DNA of 64,000 bases from Branchiostoma floridae (taxonomy: Eukaryota > Chordata > Leptocardii > Amphioxiformes > Branchiostomatidae), in contig NC_049982.1 in NCBI RefSeq assembly GCF_000003815.2, positions 13,361,822 to 13,425,821 of the forward strand, given 5' to 3'. A program made the translations under genes and the position numbers. The notes under the pieces are model-generated. The model did not search any database and had not been told where the DNA came from. It worked only from the letters and a program-made list of their open reading frames with translations. This document shows positions 1-64,000 of this stretch, piece by piece. Each line of letters begins with the position of its first letter. Positions within the stretch are counted from its first letter, which is position 1.

Positions 1-2384
1 TGTGTTTTAAAGACTGAATGAAACCAAAGTAGAGTATCTTATGATTATACTTGAAATGATGGTATTATTCCATTGATATACGCGTAAGCAATTGTGCTTA
101 ATATACACCTTCTCCTGTTGTTGAACATCGCATCAACACATTTATAATTATAGAATCATCCCTCAGACTTGGGGATTTTGTCGAAAGATATCAAAATTTT
201 GACTGACAGTGGCAATTTGGGACCGGTACCGGTACATACCCAGCACCGGGGCTCAAAACAACATACTATTGAAAAGTCATAGAACTGGTTACAATTTTGA
301 CTGTGGCGTCATGCAGCCATAATTGGATTAGCCCGCGACAAAGCCTCGAGTCTGAAGAATGATTTTCTGATTGTGCCGTATTCTATAGCAGGTGTATATT
401 TAGCGTCAACGCGTGTGCACCTTTGTCTTAATCTAATGCTGCTGTTATTGTTACTGAGTGTGGTTGCGATCTATGTTGTTCACCACCATATAACACTTGG
501 TCTGCTCAGCTGTATGCTCGTTGCTCTGTACAACATAGTTCGCGAACCACTAATTAAGTTGACAAGCAGATTCTACTGGACCATTGCCAGTGATGAGCAG
601 ATATCACACTGGACCAAAACACTATCGACACCTTATACTTATCAAGATGCAAAATTCACCAACGTTTGCCGGTCAGAAAATGTCCTGTCGGCTCCTCTTT
701 TCATATTACAATGAGTAATATCTATACGAAAAAGTGTTATGATTAGTCCCAGGATTTACATCTCTGTATTTTCCCCACAAGGAAATGATTTTACGAATAA
801 CAAATGTTCTGAACTGTTCCCTTTTAGTACATTCCTTTTATCTGAATCAATATCACCGCACATTGAGGTGCCTTTTTGATAACTTAAGATAATGGAACAA
901 GTGGAAGAAATGGCTGTCCAGCTGATTCCACCAGCATTGCGTGGAGAACTGACCATAGCGCCTCGCGATCGCAGTCGTACAGAGAAGGTGTTTGTTGCAC
1001 GAACTGGTGAAAAAGACAACTAGTGAATGTCCAAACTCTATATATTTCTTAGTCCTTGACAACGAAAAAAATTGTTACGTATTCATTTGTCAGGCAAACA
1101 TAATGTTATATCTTACATCTGGTTGATCAAGCGCTAAACTGCCCAGCCTGTGCCGACTTTAGATGTACCCTCCCACGTGATTCGGAGGCTATTTTGTCTC
1201 ACCGCCAGGAACACAGGCCTGGGCATGATGAAGCATATTCGTTTGATCAGTGCGCGAAGTGAAAAGGAAACATCAGTTAATTCAGATCATTTGAAGTGAA
1301 CGGTCGGTGCTGACGGCTCGTGAAGTGGTTCAATCATCTCATTCCGTACCGTCCCCATCCTGTGCGCGTCACAAAACCGGATTCTTGCTGAGAGCGCCTT
1401 AATGTACACTAATGGGACAAAGACCTCTCTCACTACGGCATCACACAGAGGCTGAGGCTGCTTTGGCTTGCTAATTGTACTTTCAAACTTGCCGCCATGA
1501 CTAGGTACATGCATCTGTACATAGCCCAACAAGACTTCGGAGACCCCATATCTCCATGAAATATTCTTGATTATGCAAATTATTTCCGCATCTACATAAT
1601 CTATGCTTGGTTATATACACCTTTAATTAATTTACACAGGTCAACATGTTGACAACCCAATCATTCACTAGTTATAAGAATGATGGCACTATTGCATTTA
1701 TAATACGAACTAGGAACTTATTTGCATATTTGGTATCTGTTAATCTTCCACCTGCCATGGACTACTTATTTTACGTGTATTTGAGTCCTGTAATGGAAAA
1801 CAATGCAAATATAGATTCCCTCATTAATTGTCCAAATCAAAACCTAATTTGTATATTTTGCACTTCATTGTATGCATTTCTGTTTAAGCTAACTGCATAC
1901 TAAATGTTATGGAAATTTGTTGTTTCTTTCTTCAATTACTCCTCAAATCCTGCAGCTCCAGAGTAAGCTGCTGGGGGTCCCAAACCTACATATTTTTTTC
2001 AGAAGCTATCTGCCACCAAAATATCAAGACCATAGCACGTACGCGTCCATTTTTCATGGAGACAATAACCAGGCGGGAGTTAATCTTTAATCTCCTTCTA
2101 GAAATATGATTTATTTGTACATACAAGTCCTTTGATTTAGGAATTCTTAAAATAAAGTTACTAGGATAAACGTATTTGCTTCAAATTAGATGTGCTGAGC
2201 GACATTATCAGATTTGTATCGCTTGTTGAAAGTAGGGTGAATCTTATCTGCTAATGTTTGACAAGTGCCAACACACGTGGGTGAGGGAACTATCCATGTG
2301 ACTGGTTTTCTACAAATAACGAAAGGCTGCTCATACCCAATCTTCCTCTCGCCGTCACTGCAGCTGGAGTATTGCCCGAGCCCA
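1..2384. other. intergenic, no convincing gene
   Basis: AT-rich sequence with no exon that I can support by splice sites plus protein-like reading, apart from the weak 43-codon frame at 892-1023. A small GGTACC-type cluster (ACCGGTACCGGTAC, about 222-236) resembles clusters seen at 13.2, 20.45, 23.4, 24.0 and 42.6 kb. Around 1570 and 1720 there are ATTTGCAT / ATGCAAAT words like those in the decayed repeats at 2.9 and 3.15 kb. Confidence 0.5.
892..1023 (+). CDS. weak candidate: isolated 43-residue open frame
   Basis: An ATG at 892 opens a 43-residue frame that closes with TAG at 1021-1023, with an in-frame TAA just upstream at 880-882. The peptide is hydrophilic and looks protein-like (MEQVEEMAVQLIPPALRG..., then a basic stretch and GEKDN at the end), and its GC content is higher than its surroundings. 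I recognise no family. It could be a single-exon microprotein, an exon fragment, or a relic of a mobile element. No clear acceptor or donor brackets it. Confidence 0.15.
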   Translation: MEQVEEMAVQLIPPALRGELTIAPRDRSRTEKVFVARTGEKDN

Positions 2385-2640
2385 CCACTGTCATGATTAT
2401 CTCCATGAAAAAATGGATAAACTGTGTGTTGGGTGTGTCTGTATGTCTGTCTGTGTGTGTCTGTTTGTCTTTCCGGATTTTTGTTGTCAGCATAAACCAA
2501 GAACCCATGGATGGATTACGATGATATTTGGTATGTGGGAAGACAAAGGTCAATGTTAATTTGGGCTCCCTAATATGTCACCTTGATACTGCAGGAAAAC
2601 TTCCTTCTTTCAGTATCTTTTGATCTGGACATGCTATGGT
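2385..2640 (+). repeat. dispersed repeat with GTCTGT microsatellite, copy 1
   Basis: A TGTCTGT-rich microsatellite (about 2424-2475) is followed by a conserved block reading GGATGGATTACGATGATATT, then TGGTATGTGGG and AAAGGTCAATGTTAATTTGGG. The same order recurs at 37.30-37.74 kb (GTCTGT tract, TGATGGATCCCTATGATATT, TGGTAGGGAG, AAAGGTCAATTTCGAT). A decayed relative lies near 43.2 kb. It is an old interspersed repeat with no coding capacity. Confidence 0.7.
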
Positions 2641-2894
2641 AATGTTTTTTTGTGGCAGATAGCCTATGTTGTAAGGAAAAAGTGGTAATCTTTTGGTCGG
2701 GGCCCCTGGCGGCTTGCTCAGGAACTACATGGGCGTTTTTGTCAAAATCTTACAAGTAGAATAACAGAACAAATGAACGACAGATTTCCATGATATCTAG
2801 TATGCAGGTATCTTAGGCAAAGATGATTTAATTTGCGAATTCAATTACGAAAATCTAGCTATATTCCTAGTGTTTTCCTTTTCCGCTTGTGGCC

Positions 2895-3273
2895 GGTGGA
2901 AGATAAGCAGATACCAATTATGCAAATAAATTCCTAATTTACGTAACCAATGCAAAAGTGCGTACTAAAATGTTATGAAGAATTGTCAACATTGTGACCT
3001 GCGTAAGTTAGTTACATGTGTACTCTCAAAGCAGAGGTTAGCTTGGCTCCGGCTCAGTGTTTTATACGGATTTAGGCGTTTTAGCGGGATTTCTATTTTG
3101 TCCGTTATAGGACATGTAAGATATGTAGTTAACGGCAGGTAACATCAAGAGATACAAATTATACAAATAAGTTCCTGATTTGCATAATCAATGCAATAGT
3201 GTCATAGGTCTTATAACTAGTAAATGAAAAGACTCTCGACATTTTGACCTGAGTAAGTTAGTTAAAGATGTAC
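2895..3273 (+). repeat. two decayed direct repeats, spacing about 250 bp
   Basis: The block at about 2900-3023 (ending GACCTGCGTAAGTTAGTTAC) recurs at about 3150-3273 (ending GACCTGAGTAAGTTAGTTAA). Both contain AATTATGCAAATAA- or ATTTGCATAATCAATG-type words. Similar words appear at 37.87, 43.31, 43.44 and 43.71 kb, so this is the inner part of a dispersed family. Confidence 0.6.
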
Positions 3274-4473
3274 ATAACATAGATTATGTAGATGTTGAGG
3301 TCATTGAGATGAGATATGAAGTCTCCGAAGTCTTGTTTGACAAGCATCCCCACGTACGTTGAACGTTACTCTAGTTTAAGTAGCACATCTCTGGCATTAC
3401 GAATCACTGCTATGGCATTATGAAGGGGGTCTATCGATCCACTGCACCAGTAGGCACACGGGAACTAAAGTCTAAGTGGGTCCATCAATCTGCAGTTAGG
3501 CAAATGTTCGTACATGTAAGAAGGGCAAAAGACTACCTGGCCTTTTAAAAATGCCAAGTAGTCATTTGCGTGACAACAGTATTCTGCTCCAGGGTTCTCT
3601 TTCTTCTGCACATCTGATTCCATGAGTTCCACTGCGTTCCTCTGAAAACGTCATTGATTTCATCGTGATGGCAAACGGCTCTTGTAACAGAAACCGCGTC
3701 CATTGTAGGTATGACTTTGGGTGAAAGCTAACGTTACATGTATTCTCAAGAAAATGTAACGCGCTATAGGTTGTTATTGATGCACGTTGACATACCTTTG
3801 ATCAAAGTCTGATGATATTTTCAGGTGTCTACTTCAAATAGGAGTTGATGGGAGAGATAGTTACCTTCATCCCATTGGTACTTGTTTTCAGGCAGCCAAT
3901 CAGTAGATAATGACTGGGACTGCATCCAAGTCGTGTCCATCCAGGTCACAGGGAAGGCATCTGTAGATCAGGAGTTACCAAAGTGTCAGCAAGGATAACC
4001 TTATTCTTGTTGGGTCAGAAGAACATTATCTTCTGTAACTGAGATTCTACTTTCTATGTTTCACAATCAAGAACATTTTTTCCAGGCCATGTATAAAGGG
4101 GTTTACTTGCATATGTATGTTTCCGCATATCCGTCATATTCGTCGTAGGCCAATTTGCAAGCAGACATGTGGCAGAACTAACCGCCGCCGCCTATCTAGG
4201 ACAGCATGCATCTTCCATAACAAAACAGCTTGGACATATGCATGCTTGATAAACCCGCGAATGTCCTAATTTTACTATCATATCGTACGACGTATGGGGC
4301 CGGGTCCCTAAGAGCTTTGACAACCCACTCTAACATGTTGTACCCTACTGGCATATAGGCAAAGGAATTTTTTTGCAAGGAGTTCAGAATATTCATGTAT
4401 AAGTGTACCAGCACTTCACATTTGAAAGGCCGTGGGTCTGACAGAGTCCATTTAACGAGGGAATATTTTTCGT
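3274..4473. other. intergenic, nothing recognised
   Basis: No exon, RNA gene or clear repeat was recognised. The minus-strand frame of about 90 codons next to the gap (4196-4473) has no recognisable family and no splice support. Confidence 0.5.
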
Positions 4474-5281
4474 NNNNNNNNNNNNNNNNNNNNNNNNNNN
4501 NNNNNNNNNNNNNNNNNNNNNNNNNNNNNNNNNNNNNNNNNNNNNNNNNNNNNNNNNNNNNNNNNNNNNNNNNNNNNNNNNNNNNNNNNNNNNNNNNNNN
4601 NNNNNNNNNNNNNNNNNNNNNNNNNNNNNNNNNNNNNNNNNNNNNNNNNNNNNNNNNNNNNNNNNNNNNNNNNNNNNNNNNNNNNNNNNNNNNNNNNNNN
4701 NNNNNNNNNNNNNNNNNNNNNNNNNNNNNNNNNNNNNNNNNNNNNNNNNNNNNNNNNNNNNNNNNNNNNNNNNNNNNNNNNNNNNNNNNNNNNNNNNNNN
4801 NNNNNNNNNNNNNNNNNNNNNNNNNNNNNNNNNNNNNNNNNNNNNNNNNNNNNNNNNNNNNNNNNNNNNNNNNNNNNNNNNNNNNNNNNNNNNNNNNNNN
4901 NNNNNNNNNNNNNNNNNNNNNNNNNNNNNNNNNNNNNNNNNNNNNNNNNNNNNNNNNNNNNNNNNNNNNNNNNNNNNNNNNNNNNNNNNNNNNNNNNNNN
5001 NNNNNNNNNNNNNNNNNNNNNNNNNNNNNNNNNNNNNNNNNNNNNNNNNNNNNNNNNNNNNNNNNNNNNNNNNNNNNNNNNNNNNNNNNNNNNNNNNNNN
5101 NNNNNNNNNNNNNNNNNNNNNNNNNNNNNNNNNNNNNNNNNNNNNNNNNNNNNNNNNNNNNNNNNNNNNNNNNNNNNNNNNNNNNNNNNNNNNNNNNNNN
5201 NNNNNNNNNNNNNNNNNNNNNNNNNNNNNNNNNNNNNNNNNNNNNNNNNNNNNNNNNNNNNNNNNNNNNNNNNNNNNNNNN
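4474..5281. other. assembly gap, 808 N
   Basis: A run of N. Long open frames drawn across it are artefacts of unknown bases. Confidence 0.99.
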
Positions 5282-5307
5282 CTGCTTTCCAGCCAGACAC
5301 ACAAGAT

Positions 5308-5412
5308 TAACACAAGCACACACACACAGAAACACACACATACATTACACACGCACACACACACACACACGCACACACACACGCAAGCAAACATACACAC
5401 AAACAGACACAT
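5308..5412. repeat. (CA)n microsatellite
   Basis: An imperfect CA/ACAC tract interrupted by GCA and AGCAA. It borders the gap, which may explain the assembly break. Confidence 0.95.
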
Positions 5413-5873
5413 ACGTTAAAACTATTTTTCAGCTTCCCATTGAGGAATCTGGTTCTGACTACCATGTTGCTATGGTAATACTTTTGTGACGTACGCGTAA
5501 AATGCTTCATGAAAAATTTAAACCTTGATTCTATCCCTGCCATCTTCTGTATTGGTCTTAATATCCGGAATGTTGATTCCTTATATCTTGAAATAACGGC
5601 GCCCATTAAATGAGCAGCTGATGCAATTCGCTGAAGGGAGGCATTTTATGCTGGCTCCGCTTCCAAAGAGGTTTTTTTTGTACATTCCATTATTAGATGG
5701 ACCCAACGAAGCCTGTCACAGAGGTGTCACCATGATCAAATCACCCGGCCTTATCGACTCCCTCGCAAGGCCGTGCTGTGGCCTGCACGGTAGCATGGGG
5801 CTTACTCGGATACAAGTTTATTCAGAAACAAATATCATCAGGATATATCCAAGGCTTCTCGAGTTATGCTGTT

Positions 5874-5875
<2 letters not shown>

Positions 5876-5905
<30 letters not shown>

Positions 5906-5931
5906 CACAGACACACAGACAGACAGACAGA
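5876..5931. repeat. (ACAG)n microsatellite
   Basis: GACA/ACAG tetramers repeat for about 56 bp with ACAC interruptions. Flanking 5413-5875 and 5932-6700 hold no gene that I can support. Confidence 0.95.
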
Positions 5932-6700
5932 GGCACACTCCCGAAACATAATCTTAGCCATTCTGGGGAAGGTAAAAATGCACATAACTTTCGCTTGCTC
6001 AAAGCAATTAGTGTCGCCACTGGGCAGAAGTGATTACAACATGTTGAATACAACTTGGAATGTAATCAACAGGTCTGGCTTTCCGTCTCTCGGGCGTCAC
6101 AATAAATGCTTAGTTACGAAAGCCCATAGCGATACGTGTATCTGAAGTGTGTATAAACGGGGCAAAACCATAGTGCGTAGATGTGACCCGTAGTGTACTT
6201 TCAGGCATAATGAACAAGCTTTCATCTCAAATCCTTTTGATATCATGTGGGGGCGATGAAAGGGGATTTATCATCCACCTAAACACGCGCTTTTCACACC
6301 CAATTATTTTTTTGGCACGGACACTTTGGGAGTATACACTCGGAGTGACACAGGAATGAGAACAGTCTACACCTACACTTTGTTGCTATACTGCTAGCGC
6401 CCGCTTGGTGACGTTGTAAGGCTGTCAAATAGTCAAGCTGCAGCCAAACCATTTCCCTCACGCCTTCATAACGTTGCCGTGCTTTCAACACCCTTCAGAG
6501 GACGCTTCTTTAACCCACATTACCGTTACTGTACCTGAAAGGGTTTGTTCGTGTGAGTAATAGCTGTAGACTGGCAGCCCCTCCACCATGAACGGTCGTC
6601 CAATCAGTCTCTGACAGCGAGAGATTGCATAACAGATTATTAGCTGTCACTTTACTAAAAAGAGATATACTGAAAGATAGTGGATATTGGATACCATCTG

Positions 6701-6748
6701 AAATGTCTAACCGTTTCCAAAATCATATCCAGTTATTTGAGTAGCTGC
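6701..6748 (-). repeat. 48-bp conserved core of an unnamed dispersed element, copy 1
   Basis: Read on the minus strand, this block matches 58729-58776 on the plus strand at about 43 of 48 positions (shared words ACTGGATATGATTTTGGAAA and ACTCAA). Sequence outside the block is not alike, so the core has been kept much better than its surroundings. The element type is unknown. Confidence 0.6.
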
Positions 6749-6889
6749 TTTTTTTAAGTATTGACGAAAAAATGGTTTGTTTTTGTATGTCTGTGCCTCA
6801 CGACACATCCGATTTGTATATATAGTTAGTACAATTTAAGCGCGTAGGACAAAACTGTAAGGTTTGATCCATTCAAACGAGGGGGGGGG

Positions 6890-6962
6890 GGCATCTACCC
6901 TTATTGATAAGCGTGATGGGTTCTTTAACATGCCCGAGGTGTGGCTCTCCTCAAACACGGGA
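6890..6962. repeat. SINE-body fragment, copy 1
   Basis: Contains GATGGGTTCTTTAACATGCC, GAGGTGTGGCTCTCC and TCAAACACGGGA. These match the block at 57.86-57.93 kb almost word for word and the more diverged block at 7.23-7.29 kb. It is a truncated copy of the repeat described at 7190-7452. Confidence 0.65.
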
Positions 6963-7189
6963 GCTCTAGCAGTGTAACGTCCCCGCTAGAAGGACTGCAG
7001 CCATGTCTGCCTTTGTATTCAATTCATGACTTAAAGAAAAAAAATCAGGTTTGTAGGGCCTGGTGTTACATCGTGAAGATGAAGAGCTGCCCAAAGCGAC
7101 AATTGTAGCAGCATCTCTTCTCCCTAAGTCAGAAACATCAAGCTTAGGCAAGCAGGGGTTACGAGGCTGCTCGGGAAATTCCCTACCCC

Positions 7190-7452
7190 ATTTGGCCGTA
7201 GTGGTTTGATCCGCTCACATCGCACCATCGCACATGTGGCAGGTTCCTTTACGTGCCCAGTGTATGGCTCTCCTTAGACACGGGGCCCCAATTTTACGTC
7301 CTAACCTCATTTTGACCTGAGCAAAGCGAGGAAAGTCGTGCAAAGTGCCTTTATCATCCAAGGGCAAAAGATCGGCAACACAGCAGCCGGATTTGAACAC
7401 CCGACCTTTCGGTCTCGAGGCAAACACGTGCGCTACGCTACGCGGCCCCAAA
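7190..7452 (-). mobile_element. tRNA-derived SINE-like element, minus orientation
   Basis: On the minus strand the element starts near 7452 with GGGGCCGCGTAGCGTAGCG (A-box-like), followed by GGTCGGGTGTTCAAATCCGG (B-box-like, about 7388-7407). This is the layout of a Pol III tRNA-type promoter. Its body carries a TTCCTTTACGTGCCCAGTGT block and GAGGAAAGTCGTGCAAAGTG, shared with 57.86-58.03 kb. That identifies a SINE family with one headed copy here and truncated or diverged copies at 6.9 and 57.8 kb. No target duplications were found. Confidence 0.55.
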
Positions 7453-8225
7453 ATTTCAATTCTTAACTGCTTATCTATATATTGGTTTGGCTTGGACATG
7501 CCAATCTCTTCACATCTATTCTACATGGTGTCGGCTTTGGTCGGACCCATTGCTGTACCATGAATTACTCAAGTTTGAGTGTAAAAATAATTGTCTGTAT
7601 GTAGTTATTTGTTGTCAAGCCTTGTATCAAAATAAGGGCGAAATTCCAGTGCACTTGTATTGTCTGCGAGAGTTGTTATGTAGTTATCTGTTGCCAAGCC
7701 TTCTATTAGAAAGAGTACGCAATTCGGTGCACTTTAGTCTCCAAGCAGATCTTGCGGTGCCAGAAGATAGTATTAAAGCTGGTCAAGGAGTATAGCCGGC
7801 CAAAGGGAGCTAAACGGGCTCGGGGTAGCGCAACACTCCTAGAAAAACATTGGAATATCAGCACAACAGGGACTGTGTCCGATATGTTACATTACCAGCT
7901 ATATCTAAACAATATGCAGATAATTCATATCATTCTTCTTAAATTTCTCTTGATTTCTTCCCAGGTTATTATACTTTAAACTTTTCAAGACAATCTGCCT
8001 TCAGATTATGAACCAAGCATACAAGTAGCTTCAGCGACATATTGTGTCGTGATCTTGGAATAAATAAAATGTAAATAACCTTTAATTTTAACTTAGACAT
8101 GACAAATAATGTACAGATGAAAACCTCAATCTGCAGAAAAGCCGATATTTCAATTCACAGCACATACTGCATAAGCACACACCAACGTAAACATCATCGC
8201 TTAGCCTGATGTTTGACATAAATAA
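7453..8225. other. intergenic, nothing recognised
   Basis: No supported exon. TTGTCAAGCC / TTGCCAAGCC words recur near 7612 and 7691, suggesting a small degenerate duplication. Confidence 0.45.
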
Positions 8226-8735
8226 ATGCATAAACTTAACCCTGCGGATGGACATAGCAACTGCTACTTCATCAAACCAACACCTCCGAATTGACATATA
8301 GTCAAACCTCTACAAGAGACCCTCCGTACTACATGACCATCGTGCTATTGATATACAGTCATACCATATACAAGAGAGCACCTCTACATAGGGAATACCA
8401 TGCTAGTACAAATATAGTTAACCCTAGTAGTACATGTACCGGGCAATTGATATTCAGTCAAATTTGTACAAGTAACCGCCTTCATTTATGGACTACCTGG
8501 CTATTGATATAAAGTGACCACCTCTACAAAAAGACATGGCCAATGATATGAGCCATGCCTGTAAAAGAGAGCACCTCTACATAAGGACCACCTGGCCATT
8601 GATATACAGTCATATATAAACCTATGCAATTTATCACCTCTGTATGAGGACCACCTGGCCATCGTTGCACAGATAAACGTAAATAACGGACCACTTCGCC
8701 ATTGACATAAGGCAAACTTCTATTAGTGACCTCCT
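8226..8735. repeat. degenerate array of GTCAAACCTCTACAAGAG / GACCACCTGGCCATTGATA units
   Basis: Units of about 60-70 bp alternate a TIR-like word (AGTCAAACCTCTACAAGAG, near 8302) with GACCACCTGGCCATTGATAT (near 8587 and 8650). The first word resembles the ends of the pogo/Tigger-like element at 16.16-17.56 kb. The array looks like tandemly amplified transposon ends that have decayed. Confidence 0.6.
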
Positions 8736-8930
8736 CTACATTATAAAAAAACATGGACATATAATATGTACAAATGAAGAGACAATAGCTCTATTGTAAG
8801 AAACCCTAACGGCTGCATAACAGATGTCTATATGCTAAGCACTTCTGACTTCTGATATTAGGTAGATATTCTCTACGGTCTTAGAATTTTACCTTAATCT
8901 CCTTATTGAAATGATGTCTATTATCAATCG

Positions 8931-8967
8931 GTTGGTTGGTTGGTTGGTTGGTTGATTGATTGATTCA
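8931..8967. repeat. (GGTT)n(GATT)n microsatellite
   Basis: A run of GGTT tetramers passes into GATT tetramers. Confidence 0.95.
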
Positions 8968-9118
8968 TGGACTGATCACTATTGTTATGGGTGATGTGTC
9001 AGCCAATACATCAACACTTCGCAAAGAAATACGTTGATCGAGTTTCGACATCAAGGTTGAATAATGTGAAATACACAAAATGAATTAGTCAAATGGATAA
9101 GTTTCCCAACAAAGTCAG

Positions 9119-9352
9119 CACCCGATACTGTTGTCATTAGCGTTTCTTGTCGTTAAAAATGGGAAATCATTAGGCGATAGTATCGGGTATAGATTACGAT
9201 CCAGTGTTCCAGATCGCTATCATTAGCGAAGCTTGTCGGTGCTAGACTAATGGTCACTAAATGAAACGCTGTGACGCGCATTGCGTGATGGGAGGAGAGC
9301 TGACCAGCTGATCAGCATGAACAAAATGGCGGCCCCCTTTTCGTAGCGATAG
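9119..9352 (+). repeat. dispersed repeat, arm A of an inverted pair 17.5 kb apart
   Basis: This block is nearly identical, in reverse complement, to 26818-27048. It opens CACCCGATACTGTTGTCATT and contains a small foldback (CCCGATACT 9121-9129 with AGTATCGGG 9179-9187). It closes with a promoter-like stretch: GCGCATTGCGTGATGGGAGG, then AAAATGGCGGCC. The few differences between the arms suggest recent or gene-converted copies. There is no coding capacity. Confidence 0.85.
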
Positions 9353-9498
9353 CCCGGTATCCAGCCGTATATAGCTCCCGGGTCTCTACTGTTCTCTCCG
9401 TATCAATATTAGCTCCCGAGCACTGTCCCGAGTCTCTTCTGTTCTCTCCACAAATGGCAGACGAGACTTGGGAGCTACAATATGGCTGGATACCAGGC
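9352..9498. mobile_element. foldback MITE, 147 bp
   Basis: The left end GCCCGGTATCCAGCCGTAT is repeated inverted at the right end (rc GCCTGGTATCCAGCCATAT), followed on both sides by AGCTCCC and GTCTC words. Inverted arms of about 35-40 bp surround a core with TCTGTTCTCTCC. A truncated copy is at 13.02-13.10 kb. Confidence 0.75.
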
Positions 9499-10142
9499 AA
9501 GATGTAGCCTTATGTACGATCTAATTTCTAAAATCAAGTACGCGTACGTAACGTTTATATATATCTTCAAAAGATTATAGCATCCGCGATGATAGCACCA
9601 CATTGATACTGATAGGAGCCATAGTTTTGATAGTTGCTTGTGGCACGAGGTATATTGACATCGGTAACCGCAAAATCTGAGGGCGTGCAATTACGGCTGT
9701 CAACGCTCCCGATCCCTGCCCTACAGGTGCACCTAGGTGAGTTTCAGTTTCAGTTTATTTATTTTGCCAGGAATACATCTAACGTATTAGTTAGAACGTT
9801 TACATCATCACCACAATTAAATTATGCACAGAGTGGTTTTGTCTCTAGAACTGAACTCTTGTTTTCCTTATAATGATCGCCTAGAATATGTCACTGCAAA
9901 TATAAACATTGATTCAATTAAAGTAAGCTCCCATATATAAACTAGACAGTCAGTATCATGTGTCATATAATTTGTTACGGTTATAATGGTCAGTACTTAC
10001 GTTATTATGCACACTTTTTTGTTGTTGAAAATTTGACAAGATCTATTAATTAGTCTACATGAACAAACTGAAAGATAATATCACCTACAATTTACAATTA
10101 TGCAGAATTTCTGTATTTCTAATTTGTTTACCTGCTCCTAAC
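9499..10142. other. intergenic; faint repeat tail
   Basis: No gene. GTTTCAGTTTATTTATTTTG followed by CCAGGAATACATC (about 9742-9780) resembles 47.71-47.75 kb in the receptor intron, a possible shared repeat end. Confidence 0.45.
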
Positions 10143-10242
10143 CTGTAAATGCAGAAATGTTTGCGGTGGATTTATGTTCGCGGTTTTCGCGTTGGCCACT
10201 TAACCGAACTGCAAATTCAAACCCACCGCAAACATTTTTCCA
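10143..10242 (+). mobile_element. truncated CTGTAAATGCA-type MITE
   Basis: Starts CTGTAAATGCAGAAATGTTT, then GCGGTGGATTTATGTTCGCG. This matches the inverted right end of the intact 208-bp element at 37376-37583. The far end (CCACCGCAAACATTTTT) lacks the terminal TGCATTTACAG, so this copy is truncated. Confidence 0.7.
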
Positions 10243-10595
10243 TGGCACGGTGCTACGGCGAAGTGGAATCAGGTGAACCCTGGGCACAGCACTAACTCCC
10301 TACTGTTACCATCCCAGCAGATAGAGGGGTGAATTGACCCCTATTAATACATAAACTAATAAAAATCCCAGACTGTCTACACGGTGGAAACAAGATTAGC
10401 ATAAAATACTGGTCAAAAATTCAAATATTTTTCTCTACTGGTTTTCAAGGAAACACTAGCTATCAAACCCTGCAGAATGGTCCCAGATAGTTGTAACCAA
10501 AGTTATTACCTAATCAAGGTCCTTATAACAGCAACTCTCAAATTTTGGGAAATTACCTTGTGTTCAATTGAAACTTCAACTCTGCTTTGCCAACT

Positions 10596-10733
10596 NNNNN
10601 NNNNNNNNNNNNNNNNNNNNNNNNNNNNNNNNNNNNNNNNNNNNNNNNNNNNNNNNNNNNNNNNNNNNNNNNNNNNNNNNNNNNNNNNNNNNNNNNNNNN
10701 NNNNNNNNNNNNNNNNNNNNNNNNNNNNNNNNN
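10596..10733. other. assembly gap, 138 N
   Basis: A run of N directly before the visible part of a coding exon. Upstream exon sequence may be hidden here. Confidence 0.99.
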
Positions 10734-10787
10734 CAGGGGCTATGTAGACTGTACATGGAACTGTCAGTTATGTCCCACAGTACCAGA
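10734..10787 (+). CDS. unidentified gene (+), penultimate visible exon, partial
   Basis: The sequence emerging from the gap reads GYVDCTWNCQLCPTVP and ends CAGA|GTAAGA, a strong donor at 10788. A CAG at 10734-10736 could be the acceptor, or the exon may begin inside the gap. The exon leaves two bases (GA). The next supported exon, at 14960, begins with one base (G), so the join gives a Glu codon and keeps one open frame. The CxxC pair (WNCQLC) followed by H..H residues in the next exon hints at a zinc-binding fold. I do not recognise the family. Intervening exons could exist in the 4.2-kb intron. Confidence 0.45.
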
Positions 10788-12002
10788 GTAAGAGAAGCCA
10801 GCATTTTCATTACTTTATATTCTGGGTTAGGTAAAGCTTTATGTATAATCATACTTCAATACCTTATGTAGTACCCTAATATCAAAATTGAATTAAAAAT
10901 AAACTTGTGTTGGTCAGCTGTCTCGGTCAGCCTTCCCTGATGTGAACTCCACCAGAGTCAACAGAAGACTGAGCTCTGGTAGTTTACGTTAGCCGAATTC
11001 TTTGGGTAGTTTTATAGTACGGGTTTGGTCTTTAAAACCACAGCGAAATGTCCTTTTCCCTGCTAGCAGTGCTACCATGAAATTAAATCCCAGCGAACTT
11101 AAAAGCATTTTCAAATTATACTATAACTTATAGGTTGACAACCGATGTGTGTGCAGGGAAACTTTGTAGTTTAATGATCACCAGTGCAGGTATGCAGGAA
11201 AAACAGTGATCCCAAATACATTATTATCATTATGAATATGATTCGGGTACTTTAGTATATTATAAGCACGATGTCAGGAACACATTTAGAGTCAATCTCA
11301 ATTGCATCTCCATCTCTCTAGACCAGGTACCATTAGTGCCTTACACTCATTGCTGAAAAAAATCAACTTTTTGCAGGGCAACGAGTGTAAGGAGGGCCAG
11401 TTAAGTAATAAGGGCAAGGTATGGTGCCCAGGCTGTAATTACCATCCCGCTTACACAAAAAATTCAATGACGGCTGAGCGGGAAGGTGGAGAATGTTGGG
11501 AAGCAAATAAAGCTGACACTCTTGTGTGCTGTATTTTCCCACTAATAAAGATGTCTACTAGCAATATTTGCCCCTTGAAATACGGAGGAAGTATACGTTG
11601 CATATAATAATTTCATAATATATGGTGGATTTGGTGAAAATTCAGTGAACGATATGTCACAAAATTTCCTGCATCTGCCTCTGCATCTGGTTGTTGTATG
11701 TGCAATCCACACAGCATGGTTCACACGACATCGATCCTTGATTGTAGAATTCTAGCTCATACTGAATCAAAATGGAAATTAAACTAAATTTTATGTGTTG
11801 TCAGCCTTCATGTACCAAGTATTTTAGCATAATCAAGACCCCCATGTAGACCCTCTTTTAATGATATTGGTGCTGTTAGTTTCAAACTTCAGATTATTGT
11901 CACACACATGTACGTTGAACAAGTCCACTTGCAATTAATTATATACAATTAGGTACAAATATCAAAATATTAAACGCAACATAATTACACCTCGTCCCGT
12001 CT

Positions 12003-12465
12003 CAAATGTTTCTGGAACAGCCGTCCTGCGTTTCTGTTACATTTCTGCACACAGCATAACTACGCCTTGCACACACATAGATACGCCTTGTCCTGACTTT
12101 AACTTTTCTGAGGCAACACTCCTGTGTTTCTCACACAGCATAACTGTGTACCTTTCACACACATAGATACGCCTTGTCCTGACTTTAACTTTTCTGAGGC
12201 AACACTCCTGTGTTTCTCACACAGCATAACTGTGTACCTTTCACACACATAGATACGCCTTGTCCTGACTTTAACTTTTCTGAGGCAATACTACTGTGTT
12301 TCTGTTACATTTCTGCACACAGCATAACTCCACCTTATCTTGTCATAAACGTTTCTGGGACAACAGTCCTGTGTTTCTGTTACAGTTCTGCACACACACA
12401 TAGATACGCCTTCCTTGTCCTGGCTTAAACTTTTCTGAGGCAACAGTCCTGTGTTTCTGTCAAAG
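12003..12465. repeat. tandem array, 86-bp unit
   Basis: The word ATACGCCTTGTCCTGACTTT recurs at 12081, 12167 and 12253, giving an exact 86-bp period. A diverged copy is near 12404 after a 151-bp step. Units also share TTTTCTGAGGCAACACTCCT and CACACAGCATAACTG. Confidence 0.9.
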
Positions 12466-12468
12466 TTC

Positions 12469-12567
12469 ATTCATCCATCCATTCATTCATTCATTCATTC
12501 ATTCATTCATTCATTCATCCATCCATCCATCCATTCATTCATTCATTCATTCATTCATTCATTCACA
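12469..12567. repeat. (ATTC)n / (CATC)n compound microsatellite
   Basis: TTCA and ATCC tetramers run for about 100 bp, immediately after the 86-bp array. Confidence 0.95.
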
Positions 12568-12969
12568 CAACACAAAAGATGGTGATAGAAATGTTGACCC
12601 TCCCCTCAAAAGTTGCCTTCATTTAATAGATTTATTGAACCTAACCAAAAGGGGAAATGTTTCTGCTGATTTTATTTTTTTTTGATAATCATATCTCAAA
12701 CTCTAAACTCAGTCTGTCAAAACATTTTATCTTACATGACAGTTTCAACCACAAGATTAACCACAAACACAACATTTCTTTTCACTATGATGAAATTAAG
12801 TCACCCACTAAGTTAAAATTTCTCCATCCCCTTCAGTATAGCTTGAGACAAGTGAAAAAATTGCAAATCGGCGGGCTGCAAAATGGACCATTCTGAACCA
12901 CCCCAGTTAAACTAGAGTACTAGTCGCTTAAGTATACTGTTAACCATTATTCGTATGACATTTTTGTCA

Positions 12970-13021
12970 CTTGCAATTAGCCCTCGGGCAAGAATTTGCA
13001 ATGAAACTTATATATTATAGC
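12970..13021 (+). repeat. dispersed TTGCAATTAGCCC repeat, copy 1
   Basis: ACTTGCAATTAGCCCTCGGG followed by CAAGAATTTGCAATGAAACT is repeated at 42487-42538 with few changes (CCTGCAATTAGCCCACGGGC, TGAATTTGCAATAAAACTTA). It may be the A-rich, AATAAA-bearing end of a retroposon. Confidence 0.6.
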
Positions 13022-13096
13022 CTGGTACTTGTATCCAGCTGTATTATAGCTCCCGAGTCTCTTTTGTCCTCTTCGCAAATATAAGATACCAGACTA
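13019..13096 (+). mobile_element. truncated copy of the 147-bp foldback MITE
   Basis: Reads GCCTGGTA..GTATCCAGCTG, then TATTATAGCTCCCGAGTCTC, matching the left arm of 9352-9498. It ends with a short GATACCAGA remnant of the other arm. Confidence 0.6.
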
Positions 13097-13208
13097 TCTA
13101 TATTAAAAGTGGTTAAACTGGTACAAACCCCAAAACAGGAAGTAGAATACTCCACCAAACAGATTTCTTTGTAGCAAAATGGACCATTGCCCATTCACAA
13201 CACAAACA

Positions 13209-13296
13209 ATTAGGTCCAGGTTTAGGTCTGGACCTGGACCTGATCCTCTCACCTGGACTGTACCTGTACCTGAATTTTCTGTACCAGTACCCATCG
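13209..13296. repeat. GGTCC/GGTACC-type word cluster
   Basis: Short words AGGTCCAGG, GGACCTGGACCTG, CCTGGACTGTACCTGTACC and GTACCAGTACCC follow each other. Similar clusters lie near 20447, 23385, 24030 and 42620. They look like remnants of one low-complexity element. Confidence 0.6.
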
Positions 13297-13299
13297 TTA

Positions 13300-13400
13300 C
13301 TACATGCTAACAGTACCTAGTCTCTACGAGACTGACGATGCTGGCTATAATACTATTAATAGGGAGAATAATTTGCCAGGGAAGTTTTACTACCAAAGGA
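13300..13400 (-). repeat. dispersed repeat, inverted relative to 28062-28145
   Basis: The reverse complement reads TTGGTAGTAAAACTTCCCTG, then TTATTCTCCCTATTAATAG, GCCAGCATCGTCAGTCT and a GAGACTA...TAGCATGTAG end. The block near 28.1 kb has the same words in the same order. Confidence 0.7.
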
Positions 13401-14959
13401 GTTTGCAGATCTTAATAGTCTGAACTGATTCCCTTTGCTGGTCTCCCTGATCTTTTGCTTAATTCTACTATCCCTGTTTCCCATAAGAAGGCCTGGTGGA
13501 GGCTAAAAAGAACCCCTTGCCAGTATTTGTGTTGCATAATTTAACCACTATCTAGCACAATTAACACCATTGTTTTGAATATCACCCATTCACATAGTGA
13601 ATCAGATCCAGACCGGAAACTTAACCTCTGGACCAAACACCTATCCTTGGCCCAATATCGGCAAAATATTAAATGTAGGGACTTGACGTGCATGCCACGG
13701 TATATATTATTATGACAGATAAACATTGTAATGCCTGTACTGACTGCTGTCTGTGTTGAAGTTATACACATAATTTAGTTGTGTGTGGAAGTTATACACA
13801 TACACATAATTTCAGTCTAAAACATTGCCTTTTATTCAGTTCAGAACTGTAGTAAGACAGCAAAGGAAGGTATTCATTGTAAAATGTGCCATCTAACTCC
13901 TCAGGCTGTCATCATCATTTACAAGTGCATCATGATACATTAATCTTTCTAAAAGTTGGAATCAGTAAGATACTAGAGATACTTGAATCAGTATCTCATT
14001 GTATTAGAAGGCCTAGGAAAAAATGGTGTGTTTCCTGTTTCCCTACATAATCCTAGAAAAACCTGCCAACCCTAGACTTTTTTTGAATGGGCAGTGGAGG
14101 CACATAGTTTCCATTTTTTTATTCCACCTGCTTCCCATTGAAGTAAAAACACTGCTTGTCCTGTACTAGTACATGTATAATGAAGGATAAATGTAATATC
14201 AATCATATGGCATTGAAAGACAAGTGCCCTCATGCAATTCAGTTTACTTTGTTCAACTCTGTATTGTAATATGTCACACTAGTTTTGACCAGCCTAAGAA
14301 GAAACTACCTATAGCTACCAACCCTAATTTTTTCAGGACTGAATCAGGAAATAAAACATTTTCCCTAGGCCTAAGAAAAAGCAAGGCTTGAAGCAATTTA
14401 CTACTAGTACTAAGTACTAGGTTAAACCTGTCTTTCTGTGATTAAACAATAAGTAAAGAAATACAGGGTGTTGAGCTACATTAAGAATTATGTCCCTTTT
14501 GTGCTATGTCTTTTAGCAGTTAACATACATTTTGTTCCAAACAGCTAAAGAGAGTTATACTTTAATAAGCATTTTTGTAATGATTATGTGTGTTAGATCT
14601 AACACATTACATTTAAACTAATAACTTAGATTTTACACAAATAATGAATTAAATATTTATTCAATGTTTTTGAAATGTTGGCCAGTCTCACATTCTGTAG
14701 TACATGTGTATTATGCACACAACTTAAGACCTAGTAGTCATTTAACACACTGCAATAAGAGTGAAAATTGTGATGTTATTTCCTATGAAGAGCTTAAGCA
14801 GCATGTTTAAAGTTATATCTACAAACTACCATTTTGGCTGCTATCTAAGCTTAGAATTCAGGTCTTTGACATTATTACTTGACCCATTGAATGATCATTT
14901 TGATATTAATTTCACCTGTATGTTTAAAAAGGGCCGAAATTCTTATCTTTATATCACAG

Positions 14960-15143
14960 GTACCAGACTCAACACATGGCCGAACTGTTGATGCATATGA
15001 GGATTAAGCAGACCCACCTGGACCAGTCTGCTTGCCTTTGGGACAAAGGGCGATATGGAATACCCTGTGTTGTACTCTATTTATATCATGCCAACCTGAG
15101 CAAACTCAAATTTATTGCTAGAAAGGACAAGAAGCTCAGATAA
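14960..15143 (+). CDS. unidentified gene (+), terminal coding exon
   Basis: The acceptor TTTATATCACAG ends at 14959. The exon adds one base to a split codon and then reads 60 residues to TAA at 15141-15143, beginning YQTQHMAELLMHMRIKQTH and ending with a basic tail (ARKDKKLR). The reading has the balance of charged and hydrophobic residues expected of a folded protein, and the other frames close. The histidine-rich start together with the CxxC of the 10.73-kb exon could complete a zinc site, but this is inference. The middle (LWDKGRYGIPCVVLYLYHA) looks globular. I do not recognise the family. The gene converges on the minus-strand gene ending at 21809. No AATAAA signal is evident in the next kilobase. 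Confidence 0.65.
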
Positions 15144-16158
15144 TCGTGCAGCAGCGGATTACCCGTTTCTACATGGATTAATTATTCAGTAACACCAACC
15201 AAGTCCTATTTTTTTTAATGCAGTGAGGCTTAAACAAATTTGTCTCATCCTGCTCATCGGTCCCTTGACCGGGGGTGGTTGTGGGGGCGCTTTGCTACTG
15301 AGGAAATGAACAATGAGTCTGTTAAACTAGTAGTAGTAGAGATGTACAGATAGCTTGTATATGGAAAGTTTTTTTTTGTAATTTCTGCAGTGTGTTGTGT
15401 TTGTTATCATGTTATAATGGCTGTAACTCAGATTCAGATTCTTTAAAAATCATGTCTCTTTGGATTGAAGATGTAGTTCTAGTAGAGTACAATACAGGTT
15501 GTATTTGTTTTGCATGTTAATTACAACTAACTTGTATTATACATTCCATGATGCAGAGAACTTTCTAATGTTCTGTGTTGTTAGATATTCCATGTAACAG
15601 CCTTTGCATGTAAGGTAGCTATGGGGAAGGATGGGTTAGTTGTATGTTTCAGATGCTCATCCAAAAATGTTTAGGTATATGGGCAATTGCTGATGACTTT
15701 CAAAACACCAAAACACAGCATTGGAGCTATTGAGCTTAAACTGTACAGTTGTACATGTATGAGGTCACTGTCAATGTCAGATACATGTATGAGGTCACTG
15801 TCAATGTCAGATACATGTGATGAGACCTAATGCAAGTCTTGCTATGTAATCCTGACATAAGTCATGATGATGGGGAATAACAGGAATAGGAATTGTTTTA
15901 TTTTGTATTAATATACTGGGTAATCTGGATATTTCCATATCAGTTTATTACATAAATGTGTGCGCCTGCTGAGAACTGTACATTCCACTAAAAGCCCAGA
16001 AGTTGTATGTGAATGAAGCTAACTGGGATTGGGATTGGGTCATTATGATCTGTACAGCGGCATGGAAGATTTTTTACAAAGTATCAACTTTGTAAGTATT
16101 AGCTGTAAAGGGTTAGAAGATTTAGTGCAATACTGTATTTGTCCAAAATTAATCAGTA
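15144..16158. other. 3' flank of the unidentified (+) gene
   Basis: Probably 3' UTR followed by intergenic DNA. No other gene was seen. It contains the 30-bp duplication at 15752-15811. Confidence 0.5.
15752..15811. repeat. 30-bp tandem duplication
   Basis: TACATGTATGAGGTCACTGT plus CAATGTCAGA occurs twice without change, followed by a partial third start. Confidence 0.95.
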
Positions 16159-17562
16159 CAGTCAAACCTGGTCTACCGACCACCTGTGCATTACGACCCA
16201 CTGTCCACTACGACCGCCGAAAAGCGGTCCCTTGAATTTTCCCATAGACGTAAGCATTAACATTTCTGTATATGACGACCACTGTCCAACGGGACCACGA
16301 CCACCACTAAAGGCGACCGCACGTTACCTCAACACTGCCAAAACGACCGCGGCATGTGATTTTGTCACGCTACTTTAATGTTCACGGCGAAAAATGAGCG
16401 TAATTACCACAAATTATTTACCGCTATGCCCCCTCCCATTCTCATTTACTTCTGGATCGGCACTTCACTCTACAAATTTTCGGTGGCTTCGTGATGAGAA
16501 TCTCAGGCTAAAATGCCATTATATCCAGGGAGCAGACATGAAAGCGTTTAGTTTCACCAGGCTTTTCGAAGATAAACTAAAAAAAAACGCATTTTCTGTC
16601 ATAATAAAACATCTGACTCGCTGTTCTTCCCGAGAAATAGGTATTTTTGCACAGCGCGGTTCTGAATCGCGGCGTCTGCAGGTCGGAAATACGCACCTCT
16701 GATTGGTTGAAACCACCAAAACAACAACAGCTGCATGTATAATGGCGGGGAATCCCCGGCGATCTCGCGCTCTGATTGGTTGGAGCGGTGCATCATGGGA
16801 ACTTTGCTGCCAGCTCGACGCCATCTTGTTTCAAAGACTTACGTTTTAAAACGCAAAAGAACGCTATTTTCCACGATTACGTAGCACCATCCTAGTTGAA
16901 AATACATAATCCAAAGAACTTTTCGTGGAAACATGTGTTAATATGTGAATTTATGGTGTCTCTAGCGTAATTTTGGGTTTCGATGCAGCCGTAAAGTGTG
17001 CTGAGAGTTAGCGTGGGTTTCCAAAATATACCCCGAAAATAATGTCGCATTTTTCACGTCACACAAAAACAAAACTCCCGCAAAGAAGAAGCCTGCAACA
17101 TTTTCTGATCATAGCGATTACGTTTTGGGTAGAAATGTTCGTCGATGTGCACGATGTGCCGGCGTGCAGCTGCGTGATACCTCAGTTACCGAATATTTGT
17201 TGTCACATTAGGGCCGCGGTATGAGAAAAAATTGGCACGGCACGCTGCAAAAAGCCGGACGAATTACCATCGTTTTTCTTTTTCAAATTATTCTTATAAA
17301 TATATCTATTATAAATATCATTACAAATATCATACTTTTTAATACGAAGAATAACATAAGTATACGTAATTTTAGCATTATATAACATCGTGTTATCTTG
17401 TAAATAATAAGAAAGACAAATGCGTTTCATGCATAAATTATCGATGTTGTGACTTGTCAGTTTCTTTACTGCCGCCTCGTTGTTTTCTATATAAAGACCA
17501 CCTATGTATGAAGACCACTTTTGCTGGGTCCCTTGAGTGGTCTTCTTATACAGGTTTGACTG
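16159..17562. mobile_element. pogo/Tigger-like non-autonomous DNA transposon, 1404 bp
   Basis: The ends are CAGTCAAACCTG (16159-16170) and CAGGTTTGACTG (17551-17562), a perfect 12-bp inverted repeat flanked on both sides by TA (16157-16158, 17563-17564), the usual target of Tc1/mariner-pogo elements. Inside the ends, GACC/GACCAC words recur every 16-20 bp, as in pogo/Tigger subterminal regions. No transposase frame is present. Relatives are at 57147 and, as 3' ends, at 59603 and 61496. The TIR beyond 12 bp is only loosely matched, so the two ends may come from different subfamilies. Confidence 0.8.
16690..16830 (+). promoter_or_regulatory. promoter-like segment inside the pogo/Tigger-like element
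   Basis: Two CTCTGATTGGTTG words (inverted CCAAT boxes, near 16697 and 16769), a GC-rich stretch, GCATCATGGGAA and GACGCCATCTTG (YY1/initiator-like) lie within 140 bp. This cluster is typical of TATA-less housekeeping promoters. Transcription from it is not shown. Confidence 0.35.
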
Positions 17563-18551
17563 TAGTTTCTTATATGTATACAAATAGATAAGTGCAAACA
17601 CAAAGGATTATGAATTTGCAATAAAGATTATTACTATATCTAGTTGCATGTAAAAGTTGTTGGTCTGTCTTATCCATGTGTGGGACCCTGCTTTGTCAAG
17701 CTTCACTTCATTGTAGTCAAGTCATCACGAAATGAATAGTGGACTTTGCTTCATCTGCTTCATGAGTTTAAGTCCATAATTTTAGGACAGGTAAGCAGCC
17801 ATGATCAAGATTCCCTAGTAAAGGAGGAAACAGATGTTTTTGTTTTGACTTATCATAGTTATGCTAGGTTACACACAGCACTCAAAGAAAGGCTACCATA
17901 TGCATAGTTTTGAAGTTGTCATGTTTTGGATAAGTGATACTGAATCTTCTAGCTGACATAGCAAATTACTTTCAGTAAGTATTGTTTGTGGTATCCCGCC
18001 TATAAAGCAAACATGCTTTCTTTCACGTTTGGCTGGCATATATGTGCATTATTATTGTTATATAAATTGATTTCATACCTGAGGTAATATTACGTTATTG
18101 AGATATCTATGATTTAACATATCTCCGAACATTCATTAACTGCAAACGCCCAGAAACACTTTTAGTGGATACAACTGATAGCTAATCACTTCCATGGAAA
18201 ATGGTAACATCGATATCTGCGCCTTTGTTAGGGTAAGTAAAGTATTTTTTAAAAACATATTTGAGTGCACTGAAAAGACCTGAACAAATGAAATGTCACA
18301 ATAAAACGTGCCGCGCCAGGGAAATTTCTGCAGTACCGCTGAATGTTACTAGGTTATATACTGTCGCTTTTACATATTATTCGTATGTTTTTTGTAAATA
18401 TATTTATCAAAACACACTCTGAAAGCTATTTGACAAATGGAACATCAACATACGAATGTTTGCTAGTTGTGCAGAGCATCATTGATGGATACAAGCTTTT
18501 TAACTCGACAGAAGACATCAATAAGCGCCACGGTGTTATGCGGTATATCGA
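17563..18551. other. intergenic, nothing firm
   Basis: A possible short first exon was considered at 18194-18234 (ATGG...GTTAGG|GTAAGT) and not accepted. Otherwise nothing was recognised. Confidence 0.4.
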
Positions 18552-19800
18552 ATGGTCAAAATGAACAAAGATTAATTGCCTATATCTTCAGTTGCATCAA
18601 AGGGAGACCAAAACTGCTAAAGGCACATATAGATTAGATCAATAGCCTACCGTGGTGAACATTTCGTCGACAAATACCGCTTCTTTTCCGTTTTATGAAC
18701 GAAAACGTACTTCGGTCATGTGGGGTTCAGATTGAGCTAGAATTGTCTATGTCGGACATAGCGGGCGGATAGCGCCCTCGCTTTACGCGAAAGTGGATCG
18801 TCTTGGTTTTTCATAGCTCGCCAAAAAAACGCCGGATTTCTTCCAAATTTGGTCGATATATCAATGAAATCTTACTTAGTTGCTGTATGAAATCCCATGT
18901 AGTTATCTTAATCGATTATTGAGTTTTGAACCTTTGAAGTTTGGAACATAGCGGTCGGAGCGCGCTCTCACTTTGCGCAAAACTAGAACGCGTCTTGGTC
19001 TTTCGTATCCCTCCAAAGAAACGTCAGATTTCTTCCAAATTTGGTCGAAATTTCAATGCAATTTTACTTAGTTGCTGTATTAACTCCCATGTAATCATCT
19101 TAAATGATTATTGAATTTTGAACTGTTGAATTTTAGAAACTGTGTAATCTATTTCTTGCACAACTCATAGCACGGTGCTCATAGATAAAAGTTCACATTT
19201 CTCCTAATAAATTGTGTGAAACTACTCACAAAGGAAGCGATGATACCACAAAAATATCATTAACAGAGTCATGTGTCTATTTCACCATGTAGATCCCTTA
19301 TTCGGCATAATTTTGTGATGTCGGACTGACTTTGCGGGTTTCGTATGGTCAAAATGAACAAAGATCAATTGCCTATATCTTCAGTTGCATCAAAGGGAGA
19401 CCAAAACTGCTATAGGCACATATAGATTAGACCAATAGCCTACCATGGTCAACAAATAACGCTTCTTTTTCGTTTTATGAACGAAAACGCGCTTCGGTCA
19501 TGTGGGGTTTAGATTGAGCTAGAATTGCCTATGTCGGACATAGCGGGCGGACAGCGCCCTCGCTTTACGCGAAAGTGGATCGTCTTGGTTTTTCATATGT
19601 CGTCAAAAAACGCCGGATTTCTTCCAAATTTGGTCGATATAGCACTGAAATCTTACTTAGTTGCTGTATGAAATCCCATGTAGTTATCTTAATCGGTTAT
19701 TGAGTTTTGAACCTTTGAAGTTTGGAACATATAGTGGTCGGAGCGCGCTCTCGCTTTGCGCAAAACTAGTACGGCTTGGTTTTTCATATCTCTCCAAGGA
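18552..19800 (+). repeat. direct duplication of about 450 bp (18552 and 19345), offset 793 bp
   Basis: ATGGTCAAAATGAACAAAGA starts both copies (18552, 19345), and the match runs to the CGGTCGGAGCGCGCTCTC block (about 18953 and 19736). Each copy contains two related sub-blocks of about 200 bp: CGGGCGGATAGCGCCCTCGC ... TTCTTCCAAATTTGGTCGAT, and CGGAGCGCGCTCTCACTTTG ... TTCTTCCAAATTTGGTCGAA. A more diverged third relative lies at about 19925-20110. The copies are non-coding. Confidence 0.85.
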
Positions 19801-20110
19801 AATGGGTTTGAACTGTTGTGTGGTCACGGAAAACAAGGGAAGATAAATGTACTAGGTATTTGCAAGCAGGATAACGGAAAACTTTTTAACAACAAAATAT
19901 ACAAGTAGTATGTTTAGAACACCCCTCTCATTTCGTTTCATGAAGACAAACGCACTTCCGTACAGGTGTATGTGGTTCGTTTGGACGTGGGTTTCTGGCT
20001 AGAACGTGTAGGACTTCATGTCTCCTATTAGAATCAGATTTCTTAAATTTGGCTGAAATGTTGATAAATGCCTGTGAAGTCGTTATGTCAAATGCTATGC
20101 TGAAATCATG

Positions 20111-20526
20111 GATCATTATCAAGTTACTTGTTGCTTGGTAATATCATTAGTGTCGAACACATGGGGCATTCACTATTCCCCACCTCCGCACGTTTTCCAA
20201 ACACCATGTCTACAAAACTCTACACTGATTGGGTTGGCATCCATCTGTCTCGGAAGATAATTGTAGGTAGACATGGTAAGGTCTGCATGGCCTGCACTTG
20301 GGTTTTTATGGTGAAGGAGGGGTGTGCACTTCCTTCTCCACCCTCTCGTCTACTGGCGCACTAACATATTCACATACATAAACACATAACCTGAGTCCAT
20401 TTATTCACCTGTACACTTGAGGTGGATACGGCTTCGGCTTAATCAAGTCCAGGTTTAGGTCCACAGGTTTGGGCTCAGATCCGAACCTGACCATGTCTAG
20501 TTGACATATTATAAGACAGAAGTTCT
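20111..20526. other. intergenic, nothing but a GGTCC-type cluster
   Basis: AGTCCAGGTTTAGGTCCACA and GATCCGAACCTGACC (about 20447-20495) belong to the GGTCC/GGTACC cluster family. No gene was seen. Confidence 0.5.
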
Positions 20527-20763
20527 NNNNNNNNNNNNNNNNNNNNNNNNNNNNNNNNNNNNNNNNNNNNNNNNNNNNNNNNNNNNNNNNNNNNNNNNNN
20601 NNNNNNNNNNNNNNNNNNNNNNNNNNNNNNNNNNNNNNNNNNNNNNNNNNNNNNNNNNNNNNNNNNNNNNNNNNNNNNNNNNNNNNNNNNNNNNNNNNNN
20701 NNNNNNNNNNNNNNNNNNNNNNNNNNNNNNNNNNNNNNNNNNNNNNNNNNNNNNNNNNNNNNN
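20527..20763. other. assembly gap, 237 N
   Basis: A run of N. Confidence 0.99.
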
Positions 20764-20929
20764 TACTTTGTTCAGTTTTGTTTAAATTTCAGAATTAGGT
20801 CAGGTAATTTGGTATCTACCCATGTTCCACACACATGTATACAATTTTAACACATATTATACAGATAAAGTCAATCAATGATGACAATAGGCCAATCCAT
20901 CAATATCCGTCCAGAGTCTATTATATCAA

Positions 20930-21025
20930 AATGAATGAATAAAGAGGCTCTTTTTCTCACAACTCTTTCTTTATTTCACACCAACGTTTCAGTAACCATC
21001 TGTCACCTTCCTCAGGACAATATTG
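20930..21025 (-). repeat. LINE/PLE-tail-like motif with polyadenylation word
   Basis: On the minus strand the order is CTGAGGAAGGTGACAGATGG, TTACTGAAACGTTGGTG, then GAAATAAAGAAAGAG. A GAGGAAGG...GAAACGTTGG...AATAAA order is often seen at retroelement 3' ends in marine invertebrates. AATAAA (complement at 20970-20975) could also serve as the poly(A) signal of the minus-strand gene whose stop is at 21809. Confidence 0.4.
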
Positions 21026-21046
21026 GGCAGTATATGCACTGTAGCT

Positions 21047-21150
21047 ATATACACAAATGTAGATCTTGCTATATACACAAAATTAATGTAGATCTTGCTA
21101 TATACACAAATGTAGATCTTGCTATATACACAAATGTAGATCTTGCTGCT
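21047..21150. repeat. 26-bp tandem repeat, about four copies
   Basis: CTATATACACAAATGTAGAT followed by CTTG is repeated; one unit carries a 5-6 bp insertion (AAAATTAATG). Confidence 0.9.
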
Positions 21151-21472
21151 TTCAGATACAGTCACAAGCGTTTACATATATACAGTGATTGCAGATGTAC
21201 GGATTCAAGGATGCACATTTCTCAGGCATCGAAATATGAACCAATGAATATGACACACTGCACACAAAAGGCATTCGAAACAATAGAGTTAACAGGTGTA
21301 GTTTAGTTTTTTTTCTAAATGGCATATCAAACTATCACAAATAGAGGTATATACAGTACTCCAATTGGAAAAGCAAACTCACATTACACTTAGTATCAGC
21401 AGGATACAAATTATTGTGCTAAATACAAGATTCATTGTACATTCACTTAGTATATGCTTTATACAGTTTCAT

Positions 21473-21591
21473 TAGCCTGAGTATCATCCTCAGTAGTGAC
21501 TGCTGGCTCAGTACTTTCCCTTGCTAATCACGGTGGTTAGCAAGCAAAAGTGCTGAGCCAGCAGTCACTACGGAGGATGATACACAGGCTA
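21473..21591. mobile_element. near-perfect palindromic MITE, 119 bp
   Basis: TAGCCTG at the left end and CAGGCTA at the right end bound two arms of about 48 bp that are inverse copies (shared words GTATCATCCTC, GTAGTGACTGCTGGCTCAG). The loop itself folds (CTTGCTAA ... TTAGCAAG). The flanks ACAGTTTCAT (21463-21472) and ACAGTTTTAT (21591-21600) differ at one of ten positions and may be the target duplication. Confidence 0.85.
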
Positions 21592-21808
21592 CAGTTTTAT
21601 AGAGACCTTGTCCTACATATGTGCAACTCAGATGACTTGGCATCAAAGAGAACAAAATAAAACAACACAGTCCTATTCTACAATTCATTAGGACACCTAT
21701 TTCTAACCAATCTACTTGACAATTTCATATTTGTCTACTAGTATATGACCAGTAGTCTTCAATCAGACCAAGGACATGGTAAACAACTGAAGCTGGTGTT
21801 TGACCACT

Positions 21809-21907
21809 CTATACTGACAGACAGCAGTGATGCATGATGAGCTTCATCTCCTGCTGTGTGATCTGCTTCCCTACTTCTGCCAGTTCATGTTTCCAGACAT
21901 CGATGAA
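21809..21907 (-). CDS. unidentified gene (-), terminal coding exon
   Basis: On the minus strand the acceptor TTTCTTTTTTTCAG is followed at 21907 by a 33-codon frame ending TAG (21809-21811). The peptide starts FIDVWKHELAEVGKQITQQE and ends MHHCCLSV. The two other frames close quickly. The exon starts in phase 0, matching the upstream exon at 23134-23207, which ends in phase 0. The content is helical-looking and cysteine-bearing at the end. No family is recognised. Its 3' UTR would run toward the plus-strand gene ending at 15143, so the two genes converge. Confidence 0.6.
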   Translation of the reverse strand, partial: FIDVWKHELAEVGKQITQQEMKLIMHHCCLSV

Positions 21908-22204
21908 CTGAAAAAAAGAAATACGTTTATGAAGGTTATACATCCAGGTAAACAATATTAAAATAGAACTCAATCTCTAGAACTGGATAAAAAAACAGAT
22001 ATTTACTTCTGGACGTTTCGAGTGACATCCATCACTATTCTTCAGCATCAGTAGAATGAACTGGCAGGACAATTCAATACAAAGAAAAAAAAGAAGTGTT
22101 CTAAGTGATGTACTTCTGATTAAACAGTTGTAACATCCAGTCACCAATGGAGATGTGAAGGGCATTTATCTTGTTCTCAGATAGCTAAATTAAGTGATGA
22201 ACCT

Positions 22205-22510
22205 GTACAATACATTACATGTACCTTACCTTACCTAGCCTAGATACCAGACCCCAGCCTGATCTCCAATAAAATATCTATCATAGATATTTTTAAGGCT
22301 ATACATTACCTGTTTGGTACTTTACCTCAGTGTCCAGGAATCAAGGAACCATGCATACATTACCTGTACAGTACTTACCGGGTATCCAGACCAAGAAGCT
22401 AGACAGACAAACCATACCGATACAATACTTAGTTGGTATACAGACCAACATGCCATACACGTCTTACCTGTACTGTACTGAGATGGTATACGGACCAGCA
22501 AGCCATGCAA
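22205..22510. repeat. degenerate tandem array, about 60-65 bp unit
   Basis: Units share ATTACCTGTACAGTACTTAC, GGTATCCAGACCA or GGTATACAGACCA, and CATGCATACATT-type words. This lies in the intron of the minus-strand gene. Confidence 0.55.
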
Positions 22511-22713
22511 ATATTACTTAACAATGTCAGGTCCCACCCTGGAGTACAACACTCCAACAATCTGTTGTGGGACATCAGCTATGTAAGTATGAATAAATTA
22601 CTGGTTAGACATCTTAGACAATTCCAGCCATTGCCTGACCAAATACATTTTAAGTCTATAATTATAAGGTGCTGTTAAGTGTTTCATCTGCACTTGGCAT
22701 ATGCAGGCATATA

Positions 22714-23055
22714 CAGGGCTCAAAATACCACCTGCATATGTAGATTAGTGCAGGTAAAATTGGAGCTGTGCAGGTATTTCTGGTATGTAACCTGCATGTA
22801 ACCTGCACTAGTCCATGTAGTGGGTTTTATACATAAATGTCCTATGATGTAGGTGTATATTGTTTGTTATTAGGCTGCATTGACTGTTAACATACATAAA
22901 GTAAAAAAGAAAATAGCAATAGTTCCTGAACAATTTTAGCATGATCCATACTTCCTAAATTCAGAGTGGTGCAGGCAAAATATGTCTGGTGCAGGTAATT
23001 CTCAATTCTACCTGCACCAGTGCAGGTATGCAGGAAAAAGGCATTTCGAGCCCTG
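22714..23055 (+). mobile_element. hAT-like MITE, 342 bp, copy 1
   Basis: Ends CAGGGCTCAAAATACC and (rc) CAGGGCTCGAAATGCC form inverted repeats of the hAT type. The interior is rich in CTGCA / TGCAGGTA words arranged symmetrically. The second copy, at 23454-23795, has exactly the same length. The flanks GCATATA and GCATATG are a possible but imperfect target duplication. Confidence 0.75.
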
Positions 23056-23133
23056 GCATATGTAAGGCTTCCTTCAGTCAATATTGACCATGGGAAACTA
23101 GAAGCATCAATGTTTTGGATTAATGTTACTCAC

Positions 23134-23207
23134 AATTTTGGATTTTACCATTGGAGGGACCCAGGTGGCCATGCAGTATAGCTGGCAGCTACAGTGAGTA
23201 TCAATTT
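23134..23207 (-). CDS. unidentified gene (-), penultimate coding exon
   Basis: On the minus strand, CACCTGTAG precedes position 23207, and the exon ends AAAATT|GTGAGTAAC at 23134 (strong donor). After two bases that complete a split codon it encodes 24 residues, IDTHCSCQLYCMATWVPPMV then KSKI, and ends in phase 0 for the 21907 exon. The joined peptide is cysteine-rich (CSCQLYC) and then helical. Two hAT-like MITEs flank it in the introns. An alternative acceptor (CACTGTAG, ending at 23192) would give a shorter exon in the same frame. The family is not recognised. Confidence 0.55.
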
Positions 23208-23453
23208 CTACAGGTGCACTAGTAGAGCTATACAAAAACATTTTATGCTGACTGAAGAGACCTTCTCTCTCAAACAAGAAGAGGTGCTGCCCACATCATT
23301 GCAATGCAAGGTATCTATATATATTCAAGTAAACTAGGATTGGAAGCCTGGCCTACATGTATGTCAGGACATAGAGCTGTGGACAGGTACACAGGTTTAT
23401 AAGGTACAGGTTCGGATCTGAACATGTACCTAAAAAGTTTGATCAACTACATG

Positions 23454-23795
23454 CAGGGCTCGAAATACCACCTGCATATGCAGGTTAGTGCAGGTAAAAT
23501 TGGAGCTGTGCAGGTATTTCAAGTGTCTACCTGCACCTAACCTGCACTGGTCCATGTACTGTGGGTTTTACACATAAATGTCCTATAATGTAGCTGTGTA
23601 TGGATTGTTACTAGCTGCATTAACTGTAACCACCTATAAATAATTAAGTATAAAAGAAAAATTGCAATGGTTTCTGAACACTTTTAGTATGATCCATACT
23701 TCCTAAATTCAGACTGGTGCAGGTAAAATTTGTCTGGTGCTGGTAATTTTAAATGTTAGGTACTTTGTATGCAGAAAAAAGTATTTCGAGCCCTG
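23454..23795 (+). mobile_element. hAT-like MITE, 342 bp, copy 2
   Basis: Starts CAGGGCTCGAAATACC and ends GTATTTCGAGCCCTG. Most interior words match copy 1 (for example GGTAAAATTGGAGCTGTGCA and ATGATCCATACTTCCTAAAT). A short relative (AGGGCTCAAAATGATA ... ATTGGAGCTGTG) remains at 60477-60545, and a fragment GTGCAGGTATGCAGGAAAAA at about 11182-11201. Confidence 0.75.
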
Positions 23796-24004
23796 ATATG
23801 TAAATTATAAAAATAGCCAACTGACTGTTATGATAATGAACTGTCATCATTGTATGATTCTATGAATATTATCATACATTGTATTTGAGCTTCATAACAA
23901 AGTTTTCTTAATTTTCAATTGCAAGCTTATAACAAATGTCATCATTAATTTGGAATTGACTTATCTGTGGCCAATTTACACTTTATGTAAAACCCACTAC
24001 AGTA

Positions 24005-24110
24005 TTGATTTAGTTTGTTGTAGGTACAGGAACAGGTCCGGACCAGTACCTAGACGATTTTACAGGTACAGTACAGACTAGTACAGGTACAGATATTTAG
24101 GTCCACAGCC
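24005..24110. repeat. GGTACAGG / GGTCCGGACC cluster
   Basis: Words GGTACAGGAACAGGTCCGGA, CCAGTACCTAG, ACAGGTACAGTACAGACTAG and TACAGGTACAG follow each other. A smaller cluster is at 23376-23435. Confidence 0.65.
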
Positions 24111-24158
24111 CTACAGGGGTTATTACTGTTCTGACACTGCTTCAATATTCCTTCTTAC

Positions 24159-24183
24159 CACATGCAATCATAGAATCAATCAA
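24159..24183 (-). CDS. possible 25-nt microexon of the unidentified (-) gene
   Basis: A strong minus-strand donor, GCATGTG|GTAAGAAGG, follows LIDSMIAC plus one base. The leftover G joins the AA of the 23207 exon as a Glu codon, so the phases agree. An in-frame stop upstream forces the exon to start at the weak acceptor ACTGAAG, giving only 25 nt. The tiny size and weak acceptor make it doubtful. Confidence 0.2.
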
Positions 24184-24222
24184 CTTCAGTACATTGTGGT
24201 ATCATACAAAAGTCACTTTTCC

Positions 24223-24321
24223 TAGCCTGGGTACTATCCCTATTCTACCGGGGCTCCTTACACTCGCTACCCTAAAAAAGCCCCGCTAGAAAACGGATGG
24301 TACCCTGACTCAGTGAGGCTA
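24223..24321. mobile_element. small foldback element, 99 bp
   Basis: TAGCCTGGGTACTATCC at the left pairs with GGATGGTACCCTG ... AGGCTA at the right. Inner words CTACCGGGGCT and AGCCCCGCTAG also pair. The outer TAGCCTG resembles the ends of 21473-21591. Confidence 0.6.
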
Positions 24322-24327
24322 AATTTT

Positions 24328-24651
24328 CCACCATTTCAAAAAAAAAGTTTTCAACCATGATGTAAACCGTGCAAAGCAGCTGGAAACATGAGGTAAATTG
24401 AAAAAAAAAAACACATTCTAAGTATATGCTAATGTTACAGAATGCCAACATCAATTCCACGGTAAAAGAAGATGTCAAATAACAAAAAAAATTCTATTGT
24501 TCTACATTCAATATGCTATATCTGGTCATTTGTCTAACCTTCCAGGGCACTTAGATTTCATAATAAAGTTTTTTTGGCCAAACTGTTTAGTTGCACGCTC
24601 GCATCATTTTTGGGGAATCCCATAGGATGTAATCCATATATCAACATGGCC
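24328..24651. mobile_element. diverged copy of the 600-bp foldback element
   Basis: AAAAAAGTTTTCAACCATGA and CGTGCAAAGCAGCTGGAAA at the left, and TTTTTTTGGCCAAACTG, CGCTCGCATCATTTTTGGGG and ATCAACATGGCC at the right, match the intact copy at 42227-42826 in order. The outer left arm is missing here. Confidence 0.65.
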
Positions 24652-26817
24652 TTAGTTCAGTTTCTAGAGGTGGCCTACACCAGCCTTGCATTGAGCAACA
24701 CCATTAAAAAAAATATAAAATAGAAAGATGGAAGCAGTTATTGTGTACTTGTAGCACAATAAGTTACACTTTCAAACTGGTACTAGTAGACTTGTGTGGC
24801 ACACTACTGTGCTACATTGCTTTGAACCTGAATTTAACTCAATCGGATTCATATCATAATCTGAGAGGGATGTACATAACCACAGTTACATGTAGCCATT
24901 GTAGGTACCCATTTCCACCTACTGGTAAGTGACTGAAGTGATGTCAAGTGCCTTTCCCAAGAAATAACTTGAAATAACTAGTGAATACATAGGATGCTGC
25001 ATTCTTGAATTCATAAATGTATAAACAATGTCTCCAGAGCGTACACAAGGTCGTTGCCCCATATACACTGCATATTAGAGTCGTTTGTGGTCGTTTGAGG
25101 TTGTTTGTGGTGTTTAGGCAGACACCATATATTTTGGATCTCTAGCGAGACATGTGTAGAGGTCTCTGTGTTACAAGTTACCATCTGTACAAGTTGGAAG
25201 TCAAACATTAAGTTATTTTCATCATCAACAACTAATATGCAGATAGAAAACGAAGGTGTGACATTCAACATTTCATTTTGTTTCATCGTACTTTCTTTTT
25301 TCTCCTTTGGCATGGCTGACTGTTTAATAAATAATTTAGCAAACTATCTCCCCTAAAAGACAGAATAAGACCAATAACTCCTGTCAGTTTTTCCTGCCCA
25401 GTGCAGCAAGAATTTTGTGCCAGTCCCTGATACTAGTACTAAGTACCCACCTAGCCAAGCATAATAGAAAGGGTACTAGTACTCAGATTTCAACTGCTCT
25501 GGCGCTTGATTTTGGTAATGGCGCAGTCACATTCGTCGCAGGTCGTTGTACAAATTTTCAATGCCATAGAATTTTCAATGGAACAGTCAACAACCCATCC
25601 AGAGATCAAGGGATATTAAAATACAATGTAGGTGAGGTGAGGTGAAAACTGTTATGCAGTCTATGATGGAAAAAACAGGATATTAGGATCTAGCAATCAT
25701 TCGAGGCATCCTTTTTGGTACCAAGATAGCAGCATTTTTCACAGCAATCCCTATCTATCCCTGACCTATCATGTGTCAAGACAGGAACATTTTGAGTGCA
25801 CAGTCAGCATCTTGTACTGTTGTTCTTGTTTTTGTTTCATAGAAATTCATAGAGAACTAGGGAACATCAGCTACCGGTGTAATGACTAAGTGGGTACCCA
25901 GTGGACATTGAAACTAGCCCATCGCTTGCTGCCTTGTCCAGATACGAAATGTGTACGTGTAACACACAGTTAGAGCCACTCTCTAATTACAGAAATCAAA
26001 TTTTGTTCCTGTATCATCACAGTAGTGTTTCCCTTTGTATGTTTGTTACAATGCAGGGCTTTGCTGGAGAATCGCAGAATAAATCTTGCTGATTACCAAT
26101 TTGTGTGCACTTTGCTGGTGCAGAACCAACATCCCACCACAAGGCAAAACACTGTGATTATGAAAATAAACGATTTGAAGGTAACTTGTGCATTGTTTGG
26201 GAAATATTTACAAGTTTTACAAGGAGAGTTGCATAGGGTCCCACTGTAGGCGGGCTGAACCGGCAGCTGGTACACAAAAATAGCAGACTTCACTTGTGAT
26301 ATGGAAGCTGGTTAGTTGCTATGGGGAGGATCATGTAACTGAATAAGCCGTATAAAAGGAGGATACTTAGTAGGTGAGGACCTGCCAAGGTAGCCTGCCC
26401 TATCTAGCCAGCCCATATTTTCCTGGAACCCCCTGTAAATCACTACTAGTCATATGCAAATACGGGAAAATATGGGAAAATATCTCGGTATCTGGCTCAC
26501 AGAGACAAGAAATATCTAAGACTTACTTGTTACTTGATAAGGTCTTCTTCTTTGAATGGCCTGCATCAAGGAGTCTACTAAATTGAACTGAATATTGAAG
26601 CATGCAAATTATATATGGACTGTCAATAAACAGTGATTATGCCTTACCGTATATCTGCCCCGATGGAACAAAGGAATATTTTAGCCATGCTCTGAATACC
26701 GCCTTATACTTTACCTTTAGACTAAAGAGCCTTCTTTCCAGGGAAGTCCGTTCCACTGCCGACCGGATAATGCCAGGGATGGACGCCAAGCCAGGCAGGA
26801 TACTCGCCAGCTGCAGG
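24652..26817. other. intergenic or intronic, nothing recognised
   Basis: A possible minus-strand donor (CAACAAGTAAGT, near 26522) with a short open piece was noted but is too weak. No other exon, RNA gene or clear repeat was seen. Confidence 0.4.
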
Positions 26818-27048
26818 CAATCGCTACAAAACAGGCCGCCATTTTGTTTGAAGTGATCAGCTGGTCAGCTCTCCTCCCATCACGCAATGCGCGTCACAGC
26901 GTTTCATTAGTGACCATTAGTCTAGCACCGACAAGCTTCGCTAATGATAGCGATCTGGAACACTGGATCGTAATCTATACCCGATACTATCGCCTAATGA
27001 TTTCCCATTTTTAACGACAAGAAACGCTAATGACAACAGTATCGGGTG
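26818..27048 (-). repeat. dispersed repeat, arm B of the inverted pair
   Basis: Reverse complement of 9119-9352 with few changes. The AAAATGGCGGCC motif lies at its left end here, and the CACCCGATAC terminus at its right end. In both arms the ATGGCGG end faces into the 17.5 kb between them. Confidence 0.85.
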
Positions 27049-27199
27049 GTCGAGACAGCATTTTATTTTTACTCTTTAGTAACCTTCGCGCCGCATACGT
27101 CACTTGTATTTTAGGTGGAACTAGAGTTAAATATTAGCTGTTGCAGCAAATATATATACAGGTTTGCGTGTGAGTAATTTATGCGGGATAAATTAACAT

Positions 27200-27870
27200 A
27201 AATATTAATATTGACGTTAAAAACACTTCCGGTTAAAAATGGACTATGCATGAGCCCTACCAAAGAAGTTCTTTATGCATTATCATCAAATTCGTAGATT
27301 GAATCTTTAAAAAGAGAATGGACTTTTCTTGTGACATGTGTCGACAACTACAATGTAGTGGACCAGTTCAATAATCCTTCTGCTAAAAAATTAACTTTAG
27401 TCTGTGCAACGCAAACTCCGCTGTCCAGGGCTGTAACTGTCCCCTCCTCTAGGGGGCCGGCGGATGTTGGGCGGGCTGCTATACAGCGAGATTTAATCAG
27501 ATTAAGCGAGATTTATTCAGGCTAAAAATTAACTGTGCGAGAATGGACTCTTCCATTGGCCAGCATCCACATGTGAAATGCACTGGTTTAGAAACACTTT
27601 CTCTAAAATAAAATAAAATGGACTTTGCCTAAGCACTCCAGTCCAAAATTAAATTTAGCAAAATGACTCTCTCGCAGGGTAATGGAGTATTGTAGCGCTA
27701 TCTTCATGTAAACTGGACCCGTTCAATTACAGCTCCTCTCATCAAAGAACGGACTTCGCATAATCACCCTGTCCAGAATTGCATTTAAACGATTGCCCCT
27801 CCCTGTGTGAGGATGGACTCTTCTATAGGCACCTGCATCAAAAACACTTCTGCTAAAAAAAAGATAAACA
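27200..27870. repeat. degenerate array of ATGGACT / AAACACTT words
   Basis: AAAAACACTTCCGGTTAAAA, GAAACACTTTCTCT and AAAAACACTTCTGCTAAAAA mark successive degenerate units that also contain AATGGACTTT- or ATGGACTCTTC-type words (near 27238, 27318, 27543, 27618 and 27823). There is no coding support. Confidence 0.5.
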
Positions 27871-28061
27871 TATCAACGTATCTGTAAAATATAACTGGGG
27901 GGTCTGTTGTAGAATTTCTTTAGTCGGAGCATGCTGGGTAGACAACACCTTCCTACGTGGGTCCAGGGATCGTGAAATTCGGCAATAAAATCGGGAAATT
28001 GGCCAGGGGAATCAGTACACGCTATTAGGTTAAATCAGGTTGGGATTACGCGGCCGACCAA

Positions 28062-28145
28062 AGCCTCTGGTAGCAAAACTTCCCAGGCAAAGTATTCTCC
28101 CTATAACAGCCAGCGTAGTCAGTCTGGTGGAGACTACATGTTAGC
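28062..28145 (+). repeat. dispersed repeat, second copy of the 13300 family
   Basis: CTCTGGTAGCAAAACTTCCC, AAAGTATTCTCCCTATAACA, GCCAGCGTAGTCAGTCTGG and GAGACTACATGTTAGC match the inverted block at 13300-13400. No gene was seen in 28146-28689. Confidence 0.7.
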
Positions 28146-28689
28146 CCTTGAGCCGAGAAGTTGGAAGCCGTCTGACATCCAGGCTAATCTTTGTCTAGCT
28201 GTTGCAAGTTCTGCTGTCAACATCTCAAAATATAGCGTAAAATTGTCGTCTTCATACTTTTACGTATTACGCAATATCTAAATTCTGAAATATATCGGAG
28301 AAAATAGCAAAACAGTAACGCAGTGAACAAACCCCGCAGTGACGCAAGTGCAGTGAGAGGGCACCTTTAGATAAGCTCACCGGGGATTTGTCATGCCGCC
28401 AGAGTTTGAAACTCCCTCGTACAAGCGTCACTGCTCACCCGTAAATTTTCTATTAGAAACAATCATTTCTCAATGTCTTTGTCAACCAACATACACGCTA
28501 GTCATCATCGGTACCAGATTCCGGTAGACTACTGGTAGCTGCGATCAAAATAATGACCGGAAAAACAAATCATTCTCTTGCATGTCCATTTTATGTTCAG
28601 TTCAATTACGGTCCTGACTATACTGTGTGGACTCATTGGGGTGCTGCTATAACTAGTAGCATTTCTTTCCCACATGTCTTCATCATTCA

Positions 28690-29065
28690 CCATCGTCATC
28701 ATTTGTAACAAATCCCACACTTCTTTAATTCAAAGTCGTCGTAATTGCATCCGTACAGAATCCCGTATTTCTTTCACTAACAGTCGTCAGATTTGCATTT
28801 GTAAGAAATCACACATTTTTCGATCGCAATCGTCATAATTGCATTTGTAAACAATCCCCCATTTCTTTTATTCGCAATCGTCATAATCACATTCGTAAAA
28901 ATCCCGCATTTCTTTCATACGCAGTCGTCATATTGGCATTCGAAAAAAAAAAATCCCGCATGTCTTTCATTCACTGTCGTTATATCTGCAATTATAAAAA
29001 AATCCCACATTTCTTTAATTCACAATCGTCATAAATTCATTTTTGTAAAAATAAAATCGCGCATT
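28690..29065. repeat. tandem array, about 48-bp unit, seven to eight copies
   Basis: CGTCAT or CGTCAG recurs at 28694, 28737, 28785, 28831, 28879, 28926, 28978 and 29027, with TTGCATTTGTAA, AATCCCGCAT and TTTCTTTCAT words between. Units vary from 43 to 52 bp. Confidence 0.85.
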
Positions 29066-29080
29066 TACGATCATGTATGG

Positions 29081-29271
29081 AGGCGTGGGTTTTGGGCCGT
29101 CATCTCGTCAGGGAATTTCCCATGACTCATGATCATGCAGCTGCATGTTCAGACACGACACCACTGTCGCCGTAGAGGCGTGGGGGTTTTGGGCCGTCAC
29201 CTCGTCAGGGAATTTCCCACGACTCATGATCATGCAGGTGCATGTTCAGACAGGACACCACTGTCGCCGTA
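29081..29271. repeat. 95-bp tandem duplication
   Basis: AGGCGTGGGTTTTGGGCCGT ... CACCACTGTCGCCGTAG occurs at 29081 and 29176 with a handful of substitutions. The interval from 29272 to 29977 shows nothing recognisable. Confidence 0.95.
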
Positions 29272-29977
29272 GACGTAGAGAAGCGTGTTTTGTGTTGCGT
29301 GCACTGGACAAGCTTAACGTCTTCTGCATGAAATGGAAGATTCAATACTAAAGAAAACTAAAGTGGTGGTTTTCAAAAAATTGGAATGGACTTTCAGGAA
29401 CATCAAGTTTCCAAATGACGCTCTTTATCCAGGCCTGTCCTCGCCAGGCAGCTATTCTTTAGCTAAATCAACTGTCTTGAAAGGCACAGAAAGCCGCTTT
29501 CGGTATCAAAACCCTCATTCAGACTGCGTTATTCCCTAAGGCCCTACTTAAACACGATAATGCATATGTCAAGTTTATAATGTTATATTCTTTTGAGATC
29601 TGAGGCAAAGAGCACTGACAATTGCCCTGTTGAAATATTAACATATAGAACCGCTTTTGTAAAAACACCGATCCTTAGTGCACACAGAAATTCGTGTAAC
29701 CTAGCTAGTAGGGCAAAACTCGGGGTATTCCAAATAGATATGGATGTATCAGTGTTCTTGTACCTAAGTATTGGCTGAGGCTGAAGCAACTGGACATCCA
29801 CACACATCCCTTACAGGTGAACGTTTTACTGTGTCAACAATACAAAATGGTAAATAATTGCAAGAAGAGCTGGTTACACCAACTTTCATGATATTCCCTC
29901 TTATGGAACACCAATTACCCTGTAGACAATAAGAATATATGTACATTGTTAATTAAAGAGAGGATATGTACGTCAAA

Positions 29978-30107
29978 CATTATTTTACAAATCGTCTACA
30001 AATCATGGTAAGCCAATATGCTACAAAGGTTTCAAATCAAAACATTATTTTACAAATCGTCTACAAATCATGGTAAGCCAATATGCTACAAAGGTTTCAA
30101 ATCAAAA
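29978..30107. repeat. 65-bp exact tandem duplication
   Basis: Block 29978-30042 (containing ATTATTTTACAAATCGTCTA and GCTACAAAGGTTTCAAATC) is repeated base for base at 30043-30107. It is very recent, or an assembly artefact. Confidence 0.95.
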
Positions 30108-32150
30108 TATATATTCGATGGAAAATTACCTGAGTTCGAATAAGCGCTTATCCATTAGAGATAGAGAGGTCGTTATAAGAAGCTATTTGTCCACGTTAGA
30201 CTGTTTAAGTATTGCATACTGAATGCAGTGGAAAATGTCTTCACGACGAGACCGAAAGAAAGTTTATTTCAAACTGTTGCCACAATTTGTCCGAGCGTTT
30301 GCCAATTAGTAAATCTCCAAAAGTCTACGTTTCATTAAAATCACAAACCCCACCTATTTCACTGAACACGGGACAGGTAAAAGATAGATGAACTCAAACC
30401 AAATGACAGTTAGATGATTGACAGGAAGCGTGTGAACCTGACACCTTGCTATTTTGCCGGTTAATTGAAAACGTGACAAACCCTGCTGTTTCTCTGATGA
30501 CCCCGATAACCCGATGACCCCGGGGCAGAGAAAGCTGACACGGTCTGACACAACGTCTCACATTTCTGTTCCTTTTCATGAACGGTAATGTCTCCCTTCG
30601 ATGTGTCTGTTGTTCCCGGAGACAGACTTAGAAATACACTGGAATTACTGAATGTTGGCTACCTGCATACGGCGTGGCTACATCCTCGGTACAACCAAGG
30701 GCTTCATCATTTCGGATAACACGAAGGCATCCTTCCGTACGTTGCCCACATCATGCAGACCAACAATTTCTTGTACGGCGTATTAGACGTTCCCACCACC
30801 CCACCACCTCCGAGGAGCTTGTTGTAATGCTGGACATCCCTGGATTTGCCACAACGACAATACAAGGAACCATGTGACCTATTTAGCACCTGTGGGTCTT
30901 TTTTAACATTTCCTATTGTGTGTTGAGATATTCACAAAAACGTATTTGTCGTGTTTATCTATAAATTGACAGCACAGTATTATTAGGTATCTTTTGGACC
31001 CAAGAAGTCAACGAGGAAAATATCAAGATGGACGTTGTCTGCGTATACAGTTTTCATTTTATCATTCGTGACTGTGTATTCTGCTTTTTAGAAATCTTTT
31101 GTTTCACTGAGACGTCATTCTGATGGCATGGAATTGCGCAATCGCATGCAATACCATGGGAAGCTATTTTTGTATATGTGATAAAAAGATTAAGAAACCA
31201 GGGCAAGCATCTTTATTTTGCGTAAATTTGCCATGTTTTAGCTGTATTGTGCAACATCGCAACGACTGAAAACTTGTTGACTACGGTAGTCTATGCTCAA
31301 ACCACCTGGCATATCAATCAGTCAGTCAAGGCAAGTCGGAGTTGCATAAGATTGCGTAAGTCTTTGCAAGTGCGACTATGTAATGGTGTATTTTTCTACG
31401 TGTGTTTTACACATGATAATAGCATGCCCGCAGTCCCCGCCACGGCCAATGGAATGTTTACAGGATATGTCCAATCTTTCAAGTTTGGTGTGATTATTCT
31501 TTTACGGGTTGGCCAGTTGTTTTAATACAGGTTGACCGGTTGTTTAATGCCATTCTCCTCTTTCCTCGCTCCCCCTTTTCCGCTATGGAATAACCCATGG
31601 TCGCTGGCCAATGGGCTGCCTAGTATTCATATTGCGTAATGCAGATGAAACGTAAACCAAGCTGATTACGAGCACAGCAGTCATTTCGCTGCCAGACAGA
31701 GGGGAGACAACACGGGTCTGGGACCGGTCTCTGATGATTAATAGCAACTGCCCCCACGAAGTCAACGCACTCCCCTGCACTTCGGTAAGTAACTCGGCTT
31801 CCACTTCTGCATAGTCAAAGGGATCTTAGAATAATGATCGTGTTGTTTGGTCACAGCCAGGTATAGTTAGATTATGAACTTGATTTAATTGTTAGTTTTG
31901 AATTTTTCAAATTTATAGAACTTTTTTATAAAAATAAATGCAATTGACCTGTCCTTTTTGGCATTGTTTTTGCAGGGGCTCATCATAAAGATGTTTACGA
32001 AGTACAACTATAATATTTGCAGTGGAAAGGAAACATCTCATCGTCATGGACTTCTTATTCTATTTCTTATCACTTTTATTATTCTTTTTTCAAAGGCAAA
32101 TCAACATTTTGGAATATTTTGAATATTTCGTTGGGCTAAAGCGTTCAGGT
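30108..32150. other. intergenic, no accepted gene
   Basis: A strong plus-strand donor (ACTTCG|GTAAGTAAC, near 31789) follows a moderately GC-rich 150 bp and could end a non-coding first exon, but no compatible downstream exon was found. A protein-like reading near 30736-30811 was rejected. Confidence 0.4.
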
Positions 32151-32158
32151 ACAGGTTG

Positions 32159-32410
32159 ATGTGTGTGTGTGTCTCTCTATCCGCAAGGGACGTCGCTGAT
32201 GGCTTGCACTGGAAGACGAGCTGTATCACTGAAGGGAAGGACATTCGTACGAAAATTGCTACAAGGAGACCGAGACTGGAAGCCATGCAAAACCTGAAAC
32301 AACGTCGCCCGAAGGAGCAAGGCCATGAGAGGGAAATGCAAGACCGACAGCAGAGCTGCGTGCAGCCAAGCGATTGCGCTGCTATTGATGGTAAAACTGA
32401 GTGCAGTTAG
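32159..32410 (+). CDS. weak candidate: 83-residue hydrophilic open frame
   Basis: ATG at 32159 opens a frame through a GTGTGT tract and an acceptor-like CTCTCTATCCGCAAG (ending about 32188). It then gives a charged stretch, including KDIRTKIATRRPRLEAMQ and EQGHEREMQDRQQS, to TAG at 32408-32410. Base composition rises over 32190-32405, as expected of an exon. The complementary strand is also open for 80 codons, so coding strand and reality are uncertain. No family is recognised. If it is real, the GTGTGT part is probably intron and the exon starts near 32189. Confidence 0.25.
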   Translation: MCVCVSLSARDVADGLHWKTSCITEGKDIRTKIATRRPRLEAMQNLKQRRPKEQGHEREMQDRQQSCVQPSDCAAIDGKTECS

Positions 32411-33397
32411 AGAATTCATGGACTGACATACACGTGCTGTCTGCGTTATTTGACTTATACGAATACGTGTTGTCTATTCTATTAGGTCATATTAAGGAAT
32501 GTAAAAAAATACTTCAATTGACCTAGATTGTTATACGAATGGTCGACATCACAACCAAACGTATTTGAAATCTTTATTGACACGACAAAAGTACAGAGAC
32601 TTTCGTGAGGATTATAACAAGTACTTACAGTGCAACTAAGCAGACGTATATGCATATTTACAGATATGAATAAGTCAACATATTGTTCTAGCATGTCATT
32701 TACATAATTCGAACATTGCCTGCAAATTTCTTGAGTTACAAACAAACTCTTACCAACTCTACGCTTAAACACACGTCTGTGCAGCCGTTTACTTTTCGGG
32801 CCGGAACTCGGTGTAATACATAAATGGGACCTTACAGGTATTGTATATACAAGCTGTATCAGTCTTTCACTCCGTCACTTACAAGAAGATACAACGCAAC
32901 GTTTGCTAGAAGTAATTAGTCAGTGGTATTGTACTGTGATTGTTATTCTTAGACGGTTATTCGTTTGATGACGTGAACTGCAACAGACTGAGATGTACTA
33001 GTAACCAATGTTTAGTGATATGAGCGGAGTTGTGTAGCTGTCTGTCAGGTAAGACAGAATACAAAGACGAGAGATTTCTACGGCAGTTCAGAAGAGCAGA
33101 CATTTGTCTGGTACTGAGACAGATTGTGAAGACAGGAGATTTCTAAGGTAAGAGAGTTCAGTTCAGGAGAGACAATATAGAGCTTCACCAAAGTGAGAGA
33201 GCATTATTATGAAGTCTGTTACAACGTTAAAAGTCTTCCGTGCCCTGTGTGCGGAAATTCTTGTCTCTGCGTCATTTCTTTATCCTTCATTTGCTGATCT
33301 TTGAATTCCAGTCGGCAACTAAAAGAACCTATATATATTTGTTACATGTCTAAGCCTCTATCGTTGGGGATCTCGTCGTAACTTTCTTAACTTTACA
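32411..33397. other. intergenic, nothing recognised
   Basis: No exon, RNA gene or repeat was recognised. Confidence 0.45.
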
Positions 33398-34005
33398 ACA
33401 CACTAACCCTTCATGCTTGTGGCTCTTGCCGTCCTGCCGTTTCCGACAAGAGTACAAGATCACATTTCCTAACCATCCCACTGGCGAATTCCTTCATACA
33501 ACACACTAACCCTTCATGCTTGTGGCTCTTGCCGTCCTGCTGTTTCCGACAAGAGTACAAGATCACATTTCCTAACCATCCCACTGGCGAATTCCTTCAT
33601 ACAACACACTAACCCTTCATGCTTGTGGCTCTTGCCGTCCTGCCGTTTCCGACAAGAGTACAAGATCATATTTCCTAACCATCCCATCCGATCCCTTCAT
33701 ACAACACACTAACCCTTCATGCTTGTGTCTCTTGCCGTCCTGCCGCTTCCGACAAGAGTACAAGATCATATTTCCTAACCATCCCATCCAATCCCTTCAT
33801 ACAACACACTAATCCTTCATGCTTGTGTCTCTTGCCGTCCTGCCGTTTCCGACAAGACCACAAGATCACGTTTCCTAACCATCCAATTCCTTCATACAAC
33901 ACACTAAGCCTTCATGCTTGTGGCTCTTGCCGTCCTGTCGTTTCCGATGAGACCACAAGATCACGTTTCCTAGTCATCTCATAACTTCATACAACACACC
34001 AATCC
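33398..34005. repeat. minisatellite, about 100-bp unit, six copies
   Basis: TTCATGCTTGTG starts at 33410, 33513, 33616, 33716, 33816 and 33911, giving steps of 103, 103, 100, 100 and 95 bp. Units share CTCTTGCCGTCCTGCCGTTT, CCGACAAGAGTACAAGATCA and CATACAACACACTAACCC. The shortening of later units comes from loss of the CACTGGCGAATTC segment. Confidence 0.95.
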
Positions 34006-34291
34006 GTCATATCCAAATGGCGCCAGCGCCACCCTTCCCGTCATACACCGTAAAACAAAATGGCGACGCCCGTAAAAGCCAACGAAAACAGAACAGGTTT
34101 TGCTACCGCAAACCTGTAACTATGGTTCTTAAAGCAGACGCACTTATACCCGCTTTACATACGTTTGGCCTCGGCTTACGAGTCAGGATATTACATGTAC
34201 CACGATTGCTATAGCTGGCAGGCATACCTAAGGACATATACCGAAGACGACGTTGATTGTCTAAGACTTGGTGACTGGTTGACTAATTCAC

Positions 34292-34391
34292 NNNNNNNNN
34301 NNNNNNNNNNNNNNNNNNNNNNNNNNNNNNNNNNNNNNNNNNNNNNNNNNNNNNNNNNNNNNNNNNNNNNNNNNNNNNNNNNNNNNNNNNN
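34292..34391. other. assembly gap, exactly 100 N, with identical flanks
   Basis: ACTAATTCAC is present just before (34282-34291) and just after (34392-34401) the gap. A 100-N filler with matching ends suggests two contigs that overlap and were not merged. Confidence 0.9.
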
Positions 34392-34439
34392 ACTAATTCA
34401 CTAGTTTTCCGATTGTGTTCGTCCATCGTTTACTATCCT

Positions 34440-34652
34440 TTCAGAAATCTGGACATAACGCTTCCTATTGGCCCTTATCCCAACACACGTGTTCTCGTCT
34501 CACGTTGTAATAATTGGGGCGCCAAACGTCATAATCACCAGGTCGGACGTCAGTTCCCGCCCCTGTTCGGTCCAGTCTCCACGAGGCACACTGCGAGCCG
34601 ACGCCGTCATGGTGCAGCCGCCAATGCGTGCGTGACTTCAAACATGTGAGTA
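34440..34652 (+). promoter_or_regulatory. candidate CpG-rich promoter / non-coding first exon
   Basis: CTATTGGCCC (inverted CCAAT), GGGGCGCCAAACGTCAT, TCGGACGTCAG (CRE-like), CCCGCCCC (GC box) and a CG-rich stretch end at a strong donor, CAT|GTGAGTAC (donor at about 34649). It could be the 5' end of a plus-strand transcript, perhaps that of the receptor 11 kb downstream. The link is inference. Confidence 0.25.
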
Positions 34653-37299
34653 CATGTAATCAATCTATTTTCGTACTTCGAAAGCACACAACTACAAAAC
34701 ACACGTTAGAGAAGCCTTTCTGTTATCATCGGTCCAGTTCTTGAAAAAAAAATCACTTGTTTATTCAGGCGAGAGCTAGAAAAGGATGTGTATCTGACAT
34801 GTAATCAGGCAATCACAGCTAGAACATTGGGGAAGTGCTCGACGTTTTCTAAAACAAATCAAACGTTAATTCATTTATGATAAAATATCAAGGGAGTAGT
34901 GATATTGCCAAGTCTCTTACTTCATTTGTGTCGGGCTTGAGGTTATGTCAAATGAACGCCGGTCTGTCACTTGTCTGCCGTGGGCGGTGGGTGTTCTCTG
35001 GTGTACCAGATACTTCAAGGCCCCAGCTGTAGGAAAGGAACTCCCCCAAAAGCCAATGTTTTCGTTATTGACTTTCATGATATGATATTCATGAGTTTAT
35101 ATTCACCTCATCATATATATTGTCTAGCGATATTCACATGCTTTGCACAGTACGAACATAACCTGCACGCATCCCGCCGACCGTCTTCATCAGGGAAAAA
35201 TGCTGTAGATTACCGGAAGACCGGCCGACAAAAAAGCAATCAGAGAGCGGATTGGAGTTAGACTAGGATGGACGCCAGGTTACTGAATAAGGGATATCCA
35301 TGAGCAAATATTTTCTCCTTGATGAAATGAAAAAAAAAAACGATTATTTCGTGACTTCTAGTGTCTTACTCGGGAATAGTAGTTTTTGTGCGTATCAAGT
35401 TGTTGTGAACATGTTTTTTTTTGTCATGATCGTGTTGAGCTTATGGGTATTTCTTAGTCGCAGAAAGATTTGAGCTGGTTTCGTAGCTTTGCTCGGAGCC
35501 ACAGGTGTGTACATGTTGGTTTGTTTGAGCATGATGACTCAAGACGCCACGAAGTTGTCTTATGCGATACCCCCGGTAAATGCAATATGGTACTTTGGTA
35601 ATGAGGAAATGAGGAACATAATGACATTCACTTCTTTTGAATGGAAGGGCGTGCATCATTAAATGTATGCTTTGAAAATGAATTTGTTATTTCCAGTTCT
35701 GCCGTGATAATCTGCCGAGAAAATATGATACATGATAAGAGAACCTGGGGAGGGCCCTGCTGCATTGTGTCGCCCCTACACGTCCTTGTATATATATATA
35801 TATATAAATAATACTAATCCACTATATTCACTTGTCTTGTCCTTTGCACCCACAAATCAGTTCTTCATGTTCCTTAGTGCTTACCTTTATTTTCCCCATG
35901 TTAATTTGTAATAATCCCAGGGGCTTAGCAGTAATGGAAGAAGAAAAAGAACCTTTTAGTAATTTAGGTAGGACTAAGAATGCATTTTGCTTATTGCAGG
36001 ATGAATAAGAATAAAATCCTTGTTGGATGATGGGAACTTCATAATCATAGTTAGTACCGACTGACACGGAAAGATGTAGATTACGTCAATCAGAACATCA
36101 CTTCAGTCATGTTGTGAAGTTGCAATAATTATGTATAACGTTGCATGTATTCCGAATGCCATGTAATCCACACAAGCGCAGCCAATGAGACAAATCTATT
36201 TCAGAGAAATAAACCACCCCAACAAACTGTTGGACGGCCGGATGGACATCGGTGTTCGTCCGGGAACTTTTAGTTTGAAGACACATACATATTGACTTGA
36301 ACACATTGATGAGATTAGACGTGTTTAGTGCAGGTTTCCCAGTGGGAACGTGGATGGGTGGGATAGGTTCTCTTAATGGAAACATCGCTTTTACCTTAAG
36401 GGGTTCGGCTCCATTACCCATCTGTTGAACCACAAATGCACCTTTTTAAATCAGGGATACGTCCATATTTATATAGGGTGTCATAAATCTGTCAGCAGGG
36501 GTTAAGAATCCAGCTAATCAACGTTGTCGACGATGTGTACAAAAACGATCATGAGGCCAGCAGTTCCCGCCCATCCACGACCACCCATTCATCGCAGCGC
36601 TGTTTTTTATAGATGAGTCCAACGCAATGCCATTTAAAAGCAAAGTATAGTGTCAAACTTTGAGAAATTCCCGGACAAAAATACTTGAATGTTTGCTTCT
36701 CCTAAAACAGTTCCAGTAGATTCCACTCACATACTGCCCCCGTCTCGTATGGATCATATTCTGTGCATGAACACAACCGTTTAGCAATCTCTGGATACGC
36801 GACGCCTCAATCCAAAGGTCGTCAGAACAGTGAAATGCTTTAAAGGCAATCTTAAGAATGTGAATTTAGGTCACCAGACTATAATATGTCTGAAATCGGC
36901 AACCAGTTATCGCTCTTAACATGTAACAACTGACGTACATGGATGAATGATGGCGTCTAGTTTGCGTCCATTCGCGGCATTTTGCCACTTCTGCGTGTTT
37001 TTTTTAAATCGCCATTTTTGACCTAGACACAAAATAGACTACAATATTGGTCCCATATTTGTGGCCACTAGCCGCCAACAAGGTACCCATTAGTCTCCAA
37101 AAGGTACCATTACCAAAGGAACTGTAAAAAGTAAGGTGTCAGTTTGAAGGTTGGTTTGTTGTAATAAATCTATAAACTTTTATCATTACACATGCACGGT
37201 ACAAAACACATAATAGAGTGAAATCCGATGTATGCTTCGTGTCACTTGTCACTTAATGTTCGTCATTGATATATCTGTTACTGCTAGAAGTTATGTATA
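34653..37299. other. intergenic, nothing but a short (TA)n
   Basis: A (TA)n run lies at 35789-35806. No exon, RNA gene or larger repeat was recognised. Confidence 0.45.
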
Positions 37300-37735
37300 T
37301 ATATACCTTCGCCAAGAAGGTTATGTCTTCCGTGTATCTGTGCGTCTGTGTGTCTGTATGTCCGTGAACAGCATACTGTAAATGCATTTAAGTTCGCGGG
37401 GATTTAATTTCGCGGTAGCGGGAAAAATGACATTTCGCGGTGGATTTAATTTCGCGGTAACACCATCGACTGCAGTCTAATACCTTAATAGAAAAATCTT
37501 CGCGGTGGATTTAATTTCGCGGTAAAGTGGTCGCCGCGAAAACCGCGAACATTAATCCACCGCGAACATTTCTGCATTTACAGTAACTCGAGACGTCTTT
37601 GATGGATCCCTATGATATTTGGTAGGGAGCAGGGTTCGGAAAAACAAAGGTCAATTTCGATAATGGAGCTTTCTTAGGTACTTCAGGGGAATTTCAGTTT
37701 TTGATAGCTCGTGTTCTGGACGTGACTAGCTGTAG
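37300..37735 (+). repeat. dispersed repeat with GTCTGT microsatellite, copy 2, split by a MITE
   Basis: TTCGCCAAGAAGGTTATGTC, a GTCTGTGTGTCTGT tract and GTGAACAGCA lie left of the inserted MITE. ACTCGAGACGTCTTTGATGG, ATGATATTTGGTAGGGAGC and AAAGGTCAATTTCG lie right of it. With the insert removed the order matches 2385-2640. Confidence 0.75.
37376..37583. mobile_element. TA-flanked MITE, 208 bp, nested in an older repeat
   Basis: The ends are CTGTAAATGCA and TGCATTTACAG, flanked by TA at 37374-37375 and 37584-37585. Inner sequence repeats TTCGCGGTGGATTTAATTTC and GCGGTAA, and the right arm carries the inverse (CCGCGAACATTAATCC). A truncated relative is at 10143-10242. There is no coding capacity. 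The TA duplication suggests Tc1/mariner-type mobilisation. Confidence 0.85.
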
Positions 37736-38199
37736 TCGTGATTTTTTAGTGGTATATATAGCTATTAGGGCAGAGAGTAAGTGCTGTATAGCGGCGTTTT
37801 TTTTAAACTGGGAACGTGTTGCCGCATCGTCATAATGCTTGGTATGTAGATAAGTCAGTAGCTTGTTTGCATAATATGCAAATAAGCTGAAGTTTATAAA
37901 CCATGATAGGACTCTTTGACCTGTCACATGGGGTGATCACTAAGTCCTCGCTCGGCCTCACCCAGAAATAATAAGCACAGCTCAGATTTCGAACCATAGA
38001 TGTCAAGTATAAAGTCTTATATGACTGTGTACCAAAATTCAAATTAGTGTGGTCATTACTTTGCAGGCGACAGTCACACCCAGTAACATAAGGTAATGCA
38101 GAAGGGGAAAAATCGAGCTGCGACCTGAGGTGTGCGGGTCAACTTGTGCTGCTGGAAGTCAGACACCCACTTCTTTCTGCTTGAAATAGGAAGAAAATC

Positions 38200-38220
38200 A
38201 TTATCAAACATTTTGATAAT
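38200..38220. other. perfect 9-bp hairpin
   Basis: ATTATCAAA, loop CAT, TTTGATAAT. It lies 66 bp upstream of the first 162-bp-unit element. Its relation to the element is unknown. Confidence 0.7.
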
Positions 38221-38285
38221 GTCTTTTGTTACTGAGAAAGAATTTACGGCATGGGGAACTCGCCACTTACCTTCTCATTAAAAAA

Positions 38286-39356
38286 CTAGAAAGGCCGACA
38301 TTTGCTTGAGAGCAAATACAGCATATTTCAGCCATCTCCCTCATGCAACAATAGGCCTTGAGGTCGTTGACCCCTTTGGCCATTCAAAAATGACCAAAAA
38401 AACCACAAATATATCATTTTAAAGTGGTCCATGCCAAAAAAATATACATGGGTCATTTGAATAAATATCTAGAGCACCCCTTTACCAATTTACGGGTCAT
38501 TAGGTTGTAAATCGAGGGAACAGGAGCCAAAAATGTCAAAATTTTGTCAAAAAATGGCCATAAAATCGCAAAATTCAGCATTTTGTTGTACCGTATGGGA
38601 AAACTTTTATTGAATTTATGTGCACATAATTGAAGGGCACTTTTATACCAAATTTCAGATCATTTGGTTGTAAAACGAGGCTACAGGAGCCAAAAATGTC
38701 CTTTTTTGGTCAAAAAATGGCCAAAAATCGCAAAATTAAGTATTTTGTTGTACCGTATGCCAAAACTGTTATTGAATGTAGGTGCACATAATTGAAGGGC
38801 ACTTTAATACCAAATTTCAGATCATTTGTTTGTAAAACGAGGCTACATGAGCTAAAAATGTCCTTTTTTGGTCAAAAAATCGCAAAATTAAGCATTTTGT
38901 TGTACCGTATGGGAAAACTTTTATTAAATTTATGTGCACATAATTGAAGAGCACTTTTATACCAAATTTCAGATCATTTGGTTGTAAAACGAGGCTACAG
39001 GGGCCAAAAATGTCCTTTTTTGGTCAAAAAATGGCCAAAAATCGCAAAATTAAGCATTTTGTTGTACCGTATGCCAAAACTGTTATTGAATCTAGGTGAG
39101 CATATGATCAAGGCACCTCTGTATCAAATTTCATGTCATTCGGCTGTAATACCAGGGTACAGGAGCCCGAAATATACATAAAAATTGACAATAACCTCAA
39201 TAAAATCATTTTAAAGGCAGATATGAAAAAAATGAAAAAAACACCTGAGGGTATTGGCTTACTCTACCTTTGTGCCAAATTTCAAGTCAATCGGTTAAAA
39301 AATGGCGGAGTTGATTCGATTTGAAGATTTGACAGGAGAAAGAAAGAAAGAAAGAA
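38286..39356 (+). mobile_element. outer element with 162-bp internal tandem units
   Basis: Left end CTAGAAAGGCCGACATTTGC, with the hairpin ATTTGCT-TGAG-AGCAAAT (38300-38317), then ATATTTCAGCCAT (38323-38335). ACCAAATTTCAG-type words recur at 38484, 38647, 38809, 38961, 39123 and 39274, in steps of 151-163 bp. Units share CAAAAATGGCCAAAAATCGC and GGAGCCAAAAATGTCC. A (AAAG)n tail ends at about 39355. The word ATATTTCAGCCAT finds its exact complement only at 40481-40493, beyond the next element. So this element appears to be split by the inner one. Confidence 0.75.
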
Positions 39357-40494
39357 ACACTAGAAAGGCCGACATTTGCTTGGGAGCAAATACAGCATAT
39401 TGCAATCCATCTTCATATGCATGCCAATCCCAAATTTAACAATTTTTGATTGATGTACACCATAGGTGTGAATAGAGCCCTGTGGCTTCACATAACGTAG
39501 GTACCTTCATACCAAATTTCAGACCATTTGGTTTTCATACATAGGTACAGGAGCCAAAACTTAACATTTTTAGTCCGTAAATGGCAAAAAATCCCAAAAT
39601 TCAACAATTTAAAGTATTGTATGCCCAAAATGAAAATGAAGTACTGTGGGCACTTGCCAGACACACTTTCATGCCGAATTTCAGGTCATTAGGTTTTCAT
39701 ACAAGGGTATAGGAGCCAAAAGTATACATTTTTTGTCAAAAATAGCCAAAAAAACCAAAATAACTCATTTTTAAAGGGATCTATAAAGAAAGTGTTGATT
39801 GGACCCTGTGCTCACATGTCCAATGCACCTATGTACCAAATTTCAGGTCATTAGGTTTTCATATAAGGGTAAAGAAGCCAAAAATATACATTTTTTGTCA
39901 AAAATGGCCGAAAACCCCAAAATAACTCATTTTTGAAGTGATCTATGAAGAAAGTGTTGATGGAGCCCTATGCTCATATATCCAATGCACCTATATACCA
40001 AATTTCAGTTCATTTAACCTACATACAAGGGCATAGGAGCCAAAAATAGACATTTTTAGTCAAAAATGGCCAAAACCCTAAAATAACTCATTTTTAAAGT
40101 GATCTATGAAGAAAGCGTTGATGGTTTTCTGTGCTGATATGTCCAATGCACCTCTGTACCGAATTTCAGGTCATTATGGTTTAATACCAGGGCACAGGGG
40201 CCCAAAATATATATATTTTGTCTAAAAATGACCAAAAACCCTAAATATCAAAATTTCTAAGGCCTCTATCAAAAAAGTGAAAAAAACACCTGGGGGTATT
40301 TGCTATCCCTACCTCCATGCCAAATTTCAGCTCATTTGCCCCAAAAGTGAAAAAGTTGAATCGACTTGAAGATTTTGACAGGAGGAGAAGAAACAAAGGA
40401 AAAGCAATATATTGCAATCCCATACTATGTATGGATTGCAATATAATTACGAATACAATATATTTCACCATACCTATGGTATGGCTGAAATATA
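39357..40494 (+). mobile_element. inner element with 162-bp units, plus terminal double hairpin
   Basis: Same left end (CTAGAAAGGCCGACATTTGC, hairpin ATTTGCT-TGGG-AGCAAAT) but followed by ATATTGCAATCCAT (39397-39410). Units begin at 39511, 39673, 39835, 39997, 40158 and 40319 (steps 162, 162, 162, 161, 161). Its end is the hairpin at 40409-40444, whose right arm ATGGATTGCAATAT is the exact complement of 39397-39410. A second hairpin (40459-40494) holds ATGGCTGAAATAT, the partner of the outer element. There is no protein frame. This layout fits non-autonomous Helentron (HINE) or 'pearl'-like elements, by inference. Confidence 0.75.
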
Positions 40495-42226
40495 AAAACA
40501 ATGCCTGGAAAGTAATGACTGCAATCATTTGAAATTCGAAGGATAGTGGTAAAAGACATCATACTATAAAGTTGTGCTTCGAAATCTGAGTTGTGCTTAT
40601 TATTTTTGGGTTAACTTTTGGAGGACTTATTGATCACCCCTCTTATGTACTAGTAACTGAGAAAGAGAGCCAAGTCTATAGATGTCAATTATGGTAATGA
40701 AGTCTTAATTGGATAACTAATGGCAAAATATTGTAGTTCCATAGTGGTAAATGATGGGAATTTCATAATTGCGGCATTACGAAACTAAGTGAAGGTGACC
40801 ATTATTATATAGAAATAATGAAAATCAGGGTCACATGTACATAACTTATGAAGAAACGCGACAATATCCTTCTTTGCTAAGATAAGACGTTTTTGGCGAC
40901 GCCTCAGGCGCTAGCCTAATAGAATAGTGTGCGTCCGTTTGACAAGAATTCACAAAATTTCGTAGGCATCTGTGTAATTTTCCCCCGCATGCTTAGTTGC
41001 ATCCTGCCTGTCTGCAATCTGCATTTTTCCGTTCCCCGAAGGGGATTCCAAGTAGCCGAGTGTAACTGATACTCCAGCCATGCCAGGGCAAAGATTACAT
41101 GTGGAAATCATCAACCGGCCACTAGTTTGCACCACTAGCACACTCACACACATCCTTTATAAATACAGCCAGAATAAAAGGCAATTACTCAATTGCACCA
41201 ACAACAGCAAATGTACAATTCAAGGGTGCTAGAATAATCAGAATCACTCATGTGGAACCGATTCTCGGAGTTCCCCGAAGTATAATTTATTTAAGAGGCC
41301 AGGCCTTGCCTTGCTGAGCTGGACAGTGATTAGCTGCACCACCTGTGGTGCCAACCATGGGCCAGGTCAGATCGTGTTGCTTACTATTTGTGGCACAACA
41401 CTGCGAAGATAAAGTTGTAGCTTTGCGACGTCAAAAATGACCACCGAAATTTACTTCATTTGTTAGCTGGTGATTTTTGTCCATCAGGAAGAGAAGTAAA
41501 CTTCTGACTTTAAAAATATACAATGTTCGTGCTGAACTTTGGAAACTTACATGTCCAGTTTTCTTTTTAAAAAATCTGTAAAACAATAAACTTGAGACCC
41601 GTACAGCAGGATGGGTCCAGCTGGCATAGGAGAATTCAGCAATAATCAGTAAACAAGCTGTCATTGAGCCTCTGTTAAGCCTGGTTCAAGTGCAAAAAAA
41701 AAGATACTACATTTTATGTAGTCTAAAACGTTTCCAAAAAATGTTTCTCGTGTAAAACGTGAAGTATGACCATCTCCTCACTGTGTTTCCTTCAGTTTTT
41801 TGGCACATCGGCTGCCCAGAGCCTGTCGCGGTGTGGATTAACAGACGGTCTCCCGGGTATCAAGGCTGGCTACCTTTCCCCAGTGATTGACAGCTCGTTT
41901 GCATTTATTTCCAGTTCGGGAATCCTCGGAGAAACCTCAACCAACAGAATGCGATGTTTCTCTATCATCAATTCTCTATTTTTGTTTGTGACCAAATTTT
42001 GGGCAAGTTTTGTATGTTTTTAGGCACTAAATCAATGACAACCGAATAGTGGCCTTGTATACCGGAAGTTAATTTTAATGCAATTTTTTTTGTAGATTTT
42101 TTTTTCATTTTTTTTATTCACATATATTTTGAGACTATGAGGCAGAAAGCACAAATTGCTTATATTAAGCCTTCTACTCAAGAAACATACGCATAAAACA
42201 AGAATAGTAAACCACATTACATACAT
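40495..42226. other. intergenic, nothing recognised
   Basis: No exon or RNA gene that I can support. Open frames at 41431-41664 (minus) and 41766-42023 (plus) have no splice or family support. Confidence 0.45.
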
Positions 42227-42826
42227 AAGGCCACGTTGATATGATTATATGGATGACATCCGCGCTCGCACCAATTTTCGGCAATTTCCAAAAAAAAAAA
42301 AGTTTTCGACCACACAATAAATTGTGCAAAGCAGCTGTAAAATTAGCACAAATATTCCGTAGTTTGAAGAAAAAGTATCAGAAAACAGATAACTAATGCC
42401 ATATATATAGGATCTAGAGTTAGCTCTCACTAGTTTTAGACTAGACACTTGTGATATTGTATTTTTCACTGTTTGAATCTTGTATGTTACCTGCAATTAG
42501 CCCACGGGCATGAATTTGCAATAAAACTTATTATATAGAATGCCAAAATGAATCTAAAGTCAAAGAATAAGATGTGAAAGGACGGAAAGAAAAGAAAAAA
42601 ATCTATTGTTGGTTGGGGGAGGTACCAGTACAGAAAATTCAGGTCCAGAGGATCATGGTATACCATACTATGTGTGTTTAGTCCTATGTTCAACCTTCCT
42701 GGCCACTTTGATTTCATACAGAAGACAACTTTTTTTTTGGCCAAACTTTTTTTTTATTCGCTCGCTCGCATCAGTTTTGGAGTTCCCGGAGGATGTCATC
42801 CATACAATCAAACCAACATGGCCTAA
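42227..42826. mobile_element. foldback element of about 600 bp
   Basis: The left arm TAAGGCCACGTTGATATGAT, TATATGGATGACATCC, CGCTCGCACC is mirrored at the right end (rc TTAGGCCATGTTGGTTTGAT, TGTATGGATGACATCC, GATGCGAGCGAGCG). The poly-A/T plus TTGGCCAAA words also pair. The dispersed TTGCAATTAGCCC repeat (42487-42538) and a GGTACCAGTACAG cluster (about 42620) lie inside. A diverged copy lies at 24328-24651. Confidence 0.75.
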
Positions 42827-43079
42827 GTACAAAATGGATAACAGAAAAGTAAATTTAAACGAGACAAGTTGGTGCTGAATCAATTAGGAGAACCTGCCTG
42901 AACAATGGATATAGGTAATGACAAGATCAAGAATGTTACAGTTCTGTTGATGTGAGAGAGATGTTGATCCTGACAACAGTAAAGTACATAAAGTAGTGTC
43001 GTTGTAGATTTATCCATAACTTGCGCAGGATAACTCACTATCAGTGATTCTTACATGTTTTTGTACATTGTGTGTGAAT

Positions 43080-43770
43080 TTCATAGCGTTTGGTCCATAA
43101 CTACACATGCTAGAGTTTAGAATAGACCAACTCCCTTGCCCTCCCAGCGCGGCATCACGAGGGGTTTTGCTCTACAGGCATGTGTAGTTGAAATATCCCT
43201 TTTGAGGGGAAAAACTCAGGAATGGGTTGGCGGATCTTCATGATATTTGGAATGTAGATAGCTTTAGAGATGCCTTACATAATCAAATGCTATTCATGCA
43301 AATCAGGGGCTTATTTGCATAATTAATGAGGGCAGTTTATGAATACATTGCTTTTCATGTTAAAATGCTCATAAATATGCCATATGCAACTCAAAAAGAG
43401 AGAAATATTAGGCTTACTGTTAAGCATATGTCCGATTTGCAAATGAGGACCTCATTTGTATAATCAATGAGAAACATTAATGGTCATTTTTCACAAGAGT
43501 CATATTTCTTGTTGACAGCAATGCCCTACAAACATCCATCACGTAAAACAATCTTCATACATACAACCAGGACCAATGCGAAATGATAGAACACATTAAT
43601 ACTTATAAACAATAAAACCGTCGCCATGGCAATAGTTTTTATTACCACACTTTTTAAAAGTTTGTGCCATTGGGTGCAGGAGGTGATCAATTGACAATTT
43701 CTGAAATGAGGACCTTATTTGCATAATCAATGGGAAATACGCCCGACTCTGCTACTTCACTGGGAAAGGT
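43080..43770. repeat. decayed repeats with ATTTGCATAATCAATG words
   Basis: CTTATTTGCATAATTAATGA, CTCATTTGTATAATCAATGA and CTTATTTGCATAATCAATGG occur near 43311, 43452 and 43711. CTTCATGATATTTGGAATGT (about 43229) recalls the 2.5- and 37.6-kb repeats. No gene was seen in 42827-44283. Confidence 0.55.
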
Positions 43771-44283
43771 TGATATCAATTGGCATGAAGTCGTGGATCT
43801 CTAGTTTATGATGTGCTTCCTATGTTGCATTGATTATCATAAGTGGTCATCCATTCATAACTGCAAAGCTCTTCTTGTTGCATCATTGGTTTCAATTCCA
43901 CAGTAACACTTCCATCTCTAATACTAGTAACCTGCTCACATGGGCTTCGTTCTTCGCACGTCCGGAAAACGTCCCGAAAATATGCAACGTTGTCACGCTT
44001 TTTTAGTCGCCAATTAGGTCGCGGCCCGATGAAATATCATTTGTATTTGTGTCCATTGACAATGAAAATAATTCATTACACTGAATCAGCCTAGGCAGCT
44101 GCAACTCGAGCTGGTTATGACTGACCCGCTTAATTACTACAACACGACAGGGTTTCCAAAAATGAAATGCTGAATACGTCCATCGATGCAACTAATTAAC
44201 AGCATTATTATGTGGGTAAGTCTGGCATACTGGTCACGACCTGTGCCTGAAGCAGCAGGGCATCCGACAGATTTAGGATAATC

Positions 44284-44560
44284 CTTAATAGAGTTCCAGT
44301 GCAATGGCATAGTGGGTAGTGTTCGCCTTGCATTCGGTAGGTCGTGAGTTCGATCCCCGGCCGAGTCATACCAAAGATTTTAAAAATGGTACATGCAGCT
44401 TTTTCTGCTTAGCACTCAGCATTCGGGAAAGAGTATGGAAGTTGAACACACACCACTACCAGTGGACTAGCCCCCTGCTGTAGTGATTGCGTTGTGAGGC
44501 CCAGGGCTACAGAAACAGAGATGGGCGCCGCCCTATGTTTAACTAACTAACTTAATAGAG
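44284..44560 (+). mobile_element. tRNA-derived SINE with perfect 10-bp target duplications
   Basis: CTTAATAGAG (44284-44293) and CTTAATAGAG (44551-44560) flank a 257-bp insert. Its head carries a Pol III A box (TGGCATAGTGGG, 44305-44316) and B box (GAGTTCGATCCC, 44346-44357) at normal spacing, on a tRNA-like frame (GTAGTGTTCGCCTTGCATTC, GGTAGGTCGTGAG). The tail ends AACTAACTAA, a short tandem tail instead of poly(A). With head, tail and duplications all intact, this looks like a young full-length copy. It would be moved by a partner LINE not present here. Confidence 0.9.
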
Positions 44561-44586
44561 ATACACGTGACGACCAACCACGTGTC

Positions 44587-44780
44587 AGCTTAACAACAAT
44601 TGGACATGGACTCCAATTTCTCAAGTTAGCCCATGTTACAACACACGTCCACCTTAGTAATACCCTAGTTGTCGTTTTGACACAGCTTAACAACAGTTGG
44701 ACATGGACTCCAAATTGTCTTAGCGCATGTTGCAATCCACGTCCACTTTCTTGCCTAGTAATACCCTAATTGTCATTTTG
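44587..44780. repeat. 97-bp tandem duplication
   Basis: AGCTTAACAACAATTGGACA ... TAATACCCTAGTTGTCGTTT occurs at 44587 and, with small changes, at 44684. Confidence 0.9.
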
Positions 44781-44782
44781 AC

Positions 44783-45943
44783 AGAAGGGTCTGAACTTTT
44801 TGAGAAGTAAAGATTATTAGGGCTGACAAAAATGCAAGTTATGGTTTTCTATTCGTACTGTTTCCTCAATTGCGTATCTTTTGTAATCGTTTTATGACGT
44901 TTTCACCGTGCTTCTCATCGTCAGATATGTGTCCTCTCTGGATACGTCAAATTGTAAACCGTCAAGTGAATCATTAGCATGCTGCTTTGCTATGCTGTCT
45001 GATGCCTCATTCTTTTATAGCTGATCGAATAGGGTAGAATGGTCAAAGGGTTTGTTTTCAATTATCATTAAAATGTATATCTTTTACTTCCTTTGCCATA
45101 ATCATGAAAGGAATGACGGTACCAATTGCTAAATAGTTGTGGAAGAACAAGGACTTTTAACCCAAACCAAATTGAAAGCAAAATGAGTAGAAGTTAATGT
45201 CAAACAGCAGGTATGCAACAGGTCATGCGTTCACACTTGCATTTTGGTAATATTTTCTATAATCTTTTCAATTCACTAATTCTACACGGTGAGCATATCT
45301 ACCTTGAGTTAAAATCTCTTCAGCGTAGTATAAAGATAAACAGCAGAAAAGGTGTGCAAATGGATGGAAGACGCATAGCATTCCGTTGATTGTGTCAGCC
45401 TTTAATTGATCGAAAGCCACTGCTCCCGTAAGTGATTTTCATGGCACATTTACTCGTTACGTAATGATGATATTTATTATGTGATCACACATTTTAATGC
45501 ACTTCCTTCTTCTCCTAAAACCGCGTCATCATCCATACCTACTACGACCTACTTTACTATGTTGCTTTTCAAGGATACTGCCTCGATGAGACCTAAAAGG
45601 ACTCGTCCGCCCACCAAGTAACGTCATTCATCATTGCATATTCATGAGGTATTCTGTTCCAACATTCTGCCCTTTTCAGACACGAGTCATCTTGCTTGAG
45701 GCTGCTACAGAGGACCGTGGATAGTTCAGCACAGGCTTGGTGGAATGGTGGAATCGGACATAACACGACTAAACAACGTTGGTAGGCACCAAGTAATACC
45801 GCATCTCAGCGTGGCCTTTTTAAGAACACATGTGATATTTTCATCTGGCGTCTGCTCAATCTACCTGACAATGTCGATGTACTTTATACAGTAGTACAGT
45901 AAAGGGTTCACCTGCTCCCCGTGTACCCGCAATATTGAACAGA
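44783..45943. other. 5' flank of the receptor gene
   Basis: Probably promoter and 5' UTR. A donor-like AACGTTG|GTAGGC (about 45783) and an acceptor-like pyrimidine stretch ending GAACAG (45942), two bases before the ATG, suggest an intron in the 5' UTR. No TATA box was clearly identified. Confidence 0.4.
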
Positions 45944-46425
45944 ATGGAAGTCGCCGACTACCCAGACAGGGGTTTTGAAGACAATACTACACTGAACTAT
46001 GATCCGCTCTTCTTTAATACCAGTAAATTGTATTCATACGACTTCATGGACAACTTCACGAGAATGTACGAGTACGATTATGAGTTCGAAGAGGGATTCA
46101 ACAGCGTCCAGCCACTTCCAGCCCGCGTCATTCTCGGCATCGTCTACTGCCTCATCATGCTGGTGTGCGGCACCGGCAACTCTCTGCTCATCACCGCCGT
46201 CTGCAGGTTCAGAGAGCTCCGATGTGTGGCCAACGTCCTGGTGGCCAACCTGGCTCTGTCAGACCTGCTGGTGGCCGTCTTCTGTCTGCCCTTCCAGCTC
46301 GACTACTACATCGTCAAGAACGAGTCGTGGGGGTACGGAGACTTCATGTGCGCCACGGTCAACTACGTCCGCACCATGTCCCTGTACGTGTCCACCAACG
46401 TGCTGGTGGCTATCGCTATTGACAG
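45944..46425 (+). CDS. PROKR: prokineticin-receptor-like GPCR, coding exon 1
   Basis: The full receptor (exons 45944-46425, 48185-48299, 48430-49050) is 405 residues, a normal length for rhodopsin-family peptide receptors. This exon covers residues 1-160 plus two bases of codon 161. ATG at 45944 sits in a good context (A at -3, G at +4). The N-terminus (1-57) is acidic and tyrosine-rich with N-glycosylation sites at N14, N25 and N37. TM1 carries GTGN (N79, position 1.50), TM2 NLALSD (D107, 2.50), ECL1 N126-E-S and TM3 C136 for the ECL2 disulfide. The stretch VNYVRTMSLYVSTNVLVAIA closely resembles the same region of vertebrate prokineticin receptors. It is expected in the plasma membrane, coupling to Gq/Gi if it behaves like the vertebrate proteins. 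Ligand identity is not shown. Confidence 0.88.
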
Positions 46426-48184
46426 GTAGGACAACCTCATGTTGTTGTTATTGTCATTTCTTATTGTCATCTAGACACATATCCACTTAATCTTATAAAG
46501 TTATATACCTACAATCAGATGAAAAAAATCTTAATAGGAGATCAAACCTCAACAAGAGAAGATGTGTCTGTGCCATCGGAAGGATAGGTTGTCACTGAAT
46601 ATGGTGTTAGATAAGCTTGGACATGATTAAACATAAAACCGATATGACCATGACGTGTACTGGTTTATATGTGAATTTTTACAAGACGACAGGCATGCAC
46701 AGTTACACGAGTGCTCTACCACAGGCACAGTCCACGATCTCAAATTATAACTGATGGGCTCCATAATTTATTCCAGAATTATGCCCTCACTTAACGATCG
46801 TAATCGTAATTTTTGCGATTTCTACACCTCAGAAACGGTTGCCATGGTGCATGTTCGTTGTTATTAATCAACTTACTGTGTCACTTTCTGAAACATCAAT
46901 AAGCGTAGTCGACATACGTCTTTTTCTTTATTTGGGGCGCGGCTTAAATTAACTTCCCTTTCATACGCGGAAGATTGCCGGAGTTGATGATTACCACAGT
47001 GGCTTCATAGTCCTTCAGAGGCCTTGCTCTTTTCCACGAAAGTCTAACCTTCCATTTTAGACGCAATTAGTCTGTTTTTTTTTTTTTCATTCGTTTTAGA
47101 CACATTTTGGACGATTAGCTCATACATGGTACAGCAAAGACGAAAGACCTGCTACTTTTTAGATTATACTATTAGATCATGATACCCCGTGGCCAGGGTT
47201 TGGTGACTCTTGAGCAGAGACAGGTAAAAGAGCTAGGTCCATTGTTACCGGAAACTTTATCAATATAAGGTGACATTCGCATCCATTCACAGCCCCGTAC
47301 TATGTGTTCGTTTTGAGCATATTTTCAAGTAGAACCTAAGGCGCCTATAGCTATCAATTACCCTCATTATTTTTGCCATGTGCAGTAGAAGAATCGTTCT
47401 ACAATTTCATACCTTTGCTTGTTGAAAACATAACACTGAGGAATATTCAAATTTGATCTATGACAGAATAGTCTCATCTTTGATAATCTTTCAATGCAAA
47501 TTCATTATTGTTTTGGGGTTTGAATTTTTCTTTCGGAATGATAATGTACACTATGGAGTAACAATGATGAGTAAACTTTATTGCAATTGACAAAATAATA
47601 ACGCCCGTTAGCTTGAACATAGCACAACGTGTCTTCTCTGCTGTATGATCCATTATCGTTGTTGGGGTTGACTTCTTTGCAGACGGTGGCAAATGAGTTT
47701 TGCACAATATGTTTCAGTTTTTTTATTTATCCAGGAAATACATCGCCTACTGGCGTTTTTCAATACCTCCTGGGGGGCCGGGAGACCCCAACATAAAATA
47801 ACACAAAATCACAACAACTGAATCAAAATTGAAATCACAGGTCAAACTTAAATAACTAAACGTCAGGTGTCGACTGTTTACAATACAAATAACTCAAGAT
47901 GACTTAATATGATAATGGTAATAATAATAACAATAGTAACACATTCAGGCAGTGGATCAACTTAAAATCAAAGTAGGAAAAGTGGAATTTGCATATCAAT
48001 GTGTCGCTGGTCGGGCAGTGTTTGTTACAAAGTTGATTTGCAAATGAAAAATAACAGTCAGAAGAGAACATAAATGTCAGTCTTAGTAGTCATATGTGGG
48101 CTTTGTAATTGTAGTAGAAATGTCATATTTGTGGTATCTCAACGTGTACAACATGATATTTACTCTTGTACCTTCCCCCCACAG
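46426..48184 (+). other. receptor intron 1 (1759 bp)
   Basis: GTAGGA donor and CCCCCCACAG acceptor; phase 2, splitting the Arg codon of the DRY motif. Contains a repeat-like GTTTCAGTTTTTTTATTTAT CCAGGAAATACATC (47713-47748) resembling 9742-9780, followed by a palindrome-like CTCCTGGGGGGCCGGGAG. Confidence 0.85.
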
Positions 48185-48299
48185 GTACTACATTGTCGTC
48201 CACCGCCCCATGCAGCAGCGGCGCCGGGCTTGGGTGATGATCATCCCTGTCTGGCTGACGTCCATGATATTCGCCCTTCCATCCGCTGTAAACTCCAAG
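48185..48299 (+). CDS. PROKR: prokineticin-receptor-like GPCR, coding exon 2
   Basis: This 115-nt exon completes R161 of the D160-R161-Y162 motif and encodes ICL2 (a basic stretch, QQRRRAW) and TM4, including W184 (4.50) and the IFALPSA end typical of prokineticin receptors, up to K199. The frame is fixed by exact codon continuity at both joins (2+1 bases at the left, phase 0 at the right). The donor is AAG|GTTAGC. Reading straight through the next intron shifts the frame, so splicing is required. Confidence 0.87.
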
Positions 48300-48429
48300 G
48301 TTAGCATTGATTACAACCCATTGATGCATATTATTCAAATTCTGCCTTTTTGTGTTTTAGTATCGTTATCGCTATGCTCTAGAAGTCCAGTACAATTTCC
48401 AAGCGGTTGTTTCCTTCTGCTTTTTGCAG
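48300..48429 (+). other. receptor intron 2 (130 bp)
   Basis: GTTAGC donor; acceptor TTTCCTTCTGCTTTTTGCAG. Phase 0, just after TM4. At 130 bp it is not a multiple of three, so retention would disrupt the protein. Confidence 0.8.
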
Positions 48430-49050
48430 ACAATGATGAATCATCGGAACAGCACGGTGTTCTGTGGCCAGGCTTGGTCAGTCCGCTCCACCAAGTACTA
48501 CCAGGCCTACTACGTCATGATGTTCATCATCGAGTACCTGGTCCCCATCATCACCATGACGTACTGCCATCTCACCCTGTGGCTCAAGGTCCACCGCCGC
48601 TCCTGCCCGGGCAACACCAACGAGCGTCAGCAGCAGACCCTGGCCAGATCGCGCCGCAAGACGGTCACCCTGGTCATCCTCTCCTCGCTCTTCGTCCTGT
48701 GCTGGGGGCCGTACCAGGGCTACACCTTGGCACGTGACCTGTCTCCCCTCCTCCTGAAGGAGAAGCTCAACACCGCGATCTTCTACGCAGTGGAGGCGCT
48801 CGCCATGGGCAACAACGTCGTCAACACCGTGCTCTACGTGGCCCTCAACGCCAAGATACGTAAGTATATCAAGCTGATGGTGACCGAATCTGTCATCTAC
48901 AACAGCTTGAACGTAAACGTGTCGGGCAGCTCCTCCTTCCGAGCTTGCAACCGTCCGGTTACTCTGCCGGTCATCCTGCCTGCTCCCCGACCGAACACGA
49001 GCATGACACGCCCGGTGGAGATGTACAGAGAGCGAGAAACAACAGTGTAA
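48430..49050 (+). CDS. PROKR: prokineticin-receptor-like GPCR, coding exon 3
   Basis: Encodes residues 200-405. ECL2 has N206-S-T (glycosylation) and FCGQ with C211, matching the FCGQ of vertebrate prokineticin receptors. TM5 has P238 (5.50). The short basic ICL3 ends SRRKTV. TM6 has C290-W-G-P293. ECL3 has ARDLSPLLLKEK, close to the RDFFP...KEK of PROKRs. TM7 ends N331-T-V-L-Y335, with Thr in place of the Pro of NPxxY, as also recalled for PROKRs. The C-tail ends ETTV, a possible class I PDZ ligand. Stop TAA at 49048-49050. Exact orthology needs a tree. A related peptide GPCR clade is the alternative. Confidence 0.88.
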   Translation, partial: TMMNHRNSTVFCGQAWSVRSTKYYQAYYVMMFIIEYLVPIITMTYCHLTLWLKVHRRSCPGNTNERQQQTLARSRRKTVTLVILSSLFVLCWGPYQGYTLARDLSPLLLKEKLNTAIFYAVEALAMGNNVVNTVLYVALNAKIRKYIKLMVTESVIYNSLNVNVSGSSSFRACNRPVTLPVILPAPRPNTSMTRPVEMYRERETTV

Positions 49051-51469
49051 TCAGGGTTAGGAACATTTTCTGTGAATGTGAATGGAATTGGGACCAATGT
49101 TCAGCCACAAAAGTTGCCTGTTGACAGTTATTTAACTCTCTAAATACATAATTCAGGACCAACTCATCGATTAATCGAATAGACCTTCGGCATTGTACCG
49201 TCCCACATCTATCAATCAAAAAATTATTTACCCCAGCGTCTCATCTTTGCCTATAAGGTTGATGAGTAGCTTAGAGTCTTGGGTCAACAACCATAGGTTC
49301 TTTAGCCTATTCATTCGATCAGATGACTGACGCGCGCTCTTCAAAGAGTACAAATGATATCCTAGCGCATACTTATCAAATTTTGAAAAGTGAGTCAAAA
49401 AGGTGAAAAGATGAAAAACTAAGCTGCACGTATGCTTGACAACGACGATTAGACAATCATCACATTGGTGCCTAATAACTTCAAACAAGGGCTGGTTGCT
49501 TTTTTGGTACGATGTCGACGGCAGTTTAAGGTAAATAATGTATATATTCACATAAACTATCATGATGTAAAATACTGTCTATATCAGATTGTACATTCTT
49601 CACAGATATGCCGTGTAACGTAGTCCACATGCCAATTTTCGCTACAACACGGCTGTGTGGCGGCTTTCAAGAAATAGTGGCTCTTGTCGTAGAAAAAACA
49701 CGGCAAGACAGTCCAAATATGGCATTATTGACGGTTGCACCTTTACAAACCGATAAATGGTTCTCTCTTCAGACAGTAGGTAAAGAAGTGGACAGTGCCA
49801 AACTTTTGACGGTGTAATCTTGTGGAGTAGCTGTCACTCCGTTATCCATGTACTAATTCAAAAGCACAGCGTCGTTCACACTGTACAGCATGGGAATGAA
49901 AAAGTGCGTTTTAGATTTTTGTGAATTTACAGTAATCGTATACAACCTGGTATGATCTTCAGAGATCAATGCAGGCTCCTTTTATCATGCTTACCCGATC
50001 GGATGGACATTTTGATAATGAGAATCTAGGTTGATAATAACTATAGTCTGTGTAACCGTGGCAGAAACTGCCGAATTGGCAGACTGGTTTAACAGTATAA
50101 CTGCGGTTCAATCAGGCTGAGACGATGGCCTGTCGCATTGTACTTGGAAACATCCAGTAGTGGCTGGGTGTGTTCTCCACATAGAAGTTGAAGGGAGAGA
50201 TCGCTCCCTTCTTCTGGTACCTGTTTTCTGACAGTCGATCCCCTCGAGGATCGGCTGTTGCATCGCACTGTCATGATAGGTAGTTAGTTTTATCATATAC
50301 AGCTGTACATATACACAGCTGGAGATGGCACCAGAAATATTCGCAAGGGCTCATTCGGAGATTTAATCTTTATCAAGGAGACCAGTTCTAGCATGACTGT
50401 ACCAGCAAGGAAAGTCTCAAAAGGCTATTCACAAAGCAAATGTTTTCGGCGTGTTTTAGGCGTTTTTCTCTGGCTTTCTACTTTGTACCGTTATCTTCAT
50501 GTTAAGCCGAACCTCTGCTTGGAGAGTATAAAAAAGGGCTCTTTTGGCCGATGATGTCGAACAATGATAAAAGACTTACTCACCATTTCCCCTGCAGGAG
50601 GAGTAATTCAGTTCACAGCAAGTGTGCCTGTCCAAGTGTTGGTCTGATGAATGGACATTTCGTGGTCTTTATATTGAAAATCGTCAACAGGAATAAGTTA
50701 TAATGTAATCAACATGAAATTGGCTTATGTTGAACTTGATTTAAAATCATCACAGGAACGTATCTTTCTGGAGATGCTATACGTACATGCTTTGGCATAA
50801 TAAAACTGCAAGACTGGCCAATTCTGAACACCTCCCTGCGCCAAAAAATTACTTCAAACCGAATCAATTACAACTCACCCATCTTTTAAGTAAGAATTAG
50901 CTATTAGCCCGGTAGTACGTTTGCTTTCAGGAAATCTTAACAAACTATTAAGGTCACCGCTAGTATTTTATATGGATAACATTCTCTGCAGACTCTAAAT
51001 TGAATGGGTGCGGGAGAAAAAAACAAGGCAGATAAAAAAGAGGATACCCATATTTTCAATTTTAGAGACAATAGGTTTGACTTGAGGAATTAAAGCAATG
51101 AACCTGGTAACGCAACTAACAAGGCTTTTATCAGTAATGCAGTGACACTAGTGCCAGCATTAAAATTATTAAACAGAAAAGGATGAGCATTTCTATGACA
51201 AATCATTAATACATCCACAGACCTTCAAAAATGGACCGATCCTTTGAGATGTTCATGTATGAAAGGAACGAAATACAAAAGTTCACTGTATCAAAGAAAC
51301 AATATAAAATGATACGTACATGTAGAAGTCAACAATGGCAGTCCTTGGTAACACTTTCCGAAAGTCTCGTGAAGGCAAACAAGTGTGTCAGGTGTTCATG
51401 CGGGTTAACCATACATGTAATAGTGACCATATCAGGGCTCTCTCTGGCATCTGTCCTTGGGCAGTATCG
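49051..51469. other. 3' flank of the receptor gene, nothing else recognised
   Basis: Likely 3' UTR then intergenic DNA. No AATAAA within the first 1.5 kb; one lies at 50799-50804. No further gene was seen. Confidence 0.45.
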
Positions 51470-51795
51470 GGGGTCGAAAATTCCAACCCTTTCAAGCATC
51501 AAATATCATATGGCATTGTTTTCACGTCATTAACAGTATCACTGAACTTTCACTAAATTCAGATGAAGCCATTTGAAATCTAATCCTCCCCTTTGGAGCA
51601 CAATTCAGCTCCAGGGCTGCGAGTTGCTGAATATCAACAAACTATTATATTATTTGATACAGAGCAAATAAAGCTCTGTCAAACTGGGAGAATGGGTAGG
51701 AATTTAAAGCTGGAAGACCCCAGGACTGTACCCATTAGAGCAGGAGACTGCCTAGACCAGACTATGCTAATGTTTCACAAACCTGAGGCCTAAAC
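51470..51795 (+). repeat. dispersed repeat, copy with the empty insertion site
   Basis: Contains AAAATTCCAACCCT, GGCATTGTTTTCACGTCATT AACAGTATCACTGAACTTTC and, further on, AAACTGGGAGAATGGG, ACCCATTAGAGCA, CTGCCTAGACCA and GCTAATGTTTCACAAACCTG. The same words flank and follow the 1.26-kb insertion at 54.4-55.7 kb, so this copy shows the site before insertion. Confidence 0.8.
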
Positions 51796-54319
51796 AGTGA
51801 GTTACTTCTTTAATATTTTTGAACTCACAGAAACTGCCATATACCATAGCTATTTGCTATCAGCATGGATAAAAGAGATTGACCTGTAAAAAGCCATGGT
51901 TTAAGGTAACATTAAGCAATTTTGGTTAGAATATCAGTCTTAGAATATTATTCAATGTTATTCATTTATTTGCTTCAACTTCATCACAGAGTGATTGTAT
52001 ATAATGTTATGTATTTGTAGAATTTCTAAAGTTGTTTATTTGATCTTTTCAATGAGTTAATGTAAAACTATACACTAGTTATTTATTCTCCAGGTGCAAT
52101 ATTGCATTTTTGGACATCTGACATTTTCAACAAGCCAGGTTGAATTTCAAACTCATGTCATTCCAGGGTGTTGACCAAAAAGAAATTCTTTTATTCCACT
52201 GTATTAACCATGGTATGGAAATTTGCAAGACAAAGTTTCACGAGCGCCGGGCTGTAAATGTACTGAAAATGAAGTAATTGGTCTGACCCAGCAGAATTTA
52301 ATTGCTTTCAATTTTCTTTCCACTCAAACCAATCTCACGCATCAGACGACCCTGTCCCTTTCAATGTGTTGCAGGTTTCTTTTTTGTCAACACATTTCTG
52401 TAGTCTCATCAGTACACCAGCCCGTCACGGGACATGAATGTTCGACCTCATTTAAGATGAAAAGTATTACCATGTTTGCGAAATTGTAACACTGAAAAAT
52501 GGCTTCACAAGTTGCTCTTTTAATACATCCTTTAATTAGTGCTATGTGGTATCGAAATATGATAGTAGATAAACAGTGTCTAATTTATGCTTTTCACCCT
52601 GTACCGATCAAAGGGTCAAACGGACAACATGTAAAACATAACCTAATTTTCATCTTGAAGTTCTTTATCGATGCGAAGGGCAACATTTATTTATCTAATG
52701 GTCTAAAGACAATTGTGCTGCTCCTTCAACTTATGAAAGTTTATTTCCGAGAGTGCCAGCAAAAACAGAACATTGTCATGAAAAATAGCTAAGAAGTGCA
52801 TATTTGTCAGGGACAGTTGAGAATTACAAGAAAACCAGTAATTCCTTCCTCCACCAGGCTTGTTGCCTTTACAATAAGTTAACCTGAAGCGTTTGTAGCA
52901 GTCCTGAGGATTTGAGTGATCATTATTGTACAAATGTATGTATTTGAGTTTATACTTCTTTGCACATATATAACATTATATGGGCTTTTATTGTAGATTG
53001 TAAAAAAAAAACAGAATTCATTAAAGTATTCTACTGCTGGTGGATTTTGATTGGTGTCTATATAAGAAATGGTTTTCTTACGTTGTACAAAATCAAACTA
53101 TAGGTAGATGTACATGTACATGTGACTGTTTTCTGTTTCAAATGTGTTAGGAAATATCTTTAATTCTTGCATTACTATGGATAAACGTTGCATTGAATAA
53201 ATATAATGTTCTGTGCATTGTGTCAGGTTGGAAATCATATTTCCCATGTGATTGCTGATTTTATCAGCTTACCAAAGGAAACAATACTGTGTCTGGATCT
53301 GTTATGTCCTTTCATGGATAACTGATGACTGTACCAACAGGTGCATATCGGGTACATGGATTAGTGGGATTTCATTACCAGTTTTACTGTGCTTGTGCAA
53401 CACAAACTACTTTGGTGACTTTCATTTTGATTGGAATTTAAGCGCTCTATTCCTGGCATCGTTACATTTGTGGGTCTGGTTGAGTGATTTCCTCTGTAAT
53501 TATGCAACTCATTAATATGCATATCACATCTACAGGTATGCCACTCTCTTAGATTGCAATTTCTGGAGAATGTTGGAGAGTGAAACAGAGATAAATACTC
53601 TCATAGTTTGCTTGTGGCTTGTAACCACATTGTATAATGTCCAATACAGCTGGATGTTTTGAGGATTAGATATCATTTAATACTGTGCCATAATGTTGAT
53701 TGATATTTAGGCAATTTATTAAGACTACGTAACTGCTCTGGACGAAACCTGGAAAGTGATTTTTCTAATATCTGTTCTTAAGTTTTGAATAAGACTGGTC
53801 TTTGTTGCTATGTACTGAAACAGGGGCAATGGAGGAGGCTTGCAGTCCACTGGACAGTAGCCAACTAATGTCGCTGATGTTATGTGCTTAACTGCAGTTT
53901 GAAGTGACACACACTGTACATTGTTTCATGGGAATTAAATGCTTTGCAGCACACGTGTATATGATGACAAAGCCTTGGACTTCACGTTCACTTTATTTGT
54001 TTAAGGTAGGGAAGGTACATTCAGCTATTTTTTTACCTGTTTTCAGACAGGTCCCCCTTACCCGACAAAATGGTCAAATTGTAATCTTCATTTCTGTCTG
54101 GTTAAACAAAACAGCAACAAGTTTGCAGAGAATCTCCCACATGTTACAGTGATAGGTTTGCCATATGGTTGATTCGAAGTAAGTAGTAAGTTTCACATAT
54201 TTGCTATATTCTCATGTTCTAAGTGCAAGACGTCACAACTGTTAAAATCAGATGTTTCTTGATAAAACGTGAAGAAATTGTCCTCTCAGCATATATCATC
54301 CACTATGTGTCCAAAATTC
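51796..54319. other. intergenic, nothing recognised
   Basis: No exon with splice support, no RNA gene and no clear repeat. Confidence 0.4.
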
Positions 54320-54419
54320 CAACCCTCCTGTGCCCAAGGGCAAACAGAAGTAAATTTCACTTTTAAAAAATGAAAAAAAAAAAACTTAACAATTTTGCAT
54401 TGTTATCACATCGTCAACA

Positions 54420-55683
54420 GGGTTGGCGGAAACGGCTGCCCGGTCGGTCAGCGGAAACCCCTGCCCGGTCCGGAGGATGGTTTTGGGGGTTTCGAGTATT
54501 GCATACAGCAGAGTAAGGTATCTAGTGCGGCTGCGCCTTCTTACAGCCGAAAGTATTGTGATCTCAATATTAAACATACACTCATCGTAGAATAAATGTA
54601 TACAAAAACCGTGTCGAAATTTTGGACGGGGTTTTGGTTGGAAAACGGCTGGTAGTATTCTGTATCTAAATTACGACAAGGGTAATCATGTACATGTTGT
54701 AAATCTGATCGTAATTACGGCCGTATTTACGGGCCATATCACATGGAGAGCGGTCGGTAATATTAAGAATATTCGTCTTTTGAATACCGTGTAGACGGAA
54801 TATTAATGAGAACATAGTTGATTATTAATCAAACAGCCTGAAACTGCAATTCTTTGATCACGATACTATTTTCTCACATGTCGGAAATGAAGAAACCCGC
54901 AGATAATAAAGATTTAACTAAGGATTTAACAAAATGTGTTCGTGGCCGAAGCACCAAGAGTCAGCAGAATCCCATCCAGTCTCAGATCGTCAGGGCGGCT
55001 AGAGCCCAAATAACACCGCAATAAACAACGTGGACGCGGTCAGCTCAAGAAAATTTTTTAATTAGCAATTAATCTTCAACACGAATGACTCATACTCTGA
55101 TCAATGCCCACATCTTATTTGTTTAAAGCTACTCCGAAGAGCAAGTAATGATAAAGTTTACTACTGTCCCCTATTAGAAGAGCTTCACACATATCCACAT
55201 GTCTACACACTCTGCATATTTCGGGTCAATGACCTACAATGTTATGTGCGCCGAAAACCTCCGATGAATTACACAATCCAATCAATCCAACCTACAGTTT
55301 TCTTATTTCAAAGTATAAAACTAGTGTTGGGGATAACATTTTCGAAAAAAAAAAAATCAAGGTGCTAATCAGTTCTTACAGTAAAGGACACGCGGCTCAT
55401 TATCGACCTTAAGCGCTAATGAGCTGGCATCACCAAAATCTGGTGTTTACCATAAACGTGTATAAGATCGCAATTACACTGTTATTACGGTAATTACGGT
55501 AATGTTTACGATATTAGTGCTACTGTTCAACATAGGATCAGCCTACACGAGAAATGCACCTAAATCACTGTTGTGACAGCAAGCCATGTTGTTTACATTT
55601 GGTACACTCAAAAACCCCAAAACCAACCTCCGGACCGGGCAGCCGTTTCTGCCAACCGACCGGGCAGCCGTTTCCGCCAACCC
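54420..55683. mobile_element. long-TIR DNA transposon, 1264 bp, complete, non-autonomous
   Basis: Left end GGGTTGGCGGAAACGGCTGC, then CCGGTCGG. Right end is its inverse. The arms are about 77 bp, each holding two tandem GGAAACGGCTGCCCGGTC-type units and then CCGGAGG..GGTTTTGGGG. ATCGTCAACA flanks both sides (54410-54419 and 55684-55693), extendable to 12 bp as CATCGTCAACAG. Long arms plus 9-12-bp duplications suggest Mutator-like (MULE) mobilisation, by inference. The interior is AT-rich with no transposase frame. Confidence 0.88.
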
Positions 55684-55925
55684 ATCGTCAACAGTATCAC
55701 AAACTTTCACGAAATTCACATGAAGCCATTTGAAACCTAATCCTCGTCTTTGGTGCTTGATTCGGAGCAAAGCTCTATGAAACTGGGAGAATGGGCAAAC
55801 ATCTAAAACTGGAAGAGCCCAGGATTATGTAAAGGTTATACCCATTAGAGCATGAGGGCAGACAACTGCCTAGACCATACGGTATGCTAATGTTTCACAA
55901 ACCTGAGGCAAACATAGCAACTGTT
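55684..55925 (+). repeat. dispersed repeat, right half of the copy interrupted by the 1.26-kb transposon
   Basis: AACAGTATCACAAACTTTCAC, then ATGAAGCCATTTGAAACCTA and GCTAATGTTTCACAAACCTG, match 51530-51790. The left half (AAAATTCCAACCCT ... TTTTGCATTGTTATCACATC) is at about 54312-54419. The interval from 55926 to 56560 shows no gene. Confidence 0.8.
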
Positions 55926-56560
55926 GACATCAGGACTTTCTACCTCATGAGATTACCACTCTGTAAACCAGACTAAAGATCACAGGGCCTTAGCCATGGA
56001 GTGTAAATTTCCGTTTACAAAGCTTCTGCTGATCTGGATACAACATGGGGCAGATCACACAGAGATATCATCTCCTACAAATACTCAGGTCACATTAAAT
56101 TATAATGTTACCCCTCAAATGCAAAAGTCTTGTAATTCTACCTGAACCTAAATGACAGGTTGCATGAAAAGTTGTAAATCTTAGTTGTATGCAATGTTAG
56201 ATTGCGTGTGACAGCATATTTGTACAAGTAGTCCACATTGTCATCACTAAAGGCACCAGTTAAAATTTCCTTCCTTCTTCTCAAAACATAAGAGCATAAT
56301 ACTTAAGAATCACTCCAACAGCAGTAATCTGGATTTTGAACATACATGTAAGCATCTCTCTTAAGAAATCCATTTCAACTATTTCAGGCTATTACAAACT
56401 GGCATTTGATTCAAGAGTTGAGCCTTCTCCTAAGCTACCAGTACTGTTCATACATCTCCTGATCGTGGCTGAATGTTTGTGATATGCTGTTAGTGTTAGT
56501 TACACAATACATTGCATTATGCATTAATGTGTAAATTTGGATCCTACAGTTTGTCCAATG

Positions 56561-56566
56561 TTTATT
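56561..56566 (-). promoter_or_regulatory. candidate poly(A) signal of SMYD5
   Basis: AATAAA on the minus strand, about 310 nt past the SMYD5 stop codon, giving a plausible short 3' UTR. Confidence 0.45.
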
Positions 56567-56873
56567 GAATCATAGTTGAGGCTATCATCTTTATGAGCAT
56601 AAAACGACAAGTGTACACATATAAAAAGTACTAATACAAATCATTTGTGACAGGAAAATTGACTATTTTTAAAGAGCTTCAATGGAAATAAAAGTAGAGA
56701 ATGCTAGGAAATGAACCTCTTTCATATTCATCTTGCTTTAGAAATATTTCTCAACAGAACCAGTCAATCAAGTTATTATATCGTGCAGTCCCAATTTACA
56801 GCCCCAACAAATGCAGGTGTACTCCAATGATTGATTTTCCTAGTCTGAATGGCCCGGAAATAGGCGGCACCGG

Positions 56874-56991
56874 TCACTGTTCATCACTCTCTCCATCTCC
56901 TTCATCTTCTTCCTCTTCACTGGATGTGACATCTGGGTCTTCTGCCTCCCTGGTGCACTTCTCACATGTGCAGGAAAAGAGATAATTCTCC
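56874..56991 (-). CDS. SMYD5: SMYD5 terminal coding exon
   Basis: SMYD5 is a SET/MYND-family lysine methyltransferase; H4K20 and ribosomal protein RPL40 have been reported as substrates in vertebrates. The minus-strand acceptor CATTTTCAG is followed by one base finishing an Arg codon and then [20 protein letters not shown], an acidic tail ([16 protein letters not shown]) and TGA at 56874-56876. CTCEKC is the CxCx2C post-SET zinc motif. The acidic tail is a SMYD5 hallmark but is shorter than the long Glu run recalled for mammals. Exons run 63728 down to 56874, and the 5' half of the gene lies past the window edge. Confidence 0.93.
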
Positions 56992-57146
56992 CTGAAAATG
57001 AGAACACAACATTTGGTAATATATGCACATTTAAGCTGCGCTTTATTTTCATTGATGCTTATCAGCTCAAGACTGTTGCAAAACATTTAGACCATACTGT
57101 CCACAAACATAGATCAGGGCATGACGGAGCAAATCCATGTGATTTA

Positions 57147-57480
57147 CAGTGAAACTTGTATAAGCGACCACGTTCGTAAAACGACCATCGGCCTGTAACG
57201 ACCGCTTTTGGCCGGTCCCAATTTTTTCCCCCATAGACACAAGTATTAAGCAACGTAGCCAAAGCGACCACTTGTCTTCTGTGACCGCGACCACCACGAA
57301 TCCGGCCCGCACACGATCAAAATATTGTGGAATATGATAGTGTTGTTTTGAAGGGTGTATCAGCATTGATTTTTCACAATTTGCGGGAAATCCCGGTAAA
57401 ATCGGCTTGTGTTTTGGCGACCAAAATATTGCCGAAAACAACTGAATCATTTTCAAGGGTGTAGCGACATCGATTTTTGG
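57147..57480 (+). mobile_element. pogo/Tigger-like element, 5' end
   Basis: TA then CAGTGAAACTTGTATAAGCG, followed by ACGACC/GCGACCAC words every 16-20 bp and CCCATAGACACAAGTATTAAG, matching the start of 16159-17562 in order. The right boundary is not seen; 57480 is approximate. It lies in the last intron of SMYD5. Confidence 0.65.
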
Positions 57481-57715
57481 TAACTTGCGTATAATGTGTG
57501 CAAAAAGTCTAACATGTTGCCTGAATAACTATACAATGTACTTGGATGAAAGAAAACAATATTAATACACAATGTACTATGTGCTCAGTGCCCTCTGCAA
57601 GAGGACAATATCAGAACAGGGCAAACTGTTTCTCCTGAATAATTTTGAAAGTTTGTCATACCTGGGTAATTGCTAAGGGAGTTGTAATCTTAAACCATTT
57701 GGGAAACCCCTGTGT

Positions 57716-58080
57716 TTGTTTGTTTGTTTGTTTATTTTGCATGCCCGACAACTACCTTATGGAGTAACACACCAGGTTTATACTGAACAGTATAAGCTGC
57801 ATATCCGGACAGATTTATTTGCTCCACTCACACCCGAACCTGGAAAGACCCCTATTTTTTTCGATAAGTGCGGTGGGTTCTTTAACGTGCTCAAGGTGTG
57901 GCTCTCCTCAAACACGGGACCTCCATTTAATGTCCTATCTGAGGGATGGCCTTAATTGAAACTAGGTACTCATTTTCACCTGAGTAAAGTGAGGAAAGTC
58001 GTGAAATGTGCAAGGGCACAAGATCGGTGGCACCTCAACGGACCCAGAAGCTCTGGAAATTTCATTTTAAAAACACTACC
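57716..58080. repeat. SINE-body copy after a (GTTT)n tract
   Basis: A GTTTGTTTGTTT tract (57715-57735) is followed by GGTGGGTTCTTTAACGTGCT, AGGTGTGGCTCTCC, TCAAACACGGGACC and GAGGAAAGTCGTGAAATGTG, shared with 6.9 and 7.2-7.35 kb. The tRNA-like head of the 7.4-kb copy is not clear here. It lies in a SMYD5 intron. Confidence 0.65.
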
Positions 58081-58728
58081 GATTGCACCACACAACCCCA
58101 CGTGTTAAGTTATCATAAACAATATGCACACCTTATATCTGTATCTATAATGTGCAGTATACATTTACATTTCCAATTCATCAAACATATAGCACAATTC
58201 AAAATGTTTATCATGAATATCATAATAAAAGTACACAGTATCAAACATTTACAAACTGCAATTTAAAATCAAGTGAGGTCACGGTTGACCTGGTATTGGC
58301 AATTGTGTAATGTCACTAATGGTTCATTGCACCTTAAGCTCTTACAGAAGAGATGCTTTTGCCATCATGCAAAGTGGAACTGTGATATCACCTTAATGTA
58401 GCCTAAGTGTTAAGTGCACTTTCCATGTACTTATTACCAGAACCCAAGGTCTGAAAACATGCTACCTGAAGGGTTATAGTTACACAACTTCCTCACAGTG
58501 CAGCTGTGCAATTAAGACTGCCAACTGAAGGATCTTAAACTTCCAGTAATAAATAATGAGTTAAACAGATTGAGCTAATTGGTCATTCAGCAGCAGGAGC
58601 TAAGGCGTGATCCTGTATCAAATATCCACAAGAATTCAGCAAAACCTGTAGGGTCAGCGCCTACTAATATCAACATGTGTGTTGGGTTCTTTTGCGAATA
58701 ACATTAGAGGTTTAAGCTATGCCAAAAA

Positions 58729-58776
58729 GCAGTTACTCAAGCAACTGGATATGATTTTGGAAACGGTCAGACGTTT
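58729..58776 (+). repeat. 48-bp conserved core of an unnamed dispersed element, copy 2
   Basis: GCAGTTACTCAAGCAACTGG, ATATGATTTTGGAAACGGTC and AGACGTTT match the minus strand of 6701-6748. The surrounding plus-strand open frame (58679-58957) is probably incidental to this repeat and lies antisense in a SMYD5 intron. Confidence 0.6.
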
Positions 58777-59092
58777 CAACTGGAATCCACCATTTTTTGT
58801 CAGTGACACTAAAGTGATCTGGAAGAAACAGGCCTTTTATACTCTAGCTATGAATGAAGACAATTTCAGATGTCCAATCAGAAACGTTGTAAGACAATTT
58901 CAGACTGAAGACAATTTTGATTCCAAAGAGAACAAAGGTAAGGCAAAGTCAGGTTGAATACAATTTTGCATTTCAAAGGAAGGCAAGGCTAAGACACAGC
59001 TAACACAAATGAGTCAATTAGCTCCTGTTGTTTTAGTTACAGGAGCTAAAAGTTTTGTTGCTGGGGGGGTGCTATGTCCCAAGCGCCGGAAA

Positions 59093-59343
59093 GTTCCATA
59101 CGCAGAGGTTCCATGCACGTTAGAGGTTCCATGCACGTTAGAGGTTCCATGCACATTAGAGGTTCCATGCACTTAACAGGTTCCATGCACGTTAGAGGTT
59201 CCATGCACGTTAGAGGTTCCATGCACGTTAGAGGTTCCATGCACGTTAGAGGTTCCATGCACGTTAGAGGTTCCATACACGTTAGAGGTTCCATGCACGT
59301 TAGAGGTTCCATGCACGTTAGAGGTTCCATGCACGTTAGAGGT
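59093..59343. repeat. 18-bp minisatellite, about 14 copies
   Basis: AGGTTCCATGCACGTTAG is repeated with few changes. The unit is six codons long, so both strands stay open (GSMHVR repeats on plus, LTCMEP on minus). It is an intronic minisatellite in SMYD5. I do not call a protein. Confidence 0.97.
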
Positions 59344-59439
59344 CTAACACCCAAGGCTCCTCAATACACCAGCCCTTGTTGAGTGATACCAGTATATAAT
59401 TTCCTTAATATATCATATCATTTTATGGAAAACTTAAAC

Positions 59440-59602
59440 TTGTACCTGTGGAAACCACCTGGCCGGTGTGAAGCTTAAAACTTCTATATAATTTTCCCCT
59501 TGACACTGATAATAAGTACTGATAATAATCCTGTCTGTCCACACAGACCCATTTTCATGGGTCAATTAACTCAGTGGTCCTGTTGGACAGGTCTCACTGT
59601 AT
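59440..59602 (-). mobile_element. pogo/Tigger-like end, minus orientation
   Basis: Reading from 59602 on the minus strand, TA is followed by CAGTGAGACCTGTCCAACAG and GACCACTGAG. A GACCCAT-TTTC-ATGGGTC hairpin (59545-59562) lies inside. It resembles the ends at 16159 and 61496. The inner boundary is approximate. Confidence 0.5.
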
Positions 59603-59637
59603 GATGAATGTCAAACTACTGAGAAGACATGACTCAC

Positions 59638-59708
59638 CTTAATAACTTCTGTCTACTGTGCCTACTCCTTGTTCTCTCACATTCATCCAAATAACAGATG
59701 AACAACTC
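59638..59708 (-). CDS. SMYD5: SMYD5 exon, SET C-terminal part
   Basis: Minus strand: an acceptor after a T-rich run (TTTTTACAG) at 59709, 71 nt, and donor TTAAG|GTGAGT at 59638. Encodes ELFICYLDECERTRSRHSRQ then KLL plus two bases of Arg. CYLD contains the conserved SET tyrosine, and RSRHSR..KLLRENYLF matches recalled SMYD5 proteins. It begins in phase 0 and ends with two leftover bases, joining exactly to the last exon. Confidence 0.92.
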
Positions 59709-61269
59709 CTGTAAAAAAAAAAAAATCAGCATTGAGCAGAGAGCTCTACCTTACAGGTTTTGATATCGGCATATATATAATAAAGCCATTCGTGAATAGT
59801 ATGTATGAATGTACGAGAGAGAAGGCCAAACATTCAAATATTTGTCTGGTTCATCACGATGTAGAGAGCTCTCAAAACACATTTCTTGATGGGGGACCAA
59901 TTTACAAGATAACTTATTCACAACAGCAAAACAAATACGTAGGGAAAAAATATCACTTACACCCACATCTCTATCCTATTTTTGTCTTCAACCTGACAAC
60001 TGGTACTTAAGAGCAGAAATGACATGTTGGTGATGTTATTGACAAAAGGATGTCTGATCTTCAATAGCCAACAGCTGAGATTGCATTGGTTTTGGAGCAT
60101 CAATTTGTGTTTGTACAAAAGCAGAAAAAGCCTTATTAGGAGCAACTCATGATCAAGTACTATCAACTCTTAACATGCATGAAGACAAAAATAGTTGATT
60201 CCATCAAAACGCCCACAGTAAGGCCCTTAACATGATTCACAGGCAGACGTTTTGCCTCCAACAGAGCAAGAAGAAAATTGTGACAAGACATGCACATACA
60301 TGTGCCTTCAGAGAACTCATTCAATTATACAATATTACAATAAATTGACAATTAACATGTTAAGAATATCGGTTTTCTAGGAGGAAGACAATTTGATGCA
60401 CACACAATGTGTCATTTAACATGTAAATAGAGAATCATTCTTTTACTTTTAACACAAGAATTTACAACACCAGCTAGGGCTCAAAATGATAGGTGCATGG
60501 TACCATGCACTTTTTGTTCATCCAGAATTGGAGCTGTGGAACTACTTTGTTAATATGGTGTAGTGTAGTGTTACATCAGTACATAGAGTCTCAAAACTGT
60601 CACCCAGGGGACTGAACAAAAGTGACCATTCAGGACCGGCTTGAACTCAGAATCAGCTCACAATATGGCATACATTAAAATGGTTTCCAAGTCAGTGTTT
60701 TTACATCATGTCAAATATTTCTCACATGCATTACATGGACAAAAATGGTGTAGTTTGAAACAGCAAAACTGCAAAAAGGGTCTGTGTTATATAACATTAC
60801 ACAAAGAAGTATTCAACACTAGGTGACTAGAATGAGATATAAGTTTGTCTAATGTCTACAGTCAAGGAACGAATTCATTGGCATATCATTGGCAGTGCAC
60901 AGCATCATTATAGCCCACTCCGGGCAGCTCTGTGCTACACATATCTCCATCCTTTTGTTAGGAATATGTTTAGATTGGACTGCCATGTATGAATCCTGAA
61001 TTTCATGTAAACACATCAATGCAAATGTCAAATAAACCAAAGTTGACAAAACATAAAAACTACTTGTCTCTTTGGACAACTCTTTGCAAAATATCCCCCA
61101 TTGCGGGACACAAATCCACAGCCAAGACGTTTAAGAAGTTGTCGACTGAATGTCTGCTATTTTTCTCTGCTTTAAAAGCATGTTAAGGTCAAAATTTACG
61201 GTGCGATTGCCGTCACAACATCAGGCATATTGGTTTTACAAAGATTTCTCAATAAGCATCATCAAAAAA

Positions 61270-61496
61270 TCAATGTGGCTGCCCATTGGAAAATTAGGTG
61301 GCCGTCTTGGACAGGAATTGGGACCCGTCTGGTCCACATCTAACATGATGGCCATTGGCACGTTGGACAGGTGACCATCTTGGGAAGGTCACTTAACGCT
61401 AGCGTATATGCGAAAATTTTCGGGACTGAGAAAAACTGGGTGTTATGGCCAGAAGTAATCCACTTGAAGAGGTGACTGCTTAGGCAGGTTTGACTG
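61270..61496 (-). mobile_element. pogo/Tigger-like end, minus orientation
   Basis: From 61496 on the minus strand: TA, then CAGTCAAACCTGCCTAAGCA. Further in are AAGATGGTCACCTGTCCAAC and CCAAGACGGCCACCTAA-type words. The terminal 12 bp are identical to those of 16159-17562. The inner boundary is approximate. It lies in a SMYD5 intron. Confidence 0.6.
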
Positions 61497-61811
61497 TACT
61501 TCAATACATCAGCATACTGCATGTTTGTGACATTAAAGCATTGAAAAATTGTTACAACTTTTGGCATTACTTGTTCAAAATGCTGTAAAATCAAATGGTT
61601 TACTACCAACTTACAGATTTCAACTGCAAGTCTGGACATGCAGCTACTAGCAACATGTCGCCAATTGTTAGGTTGGGTGCACCAGTAGTGCACCTATTTA
61701 CAAACATGAATATTCAGAAATGCAAGTTCTTTGATTCAATTTCTTTGAGTAAATTTCTTACATTTTCCTGCTTATGTAACGCCTCATTATCATCAGGCCA
61801 CTGACACTTAC

Positions 61812-61906
61812 CTCTCCCTCAGTAATGTCTCGAAGGGCTCTCATACTGAGTACATAATTGCTTTCATCAAATGATGGTTCAGCAGTAGGCTCGCAGCTGT
61901 GGTTAC
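61812..61906 (-). CDS. SMYD5: SMYD5 exon with the NHSC SET motif
   Basis: Minus strand: acceptor GGGTTGCTAG, exon from 61906, donor GGAGAG|GTAAGT at 61812; 95 nt. With the previous exon it reads CCNHSCEPTAEPSFDESNYV and then LSMRALRDITEGE. NHSC is the SET pseudoknot/zinc signature, and GE precedes the next exon's E-L-F-I-C-Y-L-D. The usual NHSCxPN has Thr instead of the last Asn here (CCT ACT). The phases (1+2 bases in, 0 out) fit both neighbours. Confidence 0.93.
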
Positions 61907-62511
61907 CTAGCAACCCAAGACATGAGAATGGGTTCATACACCTCCATTGCCTTTATCTTAAAATTGAAGAAACTCAATTTGCATTTGAGAATGGAGATCC
62001 ATCATTTTAGCACTCATCAAAGCTGAAAAATTTATATAACAACATAGAATGACCACCCACTTCTATTGATCCACTACCATCAAACAATTTTGTCATCTAA
62101 AGAAGACTTTGTGAAATTTTGATAAGAAGAATCTGTACAAAGCTCATTGTAATGAAATAATCAAACACGTCTTATAAAAGAAATGAGGCCATGTTAGATA
62201 ATTTTTGTCCTTGAGAAGCATCTTCCACAGTTCACATATTCAGCATGATTCTTTGTGGACTATTCAAGAGTTGGTCTGTACATAGTCACATTAGTTCAGT
62301 TATATTAAATCACTTAAATGGTAATCTTAATGCTAAAAACACGTTAACAGCAAAAATCAGTTATCGCAATAGGGCACAGCCTACTAGTAGTGAGATACCT
62401 GTTTAACCATCAGCACATTAAAAGGTAAATTTTGGGTTAAACTGGTACAGATTCAGGAGTCAGACAGATAAGTCTGCCAGAAGTTTATCAAACATGCATG
62501 TAGTTACTCAC

Positions 62512-62568
62512 AGCAACTCTGCAGAATGTAAAGTCCAGATCCCTCACAATTCAGGAAACTTCCTGACT
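62512..62568 (-). CDS. SMYD5: SMYD5 exon, mid SET domain
   Basis: Minus strand: acceptor TTTTTTCAG before 62568, 57 nt, donor GTTGCT|GTGAGT at 62512. Encodes SGSFLNCEGSGLYILQSC, strongly like the FLNCEGSGL..LQSCCNHSC segment of vertebrate SMYD5. It starts with two bases completing a Glu codon and ends with one base of the second Cys of CCNHSC. Confidence 0.93.
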
Positions 62569-63027
62569 CTGAAAAAAGATAGTTTACACGTGTGAGTTAC
62601 ATCAATGTTTTCAATGACACTTTAGGTGTGCATTGCTATACTATTAATGTACCTGGCTGCATATCCACTACTGAGTGCATGTACATGTGATGTATGCTAC
62701 CGATTTTAGAATTAGATCTTTCAGATCAACACCAACATAATATTGTATTCTCAAATCTGCCCTACTTGAGTTCAGCATTAACCCTTTTAGTTGGTGGATC
62801 TAAGCTGCTTTTAAAAGTAGTGGAAGTAACAAATCAAAGCCAGATCACTTATTTTAGGACTAGGCTAATCCTTACATGCAGCTGAAGACACTAAAAAGGC
62901 AATAGCAAAAAGCTCATCTGTATGTATTGGGTGCCATTAAAAAGTAAATATTTGTGATGCTGCAACTGTATCAGTCTCAATATAACCACACACTTCCTCG
63001 CTAACGAGTTCATATGACATCCTTAAA

Positions 63028-63261
63028 CCCTTAAACTGCCAAACCCGGATATATCCGGCACACATATACATGTCCTGTGTGCCGCATCCAGATATATCCG
63101 GGATACCGTATTCCCCCGAAGTAGCAGCTTTGCGCGCATGTAGCGCACGAACCTCAGAAGTTAAGGACTTCGGCCTTGTTCGGGGGGTTCTTTTTGGAGG
63201 TCAGCGGCCAACCCTGGCACTGATAGCATTCTATAGGGCTGAAACTCTGGCAGTTTAAGGG
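63028..63261. mobile_element. piggyBac-like MITE, 234 bp
   Basis: CCCTTAAACTGCCA (63028-63041) and TGGCAGTTTAAGGG (63248-63261) are perfect 14-bp inverted repeats. TTAA follows on the right (63262-63265); on the left TTAA (63023-63026) is one base away. CCCTT...TGCCA ends and a TTAA target are piggyBac traits. A large inner hairpin pairs CCCGGATATATC / CGGCACAC with GTGTGCCG / GATATATCCGGG (63045-63102). It lies in a SMYD5 intron. Confidence 0.88.
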
Positions 63262-63621
63262 TTAACATAATATGATATCATGACAAAATAGCCTATTAGC
63301 ATTACCAAGACACATTATGCATCAGCCAAGTACTATTATTTACACTTATTAACAGAAGAATAACAGACATGACTAGACTACCACTAACTTTGGTTTGCAC
63401 TTCTAGTTGTCTATCTTACTCACATGTGGAATCTTCTTTTGTTCACTGCAAAAAAATTCTGGGTCCAGCAGGATTTGCGTTATTGTTCATGTTGTTGCCA
63501 TCTGCAACTATTATTAGACATGCCAGCCATATGCATTTCCCACAAAGTTGGCTTTTATACCATGCATGCAAACTTAATGGACAAATGAAGGGATCTGGGA
63601 GTGCAGCAGTGTTGTCCCTAC

Positions 63622-63728
63622 CATGTTCCATGTCCACGTAGAGCTGATCGATGAATGCATCAAGTTTTTCCCTGTCCTGAGATGGAAGCTCCAGTGCATC
63701 GCAGTTGTGCACATACACACTGAGGGAA
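63622..63728 (-). CDS. SMYD5: SMYD5 exon, first one visible in the window
   Basis: Minus strand: acceptor CACGCACAG before 63728, 107 nt, donor CATG|GTAGGG at 63622. After one base it encodes [20 protein letters not shown] then [15 protein letters not shown] and one base of Glu. The match to the SLSQWVHACDTLELKPQDRE region recalled from human SMYD5 is clear. Earlier exons (MYND zinc finger and N-terminal SET) must lie to the right of 64000; 63729-64000 shows none. Confidence 0.93.
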
Positions 63729-64000
63729 CTGTGCGTGTACAACAGAATACTCTTATTTAGCCTTAAGAAATCAAGTTGACAATGATAAAAACAATCGACA
63801 CTGCAATGAATAGGCTTTTTTTAAGGAAAGACAATCTAAATTCAAATGCCTGATAATGATGGTAATTTTTTAAAACACTAAGGATTTGGTGCGACAGTTT
63901 GCCAACACCTGCACATAACATTTTCCACTAAAAGCCGTAAATCTTTTCTTTTAAAGAATATATAAAAATTCAGAAAGTCTCAGTCCCAGAGATGGGTACT

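Follow-up and report, generated by a model that had tools for sequence, protein, structure and literature searches.

The 64 kb stretch of amphioxus DNA analysed here (the window) harbours between positions 38286 and 40493 two similarly built elements, A and B, of which B lies within A (Table 1). Read on the minus strand, A starts at its 5' end with ATATTTCAGCCATACC-ATA-GGTATGGTGAAATAT, followed by a TTTC microsatellite and then by tandem repeats, behind which come ATGGCTGAAATAT, a palindrome with a 7-bp stem, and GGCCTTTCTAG. The parts of B follow each other in the same order, but B has its own end word (ATIR or subTIR) and a degenerate pyrimidine-rich stretch. The 5' termini of both elements begin with ATATT, carry a hairpin and lie 49 nt apart. 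In A as well as in B, the ATIR is located 0 nt from the 5' end (the flanking T not being counted) and 37 nt from the 3' end, and a palindrome with a perfect 7-bp stem is found 14 nt from the 3' end. The original prediction had described a layout of two elements sharing their "left" end; both elements are present, but the orientation had to be corrected, as they lie on the minus strand and the "left" end is the 3' end.

Table 1. Positions of the outer element A, the inner element B and their parts in the window
Feature	Position	Strand	Basis or remark
Outer element A (HINE-like)	38286..40493	minus	3' end 38286, 5' end 40493; 1123 bp without inner element
A 5' ATIR/subTIR ATATTTCAGCCAT	40481..40493	minus	exact-pair search
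A 5' hairpin: ATIR and complementary IR arm, one base unpaired	40460..40493	minus	folding
A microsatellite (TTTC)n (minus-strand reading)	39337..39358	minus	sequence
A tandem repeats, six motif copies, spacing 151-163 bp	38483..39294	minus	motif scan, unit alignment
A 3' ATIR/subTIR, exact complement of A 5' ATIR	38323..38335	minus	37 nt from 3' end
A 3' palindrome, stem 7 bp, loop 4 nt	38300..38317	minus	sequence and folding
A 3' terminus CTAG, adjoins A-run (minus strand: T-run)	38286..38289	minus	sequence
Inner element B (HINE-like)	39360..40444	minus	1085 bp; 3' end 39360, 5' end 40444
B 5' ATIR/subTIR ATATTGCAATCCAT	40431..40444	minus	exact-pair search
B 5' hairpin: ATIR and complementary IR arm, one extra base	40409..40444	minus	folding
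B degenerate pyrimidine-rich microsatellite-like stretch	40380..40404 (approximate limits)	minus	sequence
B tandem repeats, six motif copies, spacing 161-162 bp	39510..40339	minus	motif scan, unit alignment
B 3' ATIR/subTIR, exact complement of B 5' ATIR	39397..39410	minus	37 nt from 3' end
B 3' palindrome, stem 7 bp, loop 4 nt	39374..39391	minus	sequence and folding
B 3' terminus CTAG	39360..39363	minus	sequence

The end words form exact inverted pairs (100%), with a length of 13 nt in A (ATATTTCAGCCAT at 38323-38335 and ATGGCTGAAATAT at 40481-40493) and of 14 nt in B (ATATTGCAATCCAT at 39397-39410 and ATGGATTGCAATAT at 40431-40444), the latter pair being nested inside the former. Searched without mismatches on both strands, each end word occurs in the 64 kb window only at its two paired sites. 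This is in line with the self-specific, matched end pairs in nested order that had been predicted, and the far-right arms were also rightly placed in hairpins: folding of the 5' hairpins yields -11.3 kcal/mol for A and -12.7 kcal/mol for B, values reached by none of 200 shuffles in either case. An IR arm complementary to the 5' subTIR is present in both elements, with one indel per arm.

Because at least one inverted pair of at least 13 nt was contained in 64 of 500 dinucleotide shuffles of this A/T-rich and repetitive region, the length of the pairs alone is unremarkable. The whole signature, i.e. a 12-nt word, its complement, a hairpin and CTAG within set distances, was scanned on both strands and has three matches in the window. 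Two of them are A and B, while the third (1713-3220, plus strand) was set aside because both its ends fall within a long inverted repeat of 77% identity. The signature was absent from 20 of 20 shuffles in which the base content was kept per 500-bp block, though not the dinucleotides. A chance origin was also considered; position, order and whole signature speak against it. The inverted repeat that gives rise to the third match comprises 1589-1778 and 3112-3294 (77%), and a further related stretch is located at 2890-3022. Shortening the word to 10 nt adds a fourth match (52656-49362, minus strand), which is probably due to chance, the shuffles having covered the 12-nt word only.

As expected for the shared left end, the 3' ends of A and B show a 94% match across 50 nt. 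Of the last 37 bp, 36 are identical, and for the last 60 bp the count is 54 of 61 aligned columns. Alignment of the whole elements gives 788 identical columns out of 1221 (234 of them gapped), and units of A and units of B agree at 63% on average; conservation is thus far stronger at the 3' terminus than in the body. Between A and B the ATIR words change together at the two ends, and the IR arms track the words except for the indel in each. Six motif copies per element, spaced 151-163 bp apart and starting at 38483, 38646, 38808, 38960, 39122 and 39273 in A and at 39510, 39672, 39834, 39996, 40157 and 40318 in B, bear out the six internal units of about 162 bp that had been proposed; of the 13 matches of the motif scan, the one at 39428 (seven mismatches) was out of register and was dropped. 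Comparison of the ten motif-to-motif units, five per element, revealed high similarity within the arrays for A1-A4 (81-92%) and B2-B4 (83-88%). Unit A5 is closest to B5 (77%) and reaches only 56-62% with its own array mates. Unit B1 resembles its own array mates at 62-65% and A1-A4 at 64-69%, which was counted against the best explanation. The simplest reading of these similarities is that a common ancestor would already have had an array, of which the inner units were probably re-amplified in each line and the edge units kept.

On the plus strand A is embedded in an 11-nt A-run, of which six A precede CTAG and five follow the 5' end. In-silico removal of B leaves a junction in A in which GTAATT is joined to TGTTTC (GTAATT-TGTTTCTTTC), and the B-free A aligns to B from the hairpin through the 5' domain, interrupted close to the junction by a gap of 11 bases. 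The site of B lies between TT and T beside the microsatellite of A. Judged from their letters, the junctions of both elements appear to fit the TT or T-rich target reported for Helentrons. The order of the pairs, the anatomy and the junction between TT and T all support the proposed nesting of the inner in the outer element. A itself is flanked by a 139-nt inverted repeat (37930-38068 and 40503-40640, 75%), whose outer tips agree at 19 of 20 positions (GGGGTGATCA...); the pair of elements is therefore enclosed by the two arms of a further element that is foldback- or MITE-like.

We regard A and B as related minus-strand Helentrons of the non-autonomous kind (HINEs; Helitron2 group), B having inserted into A, and assign to this reading a probability of about 0.92. 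The Helentron/HINE relationship had been suggested before, and the anatomy of both elements supports it: the parts of DINE-1-type and Cg_HINE elements, namely subTIRs, IR arm, microsatellite, tandem repeats and 3' palindrome, are all present in order in A and in B, and the junctions appear to fit the T-rich target of such elements. HINE subTIRs measure 12-15 bp, with distances of ∼2-4 nt to the 5' end and ∼38-60 nt to the 3' end (Thomas 2014, PMC4067079); those of A and B are exact, 13 and 14 bp long, and with 0 and 37 nt are located at the edge of the published ranges. The 3' palindrome of both elements (7-bp stem, 14 nt from the end) falls within the 5-10 bp and ∼8-35 nt set for HINEs. The 5' IR is followed by the microsatellite, (TTTC)n in A and degenerate in B, and then by units of 151-163 bp, as in the DINE-1/Cg_HINE layout, and ATIRs within the 8-15 bp of Helitron2 occur together with hairpins at both ends. 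In agreement with the lack of coding capacity of HINEs, start-to-stop frames overlapping the region reach 95 aa at most, no stop-to-stop frame of at least 150 aa is present in the region, and a Rep-motif pattern had no match in the six frames of the 64 kb window. A coding element was ruled out by these frame lengths and by the absence of the Rep motif from the window. The shared 3' end was not found in one scan of viral contigs. Folding of the 3' ends is only weakly beyond chance on the minus strand, where 5 of 200 (A) and 15 of 200 (B) shuffles folded as well, and on the plus strand the corresponding numbers are 26 of 200 and 20 of 200. This weak folding and the one indel per IR arm count against the HINE reading.

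Three other origins of the locus were weighed. Satellite DNA edged by chance hairpins would account for tandem units of 162 bp, and the frequency of 13-nt inverted pairs in the 500 shuffles is compatible with it; the whole signature in 0 of 20 shuffles and a terminus common to both elements (36/37) leave this origin with practically no weight. Non-autonomous elements of the canonical Helitron1 type, which have 5'-TC, CTRR-3' and a hairpin near the 3' end only, are suggested by the 3' CTAG, which fits CTRR and has a palindrome just inside it. Since the 5' end is ATATT instead of TC, a strong 5' hairpin and matched ATIRs are present, and the junctions resemble TT or a T-run, we consider such an assignment very improbable. 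Somewhat less remote, yet still improbable, is a composite product of end bypass or chimeric excision, in which two 5' and two 3' ends were joined by something other than plain nested insertion. The short distance of 49 nt between the 5' ends would agree with this, and FoHelis have been reported in which several 5' termini are combined with a single 3' terminus (PMC5148889). Against a composite stand the alignment of the B-free A to B over the range between hairpin and 5' domain, despite the gap of 11 bases close to the junction, and the junction between TT and T itself; moreover two complete 3' ends are retained, unlike in the FoHeli chimeras, and plain insertion requires no extra event.

Bivalve pearl elements contain a short tandem core of ∼160 bp units between flanks with a microsatellite, a general layout that A and B would share. 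Helitron2 elements with paired ends, defined as ATIRs by Bao and Jurka (Bao and Jurka 2013, PMC3627910), likewise have two hairpins, ATIRs of 8-15 bp, a 5' ATIR 0-2 bp from the end that pairs with downstream bases, and a 3' ATIR just ahead of the 3' hairpin; the latter is placed ∼20-30 bp from the end compared to 37 nt in A and B, and A and B are without a visible protein. HINE/DINE-1 elements share with A and B the 12-15 bp subTIRs, the 3' palindrome, tandem repeats in some copies, and, in DINE-1, the IR arm, and their T-rich or TT target appears to agree with the junctions of A and B (Thomas 2014, PMC4067079). According to the rules given there, families are defined by subTIR identity over 11 bp and subfamilies by more than 80% identity of the last 60 bp. 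A and B are two families by their subTIRs and one subfamily by their 3' end, and the criteria therefore conflict in this case. The Cg_HINEs of Crassostrea gigas (Vojvoda Zeljko 2020, PMC7492417) have the same 5' order of subTIR, IR and microsatellite, tandem repeats, and a 3' subTIR with palindrome, and the junctions of A and B appear to fit their TT target. The comparison covers the layout; the microsatellite is TTTC in A and GTCY, GTCC or GTCK in six Cg_HINEs. Non-autonomous Helitron2-type elements nested in one another are also described for the FoHelis of Fusarium; these are fungal, and the passages on them mention no 162-bp arrays (PMC5148889).

The co-varying end pairs and the nucleosome-scale units had been thought to need description, which did not hold. 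Compensatory ATIR changes in two related Culex elements are reported together with the ATIRs themselves, as is the proposal that 5' and 3' ATIRs pair (Bao and Jurka 2013, PMC3627910), and element-specific changes of subTIR and IR are documented among related Cg_HINEs (PMC7492417). In the 13 largest oyster clusters, arrays form the core of elements with this HINE anatomy, and the consensus monomers measure 138-181 bp with a mean of 165 bp. As 10 of the 13 consensus lengths are within 160-180 bp, a nucleosome-like unit length is not new (PMC7492417). Matched ATIRs, their compensatory changes, the pairing proposal, repeats of ∼165 bp and self-insertion are thus all published (PMC3627910, PMC4067079, PMC7492417, PMC5148889). 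Our literature search found no paper on a Helentron in amphioxus, repeat databases of the Repbase type lying outside its scope. Oysters, mosquitoes and flies are already known to have elements of this type, which makes the finding mostly ordinary; new is only the present pair of A and B. With a nearly identical terminus, different matched words and nesting, the pair puts the published proposal of ATIR pairing as an end signal in testable form; otherwise A and B are one more pair of repeat-bearing HINE-like elements.

For the transposition of A and B, published work on Helentrons and Helitron2 would imply a Rep-helicase-endonuclease that is produced from another genomic location, introduces a nick next to T residues at the 5' end and releases a single strand. 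The 5' ATIR would fold with its own arm into the hairpin, until the 3' ATIR, once single-stranded, pairs with the 5' ATIR and opens the 5' hairpin. This pairing, together with the 3' palindrome, may mark where copying ends, and the released strand would then insert at TT, as B presumably did beside the T-rich microsatellite of A. The inner tandem units would have been amplified separately, once in A and once in B. Computed energies of the matched ATIR duplexes are -13.9 kcal/mol for A and -15.0 kcal/mol for B, compared to -4.6 and -5.7 kcal/mol when the words are swapped; comparison with the own hairpins, which yield -10.5 (A) and -11.9 kcal/mol (B) in the same computation, is not strictly valid. 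We know of no bench test of 5'/3' ATIR pairing. A nearly identical terminus combined with words that match only within an element would fit pairing rather than a fixed word, on the basis of two elements. The matching within each element also fits the proposal that the 5' and 3' ATIRs pair with each other, thereby opening the 5' hairpin and defining where replication stops (PMC3627910).

A different mechanism, which is compatible with the HINE identity of both elements, would do without end pairing: different proteins or protein variants could serve A and B, each reading its own word, and each element does carry its own word at both ends. In some families, identical or nearly identical subTIRs are found although the elements are less than 70% alike elsewhere, which points to recognition of the word by a protein (Thomas 2014, PMC4067079). 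On the other hand, A and B agree at 36 of 37 positions in the remainder of the 3' terminus, which suggests a common enzyme, and the IR arms also follow the words. We consider separate word-reading proteins a serious, if the less probable, explanation. The published data are in part contrary to a pairing code. A majority of perfect subTIRs is reported only for Cg_HINE_9 and Cg_HINE_10_13; in the other Cg_HINEs perfect subTIRs occur in under half of the examined pairs, and one mismatch prevails (PMC7492417). These mismatches count against the pairing step, while decay after insertion could yield the same. The weak folding of the 3' ends relative to shuffles also counts against a pairing code. 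The shared 3' terminus may point to one enzyme for A and B, and under it the ATIR word could be free, so that any word works if both ends carry it. We hold this to be unlikely; if true, the word would be a self-versus-other code that lets a nested element terminate at its own end instead of at the end of the element around it.

Further features were noted in other parts of the window. Positions 9119-9354 and 26816-27048 form an inverted dispersed repeat of 236 bp with 95% identity, perhaps a recent transposon pair. An array with units of 100-103 bp is located at 33394-34010 (5.8 copies with 94% matches in 33394-33972). Two open stretches, 45869-46426 and 48361-49047, match positions 1-83 (E 1.4e-20) and 117-260 (E 3.7e-14) of the 7tm_1 profile for rhodopsin-type receptors and are probably exons of one gene.
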